NCBI GenBank assembly: GCA_002839375.1 | Contig: PGXY01000001.1 | Location: forward strand, 186,001 to 250,000 | From: Spirochaetae bacterium HGW-Spirochaetae-1 | GTDB taxonomy: Bacteria; Spirochaetota; UBA4802; UBA5550 | Direction: 5' to 3' | Length of the DNA stretch: 64,000 bases | Part shown: piece by piece, positions 1-64,000 of the stretch | Layout: each line of letters starts with the position of its first letter | Position numbering within the stretch: the stretch's first letter is position 1 | The notes under the pieces: model-generated | Told to the model about the DNA's origin: nothing | The model's input: only the letters and a program-made list of their open reading frames with translations | Databases searched by the model: none | Translations under genes and position numbers: made by a program

Positions 1-627
1 ACCTTTTCCGCTATTTTTATCACCCTGAAGATATCCACGCTTTCTATTAGTGCAGCCCTCATGATGGGGCTGCCCGCCGGATTTGTTCTGGGCTATTACA
101 ACTTCCCGGGGAAGGGGCAGATCAGGTCCGTGGTGGATACCCTCCTTGCACTGCCCACTGTTGTGGTGGGCATCATCGCCTATGCCTTTCTGTCAAAGCG
201 GGGCCCCCTGGGAGAATTGAATCTGCTCTATACGATACCCGGCGTTGCTATAGCCCAGACGGTCCTGGTGCTGCCCATTGTCATTTCCCTCACTGCTACG
301 GCCATTGAGTCCCTCGATGCCCGTCTCAGGTTGACGCTCATCACCCTGGGAGCAAGGGGAAACCAGATCATTCTGACCAGTCTCAAGGAAGCGCGCTTTG
401 CCATCACGACGGCAGCGGTAACGGCTTACGGGCGGGCCATCTCCGAGGTGGGGATTTCCATGATAATCGGCGGCAATATAAAATGGCATACGCGGACCAT
501 CACGACGGCCGTTGCGCTTGAGACGGGCAAGGGAGAATTCGCTCTTGGCATAGCTCTGGGCATTGTTCTGCTGCTCATCGCCTTTTTGGTGAACGGCGCT
601 CTTATTTTCCTGAAGAAGAGGGCATGA
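1..627 (+). CDS. tupB: Tungstate-type ABC transporter permease (5' partial)
   Basis: Inner-membrane permease of an oxyanion ABC importer, probably for tungstate. The frame is already open at base 1, so the N-terminus and the solute-binding gene lie outside the window; 208 residues are visible. Several hydrophobic segments surround the cytoplasmic loop TLGARGNQIILTSLKEAR, the EAA-type coupling region. LPTVVVGIIAYAFLSKRGPLG and GGNIKWHTRTITTAVALET are the stretches I associate with TupB rather than with molybdate ModB. The stop overlaps the start of the ATPase gene by four bases (ATGA). The anion is inferred from these motifs; molybdate is the alternative. Confidence 0.85.
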   Translation, partial: TFSAIFITLKISTLSISAALMMGLPAGFVLGYYNFPGKGQIRSVVDTLLALPTVVVGIIAYAFLSKRGPLGELNLLYTIPGVAIAQTVLVLPIVISLTATAIESLDARLRLTLITLGARGNQIILTSLKEARFAITTAAVTAYGRAISEVGISMIIGGNIKWHTRTITTAVALETGKGEFALGIALGIVLLLIAFLVNGALIFLKKRA

Positions 628-1655
628 AGGACATGGCAGAAGAATTACTTTACAAAGTTACAGACCTGGTGCAGCGCTATGATTCCGGTTTCACCCTCAG
701 TGTACCGAATCTGGAAATACGGAAAGGGACTATCACAGGCTTTGCCGGTCCTAACGGCAGCGGGAAAAGCACCCTGTTCAGGATTCTTTCATTCCTGGAA
801 AATCCCGCGGAGGGAACAATTTCGTACAACGGCTTTCCCGTGTTGGATATATCTTCAATGCGGAAACGCGTCACTTTTCTTATGCAGGATCCGTATCTGC
901 TGAAGAGATCGGTCTTTGAAAATATCGCCTACGGGTTGAGAAAAAGGGGCGAGAAAACCGATCTGCGCAATGACGTCTTTGAAGCAATGCAGTGCGTCGT
1001 ACTGGATCCTGAAAAATACGCTCATCGTAAATGGTATCAGCTTTCAGGTGGTGAGGCCCAGCGTGTAGCCCTGGCTGCCCGCCTGGCCATAAAGCCCGAT
1101 GTGCTTATTCTCGATGAACCGGTTTCCAGCAACGACATGGCAAGCGCGGAGCACATACGGGAGGTCATAAAAAGCATCCGGGAACGGTTTGGCACCACGA
1201 TTCTACTCACAAGCCACGACATGATATGGCTCAGCAAAATATCCGATGAAATCATGCGTTTAAACGAGGGCATGATAATTGCGGCAGGAACGGAAAATGT
1301 GATCCCCGGTCCCTGGCAGGCCGGTGATAATAATCTCTGGTACAGGCAGTTCAGGGACGGGATAAAAATTTACTCAACAAAACCGCCACGGCATACAGCA
1401 TCGGCGATTCTTGAGCCCTCGGATATCATGATATCGGCAAAGAAACCGGTCTCGCTTTCGGCCCATAATATCATTCGGGGTACCATAAGTACTATGTCGC
1501 GGGATACGATTTCAGGAAAAGTCAGGATTTCCGTTGACATGGGTCATATGGAGCTCGATGCCCATGTCACGGATGATTCCGTTATTAAAATGTCTCTTAT
1601 TCCCGGGAAAATGATATGGCTTGTTTTCAAAGCTTCCTCCCTCCGCTGGAATTGA
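624..1655 (+). CDS. tupC: Tungstate-type ABC transporter ATP-binding protein
   Basis: Cytoplasmic ATPase that powers the permease encoded just upstream. Seen: Walker A GPNGSGKST (about residues 42-50), Q-loop FLMQDPYLL, signature LSGGEAQRVALAARLA, Walker B VLILDEPVSSND and the H-loop LLTSHD. About 100 residues follow the nucleotide-binding domain; the last 65 or so look like a TOBE-type ligand-sensing domain, as in ModC/TupC proteins. The start overlaps the tupB stop, so the two are translationally coupled. At 343 residues it is longer than a minimal TupC, which fits the extra C-terminal domain. A general oxyanion specificity cannot be excluded. Confidence 0.88.
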   Translation: MKDMAEELLYKVTDLVQRYDSGFTLSVPNLEIRKGTITGFAGPNGSGKSTLFRILSFLENPAEGTISYNGFPVLDISSMRKRVTFLMQDPYLLKRSVFENIAYGLRKRGEKTDLRNDVFEAMQCVVLDPEKYAHRKWYQLSGGEAQRVALAARLAIKPDVLILDEPVSSNDMASAEHIREVIKSIRERFGTTILLTSHDMIWLSKISDEIMRLNEGMIIAAGTENVIPGPWQAGDNNLWYRQFRDGIKIYSTKPPRHTASAILEPSDIMISAKKPVSLSAHNIIRGTISTMSRDTISGKVRISVDMGHMELDAHVTDDSVIKMSLIPGKMIWLVFKASSLRWN

Positions 1656-1726
1656 TTTAGTGGAATATTGCGGGAGGAGTCTGATGTGCTGTTACGGTTT
1701 GGATGGTGATCCTGGATCAGGAAATG

Positions 1727-2275
1727 CTACTGGGGTTCTATTTTCAATGTCTCATATATTTTCATCGACGTGGTCTGTTCAAAATCAATCATGACCTGTA
1801 TATCGGCATAGTCTGATATTTCTGAAAGATATTGCTGAAACTGCTCCGTTATCTCGGCTATCCTGTTTTTTTCAACCCAGGCAATGACGTCTGACGTGCC
1901 GTGAATCTCGATGAAGCGTCTGAGCCCGTTTGTGATCTTGCTTGAGATGCCGGGGTCAAATTCAGCCACTTCCAATTCCTTCGCCAGGCCGGAATAGAAA
2001 GCATCCCATTGTTCCAGGGGTTTATGCTGGTAAATTGATGCGAGGTGGGAAGCAATGCCATATGTAGCGATAATAGTATTAAAGTATTTATTTATAATAA
2101 CAATAAATAACCCGTAGAGTGCATCCTCTTGTTCCTTAAACCTTCCCTTGACAACAATAATGTCTTTGTATTCGCCGGTGAGAAGTTTTTTTGCCAGTTC
2201 AGTATCGCCATCACAGAATTTTTCAGCAAGTCTGAGTTTTTTAAAATATTCTTTGGCGCCGTCAATCTCTTTCAT
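1727..2275 (-). CDS. Conserved-looking protein of unknown function
   Basis: Not recognised. A 182-residue, probably soluble and largely helical protein with no signal peptide. The N-terminal part (LRLAEKFCDGDTELAKKLLTGEYKDIIVVKGRF) is charged; a hydrophobic stretch near residues 50-75 (LYGLFIVIINKYFNTIIA) is too irregular for a clear membrane segment. The initiation codon faces a 360-base gene-poor interval. It is convergent with tupC. I infer it is real from its length, even composition and lack of a competing frame; no function can be assigned. Confidence 0.7.
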   Translation of the reverse strand: MKEIDGAKEYFKKLRLAEKFCDGDTELAKKLLTGEYKDIIVVKGRFKEQEDALYGLFIVIINKYFNTIIATYGIASHLASIYQHKPLEQWDAFYSGLAKELEVAEFDPGISSKITNGLRRFIEIHGTSDVIAWVEKNRIAEITEQFQQYLSEISDYADIQVMIDFEQTTSMKIYETLKIEPQ

Positions 2276-2637
2276 AAATTATTTCATTTGGGATTTTATA
2301 TATCTGTTTTCCCGTATAGGGAGAACAGATAATTGTTTCATCAATATGGGCATAAAGTCAAGGCATTTTTCAGTGTCCGGTTCATGGGCCGTGTGGTGGA
2401 TTATGTCGCAATACACGGTGTTGTGCGGTGTGGCTCTATTTTAACAAATACGGACTGGCAATGGCACTGGAAATTTGTCAGGTCCTGCCCCTACGTCTTG
2501 ATTAGTACATTGCATTACGAAAAAATAAGGAAGGCGCCCGATTGATTAATATTTCAGCTGTGCTACTATGCCATCACTGACCACTTAATTAAAGTTATAT
2601 GACACACGAATAAGATTTAAAAAACAAGGAGCGGCAT
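2276..2637. other. Gene-poor interval before the small paralogue pair
   Basis: No convincing gene. Short open frames here have poor composition and no ribosome binding site. A plus-strand promoter-like pair sits near its end: TTGATT at 2543-2548 and TACTAT at 2565-2570, 16 bases apart, upstream of the first 68-residue gene. The rest holds nothing I can name. Confidence 0.45.
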
Positions 2638-2844
2638 ATGACAGCACAACAATTATTATGTGATCTCGCCATTGCGGAAAGAAACATGGAAGTACAACTG
2701 AAGTATAACAGGCTTCGGTATTCAAATGAAGTATCAAATATGTTCACTGTCAATGATGTCAGTACTTATTATGATCTTATTCAAAAAAATATAAGACAGG
2801 CCCTCGCACTGCGCAGACTGGCTAAAAGAGAACATTTGCTGTAA
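2638..2844 (+). CDS. Small protein, tandem paralogue A (68 aa)
   Basis: A 68-residue protein of unknown function. The start is well supported: AAGGAG lies a few bases upstream of the ATG. The N-terminus carries the block DLAIAERN (residues 9-16), and the C-terminus ends in LAKREHLL; both recur in the gene starting at 3089, which has exactly the same length and about 29 of 68 identical positions. Predicted helical, highly charged, cytoplasmic, no cysteine cluster. The equal length and conserved ends argue for a real duplicated gene rather than chance frames. No family is recognised. Confidence 0.75.
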   Translation: MTAQQLLCDLAIAERNMEVQLKYNRLRYSNEVSNMFTVNDVSTYYDLIQKNIRQALALRRLAKREHLL

Positions 2845-2910
2845 ATGTTCATAATTCTATGTAATGCTATATTTTCAAAATTTTTTCAGGTTGAGTCGTA
2901 GTCGGAGGTC

Positions 2911-2938
2911 GGGAATTCATTTTTTAAAAATAATTCCC
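2911..2938. repeat. Inverted repeat between the two small paralogues
   Basis: Arms GGGAATT (2911-2917) and AATTCCC (2932-2938) enclose ATTTTT / AAAAAT arms around a single T, with one extra C at 2918. The result is a 13-base-pair hairpin with one bulge. No T-run follows, so it is not a typical intrinsic terminator; an operator or RNA-stability element is equally possible. Confidence 0.5.
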
Positions 2939-3088
2939 CTGTGTAGATTAGAGTGCTACGGATTTTTGGCAAACTTAGCCACATCTATCTGGCAAAACGA
3001 ATGATTACTGTTGAGGGATTTGAGTTTATATTAAATACAGTTACAAGTGCCGGGAATTCTGATAAACTACATAGAGGGGAGAAATACC

Positions 3089-3295
3089 ATGAGTGAGCAG
3101 AAATTATTTACCGATCTTGCTATAGCAGAAAGAAATTCTAAAAGGAATGTCAATAAAAAGAAAATACATTTTGCCCTTGAGGTTCGAGAGGCCTTCATCA
3201 AAAATAACGTCGATTCATTTCTGGACCTTGTAAGAAAGGATATTAAAACTGCTTTGCAGTTGCACGAACTTGCCAGCAGGGAACAGCTTTTATAA
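3089..3295 (+). CDS. Small protein, tandem paralogue B (68 aa)
   Basis: Second copy of the 68-residue family. The ATG at 3089 was chosen over an upstream in-frame codon because GAGGGGAGAA lies 6-16 bases before it and because it gives the same length and N-terminus as paralogue A. Shared blocks are DLAIAERN at residues 9-16 and LASREQLL at the C-terminus; the middle is more divergent and more lysine-rich here. Unknown function, probably cytoplasmic. It is followed directly by an intrinsic terminator, while paralogue A is separated from it by 244 bases with a hairpin, so each may have its own promoter. Confidence 0.78.
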   Translation: MSEQKLFTDLAIAERNSKRNVNKKKIHFALEVREAFIKNNVDSFLDLVRKDIKTALQLHELASREQLL

Positions 3296-3336
3296 TTTTG
3301 ATTTTACTCCCAAAATGATCTGTCCATACACTCTTT

Positions 3337-3362
3337 GGCAGTCTCCCGACTGCCTTTTTTTT
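3337..3362 (+). terminator. Intrinsic terminator after paralogue B
   Basis: Perfect 7-base-pair stem GGCAGTC / GACTGCC with loop TCCC, followed by eight T residues. Confidence 0.9.
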
Positions 3363-3393
3363 GTACACGCACTATCAACGAGAACTAAAATTC

Positions 3394-4512
3394 TTACTGT
3401 GCCTTCTGGCGTTCCCATATAATGTGTTCGTAATTTTTAATATTCTGTGTTTTTAATGTTTCTCTCATCGAATCATTCATGATAGCCCGCCGCAGGTCCG
3501 CTCCGGTGAAATCACTGTCAGTGATCGTCGCACCCCTGAAATCTGCCCGGCTCAGATTGGCACCGCTGAAATCCACCAGGTTTATTTTTGCCTGTTGAAA
3601 GTTGGCGCGGTACAGGTTGGCATTTTTTAAATCGGTTTTATACATATTAGCCTTGCTTAAATCGGCCTTGTAGAGTGTTGCTCCACGCATATTGGTATTG
3701 TTCAGATTTGAACCGATAAATTTTATATTTTGCAGCTCTCCGGCGCCAAAATCAGCGTTATACAGGTCGGAACCGCTGAAATCGGCGCTTATAAGTTTGG
3801 CCTGGATCAGCACGGCGCCCAGGAGATCGGCATTATGTATTTTCGTGTTGGTCAGGTTGGCCCTGTAGAAGCGTGTATTGAACAGCTTGGTGTTGGACAG
3901 ATCAGCACCGCTAAGATTTGATCTGCTCATGTCGGCATCACTCAGGTCAGCTCTTAAAAATTTTACTCTTACTAAAATGGTGCCGCTGAAATCCACACGG
4001 TACAGGTCTGAATCGGACAGATCTGAATCGGTCAGGTCGGCCCCGTTGAGATTGGCACCGATGAAGTCTGCGCCTATCAGGTTTGCTCCGATAAGAAGAG
4101 CGTGATAGAGATCAGCGCCGCTGAGATCAGCGTTGGATAGATTTACGCCGGTGAAGTTTACGTTGTACAGCCTTGCATTGCTGAGGTTGATATCAGTGAG
4201 TTTGGCTCCCGTAAGATCAGCCTTGTAGAGATCGGCGCTGTAAAGAATGGCCTTATCGAGATTTGCTCCCTTCAAAGAGGCTCCGCGGAAATTGGCATTG
4301 TTCATTACCGCACCGCTGAGATCAGCGCCGGTTAGATCGGCGTAATAAAAATCCCCCTTTATCAGGTCCGCATTCTGCAGGTTCGCACCCTTGAGATTCC
4401 TGTCTTTGCTGACTGCCCGCTTTAAATCCTGCAGGTCATAGCTGAAGAGACCGGTTGAAAAAATAATTAGTATTAATCCAGCCAGCGATGATATACGATA
4501 TGTATGTTTCAT
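3394..4512 (-). CDS. Exported pentapeptide-repeat protein
   Basis: A 372-residue protein with an N-terminal signal peptide (about residues 1-24, ending near GLFS) followed, from about residue 40 to 345, by near-continuous pentapeptide repeats of the A(D/N)LxX type (ADLTG, ADLSG, ANLDK). Such repeats fold into a right-handed quadrilateral beta helix. The C-terminal 30 residues are non-repetitive and charged. Cytoplasmic pentapeptide proteins include DNA-mimicking gyrase protectors, but the signal peptide argues against that role and for a periplasmic or surface location. The repeat solenoid would be roughly 60 pentapeptides long. Biochemical role unknown. Confidence 0.9.
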   Translation of the reverse strand: MKHTYRISSLAGLILIIFSTGLFSYDLQDLKRAVSKDRNLKGANLQNADLIKGDFYYADLTGADLSGAVMNNANFRGASLKGANLDKAILYSADLYKADLTGAKLTDINLSNARLYNVNFTGVNLSNADLSGADLYHALLIGANLIGADFIGANLNGADLTDSDLSDSDLYRVDFSGTILVRVKFLRADLSDADMSRSNLSGADLSNTKLFNTRFYRANLTNTKIHNADLLGAVLIQAKLISADFSGSDLYNADFGAGELQNIKFIGSNLNNTNMRGATLYKADLSKANMYKTDLKNANLYRANFQQAKINLVDFSGANLSRADFRGATITDSDFTGADLRRAIMNDSMRETLKTQNIKNYEHIIWERQKAQ

Positions 4513-4870
4513 GACACGCCTCTATAATGTAGTTATAAAGATATAAATCTTACAAGCTTAGAGTAGGTCAATTTTGGTGTAAAGAAAAAATTTTCCAGGG
4601 CTGAATTTTTTAGATATGATTGTCATATCTAAAAAACCCGATTTGAAACGTCAAGCCTGAAGACCGTATATACTTGACAGACAATTTATCCGGAATAAGA
4701 CTGTCATTTATTGCTTGGGCGAAAATATAATAATTTACCGCATATATTAATAATTATATATTAATGCTTGAAAATAACAAATTTACTGTTAATTATTTTA
4801 TTAAAGATAAAGGAAAAATATAAGCGGGCCTGCTGTACGAGTGATATTGGCAGGATTCAGGGATTGTATT
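4513..4870. other. Gene-free interval with dyad symmetries
   Basis: AT-rich and without a plausible gene. It holds the perfect inverted repeat listed separately at 4606-4636, and a looser dyad TGACAG (4675-4680) / CTGTCA (4701-4706) whose left half is part of a TTGACA -35-like hexamer at 4674-4679. No good -10 follows at the usual spacing. It separates divergent genes, so it should contain promoters for both the pentapeptide protein and map. Confidence 0.45.
4606..4636. repeat. Perfect 14-base inverted repeat
   Basis: TTTTTTAGATATGA and TCATATCTAAAAAA flank the triplet TTG. The T-run is on the 5' side and the A-run on the 3' side, opposite to a bidirectional terminator, so an operator is more likely. 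It lies between divergently transcribed genes. Confidence 0.6.
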
Positions 4871-5737
4871 ATGAGAAAATTAGCAAGAAATGATCTGTGT
4901 TGGTGTGGTAGTGGGAAAAAATATAAAAAATGCCATATGCTTTCCGACCTGGAATCGGGGACTGGTCCGGGAAAGTTCATAAAGCCTCCTCCCGGGGTAA
5001 TATTGAAAAATTCAGAGCAGATTGAAGGAATACGCAAAAGCTGTGAGCTGACCAAACAAACTCTCGATATGGTGGAAGAAAGAATCGCCGAAGGAATCAC
5101 CACCAATGAAATAAACGGATGGGTCCATGAATTCATCACCAGCCGCGGAGGGATTCCTGCTCCGTTGAATTATAACGGGTTTCCTAAAAGCGTGTGTACC
5201 TCTATAAATGAGGTGATCTGTCACGGAATACCCGAGGACAGGTCTCTGAAAAACGGCGATATTATTAATATTGATGTGACGTGCATTCTTGATGGATATT
5301 ATGGCGACGCAAGCCGGATGCATTTGATCGGCGATCCTCCCGAGGAGGCACGGAAAATTGTCCGTGTGGCCCGTGAATGTCTTGATGTGGGGATAGAACA
5401 GGTGCGTCCCTTTGTCGATATCGGCGAGATCGGTTTCGCCATTGAAAAGCATGCCAAGGCTAATGGATGCAGTGTCGTCAGGGATTATGGCGGTCATGGC
5501 ATCGGGCTGCGGTTCCATGAAAACCCCCATGTGCATCACTATGGAAGCCGGAAGCGAGGCATTACCATGGTTCCCAATATGGTTTTCACCATAGAACCCA
5601 TGATCAACGCGGGACGCTATGAAACGCGGCTTCTTGGAGATAACTGGACCGCCGTCACTATAGACGGGTCGCTCTCAGCCCAGTGGGAACATACCGTGCT
5701 GGTAACGGATACGGGTGTTGAAGTGCTGACGGCCTGA
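4871..5737 (+). CDS. map: Type I methionine aminopeptidase with N-terminal SEC-C motif
   Basis: Cytosolic dinuclear-metal enzyme removing the initiator methionine from new proteins. ATG 4871 (288 residues) was chosen over the longer frame because CAGGGA lies 7 bases upstream and the protein then opens with the SEC-C zinc motif CWCGSGKKYKKCH, as in other map proteins carrying this N-terminal extension. Catalytic-domain features are intact: substrate His in NEVICHGIP, metal Asp in NIDVTCILDGYYGDASRM, metal His in GGHGIGLRFHENP, Glu in FTIEPMI and Glu in QWEHTVLV. The SEC-C module probably binds the ribosome or nascent chain. Convergent with metW. Confidence 0.95.
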   Translation: MRKLARNDLCWCGSGKKYKKCHMLSDLESGTGPGKFIKPPPGVILKNSEQIEGIRKSCELTKQTLDMVEERIAEGITTNEINGWVHEFITSRGGIPAPLNYNGFPKSVCTSINEVICHGIPEDRSLKNGDIINIDVTCILDGYYGDASRMHLIGDPPEEARKIVRVARECLDVGIEQVRPFVDIGEIGFAIEKHAKANGCSVVRDYGGHGIGLRFHENPHVHHYGSRKRGITMVPNMVFTIEPMINAGRYETRLLGDNWTAVTIDGSLSAQWEHTVLVTDTGVEVLTA

Positions 5738-5754
5738 TATCGGCCACTCCGCCC

Positions 5755-6399
5755 TTAACTGCTGGTAAAATTTTTTCCATCGAGGATGAAAAAGCCGTAT
5801 TGTGCCAGCAGGTTCGGTGCAAAGGAAACCCTCCTGGCAGTTTCCCTGCCATTGATGGAAAAATGACGGCGCATGTCCACGGGATAGCCGTTCTTTTTGC
5901 AGAAATGGTCAAAGTCGTTTATGGTAAGCATGTGTATATTGGGCGATTCATACCATTCATAGGGGATCATAGGACTCTTCGGCATAATGCCGCGGAAACC
6001 CAGCTGGTATCGGACGGAGATAAAGGCGAAATTGGGAAAGCTGATAATCGCCCTTTTGCCTATTCTCAGTATTTCCTTTACTACATAATCGGGGCGCTTC
6101 GTGCTCTGAATGGTCTGGTTGAGTATCACGTAATCAAAGGAATTATCCCGATAATCCGCAAGTCCGTCGTCTATGTCTGCCTGGTAGCAGTATAAACCCT
6201 TTTCAACGCAATGGCCAACGCCGTCGTCGGATATTTCCACGCCGAAACCGCTCACATTTTTTTCGCGCTGGAGCCGGTCCAGGAGAACGCCGTCGCCGCA
6301 GCCCAGGTCAAGGACCCGGGAATGGGGAGGGATGATGTCGATGATGAGATCGTATCCTATTTCACTGTACTGTTCCATTGTCCAACCATATCTTACCAT
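5755..6399 (-). CDS. metW: MetW-type methyltransferase-fold protein
   Basis: SAM-binding Rossmann protein usually encoded next to metX. The AdoMet motif VLDLGCGDGVLL is at the N-terminus and the acidic strand-2 end is GFGVEIS; later blocks DYVILNQTIQ and KRAIISFPNFAF match MetW. The longer frame starts inside metX; ATG 6399 (214 residues) gives the usual MetW length and a 38-base overlap with the metX end, although its ribosome binding site is weak; ATG 6378 is an alternative. MetW is needed for full homoserine acetyltransferase function in several bacteria. It shares the SAM riboswitch leader with metX. Confidence 0.88.
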   Translation of the reverse strand: MVRYGWTMEQYSEIGYDLIIDIIPPHSRVLDLGCGDGVLLDRLQREKNVSGFGVEISDDGVGHCVEKGLYCYQADIDDGLADYRDNSFDYVILNQTIQSTKRPDYVVKEILRIGKRAIISFPNFAFISVRYQLGFRGIMPKSPMIPYEWYESPNIHMLTINDFDHFCKKNGYPVDMRRHFSINGRETARRVSFAPNLLAQYGFFILDGKNFTSS

Positions 6400-7546
6400 A
6401 TTCACTTTTAAGAAAATTGGCAATATATTTTTCCAGTGCGCTGTTTTCCAGGAGAAAGGAATCATGTCCCATGTCCGTATCTATATCAGTGTAGATGACA
6501 TTTTTCCCATTGGCACGCAGGGCTCTGACGATTTCCTTGGACATGGGGCTGGGATACAACCAGTCCGATGTGAAGCTTACCACGAGGAAATTTGACTTCG
6601 CGTTCTCAAAGGCCTTTATGAGGCTTCCGTCGTGGCTGGCATTGAGATCAAAGAGATCAATGGCCCTCGTTATATAGAGGTAGGAATTGGCGTCAAAGCG
6701 ATCCACAAACTTGATTCCCTGGTGGTGAAGATAGGATTCCACCATGTATTCTGTCTTGAATGAATACGTGTCGGGGTTGATTTCCTGAAACCTGCGGCCG
6801 AAACGTTCGTGCATGTGTTTTTCGCTAAGGTACGTGATGTGCCCTATCATTCTGGCCAGGCCGAGGCCGGCGTCGGGAGGCCATGCGCTGTAATAATTTC
6901 CCCCGCTCCAATTTCTGTCATTTATGATGGCCTGGCGGCCCACCTCGTTAAAGGCAATTCCCTGTGCCGAGAGCAGGGCCGAGGTTGCGATGGCGATGAC
7001 GGAATTGGTCTTATCAGGATATTGAATTGACCATGACAGGGCCTGCATGCCTCCCATGGAACCGCCTGCAACGGAAAGGAGTTTTTCGATGCCAAGATGC
7101 CTGATGAGATGATACTGGGCCTGCACCATATCTTCGATGGTGACCATGGGGAAATCCAGTCCAAAGGGATTTCCTGTTTCCGGGTTTATAGAAGAAGGCC
7201 CAGTGGAGCCATTGCACCCGCCGATAACATTGGAGCAGATTACGAAATATTTATTCGTGTCAAAGGCTTTCCCGGGGCCGATGTAGATATCCCACCAGCC
7301 TGGATACTGATCATCGGGGGTGTGATAACCGGCGGCATGGGCCGTTCCGGAAAGTGCATGGAAGACGAGGATTGCATTACTCCTGTCCCTGTTTAGTTCA
7401 CCATAGGTTTCATAGGCCAGGGTGATAGGGCCCAGTTTTTTTCCCGACTGCAGAACCAGTTCATGGGGCGGCTCGGCAAAGGTGAAATATTTGGTCTCCA
7501 CGAGCCCTGCGCCGGAGTGATATGTTTTTATCGGTTTCTTGGTCAT
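6362..7546 (-). CDS. metX: Homoserine O-acetyltransferase
   Basis: Alpha/beta-hydrolase that activates homoserine with acetyl-CoA at the entry of methionine synthesis. Seen: oxyanion region HALSGTAHA, nucleophile elbow GGSMGGMQALSW (Ser about residue 163), acid residue in SFTSDWLYP and the His motif DMGHDSFLLE. ATG 7546 (394 residues) was preferred to the upstream TTG because CAGGAAA lies 6 bases before it. Acetyl versus succinyl specificity in this family cannot be called from the fold alone; acetyl is assumed. Downstream of a SAM-I riboswitch and terminator, overlapping metW. Confidence 0.95.
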   Translation of the reverse strand: MTKKPIKTYHSGAGLVETKYFTFAEPPHELVLQSGKKLGPITLAYETYGELNRDRSNAILVFHALSGTAHAAGYHTPDDQYPGWWDIYIGPGKAFDTNKYFVICSNVIGGCNGSTGPSSINPETGNPFGLDFPMVTIEDMVQAQYHLIRHLGIEKLLSVAGGSMGGMQALSWSIQYPDKTNSVIAIATSALLSAQGIAFNEVGRQAIINDRNWSGGNYYSAWPPDAGLGLARMIGHITYLSEKHMHERFGRRFQEINPDTYSFKTEYMVESYLHHQGIKFVDRFDANSYLYITRAIDLFDLNASHDGSLIKAFENAKSNFLVVSFTSDWLYPSPMSKEIVRALRANGKNVIYTDIDTDMGHDSFLLENSALEKYIANFLKSEYGKIWLDNGTVQ

Positions 7547-7707
7547 GGAATTTCCTGAATTCAATCCGGATACACATTGTTTTTCAAGAGAGACCGGAGA
7601 GCGGCTGAAACAGGTTTTTAATGCGGGATAACATGGGGCAAGGATTACGAGAATCCTTCATCAGTGTGTACCGGAATCTTTGCCGACGGAACCGGTACAT
7701 CAGCATT

Positions 7708-7736
7708 AAAAAACCGCAGTCACTGAGACAGCGGTT
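7708..7736 (-). terminator. Riboswitch expression-platform terminator
   Basis: On the minus strand, AACCGC and GCGGTT form the outer stem with an inner GTC/GAC pairing and the run of six T residues follows. It lies between the SAM aptamer and metX, where premature termination would occur when SAM is bound. Confidence 0.85.
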
Positions 7737-7762
7737 GAAGAAAATAACTTCCCTTCTGCTGC

Positions 7763-7867
7763 CTCATCTATCGGAGATTGTAATCCGCTGGAATTGGCAC
7801 CTGTTCTCAGCAGGGAACGGTTGCCGTGGCTTCAAAGGGCCAGTCCCTCCGCCACTCTCGATAAGAC
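7763..7867 (-). promoter_or_regulatory. SAM-I (S-box) riboswitch
   Basis: The minus strand shows the full S-box consensus: P1 5' strand CTTATCGAGAG, kink-turn block GGAGGGACTGGCCC, GAAGCC, GGCAACC, then GGTGCCAATTCC, and the P1 3' strand GATGAG pairing with CTTATC through one G-T wobble. Length about 105 nucleotides. High SAM should favour the downstream terminator and shut off metX-metW. Confidence 0.96.
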
Positions 7868-7877
7868 AATGTTGCTC

Positions 7878-7906
7878 CATAAATGACGGGTCGTGGAAAG
7901 TGTCAA
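7878..7906 (-). promoter_or_regulatory. Promoter of the metXW transcript
   Basis: On the minus strand a consensus TTGACA (7901-7906) and a weak -10 TTTATG (7878-7883) lie 17 bases apart. The predicted start site falls only a few bases before the riboswitch P1 stem, exactly where a transcript should begin. Confidence 0.7.
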
Positions 7907-8247
7907 TAAAAAAAAGAAAATACGGATATTAAGTTTTTTAGAATTTTATTAAACATAAAATAATTATTAACCATTTAGATTTTATTATTAATCCCTGAAA
8001 TTATGTTGACATTATCAATATTTGACGGGATATGGATTGACAAAAGGCTTTTTACTGTACAAGTCCCACCAAACAGTAATTATTCGGTCTTTTTTGGGAT
8101 GTATAAAAAGTAAATATCTGATCACAGGACTTTTTTATGTGCATAAAGGGAGAGAGGTCGGATATAATCCGACCGTGCAGATAAGTGTCCTGTGTTAGAA
8201 TTCAGCACAAGGCTGATCATTTATAAGCTTTTAAGGGAGGAGCGTTT
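7907..8247. other. Intergenic region with a structured leader
   Basis: No gene seen. TTGACA hexamers occur on the plus strand at 8006-8011 and 8037-8042, without convincing -10 boxes. The main content is the pair of nested inverted repeats at 8123-8194 listed separately, just upstream of the Fe-S oxidoreductase gene. Confidence 0.5.
8123..8194 (+). promoter_or_regulatory. Nested hairpin leader upstream of the Fe-S oxidoreductase
   Basis: Outer arms CACAGGAC (8123-8130) and GTCCTGTG (8187-8194) are perfect complements and enclose an inner perfect hairpin GGTCGGAT-ATA-ATCCGACC (8156-8174). No T-run follows. The two stems could form a folded 5' leader; a protein operator is the alternative. No known riboswitch class is recognised. 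Confidence 0.5.
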
Positions 8248-10371
8248 ATGAAATTTGCCGGAGATTATGGCATTCCCATAGATCAGATTAAACGGGAAGC
8301 ATTTTTCAACATTGGCGGCCCCAATGGTTTCATGCGATGGGGCATCTATATCTTCATGTTTATAGCCTTTTTCTACCTTGCTTACACTATCGTAAAGAGG
8401 GTATTAATATGGAGACAGGGCAAGGGAGAACTGAGGACAGATTATCCTGAGAAGAGAATCTGGATGGTTATCAAATATGTGATACTGCAGGCCAAGATTC
8501 TCAGGGAAAAATATGCCGGTATCATGCATGCCAGCCTGTTTTTCGGTTTTGCCGTGCTTTTTGTCATTACCCTGACCATAATGGTAGAAGAGGACCTTAC
8601 GGCTCTGTTCTTTCATTTCCACTTCATTCATGGTAATTTTTACCTGATACTGTCCCTTCTTGCGGACTTTTTCGGACTTGTTGTGCTGCTTGGTCTTGGC
8701 ATGGCCATTTATCGCCGTTACATCACCAAGCCCACCAGGCTCGATACCAAGGGAACAGACACCTTCGCGCTCATGTTTATCCTGCTTATCGTTCTTACGG
8801 GATTTCTCAGCGAGGCTCTCAGGATTGCTATCACGGGATTCCCCGAATTTGAAGTCTGGTCACCCGTTGGATATGCCCTGGCACTGCCACTTTCGCTCAT
8901 GAGCGAAGGAACCATGAGGGTCATTCATTTCGGTAGCTGGTGGATACACATGCTGGCAGCCTTTGTTTTCATAGGTCTTGTTGCCTCAGATAAACTGGGC
9001 CATATTGCCGTTTCCACGCTGAACGTATATTTTGGTAACCTGAACAATGAAAATGGTAAGGCAAAATTCGGGGTTCCCATTATCAACCCGGCTGTATTTG
9101 AAGTGGCCGAATCCTTCGGTGTTTCAAAGGTTGAGGAATATACATGGAAGCAGCTTATGGACAGTGACGCCTGTACGCGTTGCGGTCGCTGCCAGGACAA
9201 CTGCCCGGCATGGCTTACGGAGAAACCCCTTTCACCGAAAAAACTTGTTAATGATATAAAAGCAAACATGGATGAGCGTATACCGCAGCTCATGCTGGCC
9301 GAAGACCCCTCGTCGGTGGAAACGACGCCACTTATCGACGGATCGGTGCAGAGTGATGAGTTCTGGTCATGCACAAACTGCGGTGCCTGTATGGAAGCCT
9401 GTCCCGTCCTTATTGAGCATGTTCCCAAAATGATCGACATGCGCCGTTACAAAGTCCTGATGGAAGGAGACATGGCTCCTGAACTGCAGACAACCTTCAC
9501 CAATCTTGAAAGTAATTTCAATCCCTACGGCTTTGCCTTTGCCGCCAGGGGCGACTGGTTGACTGCGGTGGAAGATTTGAAAATAAAAACACTGGCAGAA
9601 GATCCTGAAGTTGATTATCTCTATTTTGTAGGTTCTGCCGCGTCTTACGATAAAAGGAACCAGAAAGTGGCTATCGCCTTCTGTCGGATCATGCAGAAAG
9701 CCGGGATCAAGGTAGGTATTCTTGGACCTGAAGAAGCTGATTCGGGCGATGCTGCACTGCGCGGTGGAAATGAATATCTTTTCCATGCCCTGGTGACCCA
9801 GAATCTGGAGACCTTCAAGGCTTATGGTGTCAAGAAGATCATTTGTACCTGCCCGCATGATTACAATGCTATCAAGAAGGAATACAAGGAGTTCGCCAAG
9901 GTGGGTCCTGCCTCGGATGGCGGGAAACTGGAGTACAACTTTGAGGTATTCCATCACAGCGAAATTATCGCCGGGCTCATTAAGGACGGCAGAATAAAAA
10001 TTAAAGATTCATACAATGATACAGTCACTTATCATGACTCCTGCTTTCTGGGAAGATACAACAACATCTATGATCAGCCCAGGTACATCCTCAACTCGAT
10101 TCCCGGTGTGAAGTTCGTTGAGATGAGCAGAAACCATGATAAAAGCTTCTGCTGCGGCGCCGGTGGAGCCAGGATGTTCATTGAGGAGCATATCGGAACC
10201 AGGATCAACCAGTTCCGCACAAAGGATGCCGTGGCTTCAGGTGCTACGACCATTTGTACGGCCTGCCCCTTCTGTATGACCATGCTTTCCGATGGTCCCA
10301 CGGAACTGGGCATTGAAAATATCAAGACGTTTGATATCGCTGAAATGGTTTATAACGCCATGGAAAAGTAG
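8248..10371 (+). CDS. Membrane Fe-S/CCG oxidoreductase, putative ETF:menaquinone oxidoreductase
   Basis: A 707-residue fusion. Residues 1-280 hold about six membrane segments of NarI-like cytochrome b type with histidines such as GIMHASLFF and HFGSWWIHML. Two [4Fe-4S] motifs follow: CTRCGRCQDNCPA from residue 309 and CTNCGACMEACPV from residue 375. The C-terminal half has two CCG-type cysteine regions, including CPHDYNAIK, HDSCFLGRYN, CCGAGGARM and CTACPFCMTM, as in HdrD. This architecture matches the EMO family, which passes electrons from ETF to menaquinone. No etfAB genes are in the window, so the donor is inferred. RBS AAGGGAGGAG precedes the ATG. Confidence 0.85.
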   Translation: MKFAGDYGIPIDQIKREAFFNIGGPNGFMRWGIYIFMFIAFFYLAYTIVKRVLIWRQGKGELRTDYPEKRIWMVIKYVILQAKILREKYAGIMHASLFFGFAVLFVITLTIMVEEDLTALFFHFHFIHGNFYLILSLLADFFGLVVLLGLGMAIYRRYITKPTRLDTKGTDTFALMFILLIVLTGFLSEALRIAITGFPEFEVWSPVGYALALPLSLMSEGTMRVIHFGSWWIHMLAAFVFIGLVASDKLGHIAVSTLNVYFGNLNNENGKAKFGVPIINPAVFEVAESFGVSKVEEYTWKQLMDSDACTRCGRCQDNCPAWLTEKPLSPKKLVNDIKANMDERIPQLMLAEDPSSVETTPLIDGSVQSDEFWSCTNCGACMEACPVLIEHVPKMIDMRRYKVLMEGDMAPELQTTFTNLESNFNPYGFAFAARGDWLTAVEDLKIKTLAEDPEVDYLYFVGSAASYDKRNQKVAIAFCRIMQKAGIKVGILGPEEADSGDAALRGGNEYLFHALVTQNLETFKAYGVKKIICTCPHDYNAIKKEYKEFAKVGPASDGGKLEYNFEVFHHSEIIAGLIKDGRIKIKDSYNDTVTYHDSCFLGRYNNIYDQPRYILNSIPGVKFVEMSRNHDKSFCCGAGGARMFIEEHIGTRINQFRTKDAVASGATTICTACPFCMTMLSDGPTELGIENIKTFDIAEMVYNAMEK

Positions 10372-10461
10372 GCGTATGACCGGTTTCCGCCGGGCTTTGC
10401 CCGGCGGAAATTGTAGATACATATGTTACAGATTAAATATCAAGGGTAAAGGAGTTTCATT

Positions 10462-12837
10462 ATGGAGAATAGTTTATTCTACATTGCTCCGATCGGGTCA
10501 GTGTTTGCCCTCATCTTCGCATGGTTCTTCTATAAGAGCATGATGAAGGCCGATGAGGGAAATGCAACCATGATCGAGATAGCCACTCATGTTAGGGAAG
10601 GGGCTATGGCTTATCTGCACAGGCAGTATAAAGTGGTCGGAATAGTATTTGTTATTCTGGTTGTTATTTTTACGGCTCTCGCCTTCTTCGGCGTTCAGAA
10701 CCCCTTTGTGCCGGTGGCTTTCCTTACCGGTGGTTTTTTCTCAGGACTCTGCGGATTCCTGGGCATGAAAACAGCCACCAACGCCTCCTCGCGTACGGCC
10801 CAGGGAGCATCACAGTCCCTCAACGCCGGTCTGAAAGTTGCTTTCAGGTCAGGAGCTGTTATGGGTCTTGTTGTAGTCGGTTTCGGTCTTATTGACATAT
10901 CCATATGGTACATTGTCATGAACTGGATTTACGACAACAACATATTCAACCTGGGAGTCGAACTCATGCATAAAAACGGCATTGAGGGCGAATTCGTTGC
11001 TCTTGCTGACGCTGCCCATAAAGCGACTGCCAATATTCCCGCTTATGCCAAGTCAAAAATGGTTGAAGTAACCACTACAATGCTGACCTTCGGTATGGGT
11101 GCTTCTACGCAGGCTCTCTTTGCCCGCGTCGGTGGTGGTATCTATACAAAAGCTGCAGACGTTGGAGCTGACCTGGTTGGTAAAGTTGAAGCCGGTATCC
11201 CCGAAGACGATCCACGGAATCCCGCAACTATCGCTGACAACGTCGGTGACAATGTTGGCGACGTGGCCGGTATGGGAGCTGACCTGTATGAATCCTACTG
11301 CGGATCAATCCTTGCCACAGCCGCTCTTGGAGCTGCTCTGCCTTTGGCAGGCATGGCTACCATGGCCCCGGACCAGGCAATTCTTGAGATGCTGAAACCC
11401 GTTATATCTCCCATGATCGTTGCCGGTATAGGTATCCTTCTTTCCATCGTGGGTATCTTCGCCGTTCGTACGAAAGAAGAAGCAACCATGAAAAACCTGC
11501 TCCGATCTCTTTTTGTCGGTGTTGGTCTCAGCTCCGCGCTGATCCTTGTTGCTCTTGCTGTCATGGCCTATTTTAACATGATCACCTGGGGTGTTTTCGG
11601 CGCTGTTGTTGCCGGTCTTGTTTCCGGTATCATCATCGGCCAGTCAACGGAGTATTATACATCTGATGAATACAAACCCACGAAGGGTATTGCCGAACAG
11701 GCAAATATGGGACACGCCACTACTATCATCGCCGGTATGGGCGTTGGTATGTTCTCGGCCGGTATCCCCGTTGTAACCATTGTTATCGGTATACTCGTTG
11801 CCTTCGGCGTTTCAGGCGGATTTACCGATCTGAGCCTGGGCCTCTACGGAATCGGCTTTGCCGCTGTTGGTATGCTCTCCACTCTGGGCATTACATTGGC
11901 AACTGACGCTTACGGTCCCATTGCTGACAACGCCGGTGGAAACGCCGAGATGTCAGGTCTGGGCAAGCACGTTCGTGAAAGAACTGACGCTCTTGACATG
12001 CTGGGCAATACTACTGCTGCAACCGGTAAAGGATTTGCCATCGGTTCTGCAGCTCTTACTGCCATGGCCCTTCTTGCTGCTTATCTTGAGGAAATCAAGA
12101 TATGGCTGGGCAAACTGGGCGGAACCGCCGGTTTCAAAGTCGGAACGGTTACCTTCTATTCAAAACTGCCTGAAGGCGTCGAGGCCGGTGCCAATGCCAT
12201 CGTGGCTTCTACAGCATCGATCAGTGATTTCGTTATGGCCTATAATCTTACACTCATGAATCCCTTTGTTCTTTCCGGGGTATTCATCGGCGCTATGATG
12301 GCCTTCGTATTCTGCGCCATGACAACACAGGCTGTTGGTCGGGCCGCAGGTGACATGGTTAACGAAGTTCGCCGTCAGTTCAAAGAAATACCCGGCATCC
12401 TGGAAGGCACAGCCAAGCCCGATTACGCACGCTGTGTTGCCATCTCCACTGCGGGAGCCCAGAAAGAGATGCTTGTTCCCTCTCTTCTGGCCATCGCTGT
12501 ACCGCTTCTCACAGGCCTTCTGCTCGGCGTAGCCGGTGTTATGGGTCTTCTTGTTGGCGGTCTTACAGCCGGTTTCTCCCTGGCCTGTATGCTGAACAAT
12601 GCAGGTGGTGCATGGGATAATGCCAAGAAGTATATTGAAAAAGGAAACCATGGCGGCAAAGGTTCCGCTGCTCACAAAGCAGCTGTAACCGGTGACACCG
12701 TTGGTGACCCCTTCAAAGATACATCTGGTCCTTCGCTGAACATTCTTATCAAACTTATGTCCATGGTATCCGTAGTATTTGCCGGCGTTGTTGTCAAATA
12801 CTCACAGGAATTTGCCAAGCTTATCGGCTTAGGTTAA
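10462..12837 (+). CDS. hppA: K+-dependent membrane-bound ion-pumping pyrophosphatase
   Basis: Integral inner-membrane enzyme coupling pyrophosphate hydrolysis to H+ or Na+ export. At 791 residues it has the usual multi-spanning organisation. Catalytic loops are intact, including [40 protein letters not shown] and the C-terminal [29 protein letters not shown] at residues 515-523 puts Ala at the position equivalent to 460 and Gly at 463, the signature of the K+-dependent class. Whether it moves Na+ or H+ I cannot decide by eye. RBS AAAGGAG precedes the ATG; a strong terminator follows. It is close to the Fe-S oxidoreductase, suggesting an energy-conservation cluster. Confidence 0.97.
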
Positions 12838-12863
12838 TAATATACATAAAATGATATAATTAA

Positions 12864-12890
12864 GGGACGTCGAAAGACGTCCCTTTTTTT
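12864..12890 (+). terminator. Intrinsic terminator after hppA
   Basis: Perfect stem GGGACGTC / GACGTCCC capped by a GAAA tetraloop and followed by seven T residues. Confidence 0.95.
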
Positions 12891-12987
12891 ATTTAATAAT
12901 TTGATAGTTTTTCATATAATGGTATATAATGATAAGACCATTCTGCGTTTTGCGGATTGTAAAAAATATTATTTCAGGTAATACACC

Positions 12988-13431
12988 ATGACTAAAATAC
13001 GCATGTTTACCGACGGAGCCTGCAGCGGGAATCCCGGTCCCGGGGGATGGGCCTGTATAGTCCAGTTCGAAGACAGTACGGAGCTGGTATTGTCAGGTGG
13101 CAATATACTGACAACAAACAATAAAATGGAGCTTCAGGCTGTTATTGAAGGAATGAAAAAACTGAAAACAGGCGATGCCGTGGTTATCACAACCGATTCT
13201 GAGTATGTGAAGAACGGTATAACCAGCTGGATTTACGGATGGATCAAAAACGGGTGGAAGACTGCCGCAAAAAAACCGGTCAAAAACCAGGAATTATGGA
13301 TGGAGCTTTGGTCCTTCACCAGGGGACTGGATATAACCTGGGAGTGGGTTCGGGGTCACAGCGGACATCCCGAGAATGAACGCTGCGATCGTATCGCCCG
13401 CAATGAAATAAGCAAGCTAACGGGTAAATAA
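12988..13431 (+). CDS. rnhA: Ribonuclease HI
   Basis: Cytosolic endonuclease cutting the RNA strand of RNA-DNA hybrids. The 147-residue length is standard. All four acidic catalytic positions are visible: Asp in MFTDGACSGNPGPGGWA, Glu in NNKMELQAVIEGM, Asp in ITTDSEYV and Asp in NERCDRIARNE, with the handle-region His in WVRGHSGHPEN. The basic protrusion (WIKNGWKTAAKKPVKNQ) is present, so it is the canonical bacterial type 1 enzyme. It is followed by 127 bases before the exported protein gene. Confidence 0.97.
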   Translation: MTKIRMFTDGACSGNPGPGGWACIVQFEDSTELVLSGGNILTTNNKMELQAVIEGMKKLKTGDAVVITTDSEYVKNGITSWIYGWIKNGWKTAAKKPVKNQELWMELWSFTRGLDITWEWVRGHSGHPENERCDRIARNEISKLTGK

Positions 13432-13558
13432 CTGTAAATAATTCATGAATGGTAAGGACTCACATGTAGAAATTAATACATAAATGGAGGTAAAATACCG
13501 ATTATAATAAAAGAATATGTCTTTTAAAAGTACATAAAAGATCAAAAAACAATAATTA

Positions 13559-14506
13559 ATGAAAAAAATAACACTTATTCTATGTATATTATCAGCAGCG
13601 GTCTTTTTATCCGAACAAAAAGGCATGGCTGTCAATGACCTCCAGGTGTTTATTCATATGGAGAAGCGTAATTTTTATGCCAACGAGGCGGTGCCGCTCA
13701 GAATAGTAATAAAAAACCTAAGTTCACAGAATCAGTCATTTACTATTTATGAGCGAAGGGATGACACGGTTCCGCCCTATACTACCTTCCAGCCCGTTGT
13801 TTATGATATGAAAGGGCGGGAATGTGAAACCATAGTCCCTTACAGAATGGAGAACCGCTATACCGCTGATGCTGTCAAAGACATGGACCGGAGAACGATA
13901 GAACTAAGGGCCGATGAGGAATTCGTCTACAGCATGAATCTACTTGATGTTTACCAACTGGTCCCGGGGAATACCTTCAGAGTGAGGAGTTATTTTTTTC
14001 CAAATTTCGGTGAGAAAAATATTCTGTACAGTGACAATGAATTACGGTTTACCATACAAGCCGATACATTGCGTCCCCTGAAAATGGATAAGTCAGAAAA
14101 AACTAACGAAATAACACCATCGGAGATAACACTGCTTGTACTCAATGCTGAAAAAAGTAAAAACTGGCAGAGGATGCTGAAATATATCAATCTTGAAGAG
14201 TTTATTAATTCATATTCAAATTTCATCCAGTCATACAGCCGGGCAGGACGGTATGAGCGGGAGGAAATACGGGATAAATTCAAACGTTATCTATGCCGCG
14301 ACCGTGCCGATTACCTTCTCAATTATGAAATTATAAGTGAAGATATTGAGGATAATAACCGGATAGCCCATGTGGTTGTAGAGGTTGAACGGTTCGCTCC
14401 AAGAATAACCGAAAGGTATAAATATCATTATATATTGGAAAAGAACAGCAATTTATGGCTGATTATAAGTATGGAAGCATCAGTAATGAAGGGTGTTAAA
14501 CAATGA
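13559..14506 (+). CDS. Exported protein of unknown function coupled to fliM
   Basis: Not recognised. A 315-residue protein with an N-terminal signal peptide (MKKITLILCILSAAVFLSEQ, cleavage perhaps near KGMA). Residues 30-170 look like a beta-sandwich domain (AVPLRIVIKNLSSQNQSFTI is typical of intracellular-proteinase-inhibitor or Ig-like folds); the C-terminal part resembles small NTF2-like or nuclear-transport-type domains in its alternating helix and strand pattern, a guess only. Its stop overlaps the fliM start by four bases, so it is translated in tandem with the flagellar switch gene. Possibly a periplasmic or envelope protein. Confidence 0.82.
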   Translation: MKKITLILCILSAAVFLSEQKGMAVNDLQVFIHMEKRNFYANEAVPLRIVIKNLSSQNQSFTIYERRDDTVPPYTTFQPVVYDMKGRECETIVPYRMENRYTADAVKDMDRRTIELRADEEFVYSMNLLDVYQLVPGNTFRVRSYFFPNFGEKNILYSDNELRFTIQADTLRPLKMDKSEKTNEITPSEITLLVLNAEKSKNWQRMLKYINLEEFINSYSNFIQSYSRAGRYEREEIRDKFKRYLCRDRADYLLNYEIISEDIEDNNRIAHVVVEVERFAPRITERYKYHYILEKNSNLWLIISMEASVMKGVKQ

Positions 14507-15528
14507 CAGAGATATTATCACAGGACGAGATAGATGCGTTGTTGACCGCAATATCCACGGGTGAAGTGGATGCAACGGACTATTCGGCTGCTAAAGAACA
14601 AAAAAAGGTCAAAATTTATGACTTCCGCCGTCCTGATAAGTTTTCCAAGGACCATATACGTACATTACAGATGATGCATGAAACCTTTGCCCGTCTGACC
14701 ACGACAGCCCTTTCTGCTCAGTTACGGGCTCTGGTGAGCGTGCATGTGGCCTCTGTTGACCAGCTTACTTATGAGGAGTTCATCAGGTCCATTCCCAATC
14801 CCACAACCCTTGCCGTGGTGAACATGGATCCTCTGAAGGGTTCGGCCGTTCTCGAGATAGACCCATCCATTACCTTTACCATCATTGATAAGCTTTTTGG
14901 AGGCCTGGGAGAGGCATCAAAGATCAGCCGTGAATTGACTGACATTGAGCTTTCTGTTATGGAGGGTATCATCGTCAGGATACTGGGAAACCTGCGGGAG
15001 GCCTGGTCAAATGTTATCGATCTTCGTCCACGGCTGGGAAACATAGAGACAAATCCGCAGTTCGCCCAGATTGTTCCTCCTAATGACATGGTTGTTCTTA
15101 TTACACTGGAAACAAAAGTAGGTGATGTGGAGGGAATGACTAACCTCTGTATCCCCTATATTTCAATTGAGCCTATTATTTCAAAGCTTTCAGCCCAGTA
15201 CATGTATTCCAGTATACGGAAAGGGGCAACGGATGAGAACCTGGCAATCATTCAGAAACGGCTCGAAAATGTTAAATTGCCCATCATCGCCGAGATAGGT
15301 GAAGCACAGATAACGGTCCAGGAGGTGTTGAATCTCCGCGTGGGAGATGCCATAAAACTTCCCGACACCAAGATTGGCGATGATATGACCGTTAAAATAG
15401 GCGGCAGGAGAAAATATAAATGCCGTCCCGGACTGGTGGCTAACAGGCTTTCAGTGAAAATAGGTGAAAGAATAATTGAGGTACCCGATGAACTTCTTTC
15501 CACAAGCCGCCGTGAGGATGAATTCTGA
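14503..15528 (+). CDS. fliM: Flagellar motor switch protein FliM
   Basis: C-ring component that binds phosphorylated CheY and sets rotation direction. The N-terminal CheY-binding peptide LSQDEIDALLTAIS is at residues 4-17. The CheC-like middle domain follows (RTLQMMHETFARLTTTALSA), with ITFTIIDKLFGGLGE and the SPOA/FliN-like C-terminal domain (IGEAQITVQEVLNLRVGDAI, KCRPGLVANRLSVKIGERI). The 341-residue length is typical. No other flagellar gene is adjacent in the window, so the flagellar genes are not all clustered here. Convergent with the LytM-domain gene. Confidence 0.97.
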   Translation: MTEILSQDEIDALLTAISTGEVDATDYSAAKEQKKVKIYDFRRPDKFSKDHIRTLQMMHETFARLTTTALSAQLRALVSVHVASVDQLTYEEFIRSIPNPTTLAVVNMDPLKGSAVLEIDPSITFTIIDKLFGGLGEASKISRELTDIELSVMEGIIVRILGNLREAWSNVIDLRPRLGNIETNPQFAQIVPPNDMVVLITLETKVGDVEGMTNLCIPYISIEPIISKLSAQYMYSSIRKGATDENLAIIQKRLENVKLPIIAEIGEAQITVQEVLNLRVGDAIKLPDTKIGDDMTVKIGGRRKYKCRPGLVANRLSVKIGERIIEVPDELLSTSRREDEF

Positions 15529-15561
15529 TCTGATAAACAGTATCAATGCCATAAATATGAA

Positions 15562-16575
15562 TTATTGCATTATGCGGTTAAGGTATGGAATGGGGTCAAC
15601 AAATTCTGTTCCAATGCGGATCTGGTAGTAGCATATATATCTGGTAGTGTTCCCTGTTCTTCCCACATAGCCTATAATTTCACCTTTGGACACATTCTGT
15701 CCCGACTCAACGGAAACACGCTGGCAATGGGAATAGGAGGTTACAAAACCGTATTTATGTTTGATGGATATCGTGAGACCCAGGATGGGATCCCAGCGTA
15801 TATCATCAACTTTGCCCGGGGCAGTTGCGCGGATTTCCGTTCCGGGAAACGCCTCTATATCGATTCCACGGTGGAATTCCGGTTTAAAGGTGTAGGGTGA
15901 ACTGCGCTGACCGTACCGGCTTATTATGTAGCCGCTGGTTGGCCAGACCGAAGGCGTGTTTTCGATAATTTTTTTTCGGTATTTAAGAAATTTTTTGATC
16001 TGAACCAGTAAATCCTTGGTTGTTTTAAGCTCCCGCTCCACTTCCTGGATGTTGAGAATTTCAATCGGGGGGGATATTTCCTCGGCACTTTCATCGGCAG
16101 GTCCCGGATTTGGAATGCCGCCCTTTGCCCAGAGTGAATCTATATCACTTCCCGGAGTGAGTGAATACAGATGAGTAATCTCGGGCTTGAATTTCTGAAA
16201 TATGGTGTACAGCTTGTTTATTTCATCTTTGTATTTTTGTATCTGGATTTTTGAATTAGTCCCGTATTTTTTCAGCTTTGATACTTCTTTAATGGTGGAT
16301 GAATGATTGATAATGAAAAAAGAAGTCACCACTATTGTTGTGGCTACGATGCCGACAAAGAAGGATATGGTGAATATGGAAACATGAAAATTTATAATCT
16401 TTTTTTCTGTATGCGGGATAAACATAACAGTTATTTTTTCCCGCCCTTTTAAGACAAATCTTCGCCATTTCTCTTTTAGCGACGCAACGATATCACCAAA
16501 ATGATCAGATAAAAACTGAGTAATATTTTGTTGTAAATCGTTTAGATTAGAATCTTTAAATGGATTTACTGCCAT
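15562..16575 (-). CDS. Membrane-anchored LytM/M23-domain protein with degenerate active site
   Basis: A 337-residue protein: cytoplasmic N-terminus, one membrane segment at about residues 66-90, a periplasmic coiled-coil-like stretch (about 95-200) and a C-terminal M23 peptidase domain. In active M23 enzymes zinc is held by HxxxD and the last His of HxH. HRGID (H235, D239) and YSHCQ (H283) are present, but the usual HLH is replaced by I314-C-Y316, so a zinc ligand and a catalytic His are lost. The protein is therefore likelier to regulate an amidase or bind peptidoglycan, like EnvC or NlpD, than to cut it. It faces fliM. Confidence 0.85.
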   Translation of the reverse strand: MAVNPFKDSNLNDLQQNITQFLSDHFGDIVASLKEKWRRFVLKGREKITVMFIPHTEKKIINFHVSIFTISFFVGIVATTIVVTSFFIINHSSTIKEVSKLKKYGTNSKIQIQKYKDEINKLYTIFQKFKPEITHLYSLTPGSDIDSLWAKGGIPNPGPADESAEEISPPIEILNIQEVERELKTTKDLLVQIKKFLKYRKKIIENTPSVWPTSGYIISRYGQRSSPYTFKPEFHRGIDIEAFPGTEIRATAPGKVDDIRWDPILGLTISIKHKYGFVTSYSHCQRVSVESGQNVSKGEIIGYVGRTGNTTRYICYYQIRIGTEFVDPIPYLNRIMQ

Positions 16576-16942
16576 TTTCTGCCTTATATAAGTGTATACT
16601 TATTTTCTTGATTTAAATTTATTGAAAGAACTGAATTAGTTTTTTTTGAAAAAGACCGCTTTAACAGGGTATAATAACTTTGAGCTAAAAAGTTATTCTG
16701 ATTAAAATATTAATAATCCGGTACCAAAAGATAGAAAAAAAAAACTAAAAATTACTATAACCTTGTTTATGTAAATTATCGGCATGTAAATGTCAAGTCT
16801 ATTCTATTTTCTTAACAAATATTAGATAACGCCATACATTTTTACCTTGACTTTTACTCTAATTTTATCATCAAATTAGACATTAATCTTATGGGCAAAA
16901 TGCAGAATCATTAGAAATTACAGAATATTCAGGAATAGGTCA
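16576..16942. other. AT-rich intergenic region
   Basis: No gene seen in 367 bases between divergent genes. Its main content is a promoter-like site with a dyad directly behind it, listed separately. The left end should contain the minus-strand promoter of the LytM gene, which I cannot pin down. Confidence 0.5.
16646..16697 (+). promoter_or_regulatory. Promoter-like site with operator-like inverted repeat
   Basis: TTGAAA (16646-16651) and a consensus TATAAT (16670-16675) are 18 bases apart. The dyad AATAACTTT (16673-16681) / AAAGTTATT (16689-16697) overlaps the -10 end and the expected start site, a classic place for a repressor. The next plus-strand gene begins about 260 bases downstream, so a long leader or a small RNA is possible. 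Confidence 0.4.
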
Positions 16943-17524
16943 ATGGAAAACAGGAAAAAGTATGTCATAGATAAGAATTTCCAGTACAGGGTCACCTTTA
17001 AAATACTGGCACTCATATTATTCCTCGTGGGGATAATAACGATCGGCATTGGCATCCACGCCACAAACAATAACAACACCCTTAAAAAGACCGTATCCAA
17101 GCTACAGGACACGATTACGGACCAGAATCATATTATTCAGGCCATGAAGGAATATCCTGAATTTGCAAAACTGAAGGAACGACGGATCGCCTCACAGATA
17201 ATATCCAGCAATCTTGATGAAAATGTAGATCTCATGCATGCTAACGTTGCGTATATTCAGGGAATCATCAGAATGAACAATCTTATAATAATTTTTATTT
17301 TGATATTCGTCATCATACAGAGCGTTATTCTCTATGTTTACCTTATTAGAAAAACAAACACCATATCAGGGCCTGTTTTTGCCATGAACAGGCATATACA
17401 GAAAATATTGAATGGTGAAAACTCCGAGATAAGCTCCCTGAGGAAAAATGATGAATTTAAGGAACTTTTTGACAGCCTGAGTGAACTTACGGCCCGGTAT
17501 GGGGAATTAAAGACAAAAAAATAG
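16943..17524 (+). CDS. Two-span membrane protein, sensor-like, unknown function
   Basis: A 193-residue protein with membrane segments at about residues 19-39 and 110-133, enclosing a periplasmic helical segment. After the second segment the sequence (ISGPVFAMNRHIQKILNGEN..., then NDEFKELFDSLSELTARYGEL) reads like a HAMP-type linker, but there is no kinase, cyclase or methyl-accepting output domain. The N-terminal RKKYVIDKNFQYR pattern is one I associate with delta-proteobacterial and spirochaete stand-alone sensor-like proteins. It may relay a signal to a separate partner, or be a truncated receptor. Confidence 0.75.
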   Translation: MENRKKYVIDKNFQYRVTFKILALILFLVGIITIGIGIHATNNNNTLKKTVSKLQDTITDQNHIIQAMKEYPEFAKLKERRIASQIISSNLDENVDLMHANVAYIQGIIRMNNLIIIFILIFVIIQSVILYVYLIRKTNTISGPVFAMNRHIQKILNGENSEISSLRKNDEFKELFDSLSELTARYGELKTKK

Positions 17525-17554
17525 GATATTCTAGTATCCATCAAACAAATAATA

Positions 17555-17582
17555 AAAAGGCCCGCGGTAAGCGGGCTTTTTT
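17555..17582. terminator. Bidirectional intrinsic terminator
   Basis: GCCCGC / GCGGGC stem with GGTAA loop, preceded by an A-run and followed by a T-run, so it can end transcription both from the sensor-like gene and from convergent pstS. Confidence 0.92.
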
Positions 17583-17610
17583 ATTATTTGAAGTGTGTAA
17601 TATTTTCTTC

Positions 17611-18444
17611 TTACATGAGGGGGATAAAACCGGCCTCTTTTACCAGTTTTTGCCCATCGGCTCCGATCAGATAATTGACAAAATCCATGGCTTCTTTAGA
17701 TATCTTTGCTTCGTTAATATACATGTAGAGTTTTCTTGAAATTGGAAATTTTCCTGATTTACCATTTTCAATGGTGCCTTCAACGTTATTAACCATAACA
17801 GAGTTCATGCCGTCTGAAAGATAGCCATACCCGATATAACCAATGGCTTTAGGATTACCCGCTATTGAACTGGCAACGGCACCATTTGATGCCTGGAGCA
17901 GGGCGTCTTTGCGCACGTCGGTTTTATTCATGATCTTCGATTCCCAGACCTCGTAGGTGCCGGAACTGGTATCCCTGGAGATTACCACAATAGTTGCATC
18001 TTTTCCGCCCACTTCCTTCCAGTTTTTAATTGAGCCGTCGTAAATAGCCTTCAGCTGATCAGTGGTCAGAGTTTTGACCGGGTTTGACGGGTGTACTACG
18101 GGAATGATCATGTCATAGGCCACTGTGATCTCTTTAACCTTAACACCGTTTTCTCGTGCCGATTTTAATTCCTTCTCTTTCATTTCCCGCGAAGAATTGC
18201 CGATGTCGCAGGTTCCATCGATGATTGCCTTGATCCCGTTCCCGGAACCGCTGCCTTCAATAGAGATGGATATTTTATTGGTTTTCCTGTATTCTTCAGC
18301 GGCCTTCTGTGTAATGGGAAGTACGGTTGTTGATCCCTTGATAACGATCTTGCCGCCGCTGTTTTTTGAACAGCCGAAAAAGAATACCGGAGCAATTGTG
18401 ATTACAGCAATCACTGTAATGATTTTAGAGAATTTACTTTTCAT
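17611..18444 (-). CDS. pstS: Phosphate ABC transporter substrate-binding lipoprotein
   Basis: Periplasmic, lipid-anchored phosphate receptor. A lipobox ends at FFFGC (about residue 25). Phosphate-binding features are visible: KGSTTVLPI near the mature N-terminus, IEGSGSGNGIKAI, GTCDIGNSSREM and the later RDTSSGTYEVWESKI. Length (277 residues) fits the short PstS type common outside enterobacteria. RBS AAGGAGG precedes the ATG. It is transcribed away from pstB-phoU-phoB-phoR-pstC-pstA, so the binding protein, needed in excess, has its own transcript. Confidence 0.96.
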   Translation of the reverse strand: MKSKFSKIITVIAVITIAPVFFFGCSKNSGGKIVIKGSTTVLPITQKAAEEYRKTNKISISIEGSGSGNGIKAIIDGTCDIGNSSREMKEKELKSARENGVKVKEITVAYDMIIPVVHPSNPVKTLTTDQLKAIYDGSIKNWKEVGGKDATIVVISRDTSSGTYEVWESKIMNKTDVRKDALLQASNGAVASSIAGNPKAIGYIGYGYLSDGMNSVMVNNVEGTIENGKSGKFPISRKLYMYINEAKISKEAMDFVNYLIGADGQKLVKEAGFIPLM

Positions 18445-18647
18445 GGAATGTGAGCCTCCTTTTTAAATAGTAATTAATTGTAATTTCTTATCAGCTAAGT
18501 AAATTTAATGAAAAGCTACGGGGAAAATATTAAGATTATATAAAGAAAGCCTTTAGATTCTATAAATAAAACAATTTTTATTTATTTATTGGGGTAATAC
18601 CTGATATAATGAAATTATATAAGAGACGGTGAGCTGATTCAAGGGAA

Positions 18648-18693
18648 CTTAACAAAATCTTTATAAAATATTTATAATTCTCTCATGTATATG
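18648..18693 (+). promoter_or_regulatory. Pho-box-like direct repeats and -10
   Basis: Three 11-base units in a row, CTTAACAAAAT, CTTTATAAAAT and ATTTATAATTC (18648-18680), followed after 7 bases by TATATG (18688-18693). Eleven-base spaced TTAACA/TTTATA-type repeats are how PhoB-family regulators bind. The site lies between divergent pstS and pstB and could serve either or both. Confidence 0.65.
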
Positions 18694-18738
18694 TTAGATT
18701 TTTAATTTGTTGAAAATGTGTAAATACTATGTTAAAAC

Positions 18739-19530
18739 ATGATTAAAACAAAAGTGAGCAATCCCATGGATACTGAAAAAGAAAAAATTCGCGCTGAAAA
18801 ACTGACATTTTATTATGGCAGCAATGCGGCGATTAAAAATATTTCCCTCATGGTGGAAAAGAACAGCGTTATGGCCCTCATAGGACCTTCGGGCTGCGGG
18901 AAGTCGACATTTTTACGATGCATTAACAGAATGAACGACATCATTCCCAATACGCATGTCGATGGAGATATCTTTATAGATGGGGAGCCCATATTTAACG
19001 CGCGGTATGATGTTACCACTTTACGGAGGCGCGTGGGTATGGTTTTCCAGAAGTCAAACCCCTTTCCAAAATCAATCTATGAAAATATAGCTTATGGGCT
19101 GCGAATAAACGGCGTCCGGGATAAATATGAGATCGATAGTACAGTGGAGAGCTCTTTAAAAAGCACGGCTCTGTGGGATGAAGTTAAGGATCGTCTTCAT
19201 GATTCAGCCCTGGGCCTCAGTGGTGGCCAGCAGCAGCGTCTCTGTATAGCCAGAACAATCGCTGTTAAGCCCGAGGTTATTCTCATGGATGAGCCGGCAT
19301 CGGCCCTGGATCCGATCTCAACACAGAAAATCGAGGAACTGATTCAGGACCTGAAGGCGAAGTTTACCATTATCATCGTGACGCATAATATGCAGCAGGC
19401 TGCCAGGGTAAGTGATTATACGGCATTCTTTTATCTTGGTGATTTAATTGAAGTCAATACAACGGAAAAGATTTTTACCAACCCCGATCTGGAAATGACG
19501 GAAAACTATATCACGGGGAAATTCGGTTGA
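18739..19530 (+). CDS. pstB: Phosphate ABC transporter ATP-binding protein
   Basis: Cytoplasmic ATPase of the Pst importer. Walker [10 protein letters not shown], the PstB-typical [13 protein letters not shown]-loop [20 protein letters not shown], signature [16 protein letters not shown], Walker [14 protein letters not shown] and H-loop VTHNMQQA are all intact. The drawn start (263 residues) lacks a clear ribosome binding site; the in-frame ATG at 18766 is an equally good start and gives the usual PstB length. First gene of a plus-strand run continuing with phoU. Confidence 0.96.
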
Positions 19531-19592
19531 TATATATCATCAATAATACCAATATTTCGATGCAGGTAAAATAACTCAACGAGGAGGCATCC

Positions 19593-20246
19593 ATGGCGAC
19601 GTATCTGGAACAGGAACTTGGCAATATTAAATTGAAAATATATGAGATGGCAGACCAGGCCATTGAAGCCATCTCAGACTCTGTTGACGCATTGAAAAAT
19701 TCCAACCTGGAACTCGCTCAGAAGGTGATACAGGATGATACGATCCTGGACCGGCTTGAGATTGAGCTCGATGATGAATGCATCAAGGTGCTGGTAACGC
19801 GCCAGCCGGCTGCCGTTGATCTGCGGTTTATCCTCGCCATGCTGAAAATAAATACAGACCTGGAGAGAATGGGTGACCTGGCGACGAATATCGCCAAGGA
19901 GACGATCCGGCTTGACGGGAAGCCGCAGGTAAAACCCCTGATGGACATACCGCGTATGGCGGCGATCGGCATTGAGATGATCAAGGGCGCCTTTCAGTCG
20001 ATTACCGATAAGAATGTGGATATGGCCAGGGAAGTCATAAAACGTGACAGCGAAATCGATGAGCTCAATATTCAGGTGTACCGGGAACTTTTTTCATATA
20101 TGGCGGAAAACCCCCGAATCATGTCTCAGTCCCTCGGCCTTATAATGGTTTCAAAAGCGCTGGAGAGGATAGGTGATCATGCTACTAATATCGCCGAGAG
20201 GGCCATATATTACATTAAGGGCGTCGATATACGACACGCCGATTGA
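19593..20246 (+). CDS. phoU: Phosphate signalling regulator PhoU
   Basis: Cytoplasmic three-helix-bundle repeat protein that couples Pst transporter state to the PhoR kinase. Both repeats carry the metal-binding pattern: ILDRLEIELDDECIKVLVTR with DLRFILAMLKINTDLERMGD in the first, and IDELNIQVYRELFSYM with KALERIGDHATNIAERAIY in the second. 217 residues is a standard length. GAGGAGG gives a strong ribosome binding site. Its position between pstB and the two-component genes fits its linking role. Confidence 0.97.
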   Translation: MATYLEQELGNIKLKIYEMADQAIEAISDSVDALKNSNLELAQKVIQDDTILDRLEIELDDECIKVLVTRQPAAVDLRFILAMLKINTDLERMGDLATNIAKETIRLDGKPQVKPLMDIPRMAAIGIEMIKGAFQSITDKNVDMAREVIKRDSEIDELNIQVYRELFSYMAENPRIMSQSLGLIMVSKALERIGDHATNIAERAIYYIKGVDIRHAD

Positions 20247-20280
20247 TATATCATATTGACTATCAGGAAGTGCCGCAAAG

Positions 20281-20976
20281 ATGACCAGAAAAAAAATATT
20301 TGTAGTCGATGACGAAAAGGATATCCGCGATATCCTGTCCATCAATCTTGGCAGGGAAGGATACCAGGTAGAATCATACCCCTCCGGAGAAGAAGCGCTG
20401 AAGGCTTTGAAGAAACAGGATGCTCCTGATCTCATTATTCTCGATATCATGATGGAAGGGATCGACGGGTACGAGTTCTGCAAGCAGATAAAGGCGTCAA
20501 AAGAATTCCGTCATATTCCCGTTATATTTCTTTCGGCAAAAGGGGAGGAGTTTGACAAGGTCCTGGGACTGGAGCTGGGAGCCGACGACTACATTGAAAA
20601 ACCCTTCGGCATCAAGGAGCTAAAATCAAGGGTCAAAGTGGTGCTGCGTCGCACCACTATTGCCGGCGATAATGGAACTGAAAACCGGGTGTACAGCTAT
20701 AAGGGGGTCCTTCTTAATCCAGACCACTATGAATTGAAGGTCGACGACAATGATGTCAAATTAACAAAGACCGAGTTTGAAATCCTTGGACTGTTCATGA
20801 GAAACCCGGGAAAAATTTTCAGCAGGGACAATATCATCGACAGTATTAAAGGACATGACGTGTACGTGGTGGACAGAACTATTGATGTCCATATCATGAA
20901 CCTGAGAAGAAAACTGGGTGCTTATAAGAATATTATAACGACTTTTTCCGGTGTCGGATATGGCTTCAAGGAATAA
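20281..20976 (+). CDS. phoB: Response regulator, PhoB/OmpR family
   Basis: DNA-binding response regulator expected to bind the Pho box. The receiver domain has the acidic pair in VVDDEKD, phospho-acceptor D55 in LIILDIMME, the switch Ser/Thr in FLSAKGEE and Lys in DYIEKPFG. The C-terminal winged helix is of OmpR type (VKLTKTEFEILGLFMRNPGKIFSR... VVDRTIDVHIMNLRRKLG). 231 residues. The gene is called phoP in some lineages. It lies 8 bases upstream of the kinase gene. Confidence 0.94.
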   Translation: MTRKKIFVVDDEKDIRDILSINLGREGYQVESYPSGEEALKALKKQDAPDLIILDIMMEGIDGYEFCKQIKASKEFRHIPVIFLSAKGEEFDKVLGLELGADDYIEKPFGIKELKSRVKVVLRRTTIAGDNGTENRVYSYKGVLLNPDHYELKVDDNDVKLTKTEFEILGLFMRNPGKIFSRDNIIDSIKGHDVYVVDRTIDVHIMNLRRKLGAYKNIITTFSGVGYGFKE

Positions 20977-20984
20977 CGCCTGTT

Positions 20985-22715
20985 ATGAAAAAGAAAATCG
21001 GAAATAGAATAATAGTATCATTTTCATTGCTCATCGGCATTCTTATATTTTTTCTGCTCCTGTTTTTCAATGATCTTGTGCGCGAGACCCATATGTCAAT
21101 TATCAAACAGGAAGCGGAGGAGAAAATAAGATTTATTGAACTGGTTTTAAAGGATAAAAACCGTGATCGTGGTTATGCTGCTGTTCCCGACATTGATTTC
21201 CTTAGAAAGGTTTCCGGTATAATAGGTCTGAGAATAACCATCGTTGATTTCAACGGAAGTGTTCTCGCCGATTCTGATATAAATAATGTTTCGTCCATGG
21301 ATAATCACCAGTATCGGATAGAAGTAAAGGAGGCTATGGCGAGCGGTACGGGCAGTTCTATACGATACAGCAACACCTTAAAAATAGACATGTTTTATTA
21401 TGCCCATAAAAGTGATAAGTATATCATCAGGCTGGCAAAGCCACTGTATATTGTTGAGGAAAAAATCCAAAAAATACGTAAATTCATTGTGTTTTCAGGG
21501 ATTTTTATCATTTTCACTTCTATTATCATCATCATTTACATTTCGAAAAGAATTACAAATCCAATAAATGAAACAATGAATTTTGCCAGGGATTTTTCTC
21601 ATGGCGACTATACACGAAGGATCATGAATTACAGCGATGATGAGATCGGCAATCTCCAGAAATCTCTGAACAGGCTGGCCGACACCATTGTGGGAAAAAT
21701 TGACAGCCTTATTTTTGAACAGAACAAGCTTAAGATAACACTGGAAAATATCAGCGATGGCATTGCCGTCATCGGTGATGACAAACGGATTCTCATTTCA
21801 AACAAGGCGTTTAACGCTCTTTTCGATATTAATAATGATGTTTCGGAAAAACTTTATTTTGAAGTTATACGAAGTCGTACTTTAAATATAAAGATAGAGT
21901 ATGTTCTGGCACGGGGACAATCAGCTTCCTTCGAGGAAAAACTCATCAGCGGCAAAGTATGCGAGGTGAGTATAAATCCCATAATGGAACATGATACACT
22001 GCAGGGAATACTGGTAGTACTCCGTGATGTAACTGAAAAGAAAAAGATCGAACAGATGAAAACCGATCTGGTGGGCAACATGTCCCATGAATTGAAAACG
22101 CCGATAGCCATCATGCGGGGATACCTGGAAACCATCGACGAACATTATAATGACGAGAAAATGTGCAGAGACCTGATAGGGAAAGCCATTGACAGTGCCG
22201 AAAGGCAAAATTCCATCATCAATGATATCCTGAAATTAAATCTTCTCGAAACTTCACATGAATTCATCGATGAAGAGATCAACCTCGGGGGAATAATCAA
22301 CAACTGTATACATCTGCTGCAGCCAAAGGCATCAAAGAAAAACATCACCATTGAGAAATCAACGGATATTCTGGATACGGTAATAAGAAGCAACCGGTTT
22401 CTTGCCGAAGAGATATTTTTTAATCTCATTGATAATGCCATTAATTATAACAGGGAATCGGGAAAAATTTCCATACATGCCCGTGAAGAGAAGGGGAAAA
22501 TATTAATTTATATAGAGGATACTGGTATAGGTATTCCCGAGGAATCTATCCCGCGTGTTTTTGAGCGATTCTACCGTGTCGATAAGAGCAGATCGCGCGC
22601 CACGGGAGGAACGGGTCTCGGACTGTCTATAGTAAAACATGCCGCTGAAATTCTGGGATGGGACATGAGTGTAGCTTCATCAAAAAAAGGATCAATTTTT
22701 ACTATTGAAATTTAA
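20985..22715 (+). CDS. phoR: Phosphate sensor histidine kinase, PhoR family
   Basis: Membrane kinase for the adjacent regulator. Order: membrane segment about 9-30, extracytoplasmic domain to about 165, second segment (VFSGIFIIFTSIIIIIYIS), HAMP linker about 188-240, PAS domain about 250-350, HisKA with H368 in NMSHELKTPIAIM, then HATPase with N-box FFNLIDNAINYN, DTGIGIPEE, FERFYRVDKSRSRATGGTGLG. The large periplasmic domain is longer than in E. coli PhoR and similar to Gram-positive PhoR. Its identity as PhoR rests on the surrounding pst and phoU genes. Confidence 0.93.
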   Translation: MKKKIGNRIIVSFSLLIGILIFFLLLFFNDLVRETHMSIIKQEAEEKIRFIELVLKDKNRDRGYAAVPDIDFLRKVSGIIGLRITIVDFNGSVLADSDINNVSSMDNHQYRIEVKEAMASGTGSSIRYSNTLKIDMFYYAHKSDKYIIRLAKPLYIVEEKIQKIRKFIVFSGIFIIFTSIIIIIYISKRITNPINETMNFARDFSHGDYTRRIMNYSDDEIGNLQKSLNRLADTIVGKIDSLIFEQNKLKITLENISDGIAVIGDDKRILISNKAFNALFDINNDVSEKLYFEVIRSRTLNIKIEYVLARGQSASFEEKLISGKVCEVSINPIMEHDTLQGILVVLRDVTEKKKIEQMKTDLVGNMSHELKTPIAIMRGYLETIDEHYNDEKMCRDLIGKAIDSAERQNSIINDILKLNLLETSHEFIDEEINLGGIINNCIHLLQPKASKKNITIEKSTDILDTVIRSNRFLAEEIFFNLIDNAINYNRESGKISIHAREEKGKILIYIEDTGIGIPEESIPRVFERFYRVDKSRSRATGGTGLGLSIVKHAAEILGWDMSVASSKKGSIFTIEI

Positions 22716-22751
22716 AAATCATTTCAAAGATACAAGAGAGTTGACACTGAA

Positions 22752-23678
22752 ATGGCAAAACTACAAGACAAGATAAAACTAAAAGAGAGAGTTAACGTTC
22801 ATAGCAGTATTATATATAACTATATAATTGAGAAGTTTTTTCTGCTGATTGCTCTGAGCTGTCTTCTTATTTTACTCCTGATTATGCTTTTCCTGTTCAG
22901 GGAGGGGCTGCCTATTTTTAAAGTGATAACCATATCGGATTTTCTTACGGGAAATGAATGGTATCCAACCAGTGAAATTCCACGATACGGGATACTGCCT
23001 CTTATCGTAGCCTCGGTATCTGTAACGATACTGGCGTCAATCATAGCCGTTCCTCTCAGTCTCGCCATCGCTATATATCTCTCTGAGATGGCCCGGTCGC
23101 AGGTGAGGGAAGTCATGAAGCCAACCATAGAGCTGATAGCCTCCATACCCTCGGTCATTATCGGCTTTTTCGGCATGGTGGTGGTGGCGCCTTTTCTTCA
23201 GAAACATTTCGATATTGACACGGGGTTGAATCTTTTCAATGCCGCGGTCATGCTGGCCTTTATGGCTATTCCCACTATCGCCAGCATCTCAGAAGACGCT
23301 ATATCCTCGGTGCCTGTTTCACTGAAAGAAGCATCCTATGCCCTGGGTGCCAACAGGTGGCAGACCATTTATCATATCACGCTTCCCGCGGCTCTTTCAG
23401 GTATATGGACAGCCATAATCCTTGGTGTATCCCGGGTGATCGGAGAGACCATGGTGGTGCTCATGGTGGCAGGAGGAGCAGCTGTAATCCCCGGGTCCAT
23501 ATTTGATCCCATAAGGCCTCTCACGTCCAATATCGCGGCTGAGATGGCCGAAGCTGAAGTAGGGGGGAATCATTATCATGCTCTTTTTGCCGTGGGGATC
23601 GTTCTGTTTTTCATTACCTTTGGTTTCAATATAATCGCCGACTATCTTTCAAATAAATACAAGTTCAAGACAAACTGA
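22752..23678 (+). CDS. pstC: Phosphate ABC transporter permease PstC
   Basis: Inner-membrane permease, 308 residues, about six spans. The coupling loop LKEASYALGANRWQTIYHIT carries the EAA motif; ELIASIPSVIIGFFGM and GVSRVIGETMVVLMVAGG are typical PstC blocks. A hydrophilic N-terminus of about 30 residues precedes the first span. Only 15 bases separate it from pstA. Confidence 0.96.
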   Translation: MAKLQDKIKLKERVNVHSSIIYNYIIEKFFLLIALSCLLILLLIMLFLFREGLPIFKVITISDFLTGNEWYPTSEIPRYGILPLIVASVSVTILASIIAVPLSLAIAIYLSEMARSQVREVMKPTIELIASIPSVIIGFFGMVVVAPFLQKHFDIDTGLNLFNAAVMLAFMAIPTIASISEDAISSVPVSLKEASYALGANRWQTIYHITLPAALSGIWTAIILGVSRVIGETMVVLMVAGGAAVIPGSIFDPIRPLTSNIAAEMAEAEVGGNHYHALFAVGIVLFFITFGFNIIADYLSNKYKFKTN

Positions 23679-23693
23679 TAACCGGACAATACG

Positions 23694-24554
23694 ATGAAGA
23701 ATTTAAAAAAGAATGATATTATTCAAAATGGCATTTTTATTCTGATCAGGATGCTATCCTTTTCTGTGATACTATTTTTACTGTTCATACTGGGATATAT
23801 TATAAAAAGCGGGTTCTCTGCACTTTCATGGGAATTCATTACGGAAATGCCCCGCGATGAAATGACCAAGGGTGGAATTTTCCCGGCAATTGTCGGAACG
23901 TTCTATCTTATGGTAGGGGCATCAGTCGTATCGATTCCCGTGGGCATCATTACGGCCATATACCTGACGGAGTATGCGGCAAGTCCCCGTGTGGTGAAAA
24001 TAATCCGCCTGGGCATCAATAATCTGGCAGGGGTTCCTTCTGTGGTATTCGGCCTCTTCGGTCTGAGCCTGTTTGTTGTATTTTTTAATTTTGGCACCTC
24101 TATACTGGCCGGTTCGCTTACCCTGGGGGTTCTTAATCTGCCCGTAATCATCAGATCCACCGAGGAGGCCCTCATGGTCGTTCCCATGACCTACAGGGAG
24201 GCCTCCCTGTCGCTGGGAGCGACGAAGTGGCAGACTATCCATAAGATCGTTATTCCCAATGCACTTCCCGGCATCCTGACGGGTGTCATGCTCTCGCTGG
24301 GGCGTGCCGCTGGTGAAACGGCTCCCATCATGTTCACCGCCGCTGCATTTTTCAGTCCCGATCTTGCCACTTCAGTTTATGACGAGATAATGGCCCTGCC
24401 ATACCATATCTATGTTCTGGCAACAGCAGGAACGCACATACAGGAAACCAGACCCCTTCAGTACGGGACGGCAATTGTACTGATAGCGCTTGTTCTGCTC
24501 CTGAATATGACGGCGCTGATCATGAGATCACGTTTCAGAAACCGTATGCAATGA
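23694..24554 (+). CDS. pstA: Phosphate ABC transporter permease PstA
   Basis: Partner permease of PstC, 286 residues, six spans. Seen: GIFPAIVGTFYLMVGASVVS, NNLAGVPSVVFGLFGL, coupling loop YREASLSLGATKWQTIHKI and GRAAGETAPIMFTAAAFF. Last gene of the phosphate run; only 21 bases separate it from the end of the convergent PanE-like gene, with no hairpin visible between them. Confidence 0.96.
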   Translation: MKNLKKNDIIQNGIFILIRMLSFSVILFLLFILGYIIKSGFSALSWEFITEMPRDEMTKGGIFPAIVGTFYLMVGASVVSIPVGIITAIYLTEYAASPRVVKIIRLGINNLAGVPSVVFGLFGLSLFVVFFNFGTSILAGSLTLGVLNLPVIIRSTEEALMVVPMTYREASLSLGATKWQTIHKIVIPNALPGILTGVMLSLGRAAGETAPIMFTAAAFFSPDLATSVYDEIMALPYHIYVLATAGTHIQETRPLQYGTAIVLIALVLLLNMTALIMRSRFRNRMQ

Positions 24555-24575
24555 CGAAAGTAAAAATTTATAATG

Positions 24576-25514
24576 TCACGTATTCCCAATATTTTTGCTG
24601 TTAATCAGGGAAAGCAGGCCGTAGAGGCTTTCAATGTGGGGGACGTTGATATTTTTTTCTTTTGCAATTCTCATTGCATTTCCCAGAATTGCCTCAACTT
24701 CCATGGGCCGTTTGTTCTCATAATCCAGGAGCATGCTGGTTTTATAGGGAGTCATGACAGCGGTGTCGTCGAGGTTTTTAGTGATAAAAGCCTGGGGAAT
24801 GTGGTGTCCCGTTGCTTCGGCAAGCTGCACAACCTCCTCCATTATCTTACGCGCTAGTATCAGGCTGGCTTCTGATCCCATCATTTCCTGTGTATTGGCC
24901 CCGCCGGCCAGCACTGACATGGGATTGAACGGTGCGTTCCAGATCAGTTTTTTCCAGCGGGCCGTGATGATATCCGTATCAAGCTGACACTGTATGCCCG
25001 ATTTTACGAAAAGCTCGTTCAATGAAGATGTCTTTTTCGAAGTTCCCGAGGGATAATGTCCGATAACAAGCCGACCGTAGTCCTGATGATGGACTATGCC
25101 GGGCTGTTCCCTGCTGACACAGATAAATGCCAGAGCGCTTATTATTTCATTGTCGGGAAAAACAGCTGCTACAGGTTTTTCTATATCGATACCATTCTGA
25201 AGAAGTATAATCGAGGTATCTTTGCCTACCCTGGGAGCTATCATATCGGTGATATTTATTTCCGGTAAAACCTTTGTGGCGACCATGATATAATCAGGCA
25301 CAAGGCTGTAATCGTTGATATCTTTAATGACCTCATCGGGCATAAAATTGAAATCACCGAGTATGCTTTTTACTGTTATGCCATTTTTTTTAATCGCTGA
25401 GTAATCAGACCGGCAGACGGCCGATATACGGGCACCGGCCTGCCATAATTTTCCCGAATAGTAGCTGCCGACTGCACCGGTGCCGATGAGCAGTATTGAT
25501 GGATTTTCGATCAT
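24576..25514 (-). CDS. Ketopantoate reductase-like protein
   Basis: NADPH-dependent 2-dehydropantoate 2-reductase family (PanE/ApbA), which makes pantoate for coenzyme A. The dinucleotide motif LLIGTGAVGSYYSGKL opens the protein; KKLIWNAPFNPMSVLAGG carries the substrate-region Lys and Asn, and the C-terminal helical domain includes MLLDYENKRPMEVEAILGNAM, the usual family signature. ATG 25514 (312 residues) was chosen because GAGGG lies 7 bases upstream. PanE paralogues with other 2-oxoacid substrates exist and no pan genes are adjacent, so I leave the gene symbol open. Confidence 0.88.
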   Translation of the reverse strand: MIENPSILLIGTGAVGSYYSGKLWQAGARISAVCRSDYSAIKKNGITVKSILGDFNFMPDEVIKDINDYSLVPDYIMVATKVLPEINITDMIAPRVGKDTSIILLQNGIDIEKPVAAVFPDNEIISALAFICVSREQPGIVHHQDYGRLVIGHYPSGTSKKTSSLNELFVKSGIQCQLDTDIITARWKKLIWNAPFNPMSVLAGGANTQEMMGSEASLILARKIMEEVVQLAEATGHHIPQAFITKNLDDTAVMTPYKTSMLLDYENKRPMEVEAILGNAMRIAKEKNINVPHIESLYGLLSLINSKNIGNT

Positions 25515-25918
25515 ATAATTACCCTCATTTTTTTGTATGTACAATCATTTGTGGACACTTCTAATGAACGCTATTTACTATAATTCTGAAATTATACATA
25601 TCATGGTTTCATTAGATATTGTGTCTATAAAGGGATATCATTTTAATATTTACTGGAGAAACCTTTGTAAGGTTTATAACCGTTTATTTCAAAGTAAAAT
25701 TTTATATACTCATTTATTTTGTCAATTAGCTTTACAGGGAACATATCCCCATATTATTAAATACTCAAGGAATCTAAAGAGAGCCAAAGTAAAGGTAATT
25801 AACTTGACTTCGGTAATGGCATGATTAATTTTGATAAATCCCGGTTTTTATGGGGGTTGAGTGTTTTAGCTCAAGACATCAATTAGTCGTTAATTTGCGA
25901 TTCGAGGAGGATTGTAAC
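25515..25918. other. Gene-poor interval
   Basis: One 95-codon open frame on the plus strand has no ribosome binding site and an unlikely composition. A promoter-like pair TTGACT (25804-25809) and TAATTT (25826-25831), 16 bases apart, may serve the small membrane protein. Nothing else is recognised. Confidence 0.4.
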
Positions 25919-26302
25919 GTGGAATGGTGGCATTTATATATCATATTGGGTGTTGTCGCAGCAGGTGCCGGCGTCGGATTTTATTTTCTCAGGAAAAATT
26001 TAAAGCAGAAGGTAAACGATCAACAGTCTCTGGTAAATCAGCATAAGGTTGCAACTTCAATTCTCGTTCTTGAAAAGAGAAAAGACCGGGTTACCAATGC
26101 AAATATGCCAAAATCAGTTATTGATCAAATACCAAAAATCTATAAAATAAGAAAAGTACCTCTGGTAAAAGCAAAAATTGGACCACAGGTTATGGATTTG
26201 CTTTGTGACGAGGCTGTTTTTGAAAAACTTCCATTACGTAAAACAGTGCGTGTTGATCTGGCGGGAATTTATATTGCCGCTATAAAGCCAGGAAAAAAGT
26301 AG
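25919..26302 (+). CDS. Small single-span membrane protein, unknown function
   Basis: A 127-residue protein starting at GTG 25919, chosen because GAGGAGG lies 8 bases upstream and the N-terminus then becomes a membrane segment (WWHLYIILGVVAAGAGVGFYFL). The rest is cytoplasmic and basic, ending with a conserved-looking block DLLCDEAVFEKLPLRKTVRVD and GIYIAAIKPGKK. The frame extends upstream by 23 codons but with no ribosome binding site. Function unknown. Confidence 0.75.
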   Translation: MEWWHLYIILGVVAAGAGVGFYFLRKNLKQKVNDQQSLVNQHKVATSILVLEKRKDRVTNANMPKSVIDQIPKIYKIRKVPLVKAKIGPQVMDLLCDEAVFEKLPLRKTVRVDLAGIYIAAIKPGKK

Positions 26303-26313
26303 GTATTCCTTAA

Positions 26314-26331
26314 CACATAAGAAATTATGTG
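26314..26331 (+). terminator. Possible weak terminator hairpin
   Basis: CACATAA-GAAA-TTATGTG is a perfect 7-base-pair stem with a GAAA loop. The T-run is delayed and interrupted, so termination is uncertain. Confidence 0.4.
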
Positions 26332-26402
26332 ATCAGAATTTAATAATTTTTTTGATTTTTATGCAATTTATAATTATTTTTAATTTGTGAAAATAATTAA
26401 TG

Positions 26403-26431
26403 TTGACAGAATTGATCTTAAAAAATAATGT
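26403..26431 (+). promoter_or_regulatory. rRNA promoter P1 (candidate)
   Basis: TTGACA (26403-26408), 17-base spacer, TAATGT (26426-26431). The -35 is a perfect consensus; the -10 is weaker than in P2. Confidence 0.5.
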
Positions 26432-26507
26432 CCCATTCATTCGTTCAGCAGCCGAACGGAAACGGAAAAAAAAGATTTAAAAAATTAAAAATTAAATCTT
26501 AAAATGA

Positions 26508-26536
26508 TTGACAAAAAAACGGCTGTTGAATATATG
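26508..26536 (+). promoter_or_regulatory. rRNA promoter P2
   Basis: TTGACA (26508-26513), 17-base spacer, TATATG (26531-26536), with an A-tract-rich region upstream that resembles an UP element. It is the strongest promoter-like site in front of the 16S gene. Confidence 0.75.
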
Positions 26537-26698
26537 TTCTAACCACCTGCTGCTAATAGCAGCGGACAACTTCAAGGCATTTTGATAACTACTGATTTTG
26601 TTTCCGGTAAAGTGTCAGAATCTCCATTAAGTAATTGATAGAATTTCTCAAGGGAAAACCTGTTAATTATAGGGAGATTTTTTTTGTCTTGTTGAGTG

Positions 26699-26729
26699 AA
26701 AATAGCTCTTTGAAAACTGAGTAGTATAA
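26699..26729 (+). other. 16S processing stem, 5' arm
   Basis: AGCTCTTTGAAAACTGAG plus flanks pairs with TTATACTACTCAGTTTT and following bases at 28382-28411 on the other side of the 16S gene. The two arms form the RNase III type stem that releases pre-16S rRNA. Confidence 0.8.
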
Positions 26730-26797
26730 AGTAAGACAATAGTGTTGGTTTTTGATCAATTAAGTTTGAATTCAATTATCTGTAATAGATAGTAGTT

Positions 26798-28347
<1,550 letters not shown>

Positions 28348-28381
28348 AAAAGGAATGAAGAATTTTTTACACTATGTCCCA

Positions 28382-28411
28382 TTATACTACTCAGTTTTGA
28401 AGGAGCTATTT
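28382..28411 (+). other. 16S processing stem, 3' arm
   Basis: Pairs with 26699-26729 through TTATACTACTCAGTTTT and GGAGCTATTT; it follows the 16S 3' end by about 35 bases. Confidence 0.8.
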
Positions 28412-28464
28412 AGCAATGTCAAAAAGGAAGTTGGTCTATAGGCCTTCAAAAAAAACATCTGAAA

Positions 28465-28538
28465 GGGCCTGTAGCTCAGATGGCTAGAGCGTACGACTGA
28501 TAATCGTAAGGTCGGTGGTTCGATTCCACTCAGGCCCA
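28465..28538 (+). tRNA. tRNA-Ile (GAU)
   Basis: Cloverleaf with acceptor GGGCCTG / CAGGCCC, D-arm GCTCAGATGGCTAGAGC, anticodon loop CTGATAA giving GAU, and T-arm GGTTCGATTCC. Located in the 16S-23S spacer as usual. CCA is not encoded. Confidence 0.97.
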
Positions 28539-28578
28539 ATAAATAAAAATTAGAAAATGGTATAAGCAATAGTTGACC

Positions 28579-28651
28579 GGGGGTGTAGCTCAGTTGGGAG
28601 AGCAACTGCCTTGCACGCAGTAGGTCGTCAGTTCGAACCTGATCACCTCCA
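28579..28651 (+). tRNA. tRNA-Ala (UGC)
   Basis: Acceptor GGGGGTG / CACCTCC with one G-U pair, D-arm GCTCAGTTGGGAGAGC, anticodon loop CTTGCAC giving UGC, T-arm AGTTCGAACCT. Second spacer tRNA. CCA is not encoded. Confidence 0.97.
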
Positions 28652-28810
28652 AATGGAAAAAGTTAATAACTTTTTCCTGACTCAGATCTTTTAAAACGGT
28701 TAAGCCTCGAAGATTATTCTAAAAGGTTTAACAATTTCATCGAGTAATACCAAAAATGGTGTTTAATCGAGCGTATTAAAGTCTATTGTTTACAGTAGAT
28801 AAAATAATAT

Positions 28811-31809
<2,999 letters not shown>

Positions 31810-31814
31810 ATTAT

Positions 31815-31844
31815 AATTGACCCGAGCAATTGCTCGGGTCAATT
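31815..31844. repeat. Perfect 30-base palindrome behind 23S
   Basis: AATTGACCCGAGCAA is followed directly by its exact complement TTGCTCGGGTCAATT. It starts 6 bases after the 23S 3' end. No T-run follows at once; as RNA it would form a long hairpin, perhaps a processing signal or 3' barrier. Confidence 0.8.
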
Positions 31845-31877
31845 CATTAATACGATACCAGTAAACACATTCATATA

Positions 31878-31909
31878 AAAAACCCAGGTTTATACCTGGG
31901 TTTTTTTTT
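31878..31909 (+). terminator. rRNA operon terminator
   Basis: Stem AACCCAGGT / ACCTGGGTT with loop TTAT, preceded by A residues and followed by nine T residues. It closes the operon only 70 bases after the 23S gene, leaving no room for a 5S gene. With its leading A-run it could also end the convergent SCP2-like gene. Confidence 0.93.
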
Positions 31910-31949
31910 CAGTATGCAATATCTTTTAATGAATTTTATACATCATCAA

Positions 31950-32312
31950 TTAAGCCTTCATCATCATTTTTATTGTTCCGGTAAACCAGAGGGCAAGCTG
32001 CGCATCTCCTTCAAGTTTCAATATTCCGTTTTGCAGGGCTTTCATGGTTTCTTCGTTATTGCCGGATGCCATTATTTTGAATGCACTATCAGCATCTTTC
32101 CATATGAGAGAAACATTGGCATTAGTATCGTCACCCTTTTTGGATATTACGTCACCGTTTAAAAATGTGAAAAATCTTCCTCTTTTGCCATCAGCCGTTT
32201 TAATGACGAGGGTAAAGTTTTTTTCCTTAAGATGCTCTTTAAATTCCGCACTTTTTTTTGCCGCTTTTTGAATTTTAATTTTCAGAGCGTATAGAAGAAA
32301 AGAAAATTTCAT
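31950..32312 (-). CDS. SCP2-like small lipid-binding-domain protein
   Basis: A 120-residue protein whose pattern (LVIKTADGKRGRFFTFLNGD, ADSAFKIMASGNNEETMKALQNGILKLEGD, then ALWFTGTIKMM) resembles the sterol carrier protein 2 fold found in stand-alone bacterial lipid-binding proteins. Bacterial SCP2 proteins bind fatty acids or other lipids; the ligand here is unknown. CAGGAGG lies 7 bases before the ATG. A short hydrophobic N-terminus (FSFLLYALKIKI) is not a clear signal peptide. It lies 83 bases downstream of the histidine kinase gene on the same strand. Confidence 0.7.
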   Translation of the reverse strand: MKFSFLLYALKIKIQKAAKKSAEFKEHLKEKNFTLVIKTADGKRGRFFTFLNGDVISKKGDDTNANVSLIWKDADSAFKIMASGNNEETMKALQNGILKLEGDAQLALWFTGTIKMMMKA

Positions 32313-32395
32313 AGAACAATCCTCCTGTTGCTATAATATAATTTATCATGAGTTTACCTGATAATGACCCATGACTGTGTAGCTTTAGATAAACA

Positions 32396-33817
32396 TCACT
32401 GAGTTTCTTCAGGAATGGGAAAATCAATGGTGAAAGTAGTTCCTCCACTGCTGGTATCCAGTGTAACTTCAGCATTATGCTCCTTTATTATTTTACTGCA
32501 AATTGATAAACCAATGCCGGTGCCATGATTTCGCTTTTTACTGGTGAAAAAAGGAGACCATATCTTGGGAATGATATCCTTTGGAATTCCTATTCCATTA
32601 TCTTTTATTATGAGACGGACCTTGTGATTATTGACAGATGTGGTAATTTTAATTAATCCCTCATGATCCGTATCGAGGTGCTTTTTTTCTATTATGGCAT
32701 CCTTGGCATTAAGAACGAGATTTACAATAAGCTGTTCAATGGATATGGTATCGCCATATACACCCTGTATGTTTTCATGAAGATCGCAAAGAAGGTCTAT
32801 ATTGTTTTTTTTCAGTTGATGATGTATAAGGTCAATAGCTTCGAGTATGGAATTGTTCAGGTCGATAATTCTCATGGAAAAACCGCTTTTTTTGGAAAAA
32901 TTCCTGATATGGTCAATGATTGTCGATGACTTATCAACAAGCGAGGAAATTCTTTGCAGCTCTGCTACGGCCTGGAGTTTGTCCAGTTCATCATAATTTA
33001 TATCATCTATCATATTCTGTGCAATACCCTTGATGCCCGTTAGGGGTTGAGCCAGTTCATGGGCGATTCCCGTTGTCACTTCGGCAAGGCTGGCATGACG
33101 GCTTATCTGAAAAAGCTCGGTATCTTTTTCGGCAATTATCCGTCGGCACTGTTCGTTGCTTTGTTTCAAACGTGTAATCTGGTGTGTGAGTTTTTTGTTG
33201 AGTTCGTTGGAATTGTTGAGCTGCCTGATGAAACGGAGAAGTCTCTGTTGATATTCGATGGTCAGGATGTAGAAGGTAAGTATAACCAGCAGAGCCGGAG
33301 AGGTAATGAAGTGAATTGCATCGGAATTAAAGAAAGACAGGATGATATTAATGCAGGTAAGCATCTGCACGGCAATAAGGAATCGGGAAGATATATTCAG
33401 GTTAACGACGGAAAGTAGATATATAATATAGCCACAGAGCATCAAATGTAGAATAGAAAGAATTTTTATAGTATGGGCAGGAAATATGACCAGGATAAAA
33501 AGTGCTGATATAATGGCTATATAAGCAGGGAAAAGGCTGTAATCATCCAGGAGATTATATATATACAATATCATCCAGGTATATGTTATCGGAAGGATGA
33601 GAAGGCCCACCACCGCAACTGTGGGTATAGTTGTGAATTCATAAAAATTATTAAATAGCAGAAAATAGGGTATAATGAATAAAAACAAGGTTACACAGTT
33701 AAGCAGGATTAATTTTGCGATACGGATATTAAAGTACAGTATAGCGAGTATCATTATGACAATAGTAGCATAAAAAAGGATATTGACGGAAAATGTAAGA
33801 ATACTCTGGATTAGCAT
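32396..33817 (-). CDS. Orphan membrane sensor histidine kinase
   Basis: A 473-residue kinase with about six to seven membrane spans in residues 1-190, so it probably senses within the membrane and lacks a large periplasmic domain. A coiled linker (about 195-240) leads to the H-box with H253 in TTGIAHELAQPLTGI, followed by the N-box QLIVNLVLNAKDAI, DNGIGIPKDII, the F-box SPFFTSKKR and GTGIGLSICSKII. The H-box and HATPase style are those of the NtrB/FixL-like HPK4 group. No response regulator is adjacent, so its partner is unknown. The start has a poor ribosome binding site. Confidence 0.92.
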   Translation of the reverse strand: MLIQSILTFSVNILFYATIVIMILAILYFNIRIAKLILLNCVTLFLFIIPYFLLFNNFYEFTTIPTVAVVGLLILPITYTWMILYIYNLLDDYSLFPAYIAIISALFILVIFPAHTIKILSILHLMLCGYIIYLLSVVNLNISSRFLIAVQMLTCINIILSFFNSDAIHFITSPALLVILTFYILTIEYQQRLLRFIRQLNNSNELNKKLTHQITRLKQSNEQCRRIIAEKDTELFQISRHASLAEVTTGIAHELAQPLTGIKGIAQNMIDDINYDELDKLQAVAELQRISSLVDKSSTIIDHIRNFSKKSGFSMRIIDLNNSILEAIDLIHHQLKKNNIDLLCDLHENIQGVYGDTISIEQLIVNLVLNAKDAIIEKKHLDTDHEGLIKITTSVNNHKVRLIIKDNGIGIPKDIIPKIWSPFFTSKKRNHGTGIGLSICSKIIKEHNAEVTLDTSSGGTTFTIDFPIPEETQ

Positions 33818-33960
33818 TTCATTCGGGGGTATTTAATTTATTTTATACAACAATCAATGTTTATCCATGAATGTCAATTTATTAATTATAATGAATCTTT
33901 TTACTGCTTTACAATTAATTTTATCACCGATTTCATTGTACTATCAAGTGGAGGGAAAAA

Positions 33961-35046
33961 ATGGGATTTAATTGTGGTGTAATCGGGCTTCCCAATGTGG
34001 GTAAATCTACAATTTTCAATGCCCTCTCCAGTGCCGGTGCACAGATGGCAAATTATCCTTTCTGCACTATTGAACCGAATCGGGGAATAGTCCCGGTACC
34101 GGATAAAAGATTGCAGGAAATCGGGAAAATTCTGGGTAAAAATGATCCCATTCCCACTAAAATTGAATTTATCGACGTGGCTGGACTGGTCAGGGGTGCC
34201 TCAAAAGGGGAAGGTCTGGGTAATACCTTTCTCGGTCATATCAGGCAGGTCGACGCGATTATCCATGTCGTACGCTGTTTCTCCGACGAGAATATAATTC
34301 ATGTGACGGGAAATGTTGATCCTTTGCGGGATATCGAAATTATCAATACGGAGCTTATCCTTTCGGACATGGAAGTTCTGGAGCGCGCCGATGAGAAGAT
34401 GCAGAAACAGACGCGCTCCGGGATAAAGGAGGCTTCACACAGGATATCGGTCATTGAACGTATGTTATCCCACCTGAATGAAGGAAAACTTCTGAAAAAC
34501 CTGTCGCTGGAAGAAGAAGAAAAAAAAATTGCTGCCGAATTCGGATTGATTACCAATAAGCCGGTCCTTTATTGCGCCAATATCGCCGAAAATGAAATGC
34601 CCGACGATCATCTCAATAAGATTAGAGAGTTCGCCGATTCCGATCATTCCCGGTTTATCTATATCTGTGGAAAACTGGAAGAAGAAATTTCCGAACTTCC
34701 CGGTGATGAGAAAAGGGAATATCTCGAAGCCATGGGCCTGAAGGAATCGGGACTGGACAGGCTTATTGCCATCGGGTATGAGCTACTCGATCTCATATCC
34801 TTTTATTCAGCGGCCACAGATCTCCAGGCCTGGACGGTTCGGAGAGGCACGTCAGCTCCCAGGGCCGCGGGGAAAATTCACACGGATTTTGAGCGTGGTT
34901 TTATCCGGGCCGAGATCATGTCCTGGGAGGATCTTTTGAAATATGGATCAGAGCATGGCGTCAGAGATCATGGACTGCTGAGGTCCGAGGGAAAGGATTA
35001 TATTATTGAAGATGGGGATATCGTACGGTTTCTTTTCAACGTGTGA
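33961..35046 (+). CDS. ychF: Obg-family ATPase YchF
   Basis: Universally conserved P-loop ATPase related to Obg that binds ribosomes and is linked to redox stress control. Walker A GLPNVGKSTIFNAL, switch region DVAGLVRGASKGEGLGNTFL, and the C-terminal TGS domain (AWTVRRGTSAPRAAGKIHTD... VRFLFNV) are intact. The usual NKxD guanine motif is replaced (YCANIAENEMP), as in YchF, which prefers ATP. 361 residues is standard. GTGGAGGG provides the ribosome binding site. Confidence 0.97.
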   Translation: MGFNCGVIGLPNVGKSTIFNALSSAGAQMANYPFCTIEPNRGIVPVPDKRLQEIGKILGKNDPIPTKIEFIDVAGLVRGASKGEGLGNTFLGHIRQVDAIIHVVRCFSDENIIHVTGNVDPLRDIEIINTELILSDMEVLERADEKMQKQTRSGIKEASHRISVIERMLSHLNEGKLLKNLSLEEEEKKIAAEFGLITNKPVLYCANIAENEMPDDHLNKIREFADSDHSRFIYICGKLEEEISELPGDEKREYLEAMGLKESGLDRLIAIGYELLDLISFYSAATDLQAWTVRRGTSAPRAAGKIHTDFERGFIRAEIMSWEDLLKYGSEHGVRDHGLLRSEGKDYIIEDGDIVRFLFNV

Positions 35047-35068
35047 GAGTGCATAATACAGGGCGTTC

Positions 35069-35947
35069 CTATTTTTCCACTTCCTTGTATATGGGGATGG
35101 AGCGCAGGCGTATGTTTTTCTCGGGGGATATGTTAAAAACGGCCATGACAGTGAAGGGGGGAGTAATCCGGGAAATTTCAGCCTGGAATTCAGTTTTCCC
35201 CGATTCCGTGATCTTGACGGGCAGCATGGTCCAGACTATGGCAACCCAGCTGTCTGCCTGGTCTTTCAGCAATTTTTCATTGGTGAAGGTAATATAATTT
35301 TTTGATCCTGCAATGGAAAAGCCCGGCTTACTGGAAATATCCTCGTGGTTTTTCAGAATGGCTATCTGGACGGCTGGATTGGGGAATTGCTCTATCGCTA
35401 CCGCATTATCTTTCAGATTCAATCCCACAGTCATTTTTTTATCACCGGTACTGACTGCATACACAATAAATTCTTTTCCTTTCTGAGTAATCCTGTTTGT
35501 GCGGGGACTGGCGTTGTTGAAATACTGAAAACCGGTATAGCTCTCATACCGGTAGGGATAACTGACAATCTGCAGGCGCTGTTTTTCCAGCATATACTTG
35601 CCCGCTTTAAAGATAAGGGGGTAGATATCAAGGGTGTCACCATCACCGTTAAGATCGATGTTTAGCTGTGAGAAAAGAAAGTCCTGTTCATGAATCGAAG
35701 AGTCTTCAACTGTCCCATGAATTAAAATTTCTTCCGCTGGCATGAGAAATGAGGATTCTTCAAGAAACGACGATAATGAAGCGTCGTAGGAGATACGAAA
35801 GGAAAGCGTATAACTATTTGCGGATATTTTTTTCACGGTTATCTGGGACGTTTTGACATCGAGCGGTTCCAATGATATCAGGACCGGTGCGGAAAGTAAT
35901 ACTATCAGAAGAGCCATGAAAAAAACCGAGAATTTGCGTTGTTTCAT
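35069..35947 (-). CDS. Exported protein of unknown function
   Basis: Not recognised. A 292-residue protein with a signal peptide (FFMALLIVLLSAPVLISLEP) and a mature part that looks all-beta: alternating hydrophobic strands such as SYTLSFRISYD and WVAIVWTMLP. The block EQDFLFSQLNIDLNGDGDTLD contains a DxNxDGD calcium-loop-like motif, so it may bind Ca2+. Periplasmic or surface location is inferred. It is convergent with ychF, 22 bases apart, and lies downstream of the radical SAM gene on the same strand. Confidence 0.75.
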   Translation of the reverse strand: MKQRKFSVFFMALLIVLLSAPVLISLEPLDVKTSQITVKKISANSYTLSFRISYDASLSSFLEESSFLMPAEEILIHGTVEDSSIHEQDFLFSQLNIDLNGDGDTLDIYPLIFKAGKYMLEKQRLQIVSYPYRYESYTGFQYFNNASPRTNRITQKGKEFIVYAVSTGDKKMTVGLNLKDNAVAIEQFPNPAVQIAILKNHEDISSKPGFSIAGSKNYITFTNEKLLKDQADSWVAIVWTMLPVKITESGKTEFQAEISRITPPFTVMAVFNISPEKNIRLRSIPIYKEVEK

Positions 35948-35996
35948 AACGTGATCTTATCCTTTGTGCAATTGATAAAAAAGGAATACAGACCAA

Positions 35997-37562
35997 TCAT
36001 ATCGTGGAAGACCACTGCAGACCGGTGTCTTCATGATAGACCAGGTATTTATTTTTAAAAAAATCTCTAATTTCCTTTTTCACTGTCGATTCGCTCAGTG
36101 ATGTCAGGGGCGCGAGCCGGCTGACAAGTTCATCAACTAAGGCATTTTCATCACGATTTCTGTACCGGGGATCGCCGGTAATATTATTCTTTATGATCTC
36201 CCAAGCAACGGCTCGGGAAATAGTTACTTCGGCCACTACATCCAATTCATCGGACAGGTGGGTTCCCTTCTGGTATTCAGAAATAGCGCATTGTATATAC
36301 GCGTCGAGGCTGTTGTTGAATTTTTTATATATGGCATCAATCTCCCCGCCGCTGATACCTGCGGGCTCACACACTGCCTGATTTGCGTCATATTTATCCC
36401 AGTCATCGTGGAAGATGCGTATGCCATATTCAGCACATTTATCCCGTACCTCCGTGCCGGGGAATGGGGATAGTATATGATATCCATATTGCGCGCCCAG
36501 TCCGCCGGCAAACTCCATGGTCTTTGTAACTGTTTCAGCGGTTTCACCGGGCAGACCGAGAATGTATGAGGCCAGTGGCAATATTCCCGCTTCCCGACAC
36601 ATGGCTACGGCCTTGCGGCACATTTCCAGCGTGGTTCTTTTCTTAACGGTATCGAGTATTTCCTGGTTTCCGCTTTCTATGCCGAAACAGAGCACTGTAC
36701 AGCCGGCCTGATGGAGCGATGAAAGAAGTTCCCGGTCAATCGTATCAACACGTGCAAAGGCGCTCCAGCGCACTTTGATATTTCTGTTTATTATCTCGTT
36801 ACATATTTCAGTACACCGTTTTTTGTGAGATGTGAAGAGATCATCGACTATATTGATCTGACGAAATCCCATACCGGCAAGCATCTGCAGCTCGTCCACA
36901 ACGCGCTCTACGGAAAAATAGCGCACCTTGCCTCCCACCATGCGCCGTCCCACGCAGAAAATACATCGGTGAGGACAGCCCCGCGATGTCATCATTCCTA
37001 TGGGCAGTCCAAGAGCCTTGTACTTGTTCAGATTGCATAAATGCCTGGCCGGGAAGGGCAGCGAATCGAGGTACTGGATGAATTCTCTCTCGCCGTTGTG
37101 TACTATCTCATTGCCTCGGCGGTATGATATCCCCGCAACCTTTTCAAGGTCTGAAGGACGGGACAGGGATTTGACCAGTTCCGTTGCCGTAACTTCCCCC
37201 TCTCCCCGGACAATAAAATCGATAAAAATATTTTCTGCGAGGATATTTTGCGCATCAAAGGTGGCATGGGGCCCGCCAAGGACAGTGGGTGTTTTTGGTG
37301 CTATATCGCGGCAGTCTTCCAGTATGGCAAGGGCTTTTTTGATATTCATGGTGACGCCCGTGGCGCCTATAAGATCGGGCTTATAATGATCGATGACGTT
37401 TTCTATGTATTCCCTGGTGTAGGGAGTGACAACGAAGTCTTCGATAATAACGTCAATATTGTTCTTGTTGAGATATGCGGCAAGAGACATGAGTCCGAAA
37501 GGAGGCGACGGTGATTCTTCCAGGGGATAGGGTGGATTTATCAATAAAAATTTTTTAGTCAT
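35997..37562 (-). CDS. B12-binding radical SAM protein
   Basis: A 521-residue enzyme with an N-terminal cobalamin-binding domain (KKFLLINPPYPLEESPSPPFGLM; VLGGPHATFDA) and a central radical SAM domain with the cluster motif C-x3-C-x2-C in SRGCPHRCIFC, then SVERVVDELQML and the Elp3-like CFGIESGNQEILDTVKK. The C-terminal 120 residues are helical and unassigned. Members of this large class methylate or rearrange lipids, antibiotics and cofactors; no specific neighbour identifies the substrate here. Cobalamin dependence is inferred from the domain pair. Confidence 0.9.
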   Translation of the reverse strand: MTKKFLLINPPYPLEESPSPPFGLMSLAAYLNKNNIDVIIEDFVVTPYTREYIENVIDHYKPDLIGATGVTMNIKKALAILEDCRDIAPKTPTVLGGPHATFDAQNILAENIFIDFIVRGEGEVTATELVKSLSRPSDLEKVAGISYRRGNEIVHNGEREFIQYLDSLPFPARHLCNLNKYKALGLPIGMMTSRGCPHRCIFCVGRRMVGGKVRYFSVERVVDELQMLAGMGFRQINIVDDLFTSHKKRCTEICNEIINRNIKVRWSAFARVDTIDRELLSSLHQAGCTVLCFGIESGNQEILDTVKKRTTLEMCRKAVAMCREAGILPLASYILGLPGETAETVTKTMEFAGGLGAQYGYHILSPFPGTEVRDKCAEYGIRIFHDDWDKYDANQAVCEPAGISGGEIDAIYKKFNNSLDAYIQCAISEYQKGTHLSDELDVVAEVTISRAVAWEIIKNNITGDPRYRNRDENALVDELVSRLAPLTSLSESTVKKEIRDFFKNKYLVYHEDTGLQWSSTI

Positions 37563-37634
37563 TCGGTCCTTCAGCTTGTATAGGTCTTTGGCATCGGATG
37601 AACTTTATATGGATTTTGTATAAAAAATAGCAAG

Positions 37635-38168
37635 CTATTTTTGACGGGGTAGCTGATCTACGTAGGAGTTCAGCATGAGATCATCGAGATTTTTTCTGGC
37701 TGTTTTCGGTTCCTCTTCGGAATATCCCAGGGAGATGATCGCCATAAGTTCGTGCTGGATATCGATATTAAGAACCTGGCTCACCTCTTCCTTGCGGTTT
37801 AATATCTCGCCAAGCCAGACAGCTCCAACATGGAGCGATTCGGCTGCCAGGAGCATGTTCTGAATGCAGGCCCCGATGCTCATGATATCCTTGTCGCGGT
37901 TGTAGCCCGAGGGGATGTGGTAAAAAACGGCGATGCAGGTGTGGCAGGACCTGATTATTCTGCTGTATTTGGTCAGGCCGGCCAGTTTTTCCTTTATTTC
38001 ACTGTTATTGATAATGCTGAATTTCCAGGGCTGATTATTGAGTCCTGAAGGTGCCCACCGTCCTGCCTCAAGAATGGCGTTTATTGTGTCAGAACTAAGG
38101 TCTGTGTCAGTATATCTCCGGCGGGACCGGCGGTTCTGGATGGTCAGGAGTACGGGATTGGTTTCCAT
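37635..38168 (-). CDS. Nitroreductase-family protein
   Basis: FMN-dependent NAD(P)H oxidoreductase fold, 177 residues. Seen: IQNRRSRRRYTDTDLSSDT (FMN-phosphate-binding arginines), APSGLNNQPWKFSII, and the later GACIQNMLLAAESLHVGAVWLGE with the glycine loop, then SLGYSEEEPK. The small size and C-terminal end suggest the minimal nitroreductase subfamily found in anaerobes. Physiological substrate unknown. It is 72 bases upstream of the radical SAM gene on the same strand. Confidence 0.9.
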   Translation of the reverse strand: METNPVLLTIQNRRSRRRYTDTDLSSDTINAILEAGRWAPSGLNNQPWKFSIINNSEIKEKLAGLTKYSRIIRSCHTCIAVFYHIPSGYNRDKDIMSIGACIQNMLLAAESLHVGAVWLGEILNRKEEVSQVLNIDIQHELMAIISLGYSEEEPKTARKNLDDLMLNSYVDQLPRQK

Positions 38169-38195
38169 GGATTGGCTATGTTCCTTTCGATATAG

Positions 38196-38879
38196 TTACT
38201 GACCCGATGCCAGATATTTATCGAGCTTTTTCTTCTTCGTGTCCACCTTTTTAAGGTGCGATGTGATAATTTTTTCGTAGTTAAGATCGTTCTTTATGAT
38301 GGAGGAACGTTCCGATTCCATGCTGCTCAGGTCCGTGGTAATTTTTATCCTGCTGGCCTCGTGTGCGTATCGCCGCGCTTCGTTCCAATAGGGGAGGGCC
38401 TCCCGGTAATACCGGTCCGCCATGTCCAGGCTGTCGCGGATATCTTTGGAAAATTCCAGGTTATAGAAGTATATTTTCTGTTTATCATAGCGCGAGGCTA
38501 TGGTCATATGGTTTCTCATGATGAGCAGGTTGATATGCATGAACATGAGCTTGCGGTACTTTTTATATTCTTTTTCGGACTCCACTTTTACCAGGGCTTC
38601 CGAGGGATGGCGGAATTTGCACTGCAGGGCCGTTTTCAGTCGCTCTATATTTTTACGCAGTGAGTTTTCATTGTAGTACTGCTTCATTCCATAGAGTTGA
38701 TAATAATCTTCAACATAATGGGGAACGGTTTTATAATGCAGGCGGACCTTGGGGATATAATCGGAAAAGGGGACGTATTTTTCCTTTTCCCCGTGAAAAT
38801 ACTGGTACTCGTAATCTTCAGCGAAGATATATATGGGCATGAGCATCAGCAAAAATATGATAATGTATGGAATTTTCAT
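38196..38879 (-). CDS. Exported helical protein of unknown function
   Basis: A 227-residue protein with a signal peptide (IPYIIIFLLMLMPIYIFAED, cleavage after FA). The mature chain is rich in Tyr, Lys, Arg and Glu and predicted helical, including a coiled-coil-like segment at the C-terminus (NYEKIITSHLKKVDTKKKKLDKY). No cysteine pair or catalytic motif is seen. The arrangement of short helices about residues 130-190 recalls TPR-like proteins but is not convincing. It lies 45 bases from the J-domain gene upstream and 27 from the nitroreductase gene downstream. Confidence 0.75.
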   Translation of the reverse strand: MKIPYIIIFLLMLMPIYIFAEDYEYQYFHGEKEKYVPFSDYIPKVRLHYKTVPHYVEDYYQLYGMKQYYNENSLRKNIERLKTALQCKFRHPSEALVKVESEKEYKKYRKLMFMHINLLIMRNHMTIASRYDKQKIYFYNLEFSKDIRDSLDMADRYYREALPYWNEARRYAHEASRIKITTDLSSMESERSSIIKNDLNYEKIITSHLKKVDTKKKKLDKYLASGQ

Positions 38880-38924
38880 AGGATCAATTTCAATATGTTC
38901 GGGTCTTAGTAGATTATCGGTGAA

Positions 38925-39773
38925 TTATTCATTAAAAAACACCTGAATATAATTTTTTAACGATTGAACATATTCGAGTTTTATGGCTGTTTCCACAAGC
39001 CAGCCCGATTTCGGAAAATTCAGTATTGTTCTCTGAAATATGAGCTCAGCCTCGGCAAGTCGTGGAAGGACTTTATCCTGGTCAAATTTGCCGCGGTTAT
39101 GGCGGTCAAAAAAAAGTTCCTTGTGGGCTAGGTGGAGGGCGTCATCGCCGCGCTTATAAGAGCGATAGGCATTGACTTCATACTGGCTGGTATAGCTGTC
39201 GATGATATTCAGGCATTCCGCGGCGCGGTAAAAGTTAAATATCATGTTTTTAAACGTATTAAAATGTTCAAGAAGTTCGTCATCATCGGTTTGTTTTATG
39301 AGTTTGCCTATGCCATGATAACTTTTTCTTAGAGAATGGACAATATTGTTGTAAGTTCCGCGGTTGGACACCATCTCACGTCGTGCCAGGTTATACAGGC
39401 TGAACTGAAAGAACTTATACAGGGATTCCTTTGTATTTTCCCGCAACCTGATAAAGGACTGAATCAGATATTCCTCTTCTATGCGGGTTTTACCTGGTTT
39501 TGTATGCCTCTTTTCCCGTGGTTTCTGCGGTGTTTCTTCTTTTTGTACAGAGTCACTTTTTTTACCGTTTTCCATACCCTGCTGAAAACGGTGGCTCATA
39601 ATGGCGGAATAGGCGAGGTTGAGTTTTGTCATGACCTCGTTGGCCCATTCAGTTCTTTCTCTGTTCTTGTCGGGGTGATATTTGTGCGCCAGTTTTTTGA
39701 ACGACGCTGCAACCGCCTCGTTAGAGGCATTTTCAGGAACATCAAGGAGTTTGTAGCAGGACTGAATATTCAT
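38925..39773 (-). CDS. J-domain protein with unique C-terminus
   Basis: A 282-residue co-chaperone-like protein. Residues 1-65 form a J domain (CYKLLDVPENASNEAVAASFKKL, HPD in AHKYHPDKN) expected to stimulate a DnaK ATPase. There is no Gly/Phe linker, zinc-finger or DnaJ C-terminal domain; instead a charged linker (about 70-100) leads to a helical region with TPR-like repeats of unknown partner. It is therefore a specialised J protein rather than DnaJ. Start of a minus-strand run with the exported protein and nitroreductase. Confidence 0.85.
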   Translation of the reverse strand: MNIQSCYKLLDVPENASNEAVAASFKKLAHKYHPDKNRERTEWANEVMTKLNLAYSAIMSHRFQQGMENGKKSDSVQKEETPQKPREKRHTKPGKTRIEEEYLIQSFIRLRENTKESLYKFFQFSLYNLARREMVSNRGTYNNIVHSLRKSYHGIGKLIKQTDDDELLEHFNTFKNMIFNFYRAAECLNIIDSYTSQYEVNAYRSYKRGDDALHLAHKELFFDRHNRGKFDQDKVLPRLAEAELIFQRTILNFPKSGWLVETAIKLEYVQSLKNYIQVFFNE

Positions 39774-39965
39774 AAACTCTATTCTTTAATAATTTAGTTA
39801 CTATTTATTCAGGCCGGACAAATTAATACTTTACGGTTGAATAAATTTTAAGCAATATGCGGCTCCATCTAACAGGTTTCATAAAAAACTATTAATCCCG
39901 GGCCTGCGTTTTCGATCAGTTATTCCCATGATTATTAAGGAAAATATCAAGCAATAAATTTTTTC

Positions 39966-39995
39966 TTGACACATAAACTAATGTTTGCTAAGTTT
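39966..39995 (+). promoter_or_regulatory. lexA promoter with candidate operator
   Basis: TTGACA (39966-39971) and TAAGTT (39989-39994) are 17 bases apart. An imperfect dyad AAACT (39975-39979) / AGTTT (39991-39995) covers the spacer and -10, and GTTT repeats occur at 39983, 39992 and 39998. This is where LexA self-repression would act; the actual box for this LexA is not known to me. Confidence 0.5.
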
Positions 39996-40035
39996 CTGTT
40001 TAGATTTGTCGATAACTCTATAAAGGGTGGTAATC

Positions 40036-40662
40036 ATGGTCCAGAAAAATAAAATTAGCGAGAAAAAACTCACTGATAAACAGCAGAATATTTATGAATT
40101 CATAAAAGATTCCATCCGCGAATCGGGATTTCCTCCTACGGTCAGGGAGGTGGGGGACAAATTCGGCATCACAGTAAAAGGTGCCTATGATCATGTCAAG
40201 GCCATTGAAAAAAAGGGATTCATTAAAACAGAACAGAATAAATCCAGGGCCATTGTTGTAATTGACCAGGACGATGTCATTCCCACTGACGCGGTCAATA
40301 TACCCCTTATCGGCCGGATAGCTGCCGGTTCTCCCATCCTTGCTGAAGAAAATATAGAAGATTATCTCAGTTTTCCCCGGTCGTTTATCGGGTCCGGTGA
40401 TCATTTTGCCCTGAAAGTAAGGGGAGATTCCATGGAGGATGGCGGTATTTTTGACGGTGATATTGCCATTATAAAAAAACAGAATATAGCACAGAATGGA
40501 GATATAGTAGCTGCTCTTCTGGAAGAAGAAGCCACACTGAAAAGATATAAACTGCAGGGTGATGCTATTCACCTCATTCCTGAAAATCCGGCCTATGCTC
40601 CCATAGTAGTGAAAGATGTTCTGATCCTGGGGAAACTCTCGGCTGTATTCAGGAAATACTGA
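40036..40662 (+). CDS. lexA: LexA repressor
   Basis: SOS repressor and self-cleaving protease. ATG 40036 (208 residues) follows AAAGGGTGG by 5 bases. The winged helix (GFPPTVREVGDKFGITVKGA, YDHVKAIEKKGF) differs from the E. coli recognition helix and resembles the Leptospira type. The cleavage site is A97-G98 in GRIAAGSP, the catalytic dyad is S132 (GDSMEDGG) and K169 (EATLKRY). DNA damage should activate RecA-stimulated cleavage. The PIN-domain gene follows 13 bases downstream and is likely co-regulated. Confidence 0.97.
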   Translation: MVQKNKISEKKLTDKQQNIYEFIKDSIRESGFPPTVREVGDKFGITVKGAYDHVKAIEKKGFIKTEQNKSRAIVVIDQDDVIPTDAVNIPLIGRIAAGSPILAEENIEDYLSFPRSFIGSGDHFALKVRGDSMEDGGIFDGDIAIIKKQNIAQNGDIVAALLEEEATLKRYKLQGDAIHLIPENPAYAPIVVKDVLILGKLSAVFRKY

Positions 40663-40675
40663 TTGCAATAATCCT

Positions 40676-41242
40676 ATGTCAGTTGAAGATAATGGCAGTG
40701 CAGGTCAAACAGCAGATCTTATAGAGAAGAGGTTGACCTGCATAATTGACGCTTCCTCAGCCATTATTCTTTACAAAACAGATTTATTCCCCCTCCTCCT
40801 GGATGTATATACCGTTGTCATGCCCGTCTCGGTTTTTGAAGAGATCACCCGAAATAGCTCCTATCCCGGCGCCAATGATTTTTCTGACTTGTCTAAACAA
40901 GGCAGGTTTCATATCATTCACACGGCTAAAATTGATACAGAGACCGGTGAAAAAATACCTTTGTCCCTGGACCGCGGGGAAGGCGATGTTATAAGTCTTT
41001 TTTTTAATAAGATAGGTAATTTTATAATGATCGATGATGGCGCCGGCGCGGCCTACTGCCGGAAAAATAAACTTCCTTTTATCAACGCTCTCCTCTTCCC
41101 AAGAATTCTTTTTCTGCGATCATTTATTAATGCCGATGAATATAATGATTATATGCAAAAAATAATTATGACCGGAAGGTACTCTCCACACATTATCTCT
41201 TTTGCCCGGGGTGCCACGGAAGAGGATCTCTGCTTTTTTTGA
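40676..41242 (+). CDS. PIN-domain (VapC-like) putative nuclease
   Basis: A 188-residue protein with the four acidic PIN positions: Asp in CIIDASSAIIL, Glu in VFEEITR, Asp in DRGEGDVISLFF and Asp in MIDDGAGAAYCRKN, the layout of stand-alone COG2405-type PIN proteins. PIN domains are Mg2+-dependent RNases. The gene lies 13 bases after lexA and has no partner antitoxin gene next to it, so it is not an ordinary vapBC pair. The ribosome binding site is weak, consistent with translation coupled to lexA. Membership of the SOS regulon is inferred from position. Confidence 0.8.
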   Translation: MSVEDNGSAGQTADLIEKRLTCIIDASSAIILYKTDLFPLLLDVYTVVMPVSVFEEITRNSSYPGANDFSDLSKQGRFHIIHTAKIDTETGEKIPLSLDRGEGDVISLFFNKIGNFIMIDDGAGAAYCRKNKLPFINALLFPRILFLRSFINADEYNDYMQKIIMTGRYSPHIISFARGATEEDLCFF

Positions 41243-41293
41243 CTAAAAATGTGATGTAGCAAGAATCCATTCACATTTGTAATGATTAAAAAC

Positions 41294-41323
41294 TTGACTG
41301 AAAGTGTCGTTATACGTTAAAAT
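41294..41323 (+). promoter_or_regulatory. Promoter of the HDOD fusion gene
   Basis: TTGACT (41294-41299), 18-base spacer, TAAAAT (41318-41323); the predicted start is about 20 bases before the ATG. TACGTTA occurs twice around the -10. Confidence 0.55.
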
Positions 41324-41350
41324 ACGTTATCAAATACAGGAATCAATTCT

Positions 41351-42832
41351 ATGGACCAGGGAATCAGAACAGAAATAACCAGAAAAATCGAGAAAGGCGA
41401 AACTGTTGAACTAAAATTTGCCTATGCCGATAGTGAACTTCTCATGTTCATCAACAGTATCATGGCCAAAGAACTGGCAAAAATGGATCATATATATCTC
41501 CTGAACAGTATGATAACCATACTTCGGGAAGTGATAGTCAATGCCATGAAAGCCAATGCAAAAAGGGTGTTTTTCATCAAGAATAACCTCGATATCAAGG
41601 ACAAGGCCGGTTATAAAGAGGGCATGTCACGCTTCAAAGAAGAGGTGATCGGTGAATTTGATGCTATAGAAAAGGATCTGAAAAACAGTGATTATTATGT
41701 AAAAATCGATTTTTCAAGAAATGATCAGAACCTGCATGTTGTGATTAATAATAATACGCCTATTCTGACGGAAGAACTGGAACGGATAAACCTCCGCATA
41801 GGCAAGGCACTTAAGTATAATGATTTTTCCGATGCCTATGACGAGATTGAAGATGATACCGAGGGTGCGGGCCTGGGTATTGTGCTCACCATTCTTTTCC
41901 TGAAAAATATGGGAATCGACCCAAAAACCTTTTCGATCACTACCAATGGAAATGAAACAAAGACTACTCTTTTTGTTCCCAGGGATCTTCGCCCGCCTCA
42001 GATTACATCAAAAATACGCGATGAGATAGTCGCTGATGTGGAGGGAATCCCCACATTCCCGGAAAATATTGTTCGGCTCCTCAATCTCTGCAACAGTCCC
42101 GATTCGACCATGGAGATTATTGCGGATAAAATTCTCATGGACCCGGCACTGGCTGCTGATGTGATCAAATTATCCAATTCGGCCGGCTTTGTTCCCGGAA
42201 AGAGAATTGAAACTGTCCTTGAGGCTGTAAAAACGATCGGACTGAAAAACGTCAATGCCATTCTTGTGGCCAGCAATGCCAGAAGCATTTTGGAAAAACG
42301 CTACGCCAGTTTTGAAGAGATCTGGAGGCACCTGACAAAAACGGCATTCTATGCACGCAATATAGGACTCATGCTGAAAAAACCGGGACTGGCAGATAAT
42401 GCCTTCATGGCAGGACTCCTGCATGACCTGGGGAAGATTGTACTCCTGGCTACTAATCTCCAACTGGTGGAAAAGGTGGCAGAAACAATTAAGAACAGGC
42501 GGATCATCACTTCCACGGTCATGGAGGAAATATCCATCGGCATCAGTCATTCGCAGATCGGGGAGCTTATTGCTAAAAAATGGAATTTTCCTGATTATCT
42601 TGTGGAGGCAATCCGGTATCATCACGCCCCGCATAGTTCTTCAGAGCAGCACCGTGATCTGGCCTTCAGCGTTTATCTTGCAAACATGCTCTGTGGCATC
42701 GACGACAAAAAATATTACTATTTCTACTGCGATGAAATAGTTTTGGAGCGTTTCGGTATTCTGGAAGAGGAGAAATTCAGGGATTTGCATGGGAAACTGA
42801 AAGGAAAATGGGAGCTGAATCTTGAGGAATAA
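41351..42832 (+). CDS. GHKL ATPase - HDOD fusion signalling protein
   Basis: A 493-residue cytoplasmic protein. Residues about 50-215 resemble a histidine-kinase-type ATPase without the phosphorylated His domain: N-box LREVIVNAMKANAKRVFF, and EGAGLGIVLTILFLKNMG as the G-box. Residues about 225-420 form an HDOD domain (FPENIVRLLNLCNSPDSTM, LMDPALAADVIKLSNSAGF, LEAVKTIGLKNVNAI) with a partly kept metal motif LLHDLGKIVLLA and IRYHHAPH. The C-terminus is unassigned. HDOD proteins act in signal transduction; this pairing suggests nucleotide-gated control of an HDOD output. Ends at a bidirectional terminator. Confidence 0.85.
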   Translation: MDQGIRTEITRKIEKGETVELKFAYADSELLMFINSIMAKELAKMDHIYLLNSMITILREVIVNAMKANAKRVFFIKNNLDIKDKAGYKEGMSRFKEEVIGEFDAIEKDLKNSDYYVKIDFSRNDQNLHVVINNNTPILTEELERINLRIGKALKYNDFSDAYDEIEDDTEGAGLGIVLTILFLKNMGIDPKTFSITTNGNETKTTLFVPRDLRPPQITSKIRDEIVADVEGIPTFPENIVRLLNLCNSPDSTMEIIADKILMDPALAADVIKLSNSAGFVPGKRIETVLEAVKTIGLKNVNAILVASNARSILEKRYASFEEIWRHLTKTAFYARNIGLMLKKPGLADNAFMAGLLHDLGKIVLLATNLQLVEKVAETIKNRRIITSTVMEEISIGISHSQIGELIAKKWNFPDYLVEAIRYHHAPHSSSEQHRDLAFSVYLANMLCGIDDKKYYYFYCDEIVLERFGILEEEKFRDLHGKLKGKWELNLEE

Positions 42833-42870
42833 TCAAAGAAATGTAATGGATTTTTTAGAAATATTTAAAA

Positions 42871-42902
42871 AAGGGGAGCCTGAAAGCTCCCCTTCCTGTT
42901 TT
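42871..42902. terminator. Bidirectional intrinsic terminator
   Basis: AAGGGGAGC / GCTCCCCTT stem with CTGAAA loop, with A residues before and T-rich sequence after. It separates the convergent HDOD gene and the RND operon end. Confidence 0.88.
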
Positions 42903-43649
42903 TTACAGCCTGTTTTTATTGAAATCACGTTCCGTGATGCCCGGATCATTATATACAACCTCTTTGATTTCCAGGACGGTCTTTCCAAGATTTGAACCGT
43001 CTTTTTCCAGGCGGTACATGATAGATTTCCTGGGCGTGAGCACGCCGTTTATTTTTTCAATGTTGTAATTGATGAGGCGTTTATACAGGAATCCCTTGTA
43101 GTAAATGTCGGTCTGGATGATAAAATTATCGCTTTTACGTACATAGAAAACTGCCCGGTCATAGACGCTTTTCCCCGGTTTGGGTGAGGCCTCGACTTTA
43201 TGGCAGTCGAAGGATTCCACCATGGCGTTTCCCGCAAGAGTGTAGGTACTGTCATTGATGTTACGCGGTTTCAGATCTTCGTAGAAAAAGTGAGAATTGA
43301 CCACGGCCTTGTTGCGGTCACCGGAAACGATTTTCTTTACCTTCATATCTTTTTGCTTAAGCCATTGCTGATCGTCGCCGCTTTCGGAAAAGGTGAGAAT
43401 TTTCATATTCACCGGTGACAGAAATTCAATCAGCGCTTTTTCACTATCGCCTTGTTTCAGTCCCATGACCTTCATTTCCCGTTTCAGAATCTCATCCCCC
43501 TTGTAAATGGTCATGTGGATGGTGCTTCGGGCTGTTTTGGCCGATATGAGTTTTTCGCTCTTCTCCATGATTTCCTTTCCCGTAAGGGCAAAGACAAGCT
43601 GAATGGAAGCTGCAATGGCAATTAAAGAATAAAAAATTTTTCGAAACAT
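42903..43649 (-). CDS. LolA-like outer-membrane lipoprotein-sorting protein
   Basis: Periplasmic LolA/LppX-type fold, 248 residues. ATG 43649 was chosen because AAAGGAGGAC lies 5 bases upstream; the longer frame runs into the RND gene. A signal peptide (FRKIFYSLIAIAASIQLVFA) is followed by KEIMEKSEKLISAKTARSTI, a typical COG2834 opening, then LIEFLSPVNMKILTF and the later SVYDRAVFYVRKSDNFIIQ. These proteins carry lipids or lipoproteins across the periplasm and are often encoded beside RND exporters of this type. Last gene of the tetR-headed operon. Confidence 0.88.
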   Translation of the reverse strand: MFRKIFYSLIAIAASIQLVFALTGKEIMEKSEKLISAKTARSTIHMTIYKGDEILKREMKVMGLKQGDSEKALIEFLSPVNMKILTFSESGDDQQWLKQKDMKVKKIVSGDRNKAVVNSHFFYEDLKPRNINDSTYTLAGNAMVESFDCHKVEASPKPGKSVYDRAVFYVRKSDNFIIQTDIYYKGFLYKRLINYNIEKINGVLTPRKSIMYRLEKDGSNLGKTVLEIKEVVYNDPGITERDFNKNRL

Positions 43650-43665
43650 GGAAGTCCTCCTTTTA

Positions 43666-46344
43666 TCAGTCATTTTCTTCATAATTAAAAAATCTGCTTA
43701 GATTGAGATATTTCCATACCGGGGAATCGGATCGGGATTCCTCCAGTGTTATTCCCGTGGCCTTTATGGCCGATGGAAGAATCAGTAGAGCGCCAATGGT
43801 TGTGGACACCATGGTCACTGCCGTGAGAAAACTGAAAAGTACAATAGGTTTGAAATTGGAAACGGTCAGAACAAGAAATCCGAATATGAGAGCCAGGGAG
43901 GTATAAATAATAGCCCTTCCGGCAATGGCAAGTGTTTTTGTTATCGTTTCATCTACGGTTAAACCCTGGCTTCGGTAATGACGAAAATTGTTGAGAAAGT
44001 GAATCGTATCATCGATACCGATACCGATTGTTATTGATGCTATGATAGCCGTGGCCGTATCGAGGCGGATGCCGAACCAGCCCATAATGCCGAAGTTGAA
44101 GATAACGGCAAGAGTGATGGGGATGAGGGCCGTGAGCCCTGCCGCGATATTCTTGAATAGCAAAATAACAATGATGCAGACAACGGCGAGACTGAATATC
44201 AGGCTCAGCATCTGGCCCATAACGATATAATACATGAGGCGCACCATGATTTTAGGCTCGCCGGTTATCTTATAGGAGTATCCCGGGGGCAGGTTTCGGT
44301 CCAGATAGTCTTCAATGCGGCTTATGGAATGGACCAGGTGGGCCGTGCTGAGCATTGCTCCGTTCCGCTCCCACTGCCGGGCGAAGATGTTGGCGGTTCT
44401 GAATTTGTGATCTACATAGGGTTCAAAGACATCAATACGGCCGTCATCATTGTCATCATCGCCGGAAAACATGAGCATATACCCTTCTATAGCGGAACGT
44501 TTTTCAGGTATTGAGTAAAATTTTTTTTCATTGTTGTTCATGGCCAGGTTCATGGTTTTAATAAAATCAGGGAAGGCGTCGGTGCGGCCGATGTTGACAT
44601 CCTTGTTTTCTTCGGCTTCGAGCCACTTCCTCGTATTGTCTATGAAGGTGAGATAGTCCGGTTCCAGTACCCCGTTTTCCTTGCCTGAATCAATGAGGAT
44701 ATTGATGCCAAAGGAGCCGCCGAATTTTTTCCCTATTTCATACGTGCTTGTGAGTATGGGATTTCCTTCTTTGAAATAGGCAAGTATCGATGTTTCGGCA
44801 ATGATGCGGAACGTCCCTGCAATGGCGAATATAACGACTATGAACATGCCGGTCAGAACCTTTTTATAGTGATGGATGGAAAGCCATGTAAAGAAGAAAA
44901 TGATTCTATCGATAAAACCATGAAACCGGATTTCAGTATCACCTGTATCAATTTGCCGGCGTTTTGCAGGAGCTTTTAGCGGAAGAAGAACCAGCATGGC
45001 CGGGATGAAGGTTATGGATATAAATACAGCGAAAAGGACGCCGATAGCGGAAAAAATACCCCATTCCTTTAAGGCATATACACCGTTAGTCATGAGCATG
45101 AGAAATCCTACGAATGTGGTGAATCCCGCCAGTATAACAGTGAGAGAGATGTGAGACATGGATGACCTGATTCCCTGCCTTTTATCACCGGCCGTGATTA
45201 AATTGAAATCAATATAATACTGATTCAGAAGATGTATTGAATAGGAACTCCCCACGGCCAGCATGAGGGGGGGGATGCAGACGCCCATGACGCTGACCTT
45301 GAAACCCAGGTGTCCCATGAGGCCCATGATCCAGATATCGGCAAAGTTCATGGAAAGGAAGGGGAGAAATACGCCCCTCAGAGACCTGAAGTTCAGGAAA
45401 AAAATTATGAGAATTGAAATCAGGGTCAGGGGCAGAAAGGTTTTCAGGTCTTGCTGCATGTAATGATTTATCTGTGTGTTTACATAGGGTATACCGTTAA
45501 TATTTATATGCAGTTCAGGATACCCCGTGGCAATTTCCTGCAGATCATCGGACAGGGTATAGTCCAGTTCACCATTAATGAGGCGGATAAGGACACTGAA
45601 ATCGGTAATATTGCCCGTTGTGCGGTCCAGGACGTAAATGCCTCGTTCGAAGGCAGGATTGTTACGAAGCCTGTTACTGAAAATTTCAATTTCTTTTTTC
45701 GTTGAAGGAATAATACGGCGATCGTTATCGTCACGGTCTATGAGTTTATATGTGATCAGTGTATCATCTTTCCCTGTAAGGTCCTGGGCCGTGTATGGTG
45801 AAAGAATGGCATCAATGAGCTGTTTTTTCTTCATGGCCTGGGCGGCCTGAATATCCTTTTTCAGTTTTTCCGTTTGACGGGCTGAAAGAGAATCAGAATC
45901 GGCAAAAAGTTTTTTCCATTTTCTTTCCAGTGTACGGATAAAAGGCTGGTCGTCGCGGAATGCTTCACGAAGCATTGAAAGGCTGAGGTTCCCACGGCCG
46001 GCTGTTTCAACGAAACGGCGGAGCCGTGATGATTCTTTCTCTTCATCATATGTCTCATATTCTTCTATGTCGGTATGAAAAAGGTCAAAGGAATGCAGAA
46101 ACTCCGGAGTCATGGCATTATCTGATGATACGGTCATGATAATAAAATTGCCATTGTTGCCATAGATGGCCTTGGTTTTTTCATTCAGGAGATATTCGGC
46201 GTCCTTTTTTGGCATCATAACCTCCAGGCTGTTTTCAAATTGCAGTTTGAAAATACCCAGGGCCATGTATATGGTGATGGCAATAATTACGACGATGACT
46301 ATAACAGGGCGTCTGATGACAAAGTCTAGAATTCGGTTCATCAT
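43666..46344 (-). CDS. RND/MMPL-family exporter (HAE3-like)
   Basis: An 892-residue inner-membrane transporter with two halves, each a first span followed by a large periplasmic loop and five clustered spans; MMPL blocks are PLTLISILIIFFLNFRSLRG, GFTTFVGFLMLMTNGV, and in the second half GIDDTIHFLNNFRHY and AGRAIIYTSLALIFGFL. The conserved acidic pair of the second half is GIGIDDTIHF. It belongs to the single-chain predicted exporters (COG1033) that move lipids or hydrophobic compounds, and here has its own barrel and periplasmic carrier genes. The substrate is unknown. Confidence 0.93.
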   Translation of the reverse strand: MMNRILDFVIRRPVIVIVVIIAITIYMALGIFKLQFENSLEVMMPKKDAEYLLNEKTKAIYGNNGNFIIMTVSSDNAMTPEFLHSFDLFHTDIEEYETYDEEKESSRLRRFVETAGRGNLSLSMLREAFRDDQPFIRTLERKWKKLFADSDSLSARQTEKLKKDIQAAQAMKKKQLIDAILSPYTAQDLTGKDDTLITYKLIDRDDNDRRIIPSTKKEIEIFSNRLRNNPAFERGIYVLDRTTGNITDFSVLIRLINGELDYTLSDDLQEIATGYPELHININGIPYVNTQINHYMQQDLKTFLPLTLISILIIFFLNFRSLRGVFLPFLSMNFADIWIMGLMGHLGFKVSVMGVCIPPLMLAVGSSYSIHLLNQYYIDFNLITAGDKRQGIRSSMSHISLTVILAGFTTFVGFLMLMTNGVYALKEWGIFSAIGVLFAVFISITFIPAMLVLLPLKAPAKRRQIDTGDTEIRFHGFIDRIIFFFTWLSIHHYKKVLTGMFIVVIFAIAGTFRIIAETSILAYFKEGNPILTSTYEIGKKFGGSFGINILIDSGKENGVLEPDYLTFIDNTRKWLEAEENKDVNIGRTDAFPDFIKTMNLAMNNNEKKFYSIPEKRSAIEGYMLMFSGDDDNDDGRIDVFEPYVDHKFRTANIFARQWERNGAMLSTAHLVHSISRIEDYLDRNLPPGYSYKITGEPKIMVRLMYYIVMGQMLSLIFSLAVVCIIVILLFKNIAAGLTALIPITLAVIFNFGIMGWFGIRLDTATAIIASITIGIGIDDTIHFLNNFRHYRSQGLTVDETITKTLAIAGRAIIYTSLALIFGFLVLTVSNFKPIVLFSFLTAVTMVSTTIGALLILPSAIKATGITLEESRSDSPVWKYLNLSRFFNYEEND

Positions 46345-46366
46345 AAAGTGTGCATCTCCTTTTCAA

Positions 46367-48070
46367 TTAATAGGTCTTTCCAATGAACCTGACTCCATAG
46401 GGGTCTTTGGTACCATCGTCGGCTCCCAGTAAAAAATTATTCTCATCGCTGGTAATCTGTATTTTTTTCGGCGCTGTTTGATACGCAGTGAAAAAGTTGT
46501 TCTCCCAGTACGCGGCAATATTATCGCCGCTTGAGGGCATGCCGTTATTATCACGGTCATAGAGGACATAGACATAGGAATTCATGGCCAGGGTAACGGC
46601 AATGCCTTCATCCAGGGCGGCAAAGAGGGGAAAGCTGTAATGGTGATTCGGGTCAGCCACATAAGGCAGCAGCGCCATTCCCGTGACGTAATTAATATCA
46701 TCGATGTTCCGCGTCAGGTTGTTGACGCCGTCGTCATGAACGACGAGACAGATGAGCGAATTCCCTTCAACCATGCCCGCTGGCCGTGATGAAGGATCGA
46801 GTTGAAATTCCACCGTGGTGTTGTAGTCATACATTTTTTTATTGAGCTGGAACTTCCAGTCGCCCGAGGCCTGGTGATAGGCCGTGTTGGGACCGCTTTC
46901 AGCCAGGGCAATGGTGAAGGCGAAGTTGTCGAGATCGGTATTCTGATAGTATCCGACCATGTCACCCGCCGTTGGACTGGGAAAACCGCCTGAATAATCC
47001 TTGTCCCAGAGCGCTATGACCATGACTTCGTCCCCGGGCTCGAGGTCTGTTGTGGAAAGATCGATGCTGAAACTGCTCATGCCGGGATCGAGTTTTTTGA
47101 AGGCCTTGACGACGCTGAGAGGATCGGTAAAAAGCGCGCCGGGATCATCGGTGTGGGCAATCATGATGAATACCGGTTTGGACGATGAATCATATCCTTC
47201 CGGGTGTTCAAAGTAGCCGTCGATGGTCATGGCATAGTCCGAGGATGACATGAGTTCCATCTGTCCTGTGATGTTAATACCGCTGTTGGGGCCCTGGGTG
47301 ATTACACACTGCAATGGCACGCCAGTAGCTCCATCGGCATAAAAGGCCAGGGCGTCGCCGGCATTGGGAATGCCGTCGTTATTCAGATCAAAGAGAGCGA
47401 AGACATAGACATCATCCATGGGGACATTCCTGCCGAAGGGCATTATATCAAGGGAGTAATCGACGCTTTCTCCTGTCTTGGTCACTGTACCGTATCCCAT
47501 TATTTTATCCATGTCCAGCGACGTAATGTCGAGTGAGTCAACGCTTCCGGCATAGGCAATGAGAGTGACTGTCCCGGTGAGGGCATTGGTGATGGTGCCT
47601 TCTATGGATGCCTGGTAATCATAGATAAGCCGGTTGATTGTTATATCAATATTACGATTATCACTTTGCATGGTGCGGGAGGGCTGCATGGTCTCACTGT
47701 TTATATAGAAGCCGATATAATCTCCCGGATCAGGGTAGGGAACTCCTCCGTCATAATTTACGTCAAGGATGGCCGTGATGTACACCGTATCGTTTCTGCG
47801 CACGCCGTGTTCCGCGAGATCAAGGGAATAGGAGCCATTGTCGGGACAGGATATCATGGTGATGACATGATCAAGGGGCTGCGCCTTGATAGCTTCAAAG
47901 TCGGCCGTATCGGTGAAAAGAAGAAATACCGGGCCGGTGACGGGTTCGGCCGTGTCAACTGATACAGTGCCGGAAATGTTTATCGATGCAGGTGAGTCCA
48001 TACCGCAGGCGCTGATAATCATCGCCATAAACAGTATAAGAAGATGGGTTGGTTTACATTTTGTATTCAT
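46367..48070 (-). CDS. Repeat lipoprotein with calcium-loop motifs
   Basis: A 567-residue lipoprotein; lipobox ISAC at about residues 19-22. The mature part contains four copies, roughly 120-140 residues apart, of a beta-rich unit ending in an acidic loop: LDVNYDGGVPYPDPGDYIGF, LFDLNNDGIPNAGDALAFY, LWDKDYSGGFPSPTAGDMVG and LYDRDNNGMPSSGDNIAAYW. Loops of DxDxDG type usually bind Ca2+. The unit resembles secreted carbohydrate-binding or Ig-like modules but I cannot name the family. It sits between the barrel and RND genes (overlapping the barrel end by 17 bases), so it is probably an envelope component of the export system. Confidence 0.85.
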   Translation of the reverse strand: MNTKCKPTHLLILFMAMIISACGMDSPASINISGTVSVDTAEPVTGPVFLLFTDTADFEAIKAQPLDHVITMISCPDNGSYSLDLAEHGVRRNDTVYITAILDVNYDGGVPYPDPGDYIGFYINSETMQPSRTMQSDNRNIDITINRLIYDYQASIEGTITNALTGTVTLIAYAGSVDSLDITSLDMDKIMGYGTVTKTGESVDYSLDIMPFGRNVPMDDVYVFALFDLNNDGIPNAGDALAFYADGATGVPLQCVITQGPNSGINITGQMELMSSSDYAMTIDGYFEHPEGYDSSSKPVFIMIAHTDDPGALFTDPLSVVKAFKKLDPGMSSFSIDLSTTDLEPGDEVMVIALWDKDYSGGFPSPTAGDMVGYYQNTDLDNFAFTIALAESGPNTAYHQASGDWKFQLNKKMYDYNTTVEFQLDPSSRPAGMVEGNSLICLVVHDDGVNNLTRNIDDINYVTGMALLPYVADPNHHYSFPLFAALDEGIAVTLAMNSYVYVLYDRDNNGMPSSGDNIAAYWENNFFTAYQTAPKKIQITSDENNFLLGADDGTKDPYGVRFIGKTY

Positions 48071-49541
48071 AACGAACCCTCATCCTGATGAAATCATTGT
48101 CGGTGTAAAGCCCTATCATGCTCCTCTCGCGTCCATGGATAAAGGCGTAGGACACATTGATGGACAGGCCCATGGGAAAGCGGTACTGCACTTCCGGCAT
48201 TATAATTGTTCCTTTTTCAGTAATATCAACGATGCCTGTCACCAGAACTTTGAGGCGGCTATACAAAAAAGTGTCTTCAACGCGGACGATGAGGATATCG
48301 CCCAGCATGGGATCCATGATATTGCGTGAGAAATAGGTCGGCCTGCTGTATTCCGTGGTCAGCACTGCATCGCCTTCATGTCCCTCGAAGAGTTTATTCA
48401 TGGGTATCATGTAGTTGAACCCGGCAGTGGTGTACAGGGCGTGGAAGGTCCTTGTTTTGAAGGGAAACTGCGGTATCTGCCCGCCCGAATAATCCTGGTC
48501 CACAACGCCGGTTTTCAGGGGACTGTAGGCCGCCTCGAACTGGAATACGAAATCATTCCAGCCCCGGGAAAGTGCCAGGCCGGTTTTTATAGTGGTATGA
48601 TATTCGGGACGTACATCGACTGCAATGGGCTCATTCGGTACGGCTATGGTACCCATGGGCCGGAATAGCGGCTCCGTGTCGGGACCATAATAGGCACTGA
48701 TGTTCACATCGGTGCTGAGAATATTTTTATAGTACTGCAATCCAACGGCGATATTTTTAATGTCCGGTTCCATGGGTCGTGATGCGGCAATGCTGATGGG
48801 ATATCCCTCTTCCTCGTAGCGCAGCTCCCAGAAGGTATTTTTTTCCGGCAGGAGTGCTGGGACGTGCAGGGGTACTATAACCAGCTCCAGCGTATCATCG
48901 CCGATAAAAAAAAGGGACGAGAGGGAAGGTACTCCCTGGCGGAGTTCGTCCTGGTCCTTGAACAGGGCCTCCCGCATATCCATGGGATTGAAGTAGGACG
49001 TAGGATTGAAGACATCAGCCGTTCCCCATTGATAAATCTGGTTCCCGGCTCGGAGACGGAAGAAACTGAATTCGGCGTTGTAATAAAGTTTATTGAAATT
49101 TATTTCGAAGGACGATCCCCGCGCGGTGCCGTTACGGTACACGGTGGGATCATGAACATAGTCATGTATATAGACATTGGAATTCATGACAAAATAAAAG
49201 TTTTCAGATCCGGTGCGCAAAGATAGATTGTTTCGTATTTCATTTTTCTTGACTATATCACGGAAGGCCTGATGGGGATAGGTACCGGTGAAATTTTCAA
49301 ATTCTATGAAGCCCTGTAATTCAGTAGTGCCGCCCTGGGCTTCCCGTGTCGCTGATTCATCTTCATCGCCATCCGAATCATCCTCTTCGGCCTGGACTGG
49401 CGGTTTCTTCTTGAGCATGATATCAGCGGCCATGACGGTATTGCTTAAAAAAGGGACCATGTACATGATGGCGAGAAGAACCAGCCACAGCAGCGGCATG
49501 TGTGATGCAACTCCCTGCCTGGAAATTCCCTCTTTTTTCAT
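48054..49541 (-). CDS. DUF1302-like outer-membrane beta-barrel
   Basis: A 495-residue outer-membrane protein. Start ATG 49541 overlaps the tetR stop by four bases (ATGA). Signal segment LLWLVLLAIMYMVPFLSNTVMA; acidic low-complexity stretch EEDDSDGDEDE about residues 50-60; then alternating beta-strands to the C-terminal VRYEYKM. The block GNQIYQWGTADVFNPTSYFN and RQGVPSLSSLF resembles DUF1302-type proteins, which occur next to RND exporters and lipid-processing genes. It probably forms the outer-membrane exit of the operon's export system. Family call is from pattern only. Confidence 0.82.
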   Translation of the reverse strand: MKKEGISRQGVASHMPLLWLVLLAIMYMVPFLSNTVMAADIMLKKKPPVQAEEDDSDGDEDESATREAQGGTTELQGFIEFENFTGTYPHQAFRDIVKKNEIRNNLSLRTGSENFYFVMNSNVYIHDYVHDPTVYRNGTARGSSFEINFNKLYYNAEFSFFRLRAGNQIYQWGTADVFNPTSYFNPMDMREALFKDQDELRQGVPSLSSLFFIGDDTLELVIVPLHVPALLPEKNTFWELRYEEEGYPISIAASRPMEPDIKNIAVGLQYYKNILSTDVNISAYYGPDTEPLFRPMGTIAVPNEPIAVDVRPEYHTTIKTGLALSRGWNDFVFQFEAAYSPLKTGVVDQDYSGGQIPQFPFKTRTFHALYTTAGFNYMIPMNKLFEGHEGDAVLTTEYSRPTYFSRNIMDPMLGDILIVRVEDTFLYSRLKVLVTGIVDITEKGTIIMPEVQYRFPMGLSINVSYAFIHGRERSMIGLYTDNDFIRMRVRYEYKM

Positions 49542-50122
49542 GTCGCCACGATCCCGTGCAGCAGCACATCGGCCAGTTTTTTCGATAGTTCTTCGTCGTT
49601 CATGGAATCGGTTTTTGCCGCCGGTAGAATTTTTGAAATGATGAAATAGGCAACGATGCATATAATAAAGACCTTGGTGGGGTATTCGTAGTCTATGGGC
49701 CTGATGCTCTTTCCAGCATAATCATTTTTTACCTTGTCAATATAAACAGTACTGGCCAGGTTGATGAGCGCTTCCAGGACACGGTTGGTGTTTTTACCCT
49801 GCAGCTCGATGAGGTCGATAAAAATGAGGCGGTATTCTTCAATGTTCTGGTCAATGACTACTTTCATGGCGAGAATGATTTCATTCAGGTTAAAAGGAAA
49901 ATCTTTATTTATCATGGCACCGAAATCAGGGAAGGTGTCAATCAGGTTGGCCGGATCCATAATGCTGTTAAAGATCTCTTCTTTGTTATGGAAATAATTA
50001 TATATATTGCCGATTGAAACGCCTGCCGTATCGGCGATTTCCCGGAGACCCGTGGCGGAATAGCCTTTTTCTGAAAAAAGCTTTTTTGCAGTATCGATTA
50101 TCAGTTTTTTTCGGTCTTCCAT
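49538..50122 (-). CDS. TetR-family repressor of the RND operon
   Basis: A 194-residue regulator. N-terminal HTH: TAKKLFSEKGYSATGLREIA then DTAGVSIGNIYNYFHNKEEI, the standard TetR layout; residues 60-190 form the ligand-binding helical domain (DLIELQGKNTNRVLEALINL). It is first in the operon and sits next to a perfect 32-base palindrome, so self-repression relieved by a hydrophobic ligand, perhaps an export substrate, is the likely mode. The stop overlaps the barrel gene start. Confidence 0.93.
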   Translation of the reverse strand: MEDRKKLIIDTAKKLFSEKGYSATGLREIADTAGVSIGNIYNYFHNKEEIFNSIMDPANLIDTFPDFGAMINKDFPFNLNEIILAMKVVIDQNIEEYRLIFIDLIELQGKNTNRVLEALINLASTVYIDKVKNDYAGKSIRPIDYEYPTKVFIICIVAYFIISKILPAAKTDSMNDEELSKKLADVLLHGIVAT

Positions 50123-50135
50123 AAAATTCCCCTGA

Positions 50136-50167
50136 TAGACTAAGAACGAACGTTCGTTCTTAGTCTA
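50136..50167. promoter_or_regulatory. TetR operator palindrome
   Basis: An exact 32-base palindrome centred between 50151 and 50152; its core is GAACGAACGTTCGTTC, flanked by ACTAA / TTAGT. It lies 14 bases upstream of the tetR start, the usual place for a self-controlling operator. Confidence 0.9.
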
Positions 50168-50312
50168 AATATATATAAATTGATTCAGGAAGTCAATAGA
50201 GAGAGGAAATTAATAGTCTCTATTGAAAATGATTTCGATGGACTCCTATGAAAGTCTGACAGGTTTGAGATATGAGCGAAAACCTGCAGGGGGAGAGGAA
50301 TGCAGAAGATTC

Positions 50313-50819
50313 TTAAGCGGAGGTTGATAATTTGGCTTTTTCCCTGTCTTTGGTTCTTTCTATCATGTGCAGGGCATTTTTGTTTATTTCCTCTACAAGC
50401 GAATTGTAGAAATGGTTGGATAAGGTCCTGTTTATATCAACACGGTCCAGCTTGAAGGTCTCGAGGATTTTCTGAAATTCACTTATCTTCTTATTGAAGA
50501 GAGTGCAGACACCATGTCTTTTGCCATATCCGCATTCGCGGCAGGCGGGATTGACCCTGTTGGGACGTGTTATCCGGTGATCATAACTGTTTTTGGTGCA
50601 GAATGGGCACAGACGAAAATTTAAACCTGAACATAAATTAGCTTTTATGCGTTTTTCCAGCTTTATCCAGACATGTTTAGCAGATTCCCTGTCCCAGGTC
50701 AGTATCTCGTCAAAGTCTTCTTGTTTGTAGTGCCACTCTTTGGGTATGGATAGGGTGTCATTGAGATAGGTTGAAATCCGCTCCATATACTGGGCGAGCA
50801 TACTATTGTAATCTTTCAT
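50313..50819 (-). CDS. Zinc-ribbon-like protein of unknown function
   Basis: A 168-residue protein with a central cysteine cluster: C-x2-C in RLCPFCTKN and C-x2-C in PACRECGYGKRHGVC, plus further Cys and His nearby, likely a zinc-binding fold. The flanks are helical (N-terminal MLAQYMERISTYLNDTLSIP; C-terminal EEINKNALHMIERTKDREKA). No known enzyme motif. A DNA- or RNA-binding role is plausible only from the zinc ribbon. It stands alone, in the same direction as the RND operon but beyond the tetR operator. Confidence 0.75.
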   Translation of the reverse strand: MKDYNSMLAQYMERISTYLNDTLSIPKEWHYKQEDFDEILTWDRESAKHVWIKLEKRIKANLCSGLNFRLCPFCTKNSYDHRITRPNRVNPACRECGYGKRHGVCTLFNKKISEFQKILETFKLDRVDINRTLSNHFYNSLVEEINKNALHMIERTKDREKAKLSTSA

Positions 50820-51209
50820 TGTTGGGCCCTGGGAAAATATACTCGTACTATTAATATAATAATATAAATTAATATCGGGAAAAATTAAAACGAAATGTAT
50901 AAATTAAACAGCTGGTTCATGTTCATCAGATAAAGCCAAGAATAATGAGCCTTGATTCCTGTAAAGTATTTTATTAAAAAATATGTAATTAATTATATCT
51001 CTAGTGTATATATTATATTATGTAAAGAAGTAATTGAATTGTAAACGATTTTTTTTAAATGCTTCATTCCGGCAAAAGAACAGCCGGTGGCCTGAGTCTA
51101 AAAAAATCTTGACAAATGCAAATTTTTTATGATTACATTGGTATCAGAAATAAAGTGCTGGCCTGTGTCTTTCCATAAATATTTTATCCGTGGGGGATTT
51201 AAACATAAT
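50820..51209. other. Intergenic region before the CsgG-like gene
   Basis: No gene seen. A promoter-like TTGACA lies at 51109-51114 with ATTACA at 51132-51137 (17-base spacer); transcription from it would begin near 51144, after the upstream in-frame ATG at 51129 and before the chosen start at 51210. Confidence 0.45.
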
Positions 51210-51986
51210 ATGAAAATTTCCGGAATTGTTTCATCATTCGTACTTATTGTATTCGTGGCCGGGTGCGGCGGCACTTCGGATAAAAGCCTGCGGCAGATTC
51301 CCAGGAGCCAGCGCAAAGGTCTGGCCGTGATGAATTATGTGAACAATACGCCCAAAAGCAGGGCAGAAGAATATCAGCCCTGGGAGTTCGGCATTGCCTC
51401 CATGATCATGACCGACGTGGAGACCATCGGCGCCTTCAACATCGTTTCCAATGAACGGATGAAGGATGTTCTGGCCCAGCAGTCCTTCCAGCTCACGGGC
51501 ATGGTGGATGAGAAAACGGCCGTGGAACTGGGGAAAATTGTGGGCGCCAGCTACATCCTGGCCGGTTCCTTTACGGAGATGAAGGGCCAGTTGCGTATGG
51601 AGACCCAGGTCTTCTCCGTGGAAAAGGGAACGCAGCTCGGCACTGCCGCGGTCATGGGGAAAACCGATAATTTCTTTGACCTTGAAAAGGACCTGTTCAC
51701 AAAAATCAGCGGCATACTCAACGTGATGCTCACTGAGGAGGAACAGGGAAAGATAAACGCGAAAATCGAGACTAAGTCCGTGGAGGCCTCGCTGAACAAC
51801 TACCGCGGTGAGGTAGCGGTGATCAAGGCCAAGGATCTTGCGAAAGAGGGTAAAAAGGACGAGGCTAAAAAGATCATAGAAGAGGCCAAAAAGGACTTCA
51901 ACAAGGCCATTGAACTGGACCCGAACTATACCAAGGCAAAACAGAACCTGTCAAAGATTTCTCTGGCTATACCGGTGACTCTGTAA
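51210..51986 (+). CDS. CsgG-like lipoprotein with C-terminal TPR-like segment
   Basis: A 258-residue outer-membrane or periplasmic lipoprotein. ATG 51210 gives a proper signal peptide with lipobox VAGC, and a promoter-like site would start transcription only after the earlier in-frame codon. Residues about 35-165 match the CsgG/LpoB-like fold: GLAVMNYVNNT, TDVETIGAFNIVSNERMKDV, GKIVGASYILAGSFTEMKG. The C-terminal region (AKDLAKEGKKDEAKKIIEEA, FNKAIELDPNYTKAKQNL) is a TPR-like helical pair. CsgG relatives form secretion channels or control cell-wall synthases; which one applies here is unclear. Confidence 0.85.
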   Translation: MKISGIVSSFVLIVFVAGCGGTSDKSLRQIPRSQRKGLAVMNYVNNTPKSRAEEYQPWEFGIASMIMTDVETIGAFNIVSNERMKDVLAQQSFQLTGMVDEKTAVELGKIVGASYILAGSFTEMKGQLRMETQVFSVEKGTQLGTAAVMGKTDNFFDLEKDLFTKISGILNVMLTEEEQGKINAKIETKSVEASLNNYRGEVAVIKAKDLAKEGKKDEAKKIIEEAKKDFNKAIELDPNYTKAKQNLSKISLAIPVTL

Positions 51987-51995
51987 AAACGAATG

Positions 51996-52049
51996 GTATA
52001 GAAACAACAAGGGCCAGTCTGAAAAGGCCGGCCTTTGTTGTTTCTATAC
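51996..52049. terminator. Long bidirectional stem between convergent genes
   Basis: A 20-base-pair stem: GTATAGAAACAACAAGGGCC (51996-52015) pairs with GGCCTTTGTTGTTTCTATAC (52030-52049), one G-T pair, with a 14-base loop. It lies between convergent genes and can stop both. Confidence 0.8.
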
Positions 52050-52058
52050 TGAAGAGTC

Positions 52059-52931
52059 TTATATCTTATAGAGAACGCCGACAAACACGCCGTATATCTG
52101 GTCTGTCATCCAATCCTCATTCAAATTTCCTCCGGTATTTTCAGTGATTTCAAACCTGTTTATCTGGTAGCGGACGCCCAGGGTGACGATGGGCATGCCC
52201 TCGCCGATGTTCAGGCCGATGGTTGGCTCGATGTTGAAACCGTACATCTGCATGTCAAATGTGTCATTTATTGAGGGTTGTTGAGTGAGAGCTCCAAGAT
52301 TATCAATGTTGTTTCTTGGATCACCATCCATTTTCATTTTACCCATCATGTAAATGGCAGAGAGATTGGCAGACACAAAAAATCCACGGCTTCCCAGGGG
52401 AAGTGAGAACCCCAAACCCAGGGCCGGGCCGTGGAATGGCTGTGTTAATTTTAATGTTTCCTGATTAGCTTCTGTGAGAGTGTTAAATGTGGTGTTATAT
52501 CGGTAATCCATTCCATTGTATTCTGTCTTCAGATACCAGAATTTATACCCCGCAAAGATTTTCAGATTATCCATGATGCGGTAACTCAGGGCGCTGTCGA
52601 TGTCCATGCGGAAGGTGTCGAAGGTGAAAATGAGTGTTTTATTTTCAGTTGCGCTTTGAGGTATGTTTTCAGACATGCCATGTGTATTCTGACTGCCGAA
52701 GAGCCCTGAAACGGACAGGGAGATGTCATCGGTGAATAACACGCTTGCAACGGGTCCATACAGGGCCCCGCTTCCGGTTCCCATGTCGTTGAACTGGGAA
52801 GCTACATCCTGTAACCATGAGTCCCACATAAAGTAGCCGGCCCGTGCGCCCACGATGTAGTCCACAGCAAAGACCGGGGTAGATAGCATGAGCAGCAGGG
52901 CTGCCAGAATTGAAACATATGTTTTTTTCAT
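52059..52931 (-). CDS. Small outer-membrane beta-barrel protein
   Basis: A 290-residue protein with signal peptide (KTYVSILAALLLMLSTPVFA, cleavage before VDYIVG). The mature chain alternates polar and hydrophobic residues with aromatic strand ends and finishes in GVFVGVLYKI, typical of an OmpW/Opa-like small barrel, perhaps 8-10 strands. ATG 52931 follows GGAGG by 6 bases; the longer frame has no such site. A 19-base palindrome lies about 50 bases upstream. Ligand unknown. Confidence 0.85.
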   Translation of the reverse strand: MKKTYVSILAALLLMLSTPVFAVDYIVGARAGYFMWDSWLQDVASQFNDMGTGSGALYGPVASVLFTDDISLSVSGLFGSQNTHGMSENIPQSATENKTLIFTFDTFRMDIDSALSYRIMDNLKIFAGYKFWYLKTEYNGMDYRYNTTFNTLTEANQETLKLTQPFHGPALGLGFSLPLGSRGFFVSANLSAIYMMGKMKMDGDPRNNIDNLGALTQQPSINDTFDMQMYGFNIEPTIGLNIGEGMPIVTLGVRYQINRFEITENTGGNLNEDWMTDQIYGVFVGVLYKI

Positions 52932-52979
52932 AATTCCTCCGGAGTGTTTGAAAGAAATGGTAAGTGTCACTTCTATATC

Positions 52980-52998
52980 GTATTTTTAATAAAAATAC
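52980..52998. repeat. Perfect 19-base dyad upstream of the barrel gene
   Basis: GTATTTTTA, one A, then TAAAAATAC. Located about 50-70 bases upstream of the barrel gene start and possibly overlapping its promoter, so an operator role is plausible. Confidence 0.5.
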
Positions 52999-53096
52999 AT
53001 AAGAAGTAAACGGCTGAAAACAGGGGGATATTTGTGTGATAACCTGTGGTGAAGTATGAAGTAAGTGCGGATATTCGTCAGGCAGGATTATTCGGC

Positions 53097-54281
53097 TTAC
53101 TGACGATTTTTCTCATATACAGCCTGTACCGCCTGGCGGCAGACCTCTTTCACCGGAATGTTTTTTTCTTCAGCAATTCTGCGGCAGTCCTCATATTCCG
53201 GAGTTATTGTGATAACTTCACCATCTTTCTCGTGGACCTTTACGCTGACGATTCCATATTTCGTTTCAACTTTAATAAAGGAACGCTTCAGTTTTTTCCT
53301 GGAACACGAATGGGTGCGGATGCCCGATGTGGTAGATTCACGGAAGAGTGTGTCCTGCAGAGTTTCAGCCTTTTCCTGTGTGCAGAGTACCGTGAGGAGC
53401 GATGCCGGGCGCCCCTTTTTCATGATGATTGGTGTTATATACACATCCAGGGCGCCCCGGTCAAGCAGTGTCTGGAAGATGTGCTGATAGTACTGGGGAT
53501 TCATGTCGTCGATATTGCATTCCATGACGAGAATGTCATCGGTATCGATATCGCTTTCCTGCGTTTCGCCTATATGGACGCGGAGCAGGTTCGGGATGGG
53601 AAGGTCGTGCGTACCGGCCCCGTAACCGGTATGATAAATTTTCATGGCGGGGATGGGGCCGAAGCGTCGGGCCAGATGTACGATGAGGGCCGCGCCCGTG
53701 GGAGTGGTGAGTTCGCCTTCGATGTTCTTTGAAAAAACAGGAATGCTTTTAAGGAGCTCGGCCGTGGCCGGGGCCGGTACTGGCAGGAGGCCGTGCTGTG
53801 TTTTTATGAAACCCGAACCGAGATGGACCGCCGATGATTCCACAACGGCGATATCAAGCTCCTTCAGGGCGATCATGGTGCCCGTGATGTCCACGATGGA
53901 GTCCACGGCGCCTATCTCGTGGAAATGTATTTCATCGACGGGGACGCCGTGTATCCGCGCTTCCACGGTGCCGATGTTCGTGAATACGGCCAGGGCCTGT
54001 TCCTTCACCCATGGATCGAGGCCGCTGTCGTTTATTATGCCGGTGATGTGGGACAGTGAGCGGTGGGAATGATGCGAATCATGGTCATCGGTGATAACGG
54101 AAAAGTGGGTGCCGCTGATGCCGTTTTTTAATACTTTTTTTACGGACAGGCTGTATCCCGTGACGGGGAGTTTTTTCAGCTCCGCTTCAAGGATGCCCGG
54201 GTCCAGGCCTGCGTCTATGAGCGCGCCGATTATCATGTTGCCGCTAATGCCGGAGAAACAGTCGAAGTATGCAATTTTCAT
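53097..54281 (-). CDS. larC: Nickel-pincer cofactor nickel insertase
   Basis: Final enzyme of nickel-pincer nucleotide synthesis, inserting Ni into the bisthiocarboxylated pyridinium nucleotide in a CTP-dependent reaction. N-terminal KIAYFDCFSGISGNMIIGALID, the His-rich DDHDSHHSHRSLSH stretch, VDEIHFHEIGAVDSIVDI and the C-terminal VLVMEC-like LVMECNIDDMNPQ and GIRTHSCSRKKL are all present. Here it is one continuous 394-codon frame, unlike the frameshifted larC1/larC2 of Lactobacillus. It follows larB by 11 bases. Confidence 0.95.
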   Translation of the reverse strand: MKIAYFDCFSGISGNMIIGALIDAGLDPGILEAELKKLPVTGYSLSVKKVLKNGISGTHFSVITDDHDSHHSHRSLSHITGIINDSGLDPWVKEQALAVFTNIGTVEARIHGVPVDEIHFHEIGAVDSIVDITGTMIALKELDIAVVESSAVHLGSGFIKTQHGLLPVPAPATAELLKSIPVFSKNIEGELTTPTGAALIVHLARRFGPIPAMKIYHTGYGAGTHDLPIPNLLRVHIGETQESDIDTDDILVMECNIDDMNPQYYQHIFQTLLDRGALDVYITPIIMKKGRPASLLTVLCTQEKAETLQDTLFRESTTSGIRTHSCSRKKLKRSFIKVETKYGIVSVKVHEKDGEVITITPEYEDCRRIAEEKNIPVKEVCRQAVQAVYEKNRQ

Positions 54282-54292
54282 TCAGTGCCGCC

Positions 54293-55036
54293 TCAGTGAT
54301 TTATCATGCCGGCAAAATAACCGGCGCCGAAACCGTTGTCTATGTTGACCACGGTGATTCCCGGTGCGCAGGTGTTCAGCATGGTGAGCAGGGCCGAGAG
54401 ACCGCCAAAGCTTGCACCGTATCCCACGCTGGTGGGGACGGCGATGACCGGAACATCGACCAGACCGCCGATGATGCTGGGCAGGGCCCCTTCCATGCCG
54501 GCCACGGCAATAATCACTTTGGCACTGTTGATTTTATCCATGTGGGCGAAAAGGCGGTGAAGGCCCGATACGCCCACATCGAAGAGGCGTTCAACCCGGT
54601 TGCCCATGGTTTCGGCCGTCAGTGCCGCTTCCTCGGCCACGGGTATATCCGAGGTACCGGCCGTTATGACCAGAATGAGTCCTTTGCCCTGTTCTGAGCT
54701 TTTTTTCCCGACGACGATGATGCGGGCATCGGCGTTATATTCAGCCGATGGGTGGAGCGCTTTTACCGCCTCATAGACTTCACGCGTGGCCCTTGTGGCC
54801 ATGATGGTGTTGTGGTGGGCAATGAGGCGGTCCACTATGGCCAGAATCTGCTCAACGGTTTTTCCCTGGCAGAAAATTACTTCGGGATGTCCCTGCCTGA
54901 TGGCGCGATGGTGGTCCACCTTGGCGAAATCCAGGTCGTCGAAGGGAAGTGATTTCAGGGACAGCAGGGCATCGTCGATGTTTATCTTCCCATCGCGTAC
55001 ATTTGCCAAAAGTTTCTTCAGCCGGTCTTTATCCAT
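54293..55036 (-). CDS. larB: Nickel-pincer cofactor carboxylase
   Basis: LarB carboxylates and hydrolyses nicotinic acid adenine dinucleotide to the pyridinium dicarboxylate mononucleotide, first step of the pincer cofactor pathway. The PurE/AIR-carboxylase-like C-terminal half contains LVITAGTSDIPVAEEAALTA, AGMEGALPSIIGGLVDVPVI and PTSVGYGASFGG. ATG 55036 (247 residues) overlaps nothing: the larE stop TGA is followed at once by TATG, and larE's last codons supply the ribosome binding site GAAGAGGAA. Confidence 0.95.
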   Translation of the reverse strand: MDKDRLKKLLANVRDGKINIDDALLSLKSLPFDDLDFAKVDHHRAIRQGHPEVIFCQGKTVEQILAIVDRLIAHHNTIMATRATREVYEAVKALHPSAEYNADARIIVVGKKSSEQGKGLILVITAGTSDIPVAEEAALTAETMGNRVERLFDVGVSGLHRLFAHMDKINSAKVIIAVAGMEGALPSIIGGLVDVPVIAVPTSVGYGASFGGLSALLTMLNTCAPGITVVNIDNGFGAGYFAGMINH

Positions 55037-55037
55037 A

Positions 55038-55886
55038 TCATTCCTCTTCATTATGAGCTGACTTGTTCATGCTGCCCATGCGGTATCCGTCTATATCCAG
55101 GGCAATATGCCGAAACCCCAGCTTGCGGAATTCCGCCGATACTCGGGCACTGTGTTCTTCGTCAATAAAAAGAGGCATCGCTTCACGGGGAACCTCGATG
55201 CGGGCCAGATCGCCGTGGACACGGACGCGCAGCTCATTTATTCCCATAGCGTGAAGAAGCTCCTCGGCCCTGTCAACCTGTTTTAGCACCTCAACAGTTA
55301 TGGGCGTACCAGGGGGGATACGCGTTGCCAGGCAGGGTGTGGAAGGTCTGTCCCAGTTGGGAAGGCCCATCTGCCGCGCCAGGTGACGGATTTCATTCTT
55401 GGTAAGGCCTGCATCTTTCAGGGGGCTGTGGATGCCCAGTTCTTCCAGGGCCTGCATGCCGGGGCGATAGTCATGGATATCATCGGTATTTGAGCCTTCC
55501 AGGACCGCTGATATGCCCTTTGCCAGGGCGAAATCACGGATGGTCGAAAATAGTTCTTTTTTACAGTGATAACACCGGTTATTGGGATTTGCACGTATCT
55601 TTTCGTTCATGAGAAGGTCGATGAAAAGAGTATGGTGGGAGATGCCCCATTTTTGTATGATAGTGTCGGACCTGGTCAAATCCTGTGCCGGGGATAGGGG
55701 TGAATCGATGGTGACGGCCAGGGCATCAGTCCCCAAGACATCATGAGCCACCCGGAGAAGAAAGGTGCTGTCAACGCCGCCGGAATAGGCGACCACCGCT
55801 TTTTTATAAGAGGCAATGATGTTCCGGAGCGCCGTGAGTTTATTTTCCGTATTGATGGTATATCCTCTTTTCCGGATAAACTGCAT
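55038..55886 (-). CDS. larE: Nickel-pincer cofactor sulfur transferase
   Basis: ATP-pyrophosphatase-type enzyme that adds sulfur to the pincer nucleotide. PP-loop AYSGGVDSTFLL (residues 33-44), the CxxC in NRCYHCKK (C105, C108) and C185 in PSTPCLATRIPPG. C185 aligns with the sacrificial Cys of Lactobacillus LarE, which donates its own sulfur and is used once. The start is doubtful: the ATG at 55886 has no ribosome binding site, while AGAGG lies 7 bases before an ATC codon a few residues on. First gene of larE-larB-larC. Confidence 0.93.
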   Translation of the reverse strand: MQFIRKRGYTINTENKLTALRNIIASYKKAVVAYSGGVDSTFLLRVAHDVLGTDALAVTIDSPLSPAQDLTRSDTIIQKWGISHHTLFIDLLMNEKIRANPNNRCYHCKKELFSTIRDFALAKGISAVLEGSNTDDIHDYRPGMQALEELGIHSPLKDAGLTKNEIRHLARQMGLPNWDRPSTPCLATRIPPGTPITVEVLKQVDRAEELLHAMGINELRVRVHGDLARIEVPREAMPLFIDEEHSARVSAEFRKLGFRHIALDIDGYRMGSMNKSAHNEEE

Positions 55887-56104
55887 CCGGTTATTGAAAC
55901 AGGCACAAGAGAGACCGATGCCAATTTTCAGTATAAGCCGTTATATTTATAATAAATACGCATCTATGTAGATGACAAATCAATAACAATTTGGTTACAG
56001 GGCAATAAATTTATAAACCGATGCCGCGTTATCCCACCGCGTTTCATTTTCAAAAATATCTTTACAAATAGTTCTTGAATACGCACTGTAGCCCGACCGG
56101 TATT

Positions 56105-57295
56105 ATGCACATGCAGTCATTCACTATCCAGGAAAAGAAACTCATCGGCGGTATCAGCCTTCTTCTTGCCATCAGGATGATGGGGACTTCTCTCATTATT
56201 CCCGTTTTTTCCATTTTTGCCACGGGAATCGACGGCGCATCACGCCCGCTCGCCGGTCTGGCCGTAGGAATTTACGGCATAGCACAGATGCTTTTCCAGA
56301 TACCCATGGGACGGATCAGCGACCGTATTGGCAGAAAGGAAACGGTTCTTGCCGGGCTTGCGATCTATTTCCTGGGGACTCTCATCTGCGGGCTGTCCAA
56401 TAACATCTATGTGCTCATCATTTCACGTGCAATCGCCGGGGCCGGTGCCGTTTCAGGCGTGACCATGGCATGGCTTTCCGAGGGAGTCAACATCAACCTC
56501 CGATCGACGGCCATGTCCTATGTTGGTATGAGCATCGGGCTCTCGGTTATAGCCGGGTTTTCCTTCAGTTCCCTTATCGCCGGTCATGTAGGAATTCCCG
56601 TGCTGTTCTTTTTGATATCGGGCATGACCCTGCTGGCCATGTATATTACCGTGAAATATCTGAATAACGTGGATGAGGATAAACCCGTCATGGACGAAGA
56701 ACTCCACGTTGACCGGCGCGGTCTCATGATGGTGCTGAAGCACCGGGATCTGCTGCGTCTCAATGTTATCGGATTTTTCAGTAACCTGAGCCTCACGGGC
56801 ATGTTTTTCATCATGCCGCTTCTCATCAACGAGAACATGGAGATAAAGGCCATGTGGAAGATATACGTGCCCATGGCAGTTGTCGGAACAATGTTCATGT
56901 ATTACTTCGGCAGAAAAGCCGATACGCAGGGAACCCGGAAGATAGCCATGGTGGCCATTTTTTTCCAGATTACGGGGATTGCCCTGCCGGTCCTGTTCAG
57001 CGGACTCATTCCGCTCTTTGTGTCCTTCGCCTATTTTTACATAGGCCATTGCATACTGTCCCCGGTGCTTCCTTCTGCCGTTTCACGCTATCCTACAACG
57101 ACCGACAGGGGTTCTATCATGAGCATTTTCAATTCATTTCAGTTTCTGGGATCGGGACTGGGGGGTATCATCAGCGGATTTATCGGCGGCTATCATCCGG
57201 TTTTTGTCTTTACCTTTCTCGAAATATGCGTTATAGTATCATTCGTTCTCATGAGCAGGTTCAGGAATTATTCAACTGATTCCTTTTCTTCCTGA
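56105..57295 (+). CDS. Major facilitator superfamily transporter
   Basis: A 396-residue, 12-span inner-membrane transporter. MFS signature in loop 2-3: GRISDRIGRKETVLAGLA; span-4/5 block RAIAGAGAVSGVTMAWLSE and the loop 8-9 copy FGRKADTQGTRKI. The overall order resembles drug and sugar efflux permeases (DHA1-like). The upstream TTG-initiated extension was dropped because no ribosome binding site supports it; ATG 56105 or 56111 are both possible. The substrate cannot be read from sequence. Its end overlaps the convergent DedA gene by 35 bases. Confidence 0.9.
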   Translation: MHMQSFTIQEKKLIGGISLLLAIRMMGTSLIIPVFSIFATGIDGASRPLAGLAVGIYGIAQMLFQIPMGRISDRIGRKETVLAGLAIYFLGTLICGLSNNIYVLIISRAIAGAGAVSGVTMAWLSEGVNINLRSTAMSYVGMSIGLSVIAGFSFSSLIAGHVGIPVLFFLISGMTLLAMYITVKYLNNVDEDKPVMDEELHVDRRGLMMVLKHRDLLRLNVIGFFSNLSLTGMFFIMPLLINENMEIKAMWKIYVPMAVVGTMFMYYFGRKADTQGTRKIAMVAIFFQITGIALPVLFSGLIPLFVSFAYFYIGHCILSPVLPSAVSRYPTTTDRGSIMSIFNSFQFLGSGLGGIISGFIGGYHPVFVFTFLEICVIVSFVLMSRFRNYSTDSFSS

Positions 57296-57902
57296 TGAGG
57301 CGGATGACGAAATAGATGACGACGGCGGCGGTCAGTATGGCCCCCATGGCAATGTTGTAATTTTTCAGGATTATACCGAGGCGGATTTTCACCATTTCCC
57401 AGTTGTTCCCCAGCATAAATCCCACCTGTATCCAGATAAAATTCCACACGGCCGCGCTCATGAGGGCCAGTCCGGCTACACGGAGTGAATTAAGTTTTGA
57501 TATGCCCGATACAATGGAGACGGCGGAGCGGATGCCTGGAATGAAGCGGTTTATGGCCACAACGAAATAACCATATTTTCTGAACCATTCCTCGGCGTTT
57601 ATGATGGACTGAGCCGAGAAAAAGGAATAGTTCTTTTTCATGAAAAATTCCCGTTCAAAAAATTTTCCCACCCAGAAGAGGCACATGAATCCCACGACGC
57701 TGCCTATTGTGGTGGAAAGATAAACCATAAGGTAGTTGAGGCGGCCCGTGCCAACAAGAAACGCCCCCAGGGCTGTGATGGTGTCACCGGGGATGGGTGG
57801 GAAAAGGTTTTCCACGACGGCGCTTACGAAAAGAAAAACATACAGTATGGATTCTTTCTGCGGCAGCAGGTATTGTATGAAATCGTTGATAATATTTTCC
57901 AT
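57261..57902 (-). CDS. DedA/VTT-family membrane protein
   Basis: A 213-residue inner-membrane protein of the DedA family, some members of which flip undecaprenyl phosphate or phospholipids. Conserved blocks: VVENLFPPIPGDTITALGAF, EEWFRKYGYFVVAINRFIPG, then IRSAVSIVSGISKL, and AVWNFIWIQVGFMLG. The acidic and Arg positions used for transport in DedA proteins are retained. The C-terminus ends in RKKRNQLNNS. Convergent and overlapping with the MFS gene by 35 bases. Confidence 0.92.
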   Translation of the reverse strand: MENIINDFIQYLLPQKESILYVFLFVSAVVENLFPPIPGDTITALGAFLVGTGRLNYLMVYLSTTIGSVVGFMCLFWVGKFFEREFFMKKNYSFFSAQSIINAEEWFRKYGYFVVAINRFIPGIRSAVSIVSGISKLNSLRVAGLALMSAAVWNFIWIQVGFMLGNNWEMVKIRLGIILKNYNIAMGAILTAAVVIYFVIRLIRKKRNQLNNS

Positions 57903-57988
57903 AGACCTTCCTTGCGTAAATCTGAACGCTGCACAAGAGGCCTGCGTTCTTTTATGTATTGATCATTGATATTTCAGTAACGCCGGAG

Positions 57989-58429
57989 TTACCAGAAGCA
58001 TACCTGAAGCGCCGGATATTTATTCGAAAGAAAATCAATAATTTTGTTACTCTCTTTATCGCGGTCAACGGGGACAAACGTGCTCACCGCGTTTCCGTCT
58101 CCGTCGGTGGCCACTGCGCGGTCTCGTATCCATCCCGACACTACAATATACCGGAGCGTACCGGCTCCGCAGCAGGCGCTGCCGGAGATGGCTTCGGCCA
58201 GCACGTAAAGGAGGGCGCCTCCTTCCAGCTCTGCGATATGCTCCTCTTTGACGATGTAATAACCGGCCGGGGACTGCACCTCGCAGCCCGGCTCTCGATG
58301 AATATGATACTTGACGGCACCGGTCATATAGAGAATATGGATATTGTTTCCCGTGAGCGTCAATTCTAATATTAAAAAAGAACTTGCTAATTTAAACATT
58401 ATTTTACATAATATTTTGCAGTAATTCAA
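57989..58429 (-). CDS. Uncertain small protein
   Basis: A 146-codon frame with plausible protein-like content from about residue 35 on (VKYHIHREPGCEVQSPAGYY, ELEGGALLYVLAEAISGSAC, GAGTLRYIVVSGWIRDRAV). The start is unclear: candidates at 58429, 58399 and 58327 all lack a strong ribosome binding site. A shorter plus-strand frame covers the same bases but looks less protein-like. Family not recognised; the CC pair and Tyr-rich opening are the only marks. The real extent may be about 110 residues. Confidence 0.5.
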   Translation of the reverse strand: MNYCKILCKIMFKLASSFLILELTLTGNNIHILYMTGAVKYHIHREPGCEVQSPAGYYIVKEEHIAELEGGALLYVLAEAISGSACCGAGTLRYIVVSGWIRDRAVATDGDGNAVSTFVPVDRDKESNKIIDFLSNKYPALQVCFW

Positions 58430-58572
58430 ATTTGTACATATATCTGCTCCGGTTTTACCAATACCATCTTGTTTGTCGTAAAAATCATAGGAAAATGAGC
58501 GGATATTTTTTATCCCAGGCCGTATGAAAATTCTGCAGCGGGAAAAATTATTGATAGGACATACATATACTC

Positions 58573-59961
58573 ATGAATAAAAGGATACTACCCTTTATTG
58601 CCGCCGTGATTGCCCTGGTATCGGTTTTTCTCGTGGTCCAGGTAAGAAATTCTCCCGCCACTACAGTCATGGACGATGATGGGGATTATGGTGATGGAAT
58701 TTTTTCAATTGATACAGACCGTAATATAAATGATGAATTCAGGAAAGTCTACGGTGAAGGGGGCGATTCTTTTTCTCGGTGGCTGCAATCGGGACGGGAC
58801 CCTTCGGTTGTTCCGGCCGTTGTTGCCGGCATTGTGCGCGATGGAACCTTCATCTTTCACAGCGGCGTTAATGCCGATCTGGATACGCCCATGGGCATTG
58901 CTTCCCTTACCAAGACCTTTACCGCAGTCCTGACCCTCAGGCTTGCTGAAGAAGGAGTACTTTCCCTTGATGATCCGGTCCGGAAATATCTTCCCGATGT
59001 GAAAATAGAACGGGAGGATCTGGGTTCCCGCAAGGTGACTATCCGAGATCTCCTGGCTCATCTTTCAGGAATGCCCACGGCCGGAGATCAGTATAGCGCT
59101 GTATCAGCGGGCAGGGAGATCATCCAGTTTCCCCGGCAGAAGAATCCGGCGGGACTCTGTTATGCGTATAACAATGCCGGGTATGTCGTGGCAAAAGCAG
59201 TCCTTGAAAGCGCGACGGGAAAACCCTATGATGGATTGTTAAAGAAATATATATTTAATCCCCTGGGCATGGATGCGACCTCGGCGAAGGGTTCCAACGG
59301 TACAGGGGGTATTGTTACTACTTTGCGGGACCTGGCAAAGTATACAACCATGCTTATCAACAGGGGCCGTTATGGAGGGAAGAGTATCCTCTCCGATACT
59401 TCCTTCCATGAAATGCTGGCGCCTCAGGTGGAACTGCCGCGGACCGAAGTCGATTATCATTATTCCCTGAGCTGGGAGGTCATCACGGTAAAGGGCAGAG
59501 TGGACAGCTATTACAAGGCCGGTCGATGGTACGGTGAGTCGTCGGCCATACAGGTTTTTCCCGCAAGGAAGATTGCTCTTGTATACCTGTGCAATCCTCC
59601 ACACCATCTTACTCCGGCCTTTATGAGTTGGCGGCAGAGCCTGACGGGAAGACTCAGGAACCTGGTACGGGCTTCAGAAGGTGACCCCGGCCTCTGCACC
59701 AGTTGGCCTTCCCTGTCGGCAGAACAGATCCAGTGGTACACAGGTACCTATGAAAACATACTCACGGGGAAAAAAATAAAAATCTGGATTGAAAATGAGA
59801 CACTCCTCAGTTCACTGTCAAATCCGCCCGGACAGCTCCATGCCTTCACATCCAACAGGCTTCTCATGGGACAGGGAAATGTTCTGCACAATTTTGTGTG
59901 GCAGGATAGCCGGGTTGTGGGTTTGGCGCTCACCTCGGGATATTACCGCCTTGTGCCATAA
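58573..59961 (+). CDS. Exported serine hydrolase, beta-lactamase/PBP-like (copy 1)
   Basis: A 462-residue protein with an uncleaved-looking N-terminal membrane segment (LPFIAAVIALVSVFLVVQV) and a class C beta-lactamase/DD-peptidase domain. The SxxK motif is S111-K114 in IASLTKTFTA; Y199-N201 in YNNAGYVVAK is the YxN motif; LAHLSGMPTAG follows between them. A C-terminal domain (about 370-462) is of the DUF3471-like lipocalin type that occurs in such esterases. The substrate may be peptidoglycan or an ester; no antibiotic resistance is implied. A second copy follows 210 bases downstream. Confidence 0.9.
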   Translation: MNKRILPFIAAVIALVSVFLVVQVRNSPATTVMDDDGDYGDGIFSIDTDRNINDEFRKVYGEGGDSFSRWLQSGRDPSVVPAVVAGIVRDGTFIFHSGVNADLDTPMGIASLTKTFTAVLTLRLAEEGVLSLDDPVRKYLPDVKIEREDLGSRKVTIRDLLAHLSGMPTAGDQYSAVSAGREIIQFPRQKNPAGLCYAYNNAGYVVAKAVLESATGKPYDGLLKKYIFNPLGMDATSAKGSNGTGGIVTTLRDLAKYTTMLINRGRYGGKSILSDTSFHEMLAPQVELPRTEVDYHYSLSWEVITVKGRVDSYYKAGRWYGESSAIQVFPARKIALVYLCNPPHHLTPAFMSWRQSLTGRLRNLVRASEGDPGLCTSWPSLSAEQIQWYTGTYENILTGKKIKIWIENETLLSSLSNPPGQLHAFTSNRLLMGQGNVLHNFVWQDSRVVGLALTSGYYRLVP

Positions 59962-60170
59962 CTCGAATAGCCGCAGTAATCAGTTTGTAATTCATATTTG
60001 TTTATAACAGATGTTTGTCTATGCATATTTATATGGACTGATTCGTTGTAAAAGAATATTTATGCGCCAAATTCTCCCATCCTCTTTTTCCCTTACAATA
60101 TTGTAGGAATTTCCCCCTATAGCCGATCAGAGAAATCTTTGTTATATTCTTTATTGCTAAAAGGGCAGGA

Positions 60171-61559
60171 GTGCCCGGGAGTGTGAGATTGAATTCCATA
60201 AAGATTTCAGCAGCTTTGGGGACAATGCTGATTCCCTTCATTTATAATCCGAAACTGCCGGTAATGGATATGAATTACCTTGCCGGTTCCTATGACCACG
60301 CCGTTGTGGAGCAGGAAAAGAAGGATCACGATAAATCCATAATAGAAGAACGGGATTCCATTGACCGGTGGATGCGCGAATACGTCAATGGATCATTTAT
60401 TCCATCGGCTGCGCTGGTTGTTATAAGGGATGGAGCCGTATGGCACAGGAATCTTGTCAATACTTCGGAAAAACGCCGCTACAGCGTGGCATCATTCACC
60501 AAGACTTTTACGGCCCTGGCAGCACTGCAGCTTGTTGAGCGGGGTAAAATGAGTCTCGATGAACCGGTGAACAACTACTACCCGGCGTACCTGGAAAATG
60601 ATCAACTGGTTACGCGCCAGATTACCCTGAGGGATCTCCTGACCCATACATCGGGGATTGTCAATGATTTCAGCGGGCCCGGCAGGTTATATCCGTACCA
60701 ACGGTATCCCGCCGGATCGCGTTTTTATTATTCCAACCAGGGCTACATCGTGGTAGGGCGCATAATCGAGCATGTTTCGGGGAAGCCCCTGTACCGTTAT
60801 ATTACTGAACAGTTCCTGGAGCCACTGGGGATGAAGGATTCCGTGGCGCCGGAAACCATGGTTGCATCGGGCGGTCTGCAGTGCACCATCGACGATTTGG
60901 CAAAATATGCTGCCATGATGCTGAACCGGGGAAGCACCCGATTTCATACTTTTGTCTCGGAAAAGACCTTTAATGAAATTTTCTCGAAAACACTGGATTC
61001 CCCGCCGGTGAAATTCAATGAGTATCGCGGGATTTCTTGGCGGGTATGGACTATCGATGACAGGCCCTATTCAATGAACCACGCTGCGCTCTGGGTCGGT
61101 TCCGGCGGTTGGATACAACTCTTCCCCTCTCTGGGAGTGGGATACGTTTTTATCAGCGATACGCCTGATCACGACAGCGATGAATTCAATCTTTTTTATC
61201 GTGGACTGAAAGGGCGCCTCCTGAAACTCACGGCGCTTCTCAGTGACAGTGACATGGATCCCCGGGGATTCAATCCCGGCATTCCTTTAGGAGAGGAATT
61301 GAAAGAATTTACCGGTGTTTATAAAAATAATGAAAGGAACAGGTTCATTGAGATCGGCCTTGATAAAAGGGGCGGACTCAGCGTTCGGCGTATCGAATCG
61401 GGAGAGGTCATGGATATCGTTCCCACATCGCGACTGACTTTTGTGTACATATATCCCGGGCAGAGCGAGAAGGGCCTGGCCTTTGATTTTACCTGGAAGA
61501 AGGATTCAATCGTTGGCCTGGGGGTCCTGGATGGATACTATGAGAAGATATCATTTTAG
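60171..61559 (+). CDS. Exported serine hydrolase, beta-lactamase/PBP-like (copy 2)
   Basis: Paralogue of the preceding gene and the same length, 462 residues. GTG start with AAGGGCAGGA just upstream. The N-terminal hydrophobic stretch (ISAALGTMLIPFIYNP) is short, so anchoring is less certain than in copy 1. Motifs: S108-K111 in VASFTKTFTA, LTHTSGIVND, and Y187-N189 in YYSNQGYIVVG. Overall identity is low outside motifs, so the duplication is old. Its stop overlaps the end of the convergent 814-residue gene by 9 bases. Confidence 0.9.
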   Translation: MPGSVRLNSIKISAALGTMLIPFIYNPKLPVMDMNYLAGSYDHAVVEQEKKDHDKSIIEERDSIDRWMREYVNGSFIPSAALVVIRDGAVWHRNLVNTSEKRRYSVASFTKTFTALAALQLVERGKMSLDEPVNNYYPAYLENDQLVTRQITLRDLLTHTSGIVNDFSGPGRLYPYQRYPAGSRFYYSNQGYIVVGRIIEHVSGKPLYRYITEQFLEPLGMKDSVAPETMVASGGLQCTIDDLAKYAAMMLNRGSTRFHTFVSEKTFNEIFSKTLDSPPVKFNEYRGISWRVWTIDDRPYSMNHAALWVGSGGWIQLFPSLGVGYVFISDTPDHDSDEFNLFYRGLKGRLLKLTALLSDSDMDPRGFNPGIPLGEELKEFTGVYKNNERNRFIEIGLDKRGGLSVRRIESGEVMDIVPTSRLTFVYIYPGQSEKGLAFDFTWKKDSIVGLGVLDGYYEKISF

Positions 61560-63995
61560 AATTTTATTCTGCACCTTCACTTCCCAGATCACTATGTCGG
61601 GAATTTTCTGATTCAGGGTATCCATGAATTGGGAAATTTTATTCCGGTCCATGAGAGTGGGATCGTTTTCCAGCCTGAATTTTGAAGAGAGGACGTACTC
61701 ATTGAGTTTGCTCACGAGACGTTCTTTCAATATGTTCTGCCATTCCAGGGAGCCGCGTTTTTCGAAATAGTCATAGAAGGCGAACTTATCGGCGAAGACC
61801 GGCAGTTCAACATTTTCCACTTTCCATTTCGGGAGGCTCACCGTGGCGCCGGCACTGGTATTTCCCCGTGTCCTCTCAATGATATCCCTGATGGCGCCCG
61901 AGAGAAAAGATCGGACAGCGCTTTCATTTTCAAGAAAAACAGCCACTTCAGCCGTGTTGCTGAACTGCGGCGCCTTGATAAATTTCTCGATATATGCATC
62001 CTTGTTCATGTTATGCTGCTGCGCCCGGTCCGAGGTGCCATCGCCGTCGAGGATATCACGGATGATGAGGGAATATTCCCTCCGGAACTGCATTTTACCC
62101 GACACGGGATCCTTGGCAAGCATGCCCATGGTGCTGACGGCTTCGGCCAGCAGATCAGGCCCGGCTTTTTCAAATCCGTCCCCGGTTTGGAATTTTTGAG
62201 CAATACCGAGTATGTTCTTTTTATAGTTTTCCCTGGCTTCCATGTCCTTGAGAATTTCCGTAAGATAGGGTTCGTAGCAGTAGCCCTTTTCTTTCTGTTG
62301 AAGGACCTTGAGCAGCGTCAGTCCTGACCACAGCTTTGCGGGGTTCGTATAGTTCCTGGATCGGAAGGGGTCGGGAAAATATTTAGCGTCAAAGGTGTGA
62401 TGATTGAAGCAGTGGAGAGGGTGCGTTTTATCAGCAATAAGGGCGTGATAATCCCCGGCGCACTCACCGAGCGAATTGATTTTATAAATAGGAAAGCCTA
62501 AAAGAATGCCCATTGATATCATTTCATAGGGTTTACACAGATTGGGAACCTGGAAGGTCTCAACGCTCACGGGAGGATGGGCAATTTCCCTTTTTTTATA
62601 ATGGTTCATGCGCTCCGGAAGATCATTGGGTTTTGCTGTACCGGGTTCATCGCCTTCCTCGTATGTATCGAGTTGAAAATTGGTCACTGTTCGATAGTAT
62701 TCCATGGCGTTGAGGCCCGAGCAATCGGCGTAAATATAGGGACGCGAATACGTATCGAGTTTTTCAAGTAGTTTGACAACGGGTATTTTTTTATCGTCAA
62801 GGATCTGTTTGATGGAGATTGTGTCGAAATTAAATCCCTCGAAGCGGCTGTGAATGATTCTGAAGATCTTTTTCTTGATGCGTTCTATGTCTATCTTTAG
62901 TATGCTGCTTTCGCTGAGGTTCAGGCCGTCCTCTGGATCGTTCTGATTGTCCCCGGAGTAAAGCAGATTCCTGATTTCTTCCAGGGGTCTGCTGAGGATA
63001 TCGCCGAAGTTTGTATCAATGTATTCCTTCATCTCTACCGGGGACATTTCCAGTATGGAAAGGCCCTGCGTGGAAATCAGGTAAGTCTCGATCAGCTGTT
63101 CTTTCGTGTCTTCACGATCCATCTGGATAAAATCTACATCGTTGCAGAGATCCTCAAGGCTGAGGCGTGAATAAAAGTATTTTTCAATGAAGTCCTTGAT
63201 TTCCTTTCCGTTTATGAGGTAAAAATAGAGAGGATTTTTTTTCTCAAGCAGGTTAAAGCGGTCCTGTTCGATGTCCTGTTTCAGCTGGTCCCGGAGGGAG
63301 GTGATCTTGTCCTTCAGGAGATTGACCTCCAGGTTTTTGAGGTTGAAGAGCATCGCCTTAAATTCCCGTACAAAGGATTCAGCCGAAGTCAGCATGGTCT
63401 CGAAAACAAGCTGGGAAAAATTGAACCGGGCCATGTCAAGCAGGGCTTCCACGGCCTGTTTTTCTCCCGTACCCTTTTTCTCGATGACAGCCACGAGCTT
63501 TTCCATGTCTTCGGTGGAATAGCGGGCAAGGGCGACCCTTTCCTGGTAATATTTTTTCTGGTACAACTCGAGCCTGCCCAGAAGGAGTTCGATGACGGCT
63601 TCACAGAAGAGGAAACCTTTTTGAGGATCTTTCAGGAATTTATGAATTTCCGCGGTCAGAACAGATTTCATTTTTTCCAGTTCCAGGCGGTATCGCTTTT
63701 CCATCCGGGTCAGGAGGTTGGCCTTTATTTTTTCCATTTCCTCTTTGCCGTAGTCGCGAATAATATTTTCCATGGCCGAGGTGAGGCTGCGTGTGTCCCC
63801 TTTTCCCATGGCAGCCGTGATTTTCTTTTCGTAGGAGCGAAACTCGATTTCCGCATCCATTTTATAATCGGGATACATTCGTTCAAATACAAGCCGGCAG
63901 TCGAGCCGCAGGGCACGCACGAGGCCGCGGTTGATATCTCCCAGTGTTTCAAGGAGGAGTTTGCCGTTGACGGGACGAAGGAAGGATTCCATCAT
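61551..63995 (-). CDS. Large protein of unknown function (start at window edge)
   Basis: Not recognised. 814 residues, no signal peptide, acidic and helix-rich with coiled-coil-like segments (KEEMEKIKANLLTRMEKRYR, LEKMKSVLTAEIHKFLKD). A central region (about 470-560) is different, with conserved-looking FPIYKINSLGECAGDYHALI and HCFNHHTFDAKYFPDPFRSR, perhaps a folded domain. The ATG lies five bases from the window end, so I cannot check the ribosome binding site or rule out an upstream start. A large cytoplasmic scaffold or chaperone-like role would be a guess. Confidence 0.75.
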   Translation of the reverse strand: MMESFLRPVNGKLLLETLGDINRGLVRALRLDCRLVFERMYPDYKMDAEIEFRSYEKKITAAMGKGDTRSLTSAMENIIRDYGKEEMEKIKANLLTRMEKRYRLELEKMKSVLTAEIHKFLKDPQKGFLFCEAVIELLLGRLELYQKKYYQERVALARYSTEDMEKLVAVIEKKGTGEKQAVEALLDMARFNFSQLVFETMLTSAESFVREFKAMLFNLKNLEVNLLKDKITSLRDQLKQDIEQDRFNLLEKKNPLYFYLINGKEIKDFIEKYFYSRLSLEDLCNDVDFIQMDREDTKEQLIETYLISTQGLSILEMSPVEMKEYIDTNFGDILSRPLEEIRNLLYSGDNQNDPEDGLNLSESSILKIDIERIKKKIFRIIHSRFEGFNFDTISIKQILDDKKIPVVKLLEKLDTYSRPYIYADCSGLNAMEYYRTVTNFQLDTYEEGDEPGTAKPNDLPERMNHYKKREIAHPPVSVETFQVPNLCKPYEMISMGILLGFPIYKINSLGECAGDYHALIADKTHPLHCFNHHTFDAKYFPDPFRSRNYTNPAKLWSGLTLLKVLQQKEKGYCYEPYLTEILKDMEARENYKKNILGIAQKFQTGDGFEKAGPDLLAEAVSTMGMLAKDPVSGKMQFRREYSLIIRDILDGDGTSDRAQQHNMNKDAYIEKFIKAPQFSNTAEVAVFLENESAVRSFLSGAIRDIIERTRGNTSAGATVSLPKWKVENVELPVFADKFAFYDYFEKRGSLEWQNILKERLVSKLNEYVLSSKFRLENDPTLMDRNKISQFMDTLNQKIPDIVIWEVKVQNKILK

Positions 63996-64000
63996 CCTCA

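Follow-up and report, generated by a model that had tools for sequence, protein, structure and literature searches.

A TetR-headed operon for putative trans-envelope transport of hydrophobic compounds, with an undescribed tandem-domain lipoprotein, in a spirochaete

The analysed window, a 64,000-nucleotide stretch of contig PGXY01000001.1 from Spirochaetae bacterium HGW-Spirochaetae-1, contains five genes on the minus strand that lie in the order TetR, barrel, lipoprotein, RND, LolA-like carrier. The first (49538-50122) encodes a TetR-family repressor of 194 aa (PF00440, TetR_N, 4.4e-18), and is followed by genes for a DUF1302-type outer-membrane beta-barrel (48054-49541; 495 aa from an internal Met; PF06980), a tandem-domain lipoprotein (46367-48070; 567 aa) with a lipobox (ISA-C22) and four predicted Ig-like domains, an HAE3-like RND/MMPL transporter (43666-46344; 892 aa; PF03176, MMPL, 3.6e-30) and a LolA-like periplasmic carrier (42903-43682; 259 aa; PF17131, LolA_like, 3.5e-31). 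All five ORFs were present on one strand, in the order and with the overlaps given by the original prediction, and its proposals of a protein set spanning inner membrane, periplasm and outer membrane and of a spirochaete origin are supported. The tetR and barrel genes overlap by 4 bp if the barrel begins at the ATG at 49541; its longest ORF reaches 49661, but translation from 49541 yields an N-terminus resembling a signal peptide. This 4-bp overlap recurs in six relatives. The barrel and lipoprotein genes overlap by 17 bp, the lipoprotein and RND genes are separated by a gap of 22 bp, and the RND and LolA genes overlap by 17 bp, the last hinging on the choice of start codon and being absent from some relatives. 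A hairpin with T/A runs on both sides (AAGGGGAGC-loop-GCTCCCCTT, 42871-42894) is a probable terminator at the operon end; the program listed it on the plus strand, and by eye the minus strand shows a GC stem followed by TTTTTT. Elsewhere in the window, a stretch free of long ORFs at 26798-31809 is explained by an rRNA operon (16S-tRNA-Ile-tRNA-Ala-23S), and a 25-nt inverted repeat, imperfect and with a 4-nt loop, lies between two convergent genes (51996-52049) and is probably a terminator.

The palindrome noted earlier at the head of the operon was confirmed as a perfect 32-mer (50136-50167), here considered a putative TetR operator, and none of 100 shuffles contained a match with 3 or fewer mismatches. 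It directly follows, with no gap, the -10 hexamer of a sigma-70-like promoter on the minus strand (TTGACT-17 bp-TATATT; 50168-50196), the best in the region with 10/12 matches. Promoter-like sites in the region were in total no more numerous than in shuffles, and the weight of this promoter therefore rests on its place ahead of the operator, which relatives conserve. In 10/10 TetR loci, window included, the repressor gene was preceded by a TTGAC-like box and a form of the operator; in three of them (L029, L058 and L063) the mechanical ORF starts upstream of or within the operator and a later ATG is the likely start. The operator core before tetR, ACGAACGTTYGTTC, was exact in eight of the ten and one base off at L027 and L029. 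TetR orthologues heading the operon in relatives were 40-45 % identical. In the window's 5.2-Mb genome, AACGAACGTTCGTT occurred at a single site when up to one mismatch was allowed, and the repressor therefore appears dedicated to its own operon. A palindromic operator thus adjoins the promoter of the repressor's own operon, and this footprinting by sequence comparison agrees with the self-regulation that had been proposed: the operon is apparently self-repressed by TetR, and the gene set is probably inducible.

A search for the same gene order in other spirochaetes, the test named in the original prediction, returned the complete TetR-barrel-lipoprotein-RND-LolA order in three genomes of another family (L032, L033 and L034), with proteins 31-49 % identical. 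L030 displayed the same order until the contig ended within the RND gene, L026 and L027 carried TetR-barrel-lipoprotein without a pump alongside, L028 carried a barrel-lipoprotein pair cut upstream, and L029 and L035 were divergent forms. Genes flanking the L030 and L032-L034 operons were otherwise unrelated, except for a radical SAM gene near three of them. The window itself carries a B12-binding radical SAM gene at 35997-37562, with a 54-56 % identical homologue near the operon in L030, L032 and L033, possibly a case of loose synteny. Acyl-CoA ligase-like genes, a point in favour of the transport reading preferred below, stood beside the operon in relatives of family f2 and beside a paralogous set in the window's genome (L094), and two acyltransferase-like neighbours in L036, with an HHxxxDG-like motif recognized by eye, gave no Pfam match. 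Gene order varied, which tells against that reading, and included barrels without lipoprotein and barrel-lipoprotein pairs without an RND gene nearby; Desulfobacterota carried the module in rearranged form. Because five-gene synteny persists at such identities, together with a conserved operator and a barrel-lipoprotein overlap found across two phyla, the comparison indicates that the five-gene arrangement is more than chance, real and conserved. By the sequence evidence the five genes are regulated as a unit, as had been claimed.

The lipoprotein was the component for which no precedent had been seen. That statement stood in so far as no named family in Pfam or NCBIfam was matched, searches of these and of PDB sequences giving nothing beyond weak EF-hand-loop matches, but the protein proved to be a recurrent partner of the barrel in Spirochaetota and Desulfobacterota. 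Of 393 Spirochaetota genomes, 16 carried it, and all but one of these belonged to the window's own order. An AlphaFold2 model built on 11 relatives (pLDDT 82) consisted of beta-sandwich domains; the best Foldseek matches were pilin, adhesin and complement Ig-like chains, which shared the local fold only, the global TM-score of the whole lipoprotein being about 0.1. The four repeats align mutually at up to 35 %, and all four units have an Asp/Asn-rich loop (D-x-N/D-x-x-G...P...GD) in common. In the model, Ig-like domains bearing EF-hand-like loops follow one another in a row, four of them in the window protein; a regular expression counted up to eleven such loops in relatives, low counts including truncated ORFs and loops missed by the expression. 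The family is undescribed and is the most interesting part of the operon.

The barrel matched PF06980 partially (24.8 bits against a cut-off of 23.2), and its AlphaFold2 model, of moderate quality (pLDDT 69), displayed a barrel fold with the alginate exporter AlgE and porins as best Foldseek matches. Scanning GTDB genomes with a barrel alignment identified 41 loci in Spirochaetota, Desulfobacterota and relatives, six of them on contigs already seen. The lipoprotein gene lay directly after the barrel in 24 of 37 informative loci, was absent there in 13, and could not be assessed in 4 others where the contig ended; the search itself did not involve the lipoprotein, but its seed alignment was drawn from loci found through the lipoprotein and the fraction may consequently lean upwards. 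In 24/24 pairs, in Spirochaetota and Desulfobacterota alike, the lipoprotein gene opens with an ATG 8-11 bases ahead of the barrel stop codon, giving an overlap of 11 or 14, and this gene overlap is the tightest link in the system. RND and/or LolA genes were nearby in most barrel loci. Correlations of distance matrices were 0.89 for barrel and lipoprotein and 0.86 for barrel and LolA (0/2000 permutations each) and 0.60 for barrel and RND, values which partly reflect the shared species history of the hosts. One tentative reading, which we hold to be possible though somewhat improbable, is that in Spirochaetota and Desulfobacterota the barrel and the tandem-domain lipoprotein are joined, as LptD is with LptE, in a conserved outer-membrane machine of two proteins, into which varied inner-membrane motors (the 892-aa RND, shorter RND or TRAP-linked sets) would plug for hydrophobic cargo, with repeat number setting its reach.

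The nearest NCBIfam model to the pump was the HAE3 subfamily TIGR00921, at 219 bits, below its cut-off of 351.9. The pump carries the motif GIGIDDTIH in its second half and VGSSYSIH in its first. When RND proteins were aligned, DDTIH (window residues about 770-790) was retained in nearly all pumps, whereas at about 360-380 the 890-aa pumps have VGSSY and the 780-aa type an Asp (ADSIH). Energy coupling by the pump is not certain, because this first-half helix has SS in place of the Asp of the shorter type. In L029, L052, L059, L073 and L081 the shorter RND (about 770-790 aa) accompanies this barrel family instead of the 892-aa type, and RND genes of one type, some divergent, stand side by side in twos or threes ahead of LolA and barrel in L065, L070, L082 and loci like them. 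The PDB relatives of the LolA-like carrier were 9tp6, 4z48 and 3bk5. Membership of the pump in the RND superfamily, and a repressor whose nearest PDB relative is that of the AcrAB operon, would suit a broad-range efflux pump for multiple drugs or solvents, controlled by an AcrR-type repressor. We consider this explanation quite improbable, since the pump is closest to the HAE3/MMPL and not the HAE1 type, and since the operon has a soluble LolA-like carrier instead of a membrane-fusion protein or TolC. The operon also contains no ABC gene equivalent to the LolCDE transporter of the canonical Lol pathway (LolABCDE), an RND pump being present instead. Genes of 224 and 355 aa beside Syntrophales barrels, considered as a possible ABC transporter, were rejected upon matching DUF554 and YchF in Pfam; ABC-2 genes beside the L066 and L068 barrels are a lead only, the L068 barrel starting about 200 bp away from genes that have their own TolC and HlyD.

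Four further loci in the window's genome contained parts of the system: a paralogous RND-LolA-barrel set lacking the lipoprotein (L094), a barrel-lipoprotein-LolA set lacking RND (L025), and single RND (L093) and lipoprotein (L024) genes standing alone. To judge from these arrangements, the parts of the operon can become separated in the course of evolution; this speaks against one obligate complex of five proteins and also against the lipoprotein as cargo. The latter possibility would make the operon a private lipoprotein-sorting line, in which RND and LolA convey the repeat lipoprotein itself for surface display through the barrel. The LolA fold of the carrier and the position of the lipoprotein gene, inside the operon and overlapping that of the barrel, speak for such a line; RND-LolA-barrel sets without the lipoprotein, in L094 of the same genome and in L049, L055, L057, L073 and L081, and lipoprotein paralogues situated away from RND genes (L024, L038, L039), make it very unlikely.

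Among described systems the closest known is AmeABCD of Castellaniella defragrans, a four-part HAE3 exporter; cells in which it is deleted tolerate monoterpenes less well and accumulate more Nile Red (PMC6394551). In plan it corresponds to the window operon: a single cassette has genes for a DUF1302 protein of the outer membrane, a periplasmic member of the LolA superfamily, one more envelope protein and an RND pump, which is of the HAE3 subfamily in AmeABCD and HAE3-like in the window. The two differ in the carrier, which is DUF1329 (PF07044) in AmeABCD and PF17131 in the window, no PF07044 match being found in the window's genome at E 1e-3; in the length of the RND protein (787 versus 892 aa); and in the TetR gene and palindrome that head the window operon, unlike AmeABCD. 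The position of AmeC (COG4447/YCF48) is taken by the tandem Ig-like lipoprotein, for which Pfam gave no AmeC-like COG4447/YCF48 match and the model indicated Ig-like domains. Clusters in Pseudomonas putida (PP_0765/0766 with PP_2018/2019, DUF1302/DUF1329/RND genes needed for growth on Tween 20; PMC10866462), Delftia (a DUF1302/DUF1329 cluster tied to phenanthrene; PMC3110197) and ORM2 (a 'Nanopod' cluster tied to benzene; PMC13101534) likewise combine a barrel or porin, a LolA-type carrier and an RND protein with hydrophobic compounds. Their carrier is DUF1329, their periplasmic partner is of YCF48 or another type where described, and a repeat lipoprotein is unreported. The BstABC sterol transporters of Methylococcus pair an RND inner-membrane protein with periplasmic and outer-membrane lipid binders (PMC10942540); the match of the window pump to the BstA model was marginal (20 bits versus 1400), BstB is a solute-binding protein, and neither a LolA-like carrier nor a DUF1302 barrel is described for the system. 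The hopanoid transporter HpnN is a member of HAE3, the RND subfamily nearest to the window pump, and is said to function with no dedicated partners in the periplasm or outer membrane (PMC6394551), and the window pump scored far below the HpnN model cut-off. We judge the operon to be a fresh variant of the HAE3-LolA-DUF1302 transport systems.

The rearranged modules of Desulfobacterota bear on the direction of transport. In L067 (6930-10549) an RND-LolA-barrel-lipoprotein series continues into TatT, DctP, DctQ and DctM; in L074 (7303-8703) the module is followed by TatT and the start of DctP, and in L075 (15751-16626) by TatT and the contig end. TatT-type TRAP systems have been put forward as importers of hydrophobic molecules (PMC5812351). 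BstC, which is related to TatT and has PF16811 in common with the TatT following these modules, binds sterols beside an RND protein (PMC10942540). In an uptake or handling route, a hydrophobic growth substrate would be caught outside the cell by barrel and lipoprotein and ferried through the periplasm by the LolA-like protein, and the RND protein would energize the process or remove excess. The L067 gene order and the requirement for the P. putida genes on Tween 20 are in keeping with such a route and demand caution in assuming export. TRAP genes are, however, absent from the window's operon and from beside its spirochaete relatives, and the best studied HAE3 cases, AmeABCD and HpnN, are described as outward movers; we therefore regard uptake as unlikely. 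By analogy a hydrophobic cargo is likely, because AmeABCD and the P. putida, Delftia and ORM2 clusters all have links to hydrophobic compounds and because of the proposed role of TatT-type TRAP systems and the sterol binding of BstC. The outward direction is less well supported than the nature of the cargo.

Our preferred reading, to which we assign a probability of roughly 0.58, is that the operon is dedicated to moving a small hydrophobic or lipid-like molecule across the envelope in the manner of AmeABCD, under repression by its own TetR. From the comparisons above we infer the AmeABCD-like mode of action, the class of cargo and its outward movement, the imposition and lifting of repression, the binding of calcium and the role of the lipoprotein. 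TetR, bound to the palindrome over the transcription start, would keep its own operon shut until a hydrophobic ligand frees it. The proton-driven RND pump would then lift the compound from the inner membrane and load the LolA-like carrier, which would cross the periplasm and hand the compound to the DUF1302 barrel for passage through the outer membrane. The tandem-domain lipoprotein, its translation presumably coupled to that of the barrel, would be the lipid-anchored, constant partner of the barrel and may serve for docking or as a spacer arm, stiffened by calcium and of a length that differs among species. The single-copy operator offers a cheap handle, as its inducer would point to the cargo. 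The passage of hydrophobic molecules across the periplasm, into or out of diderm cells, is poorly known, and through this operon the HAE3-LolA-DUF1302 group, itself only loosely described, is linked to spirochaetes and sulfate reducers.
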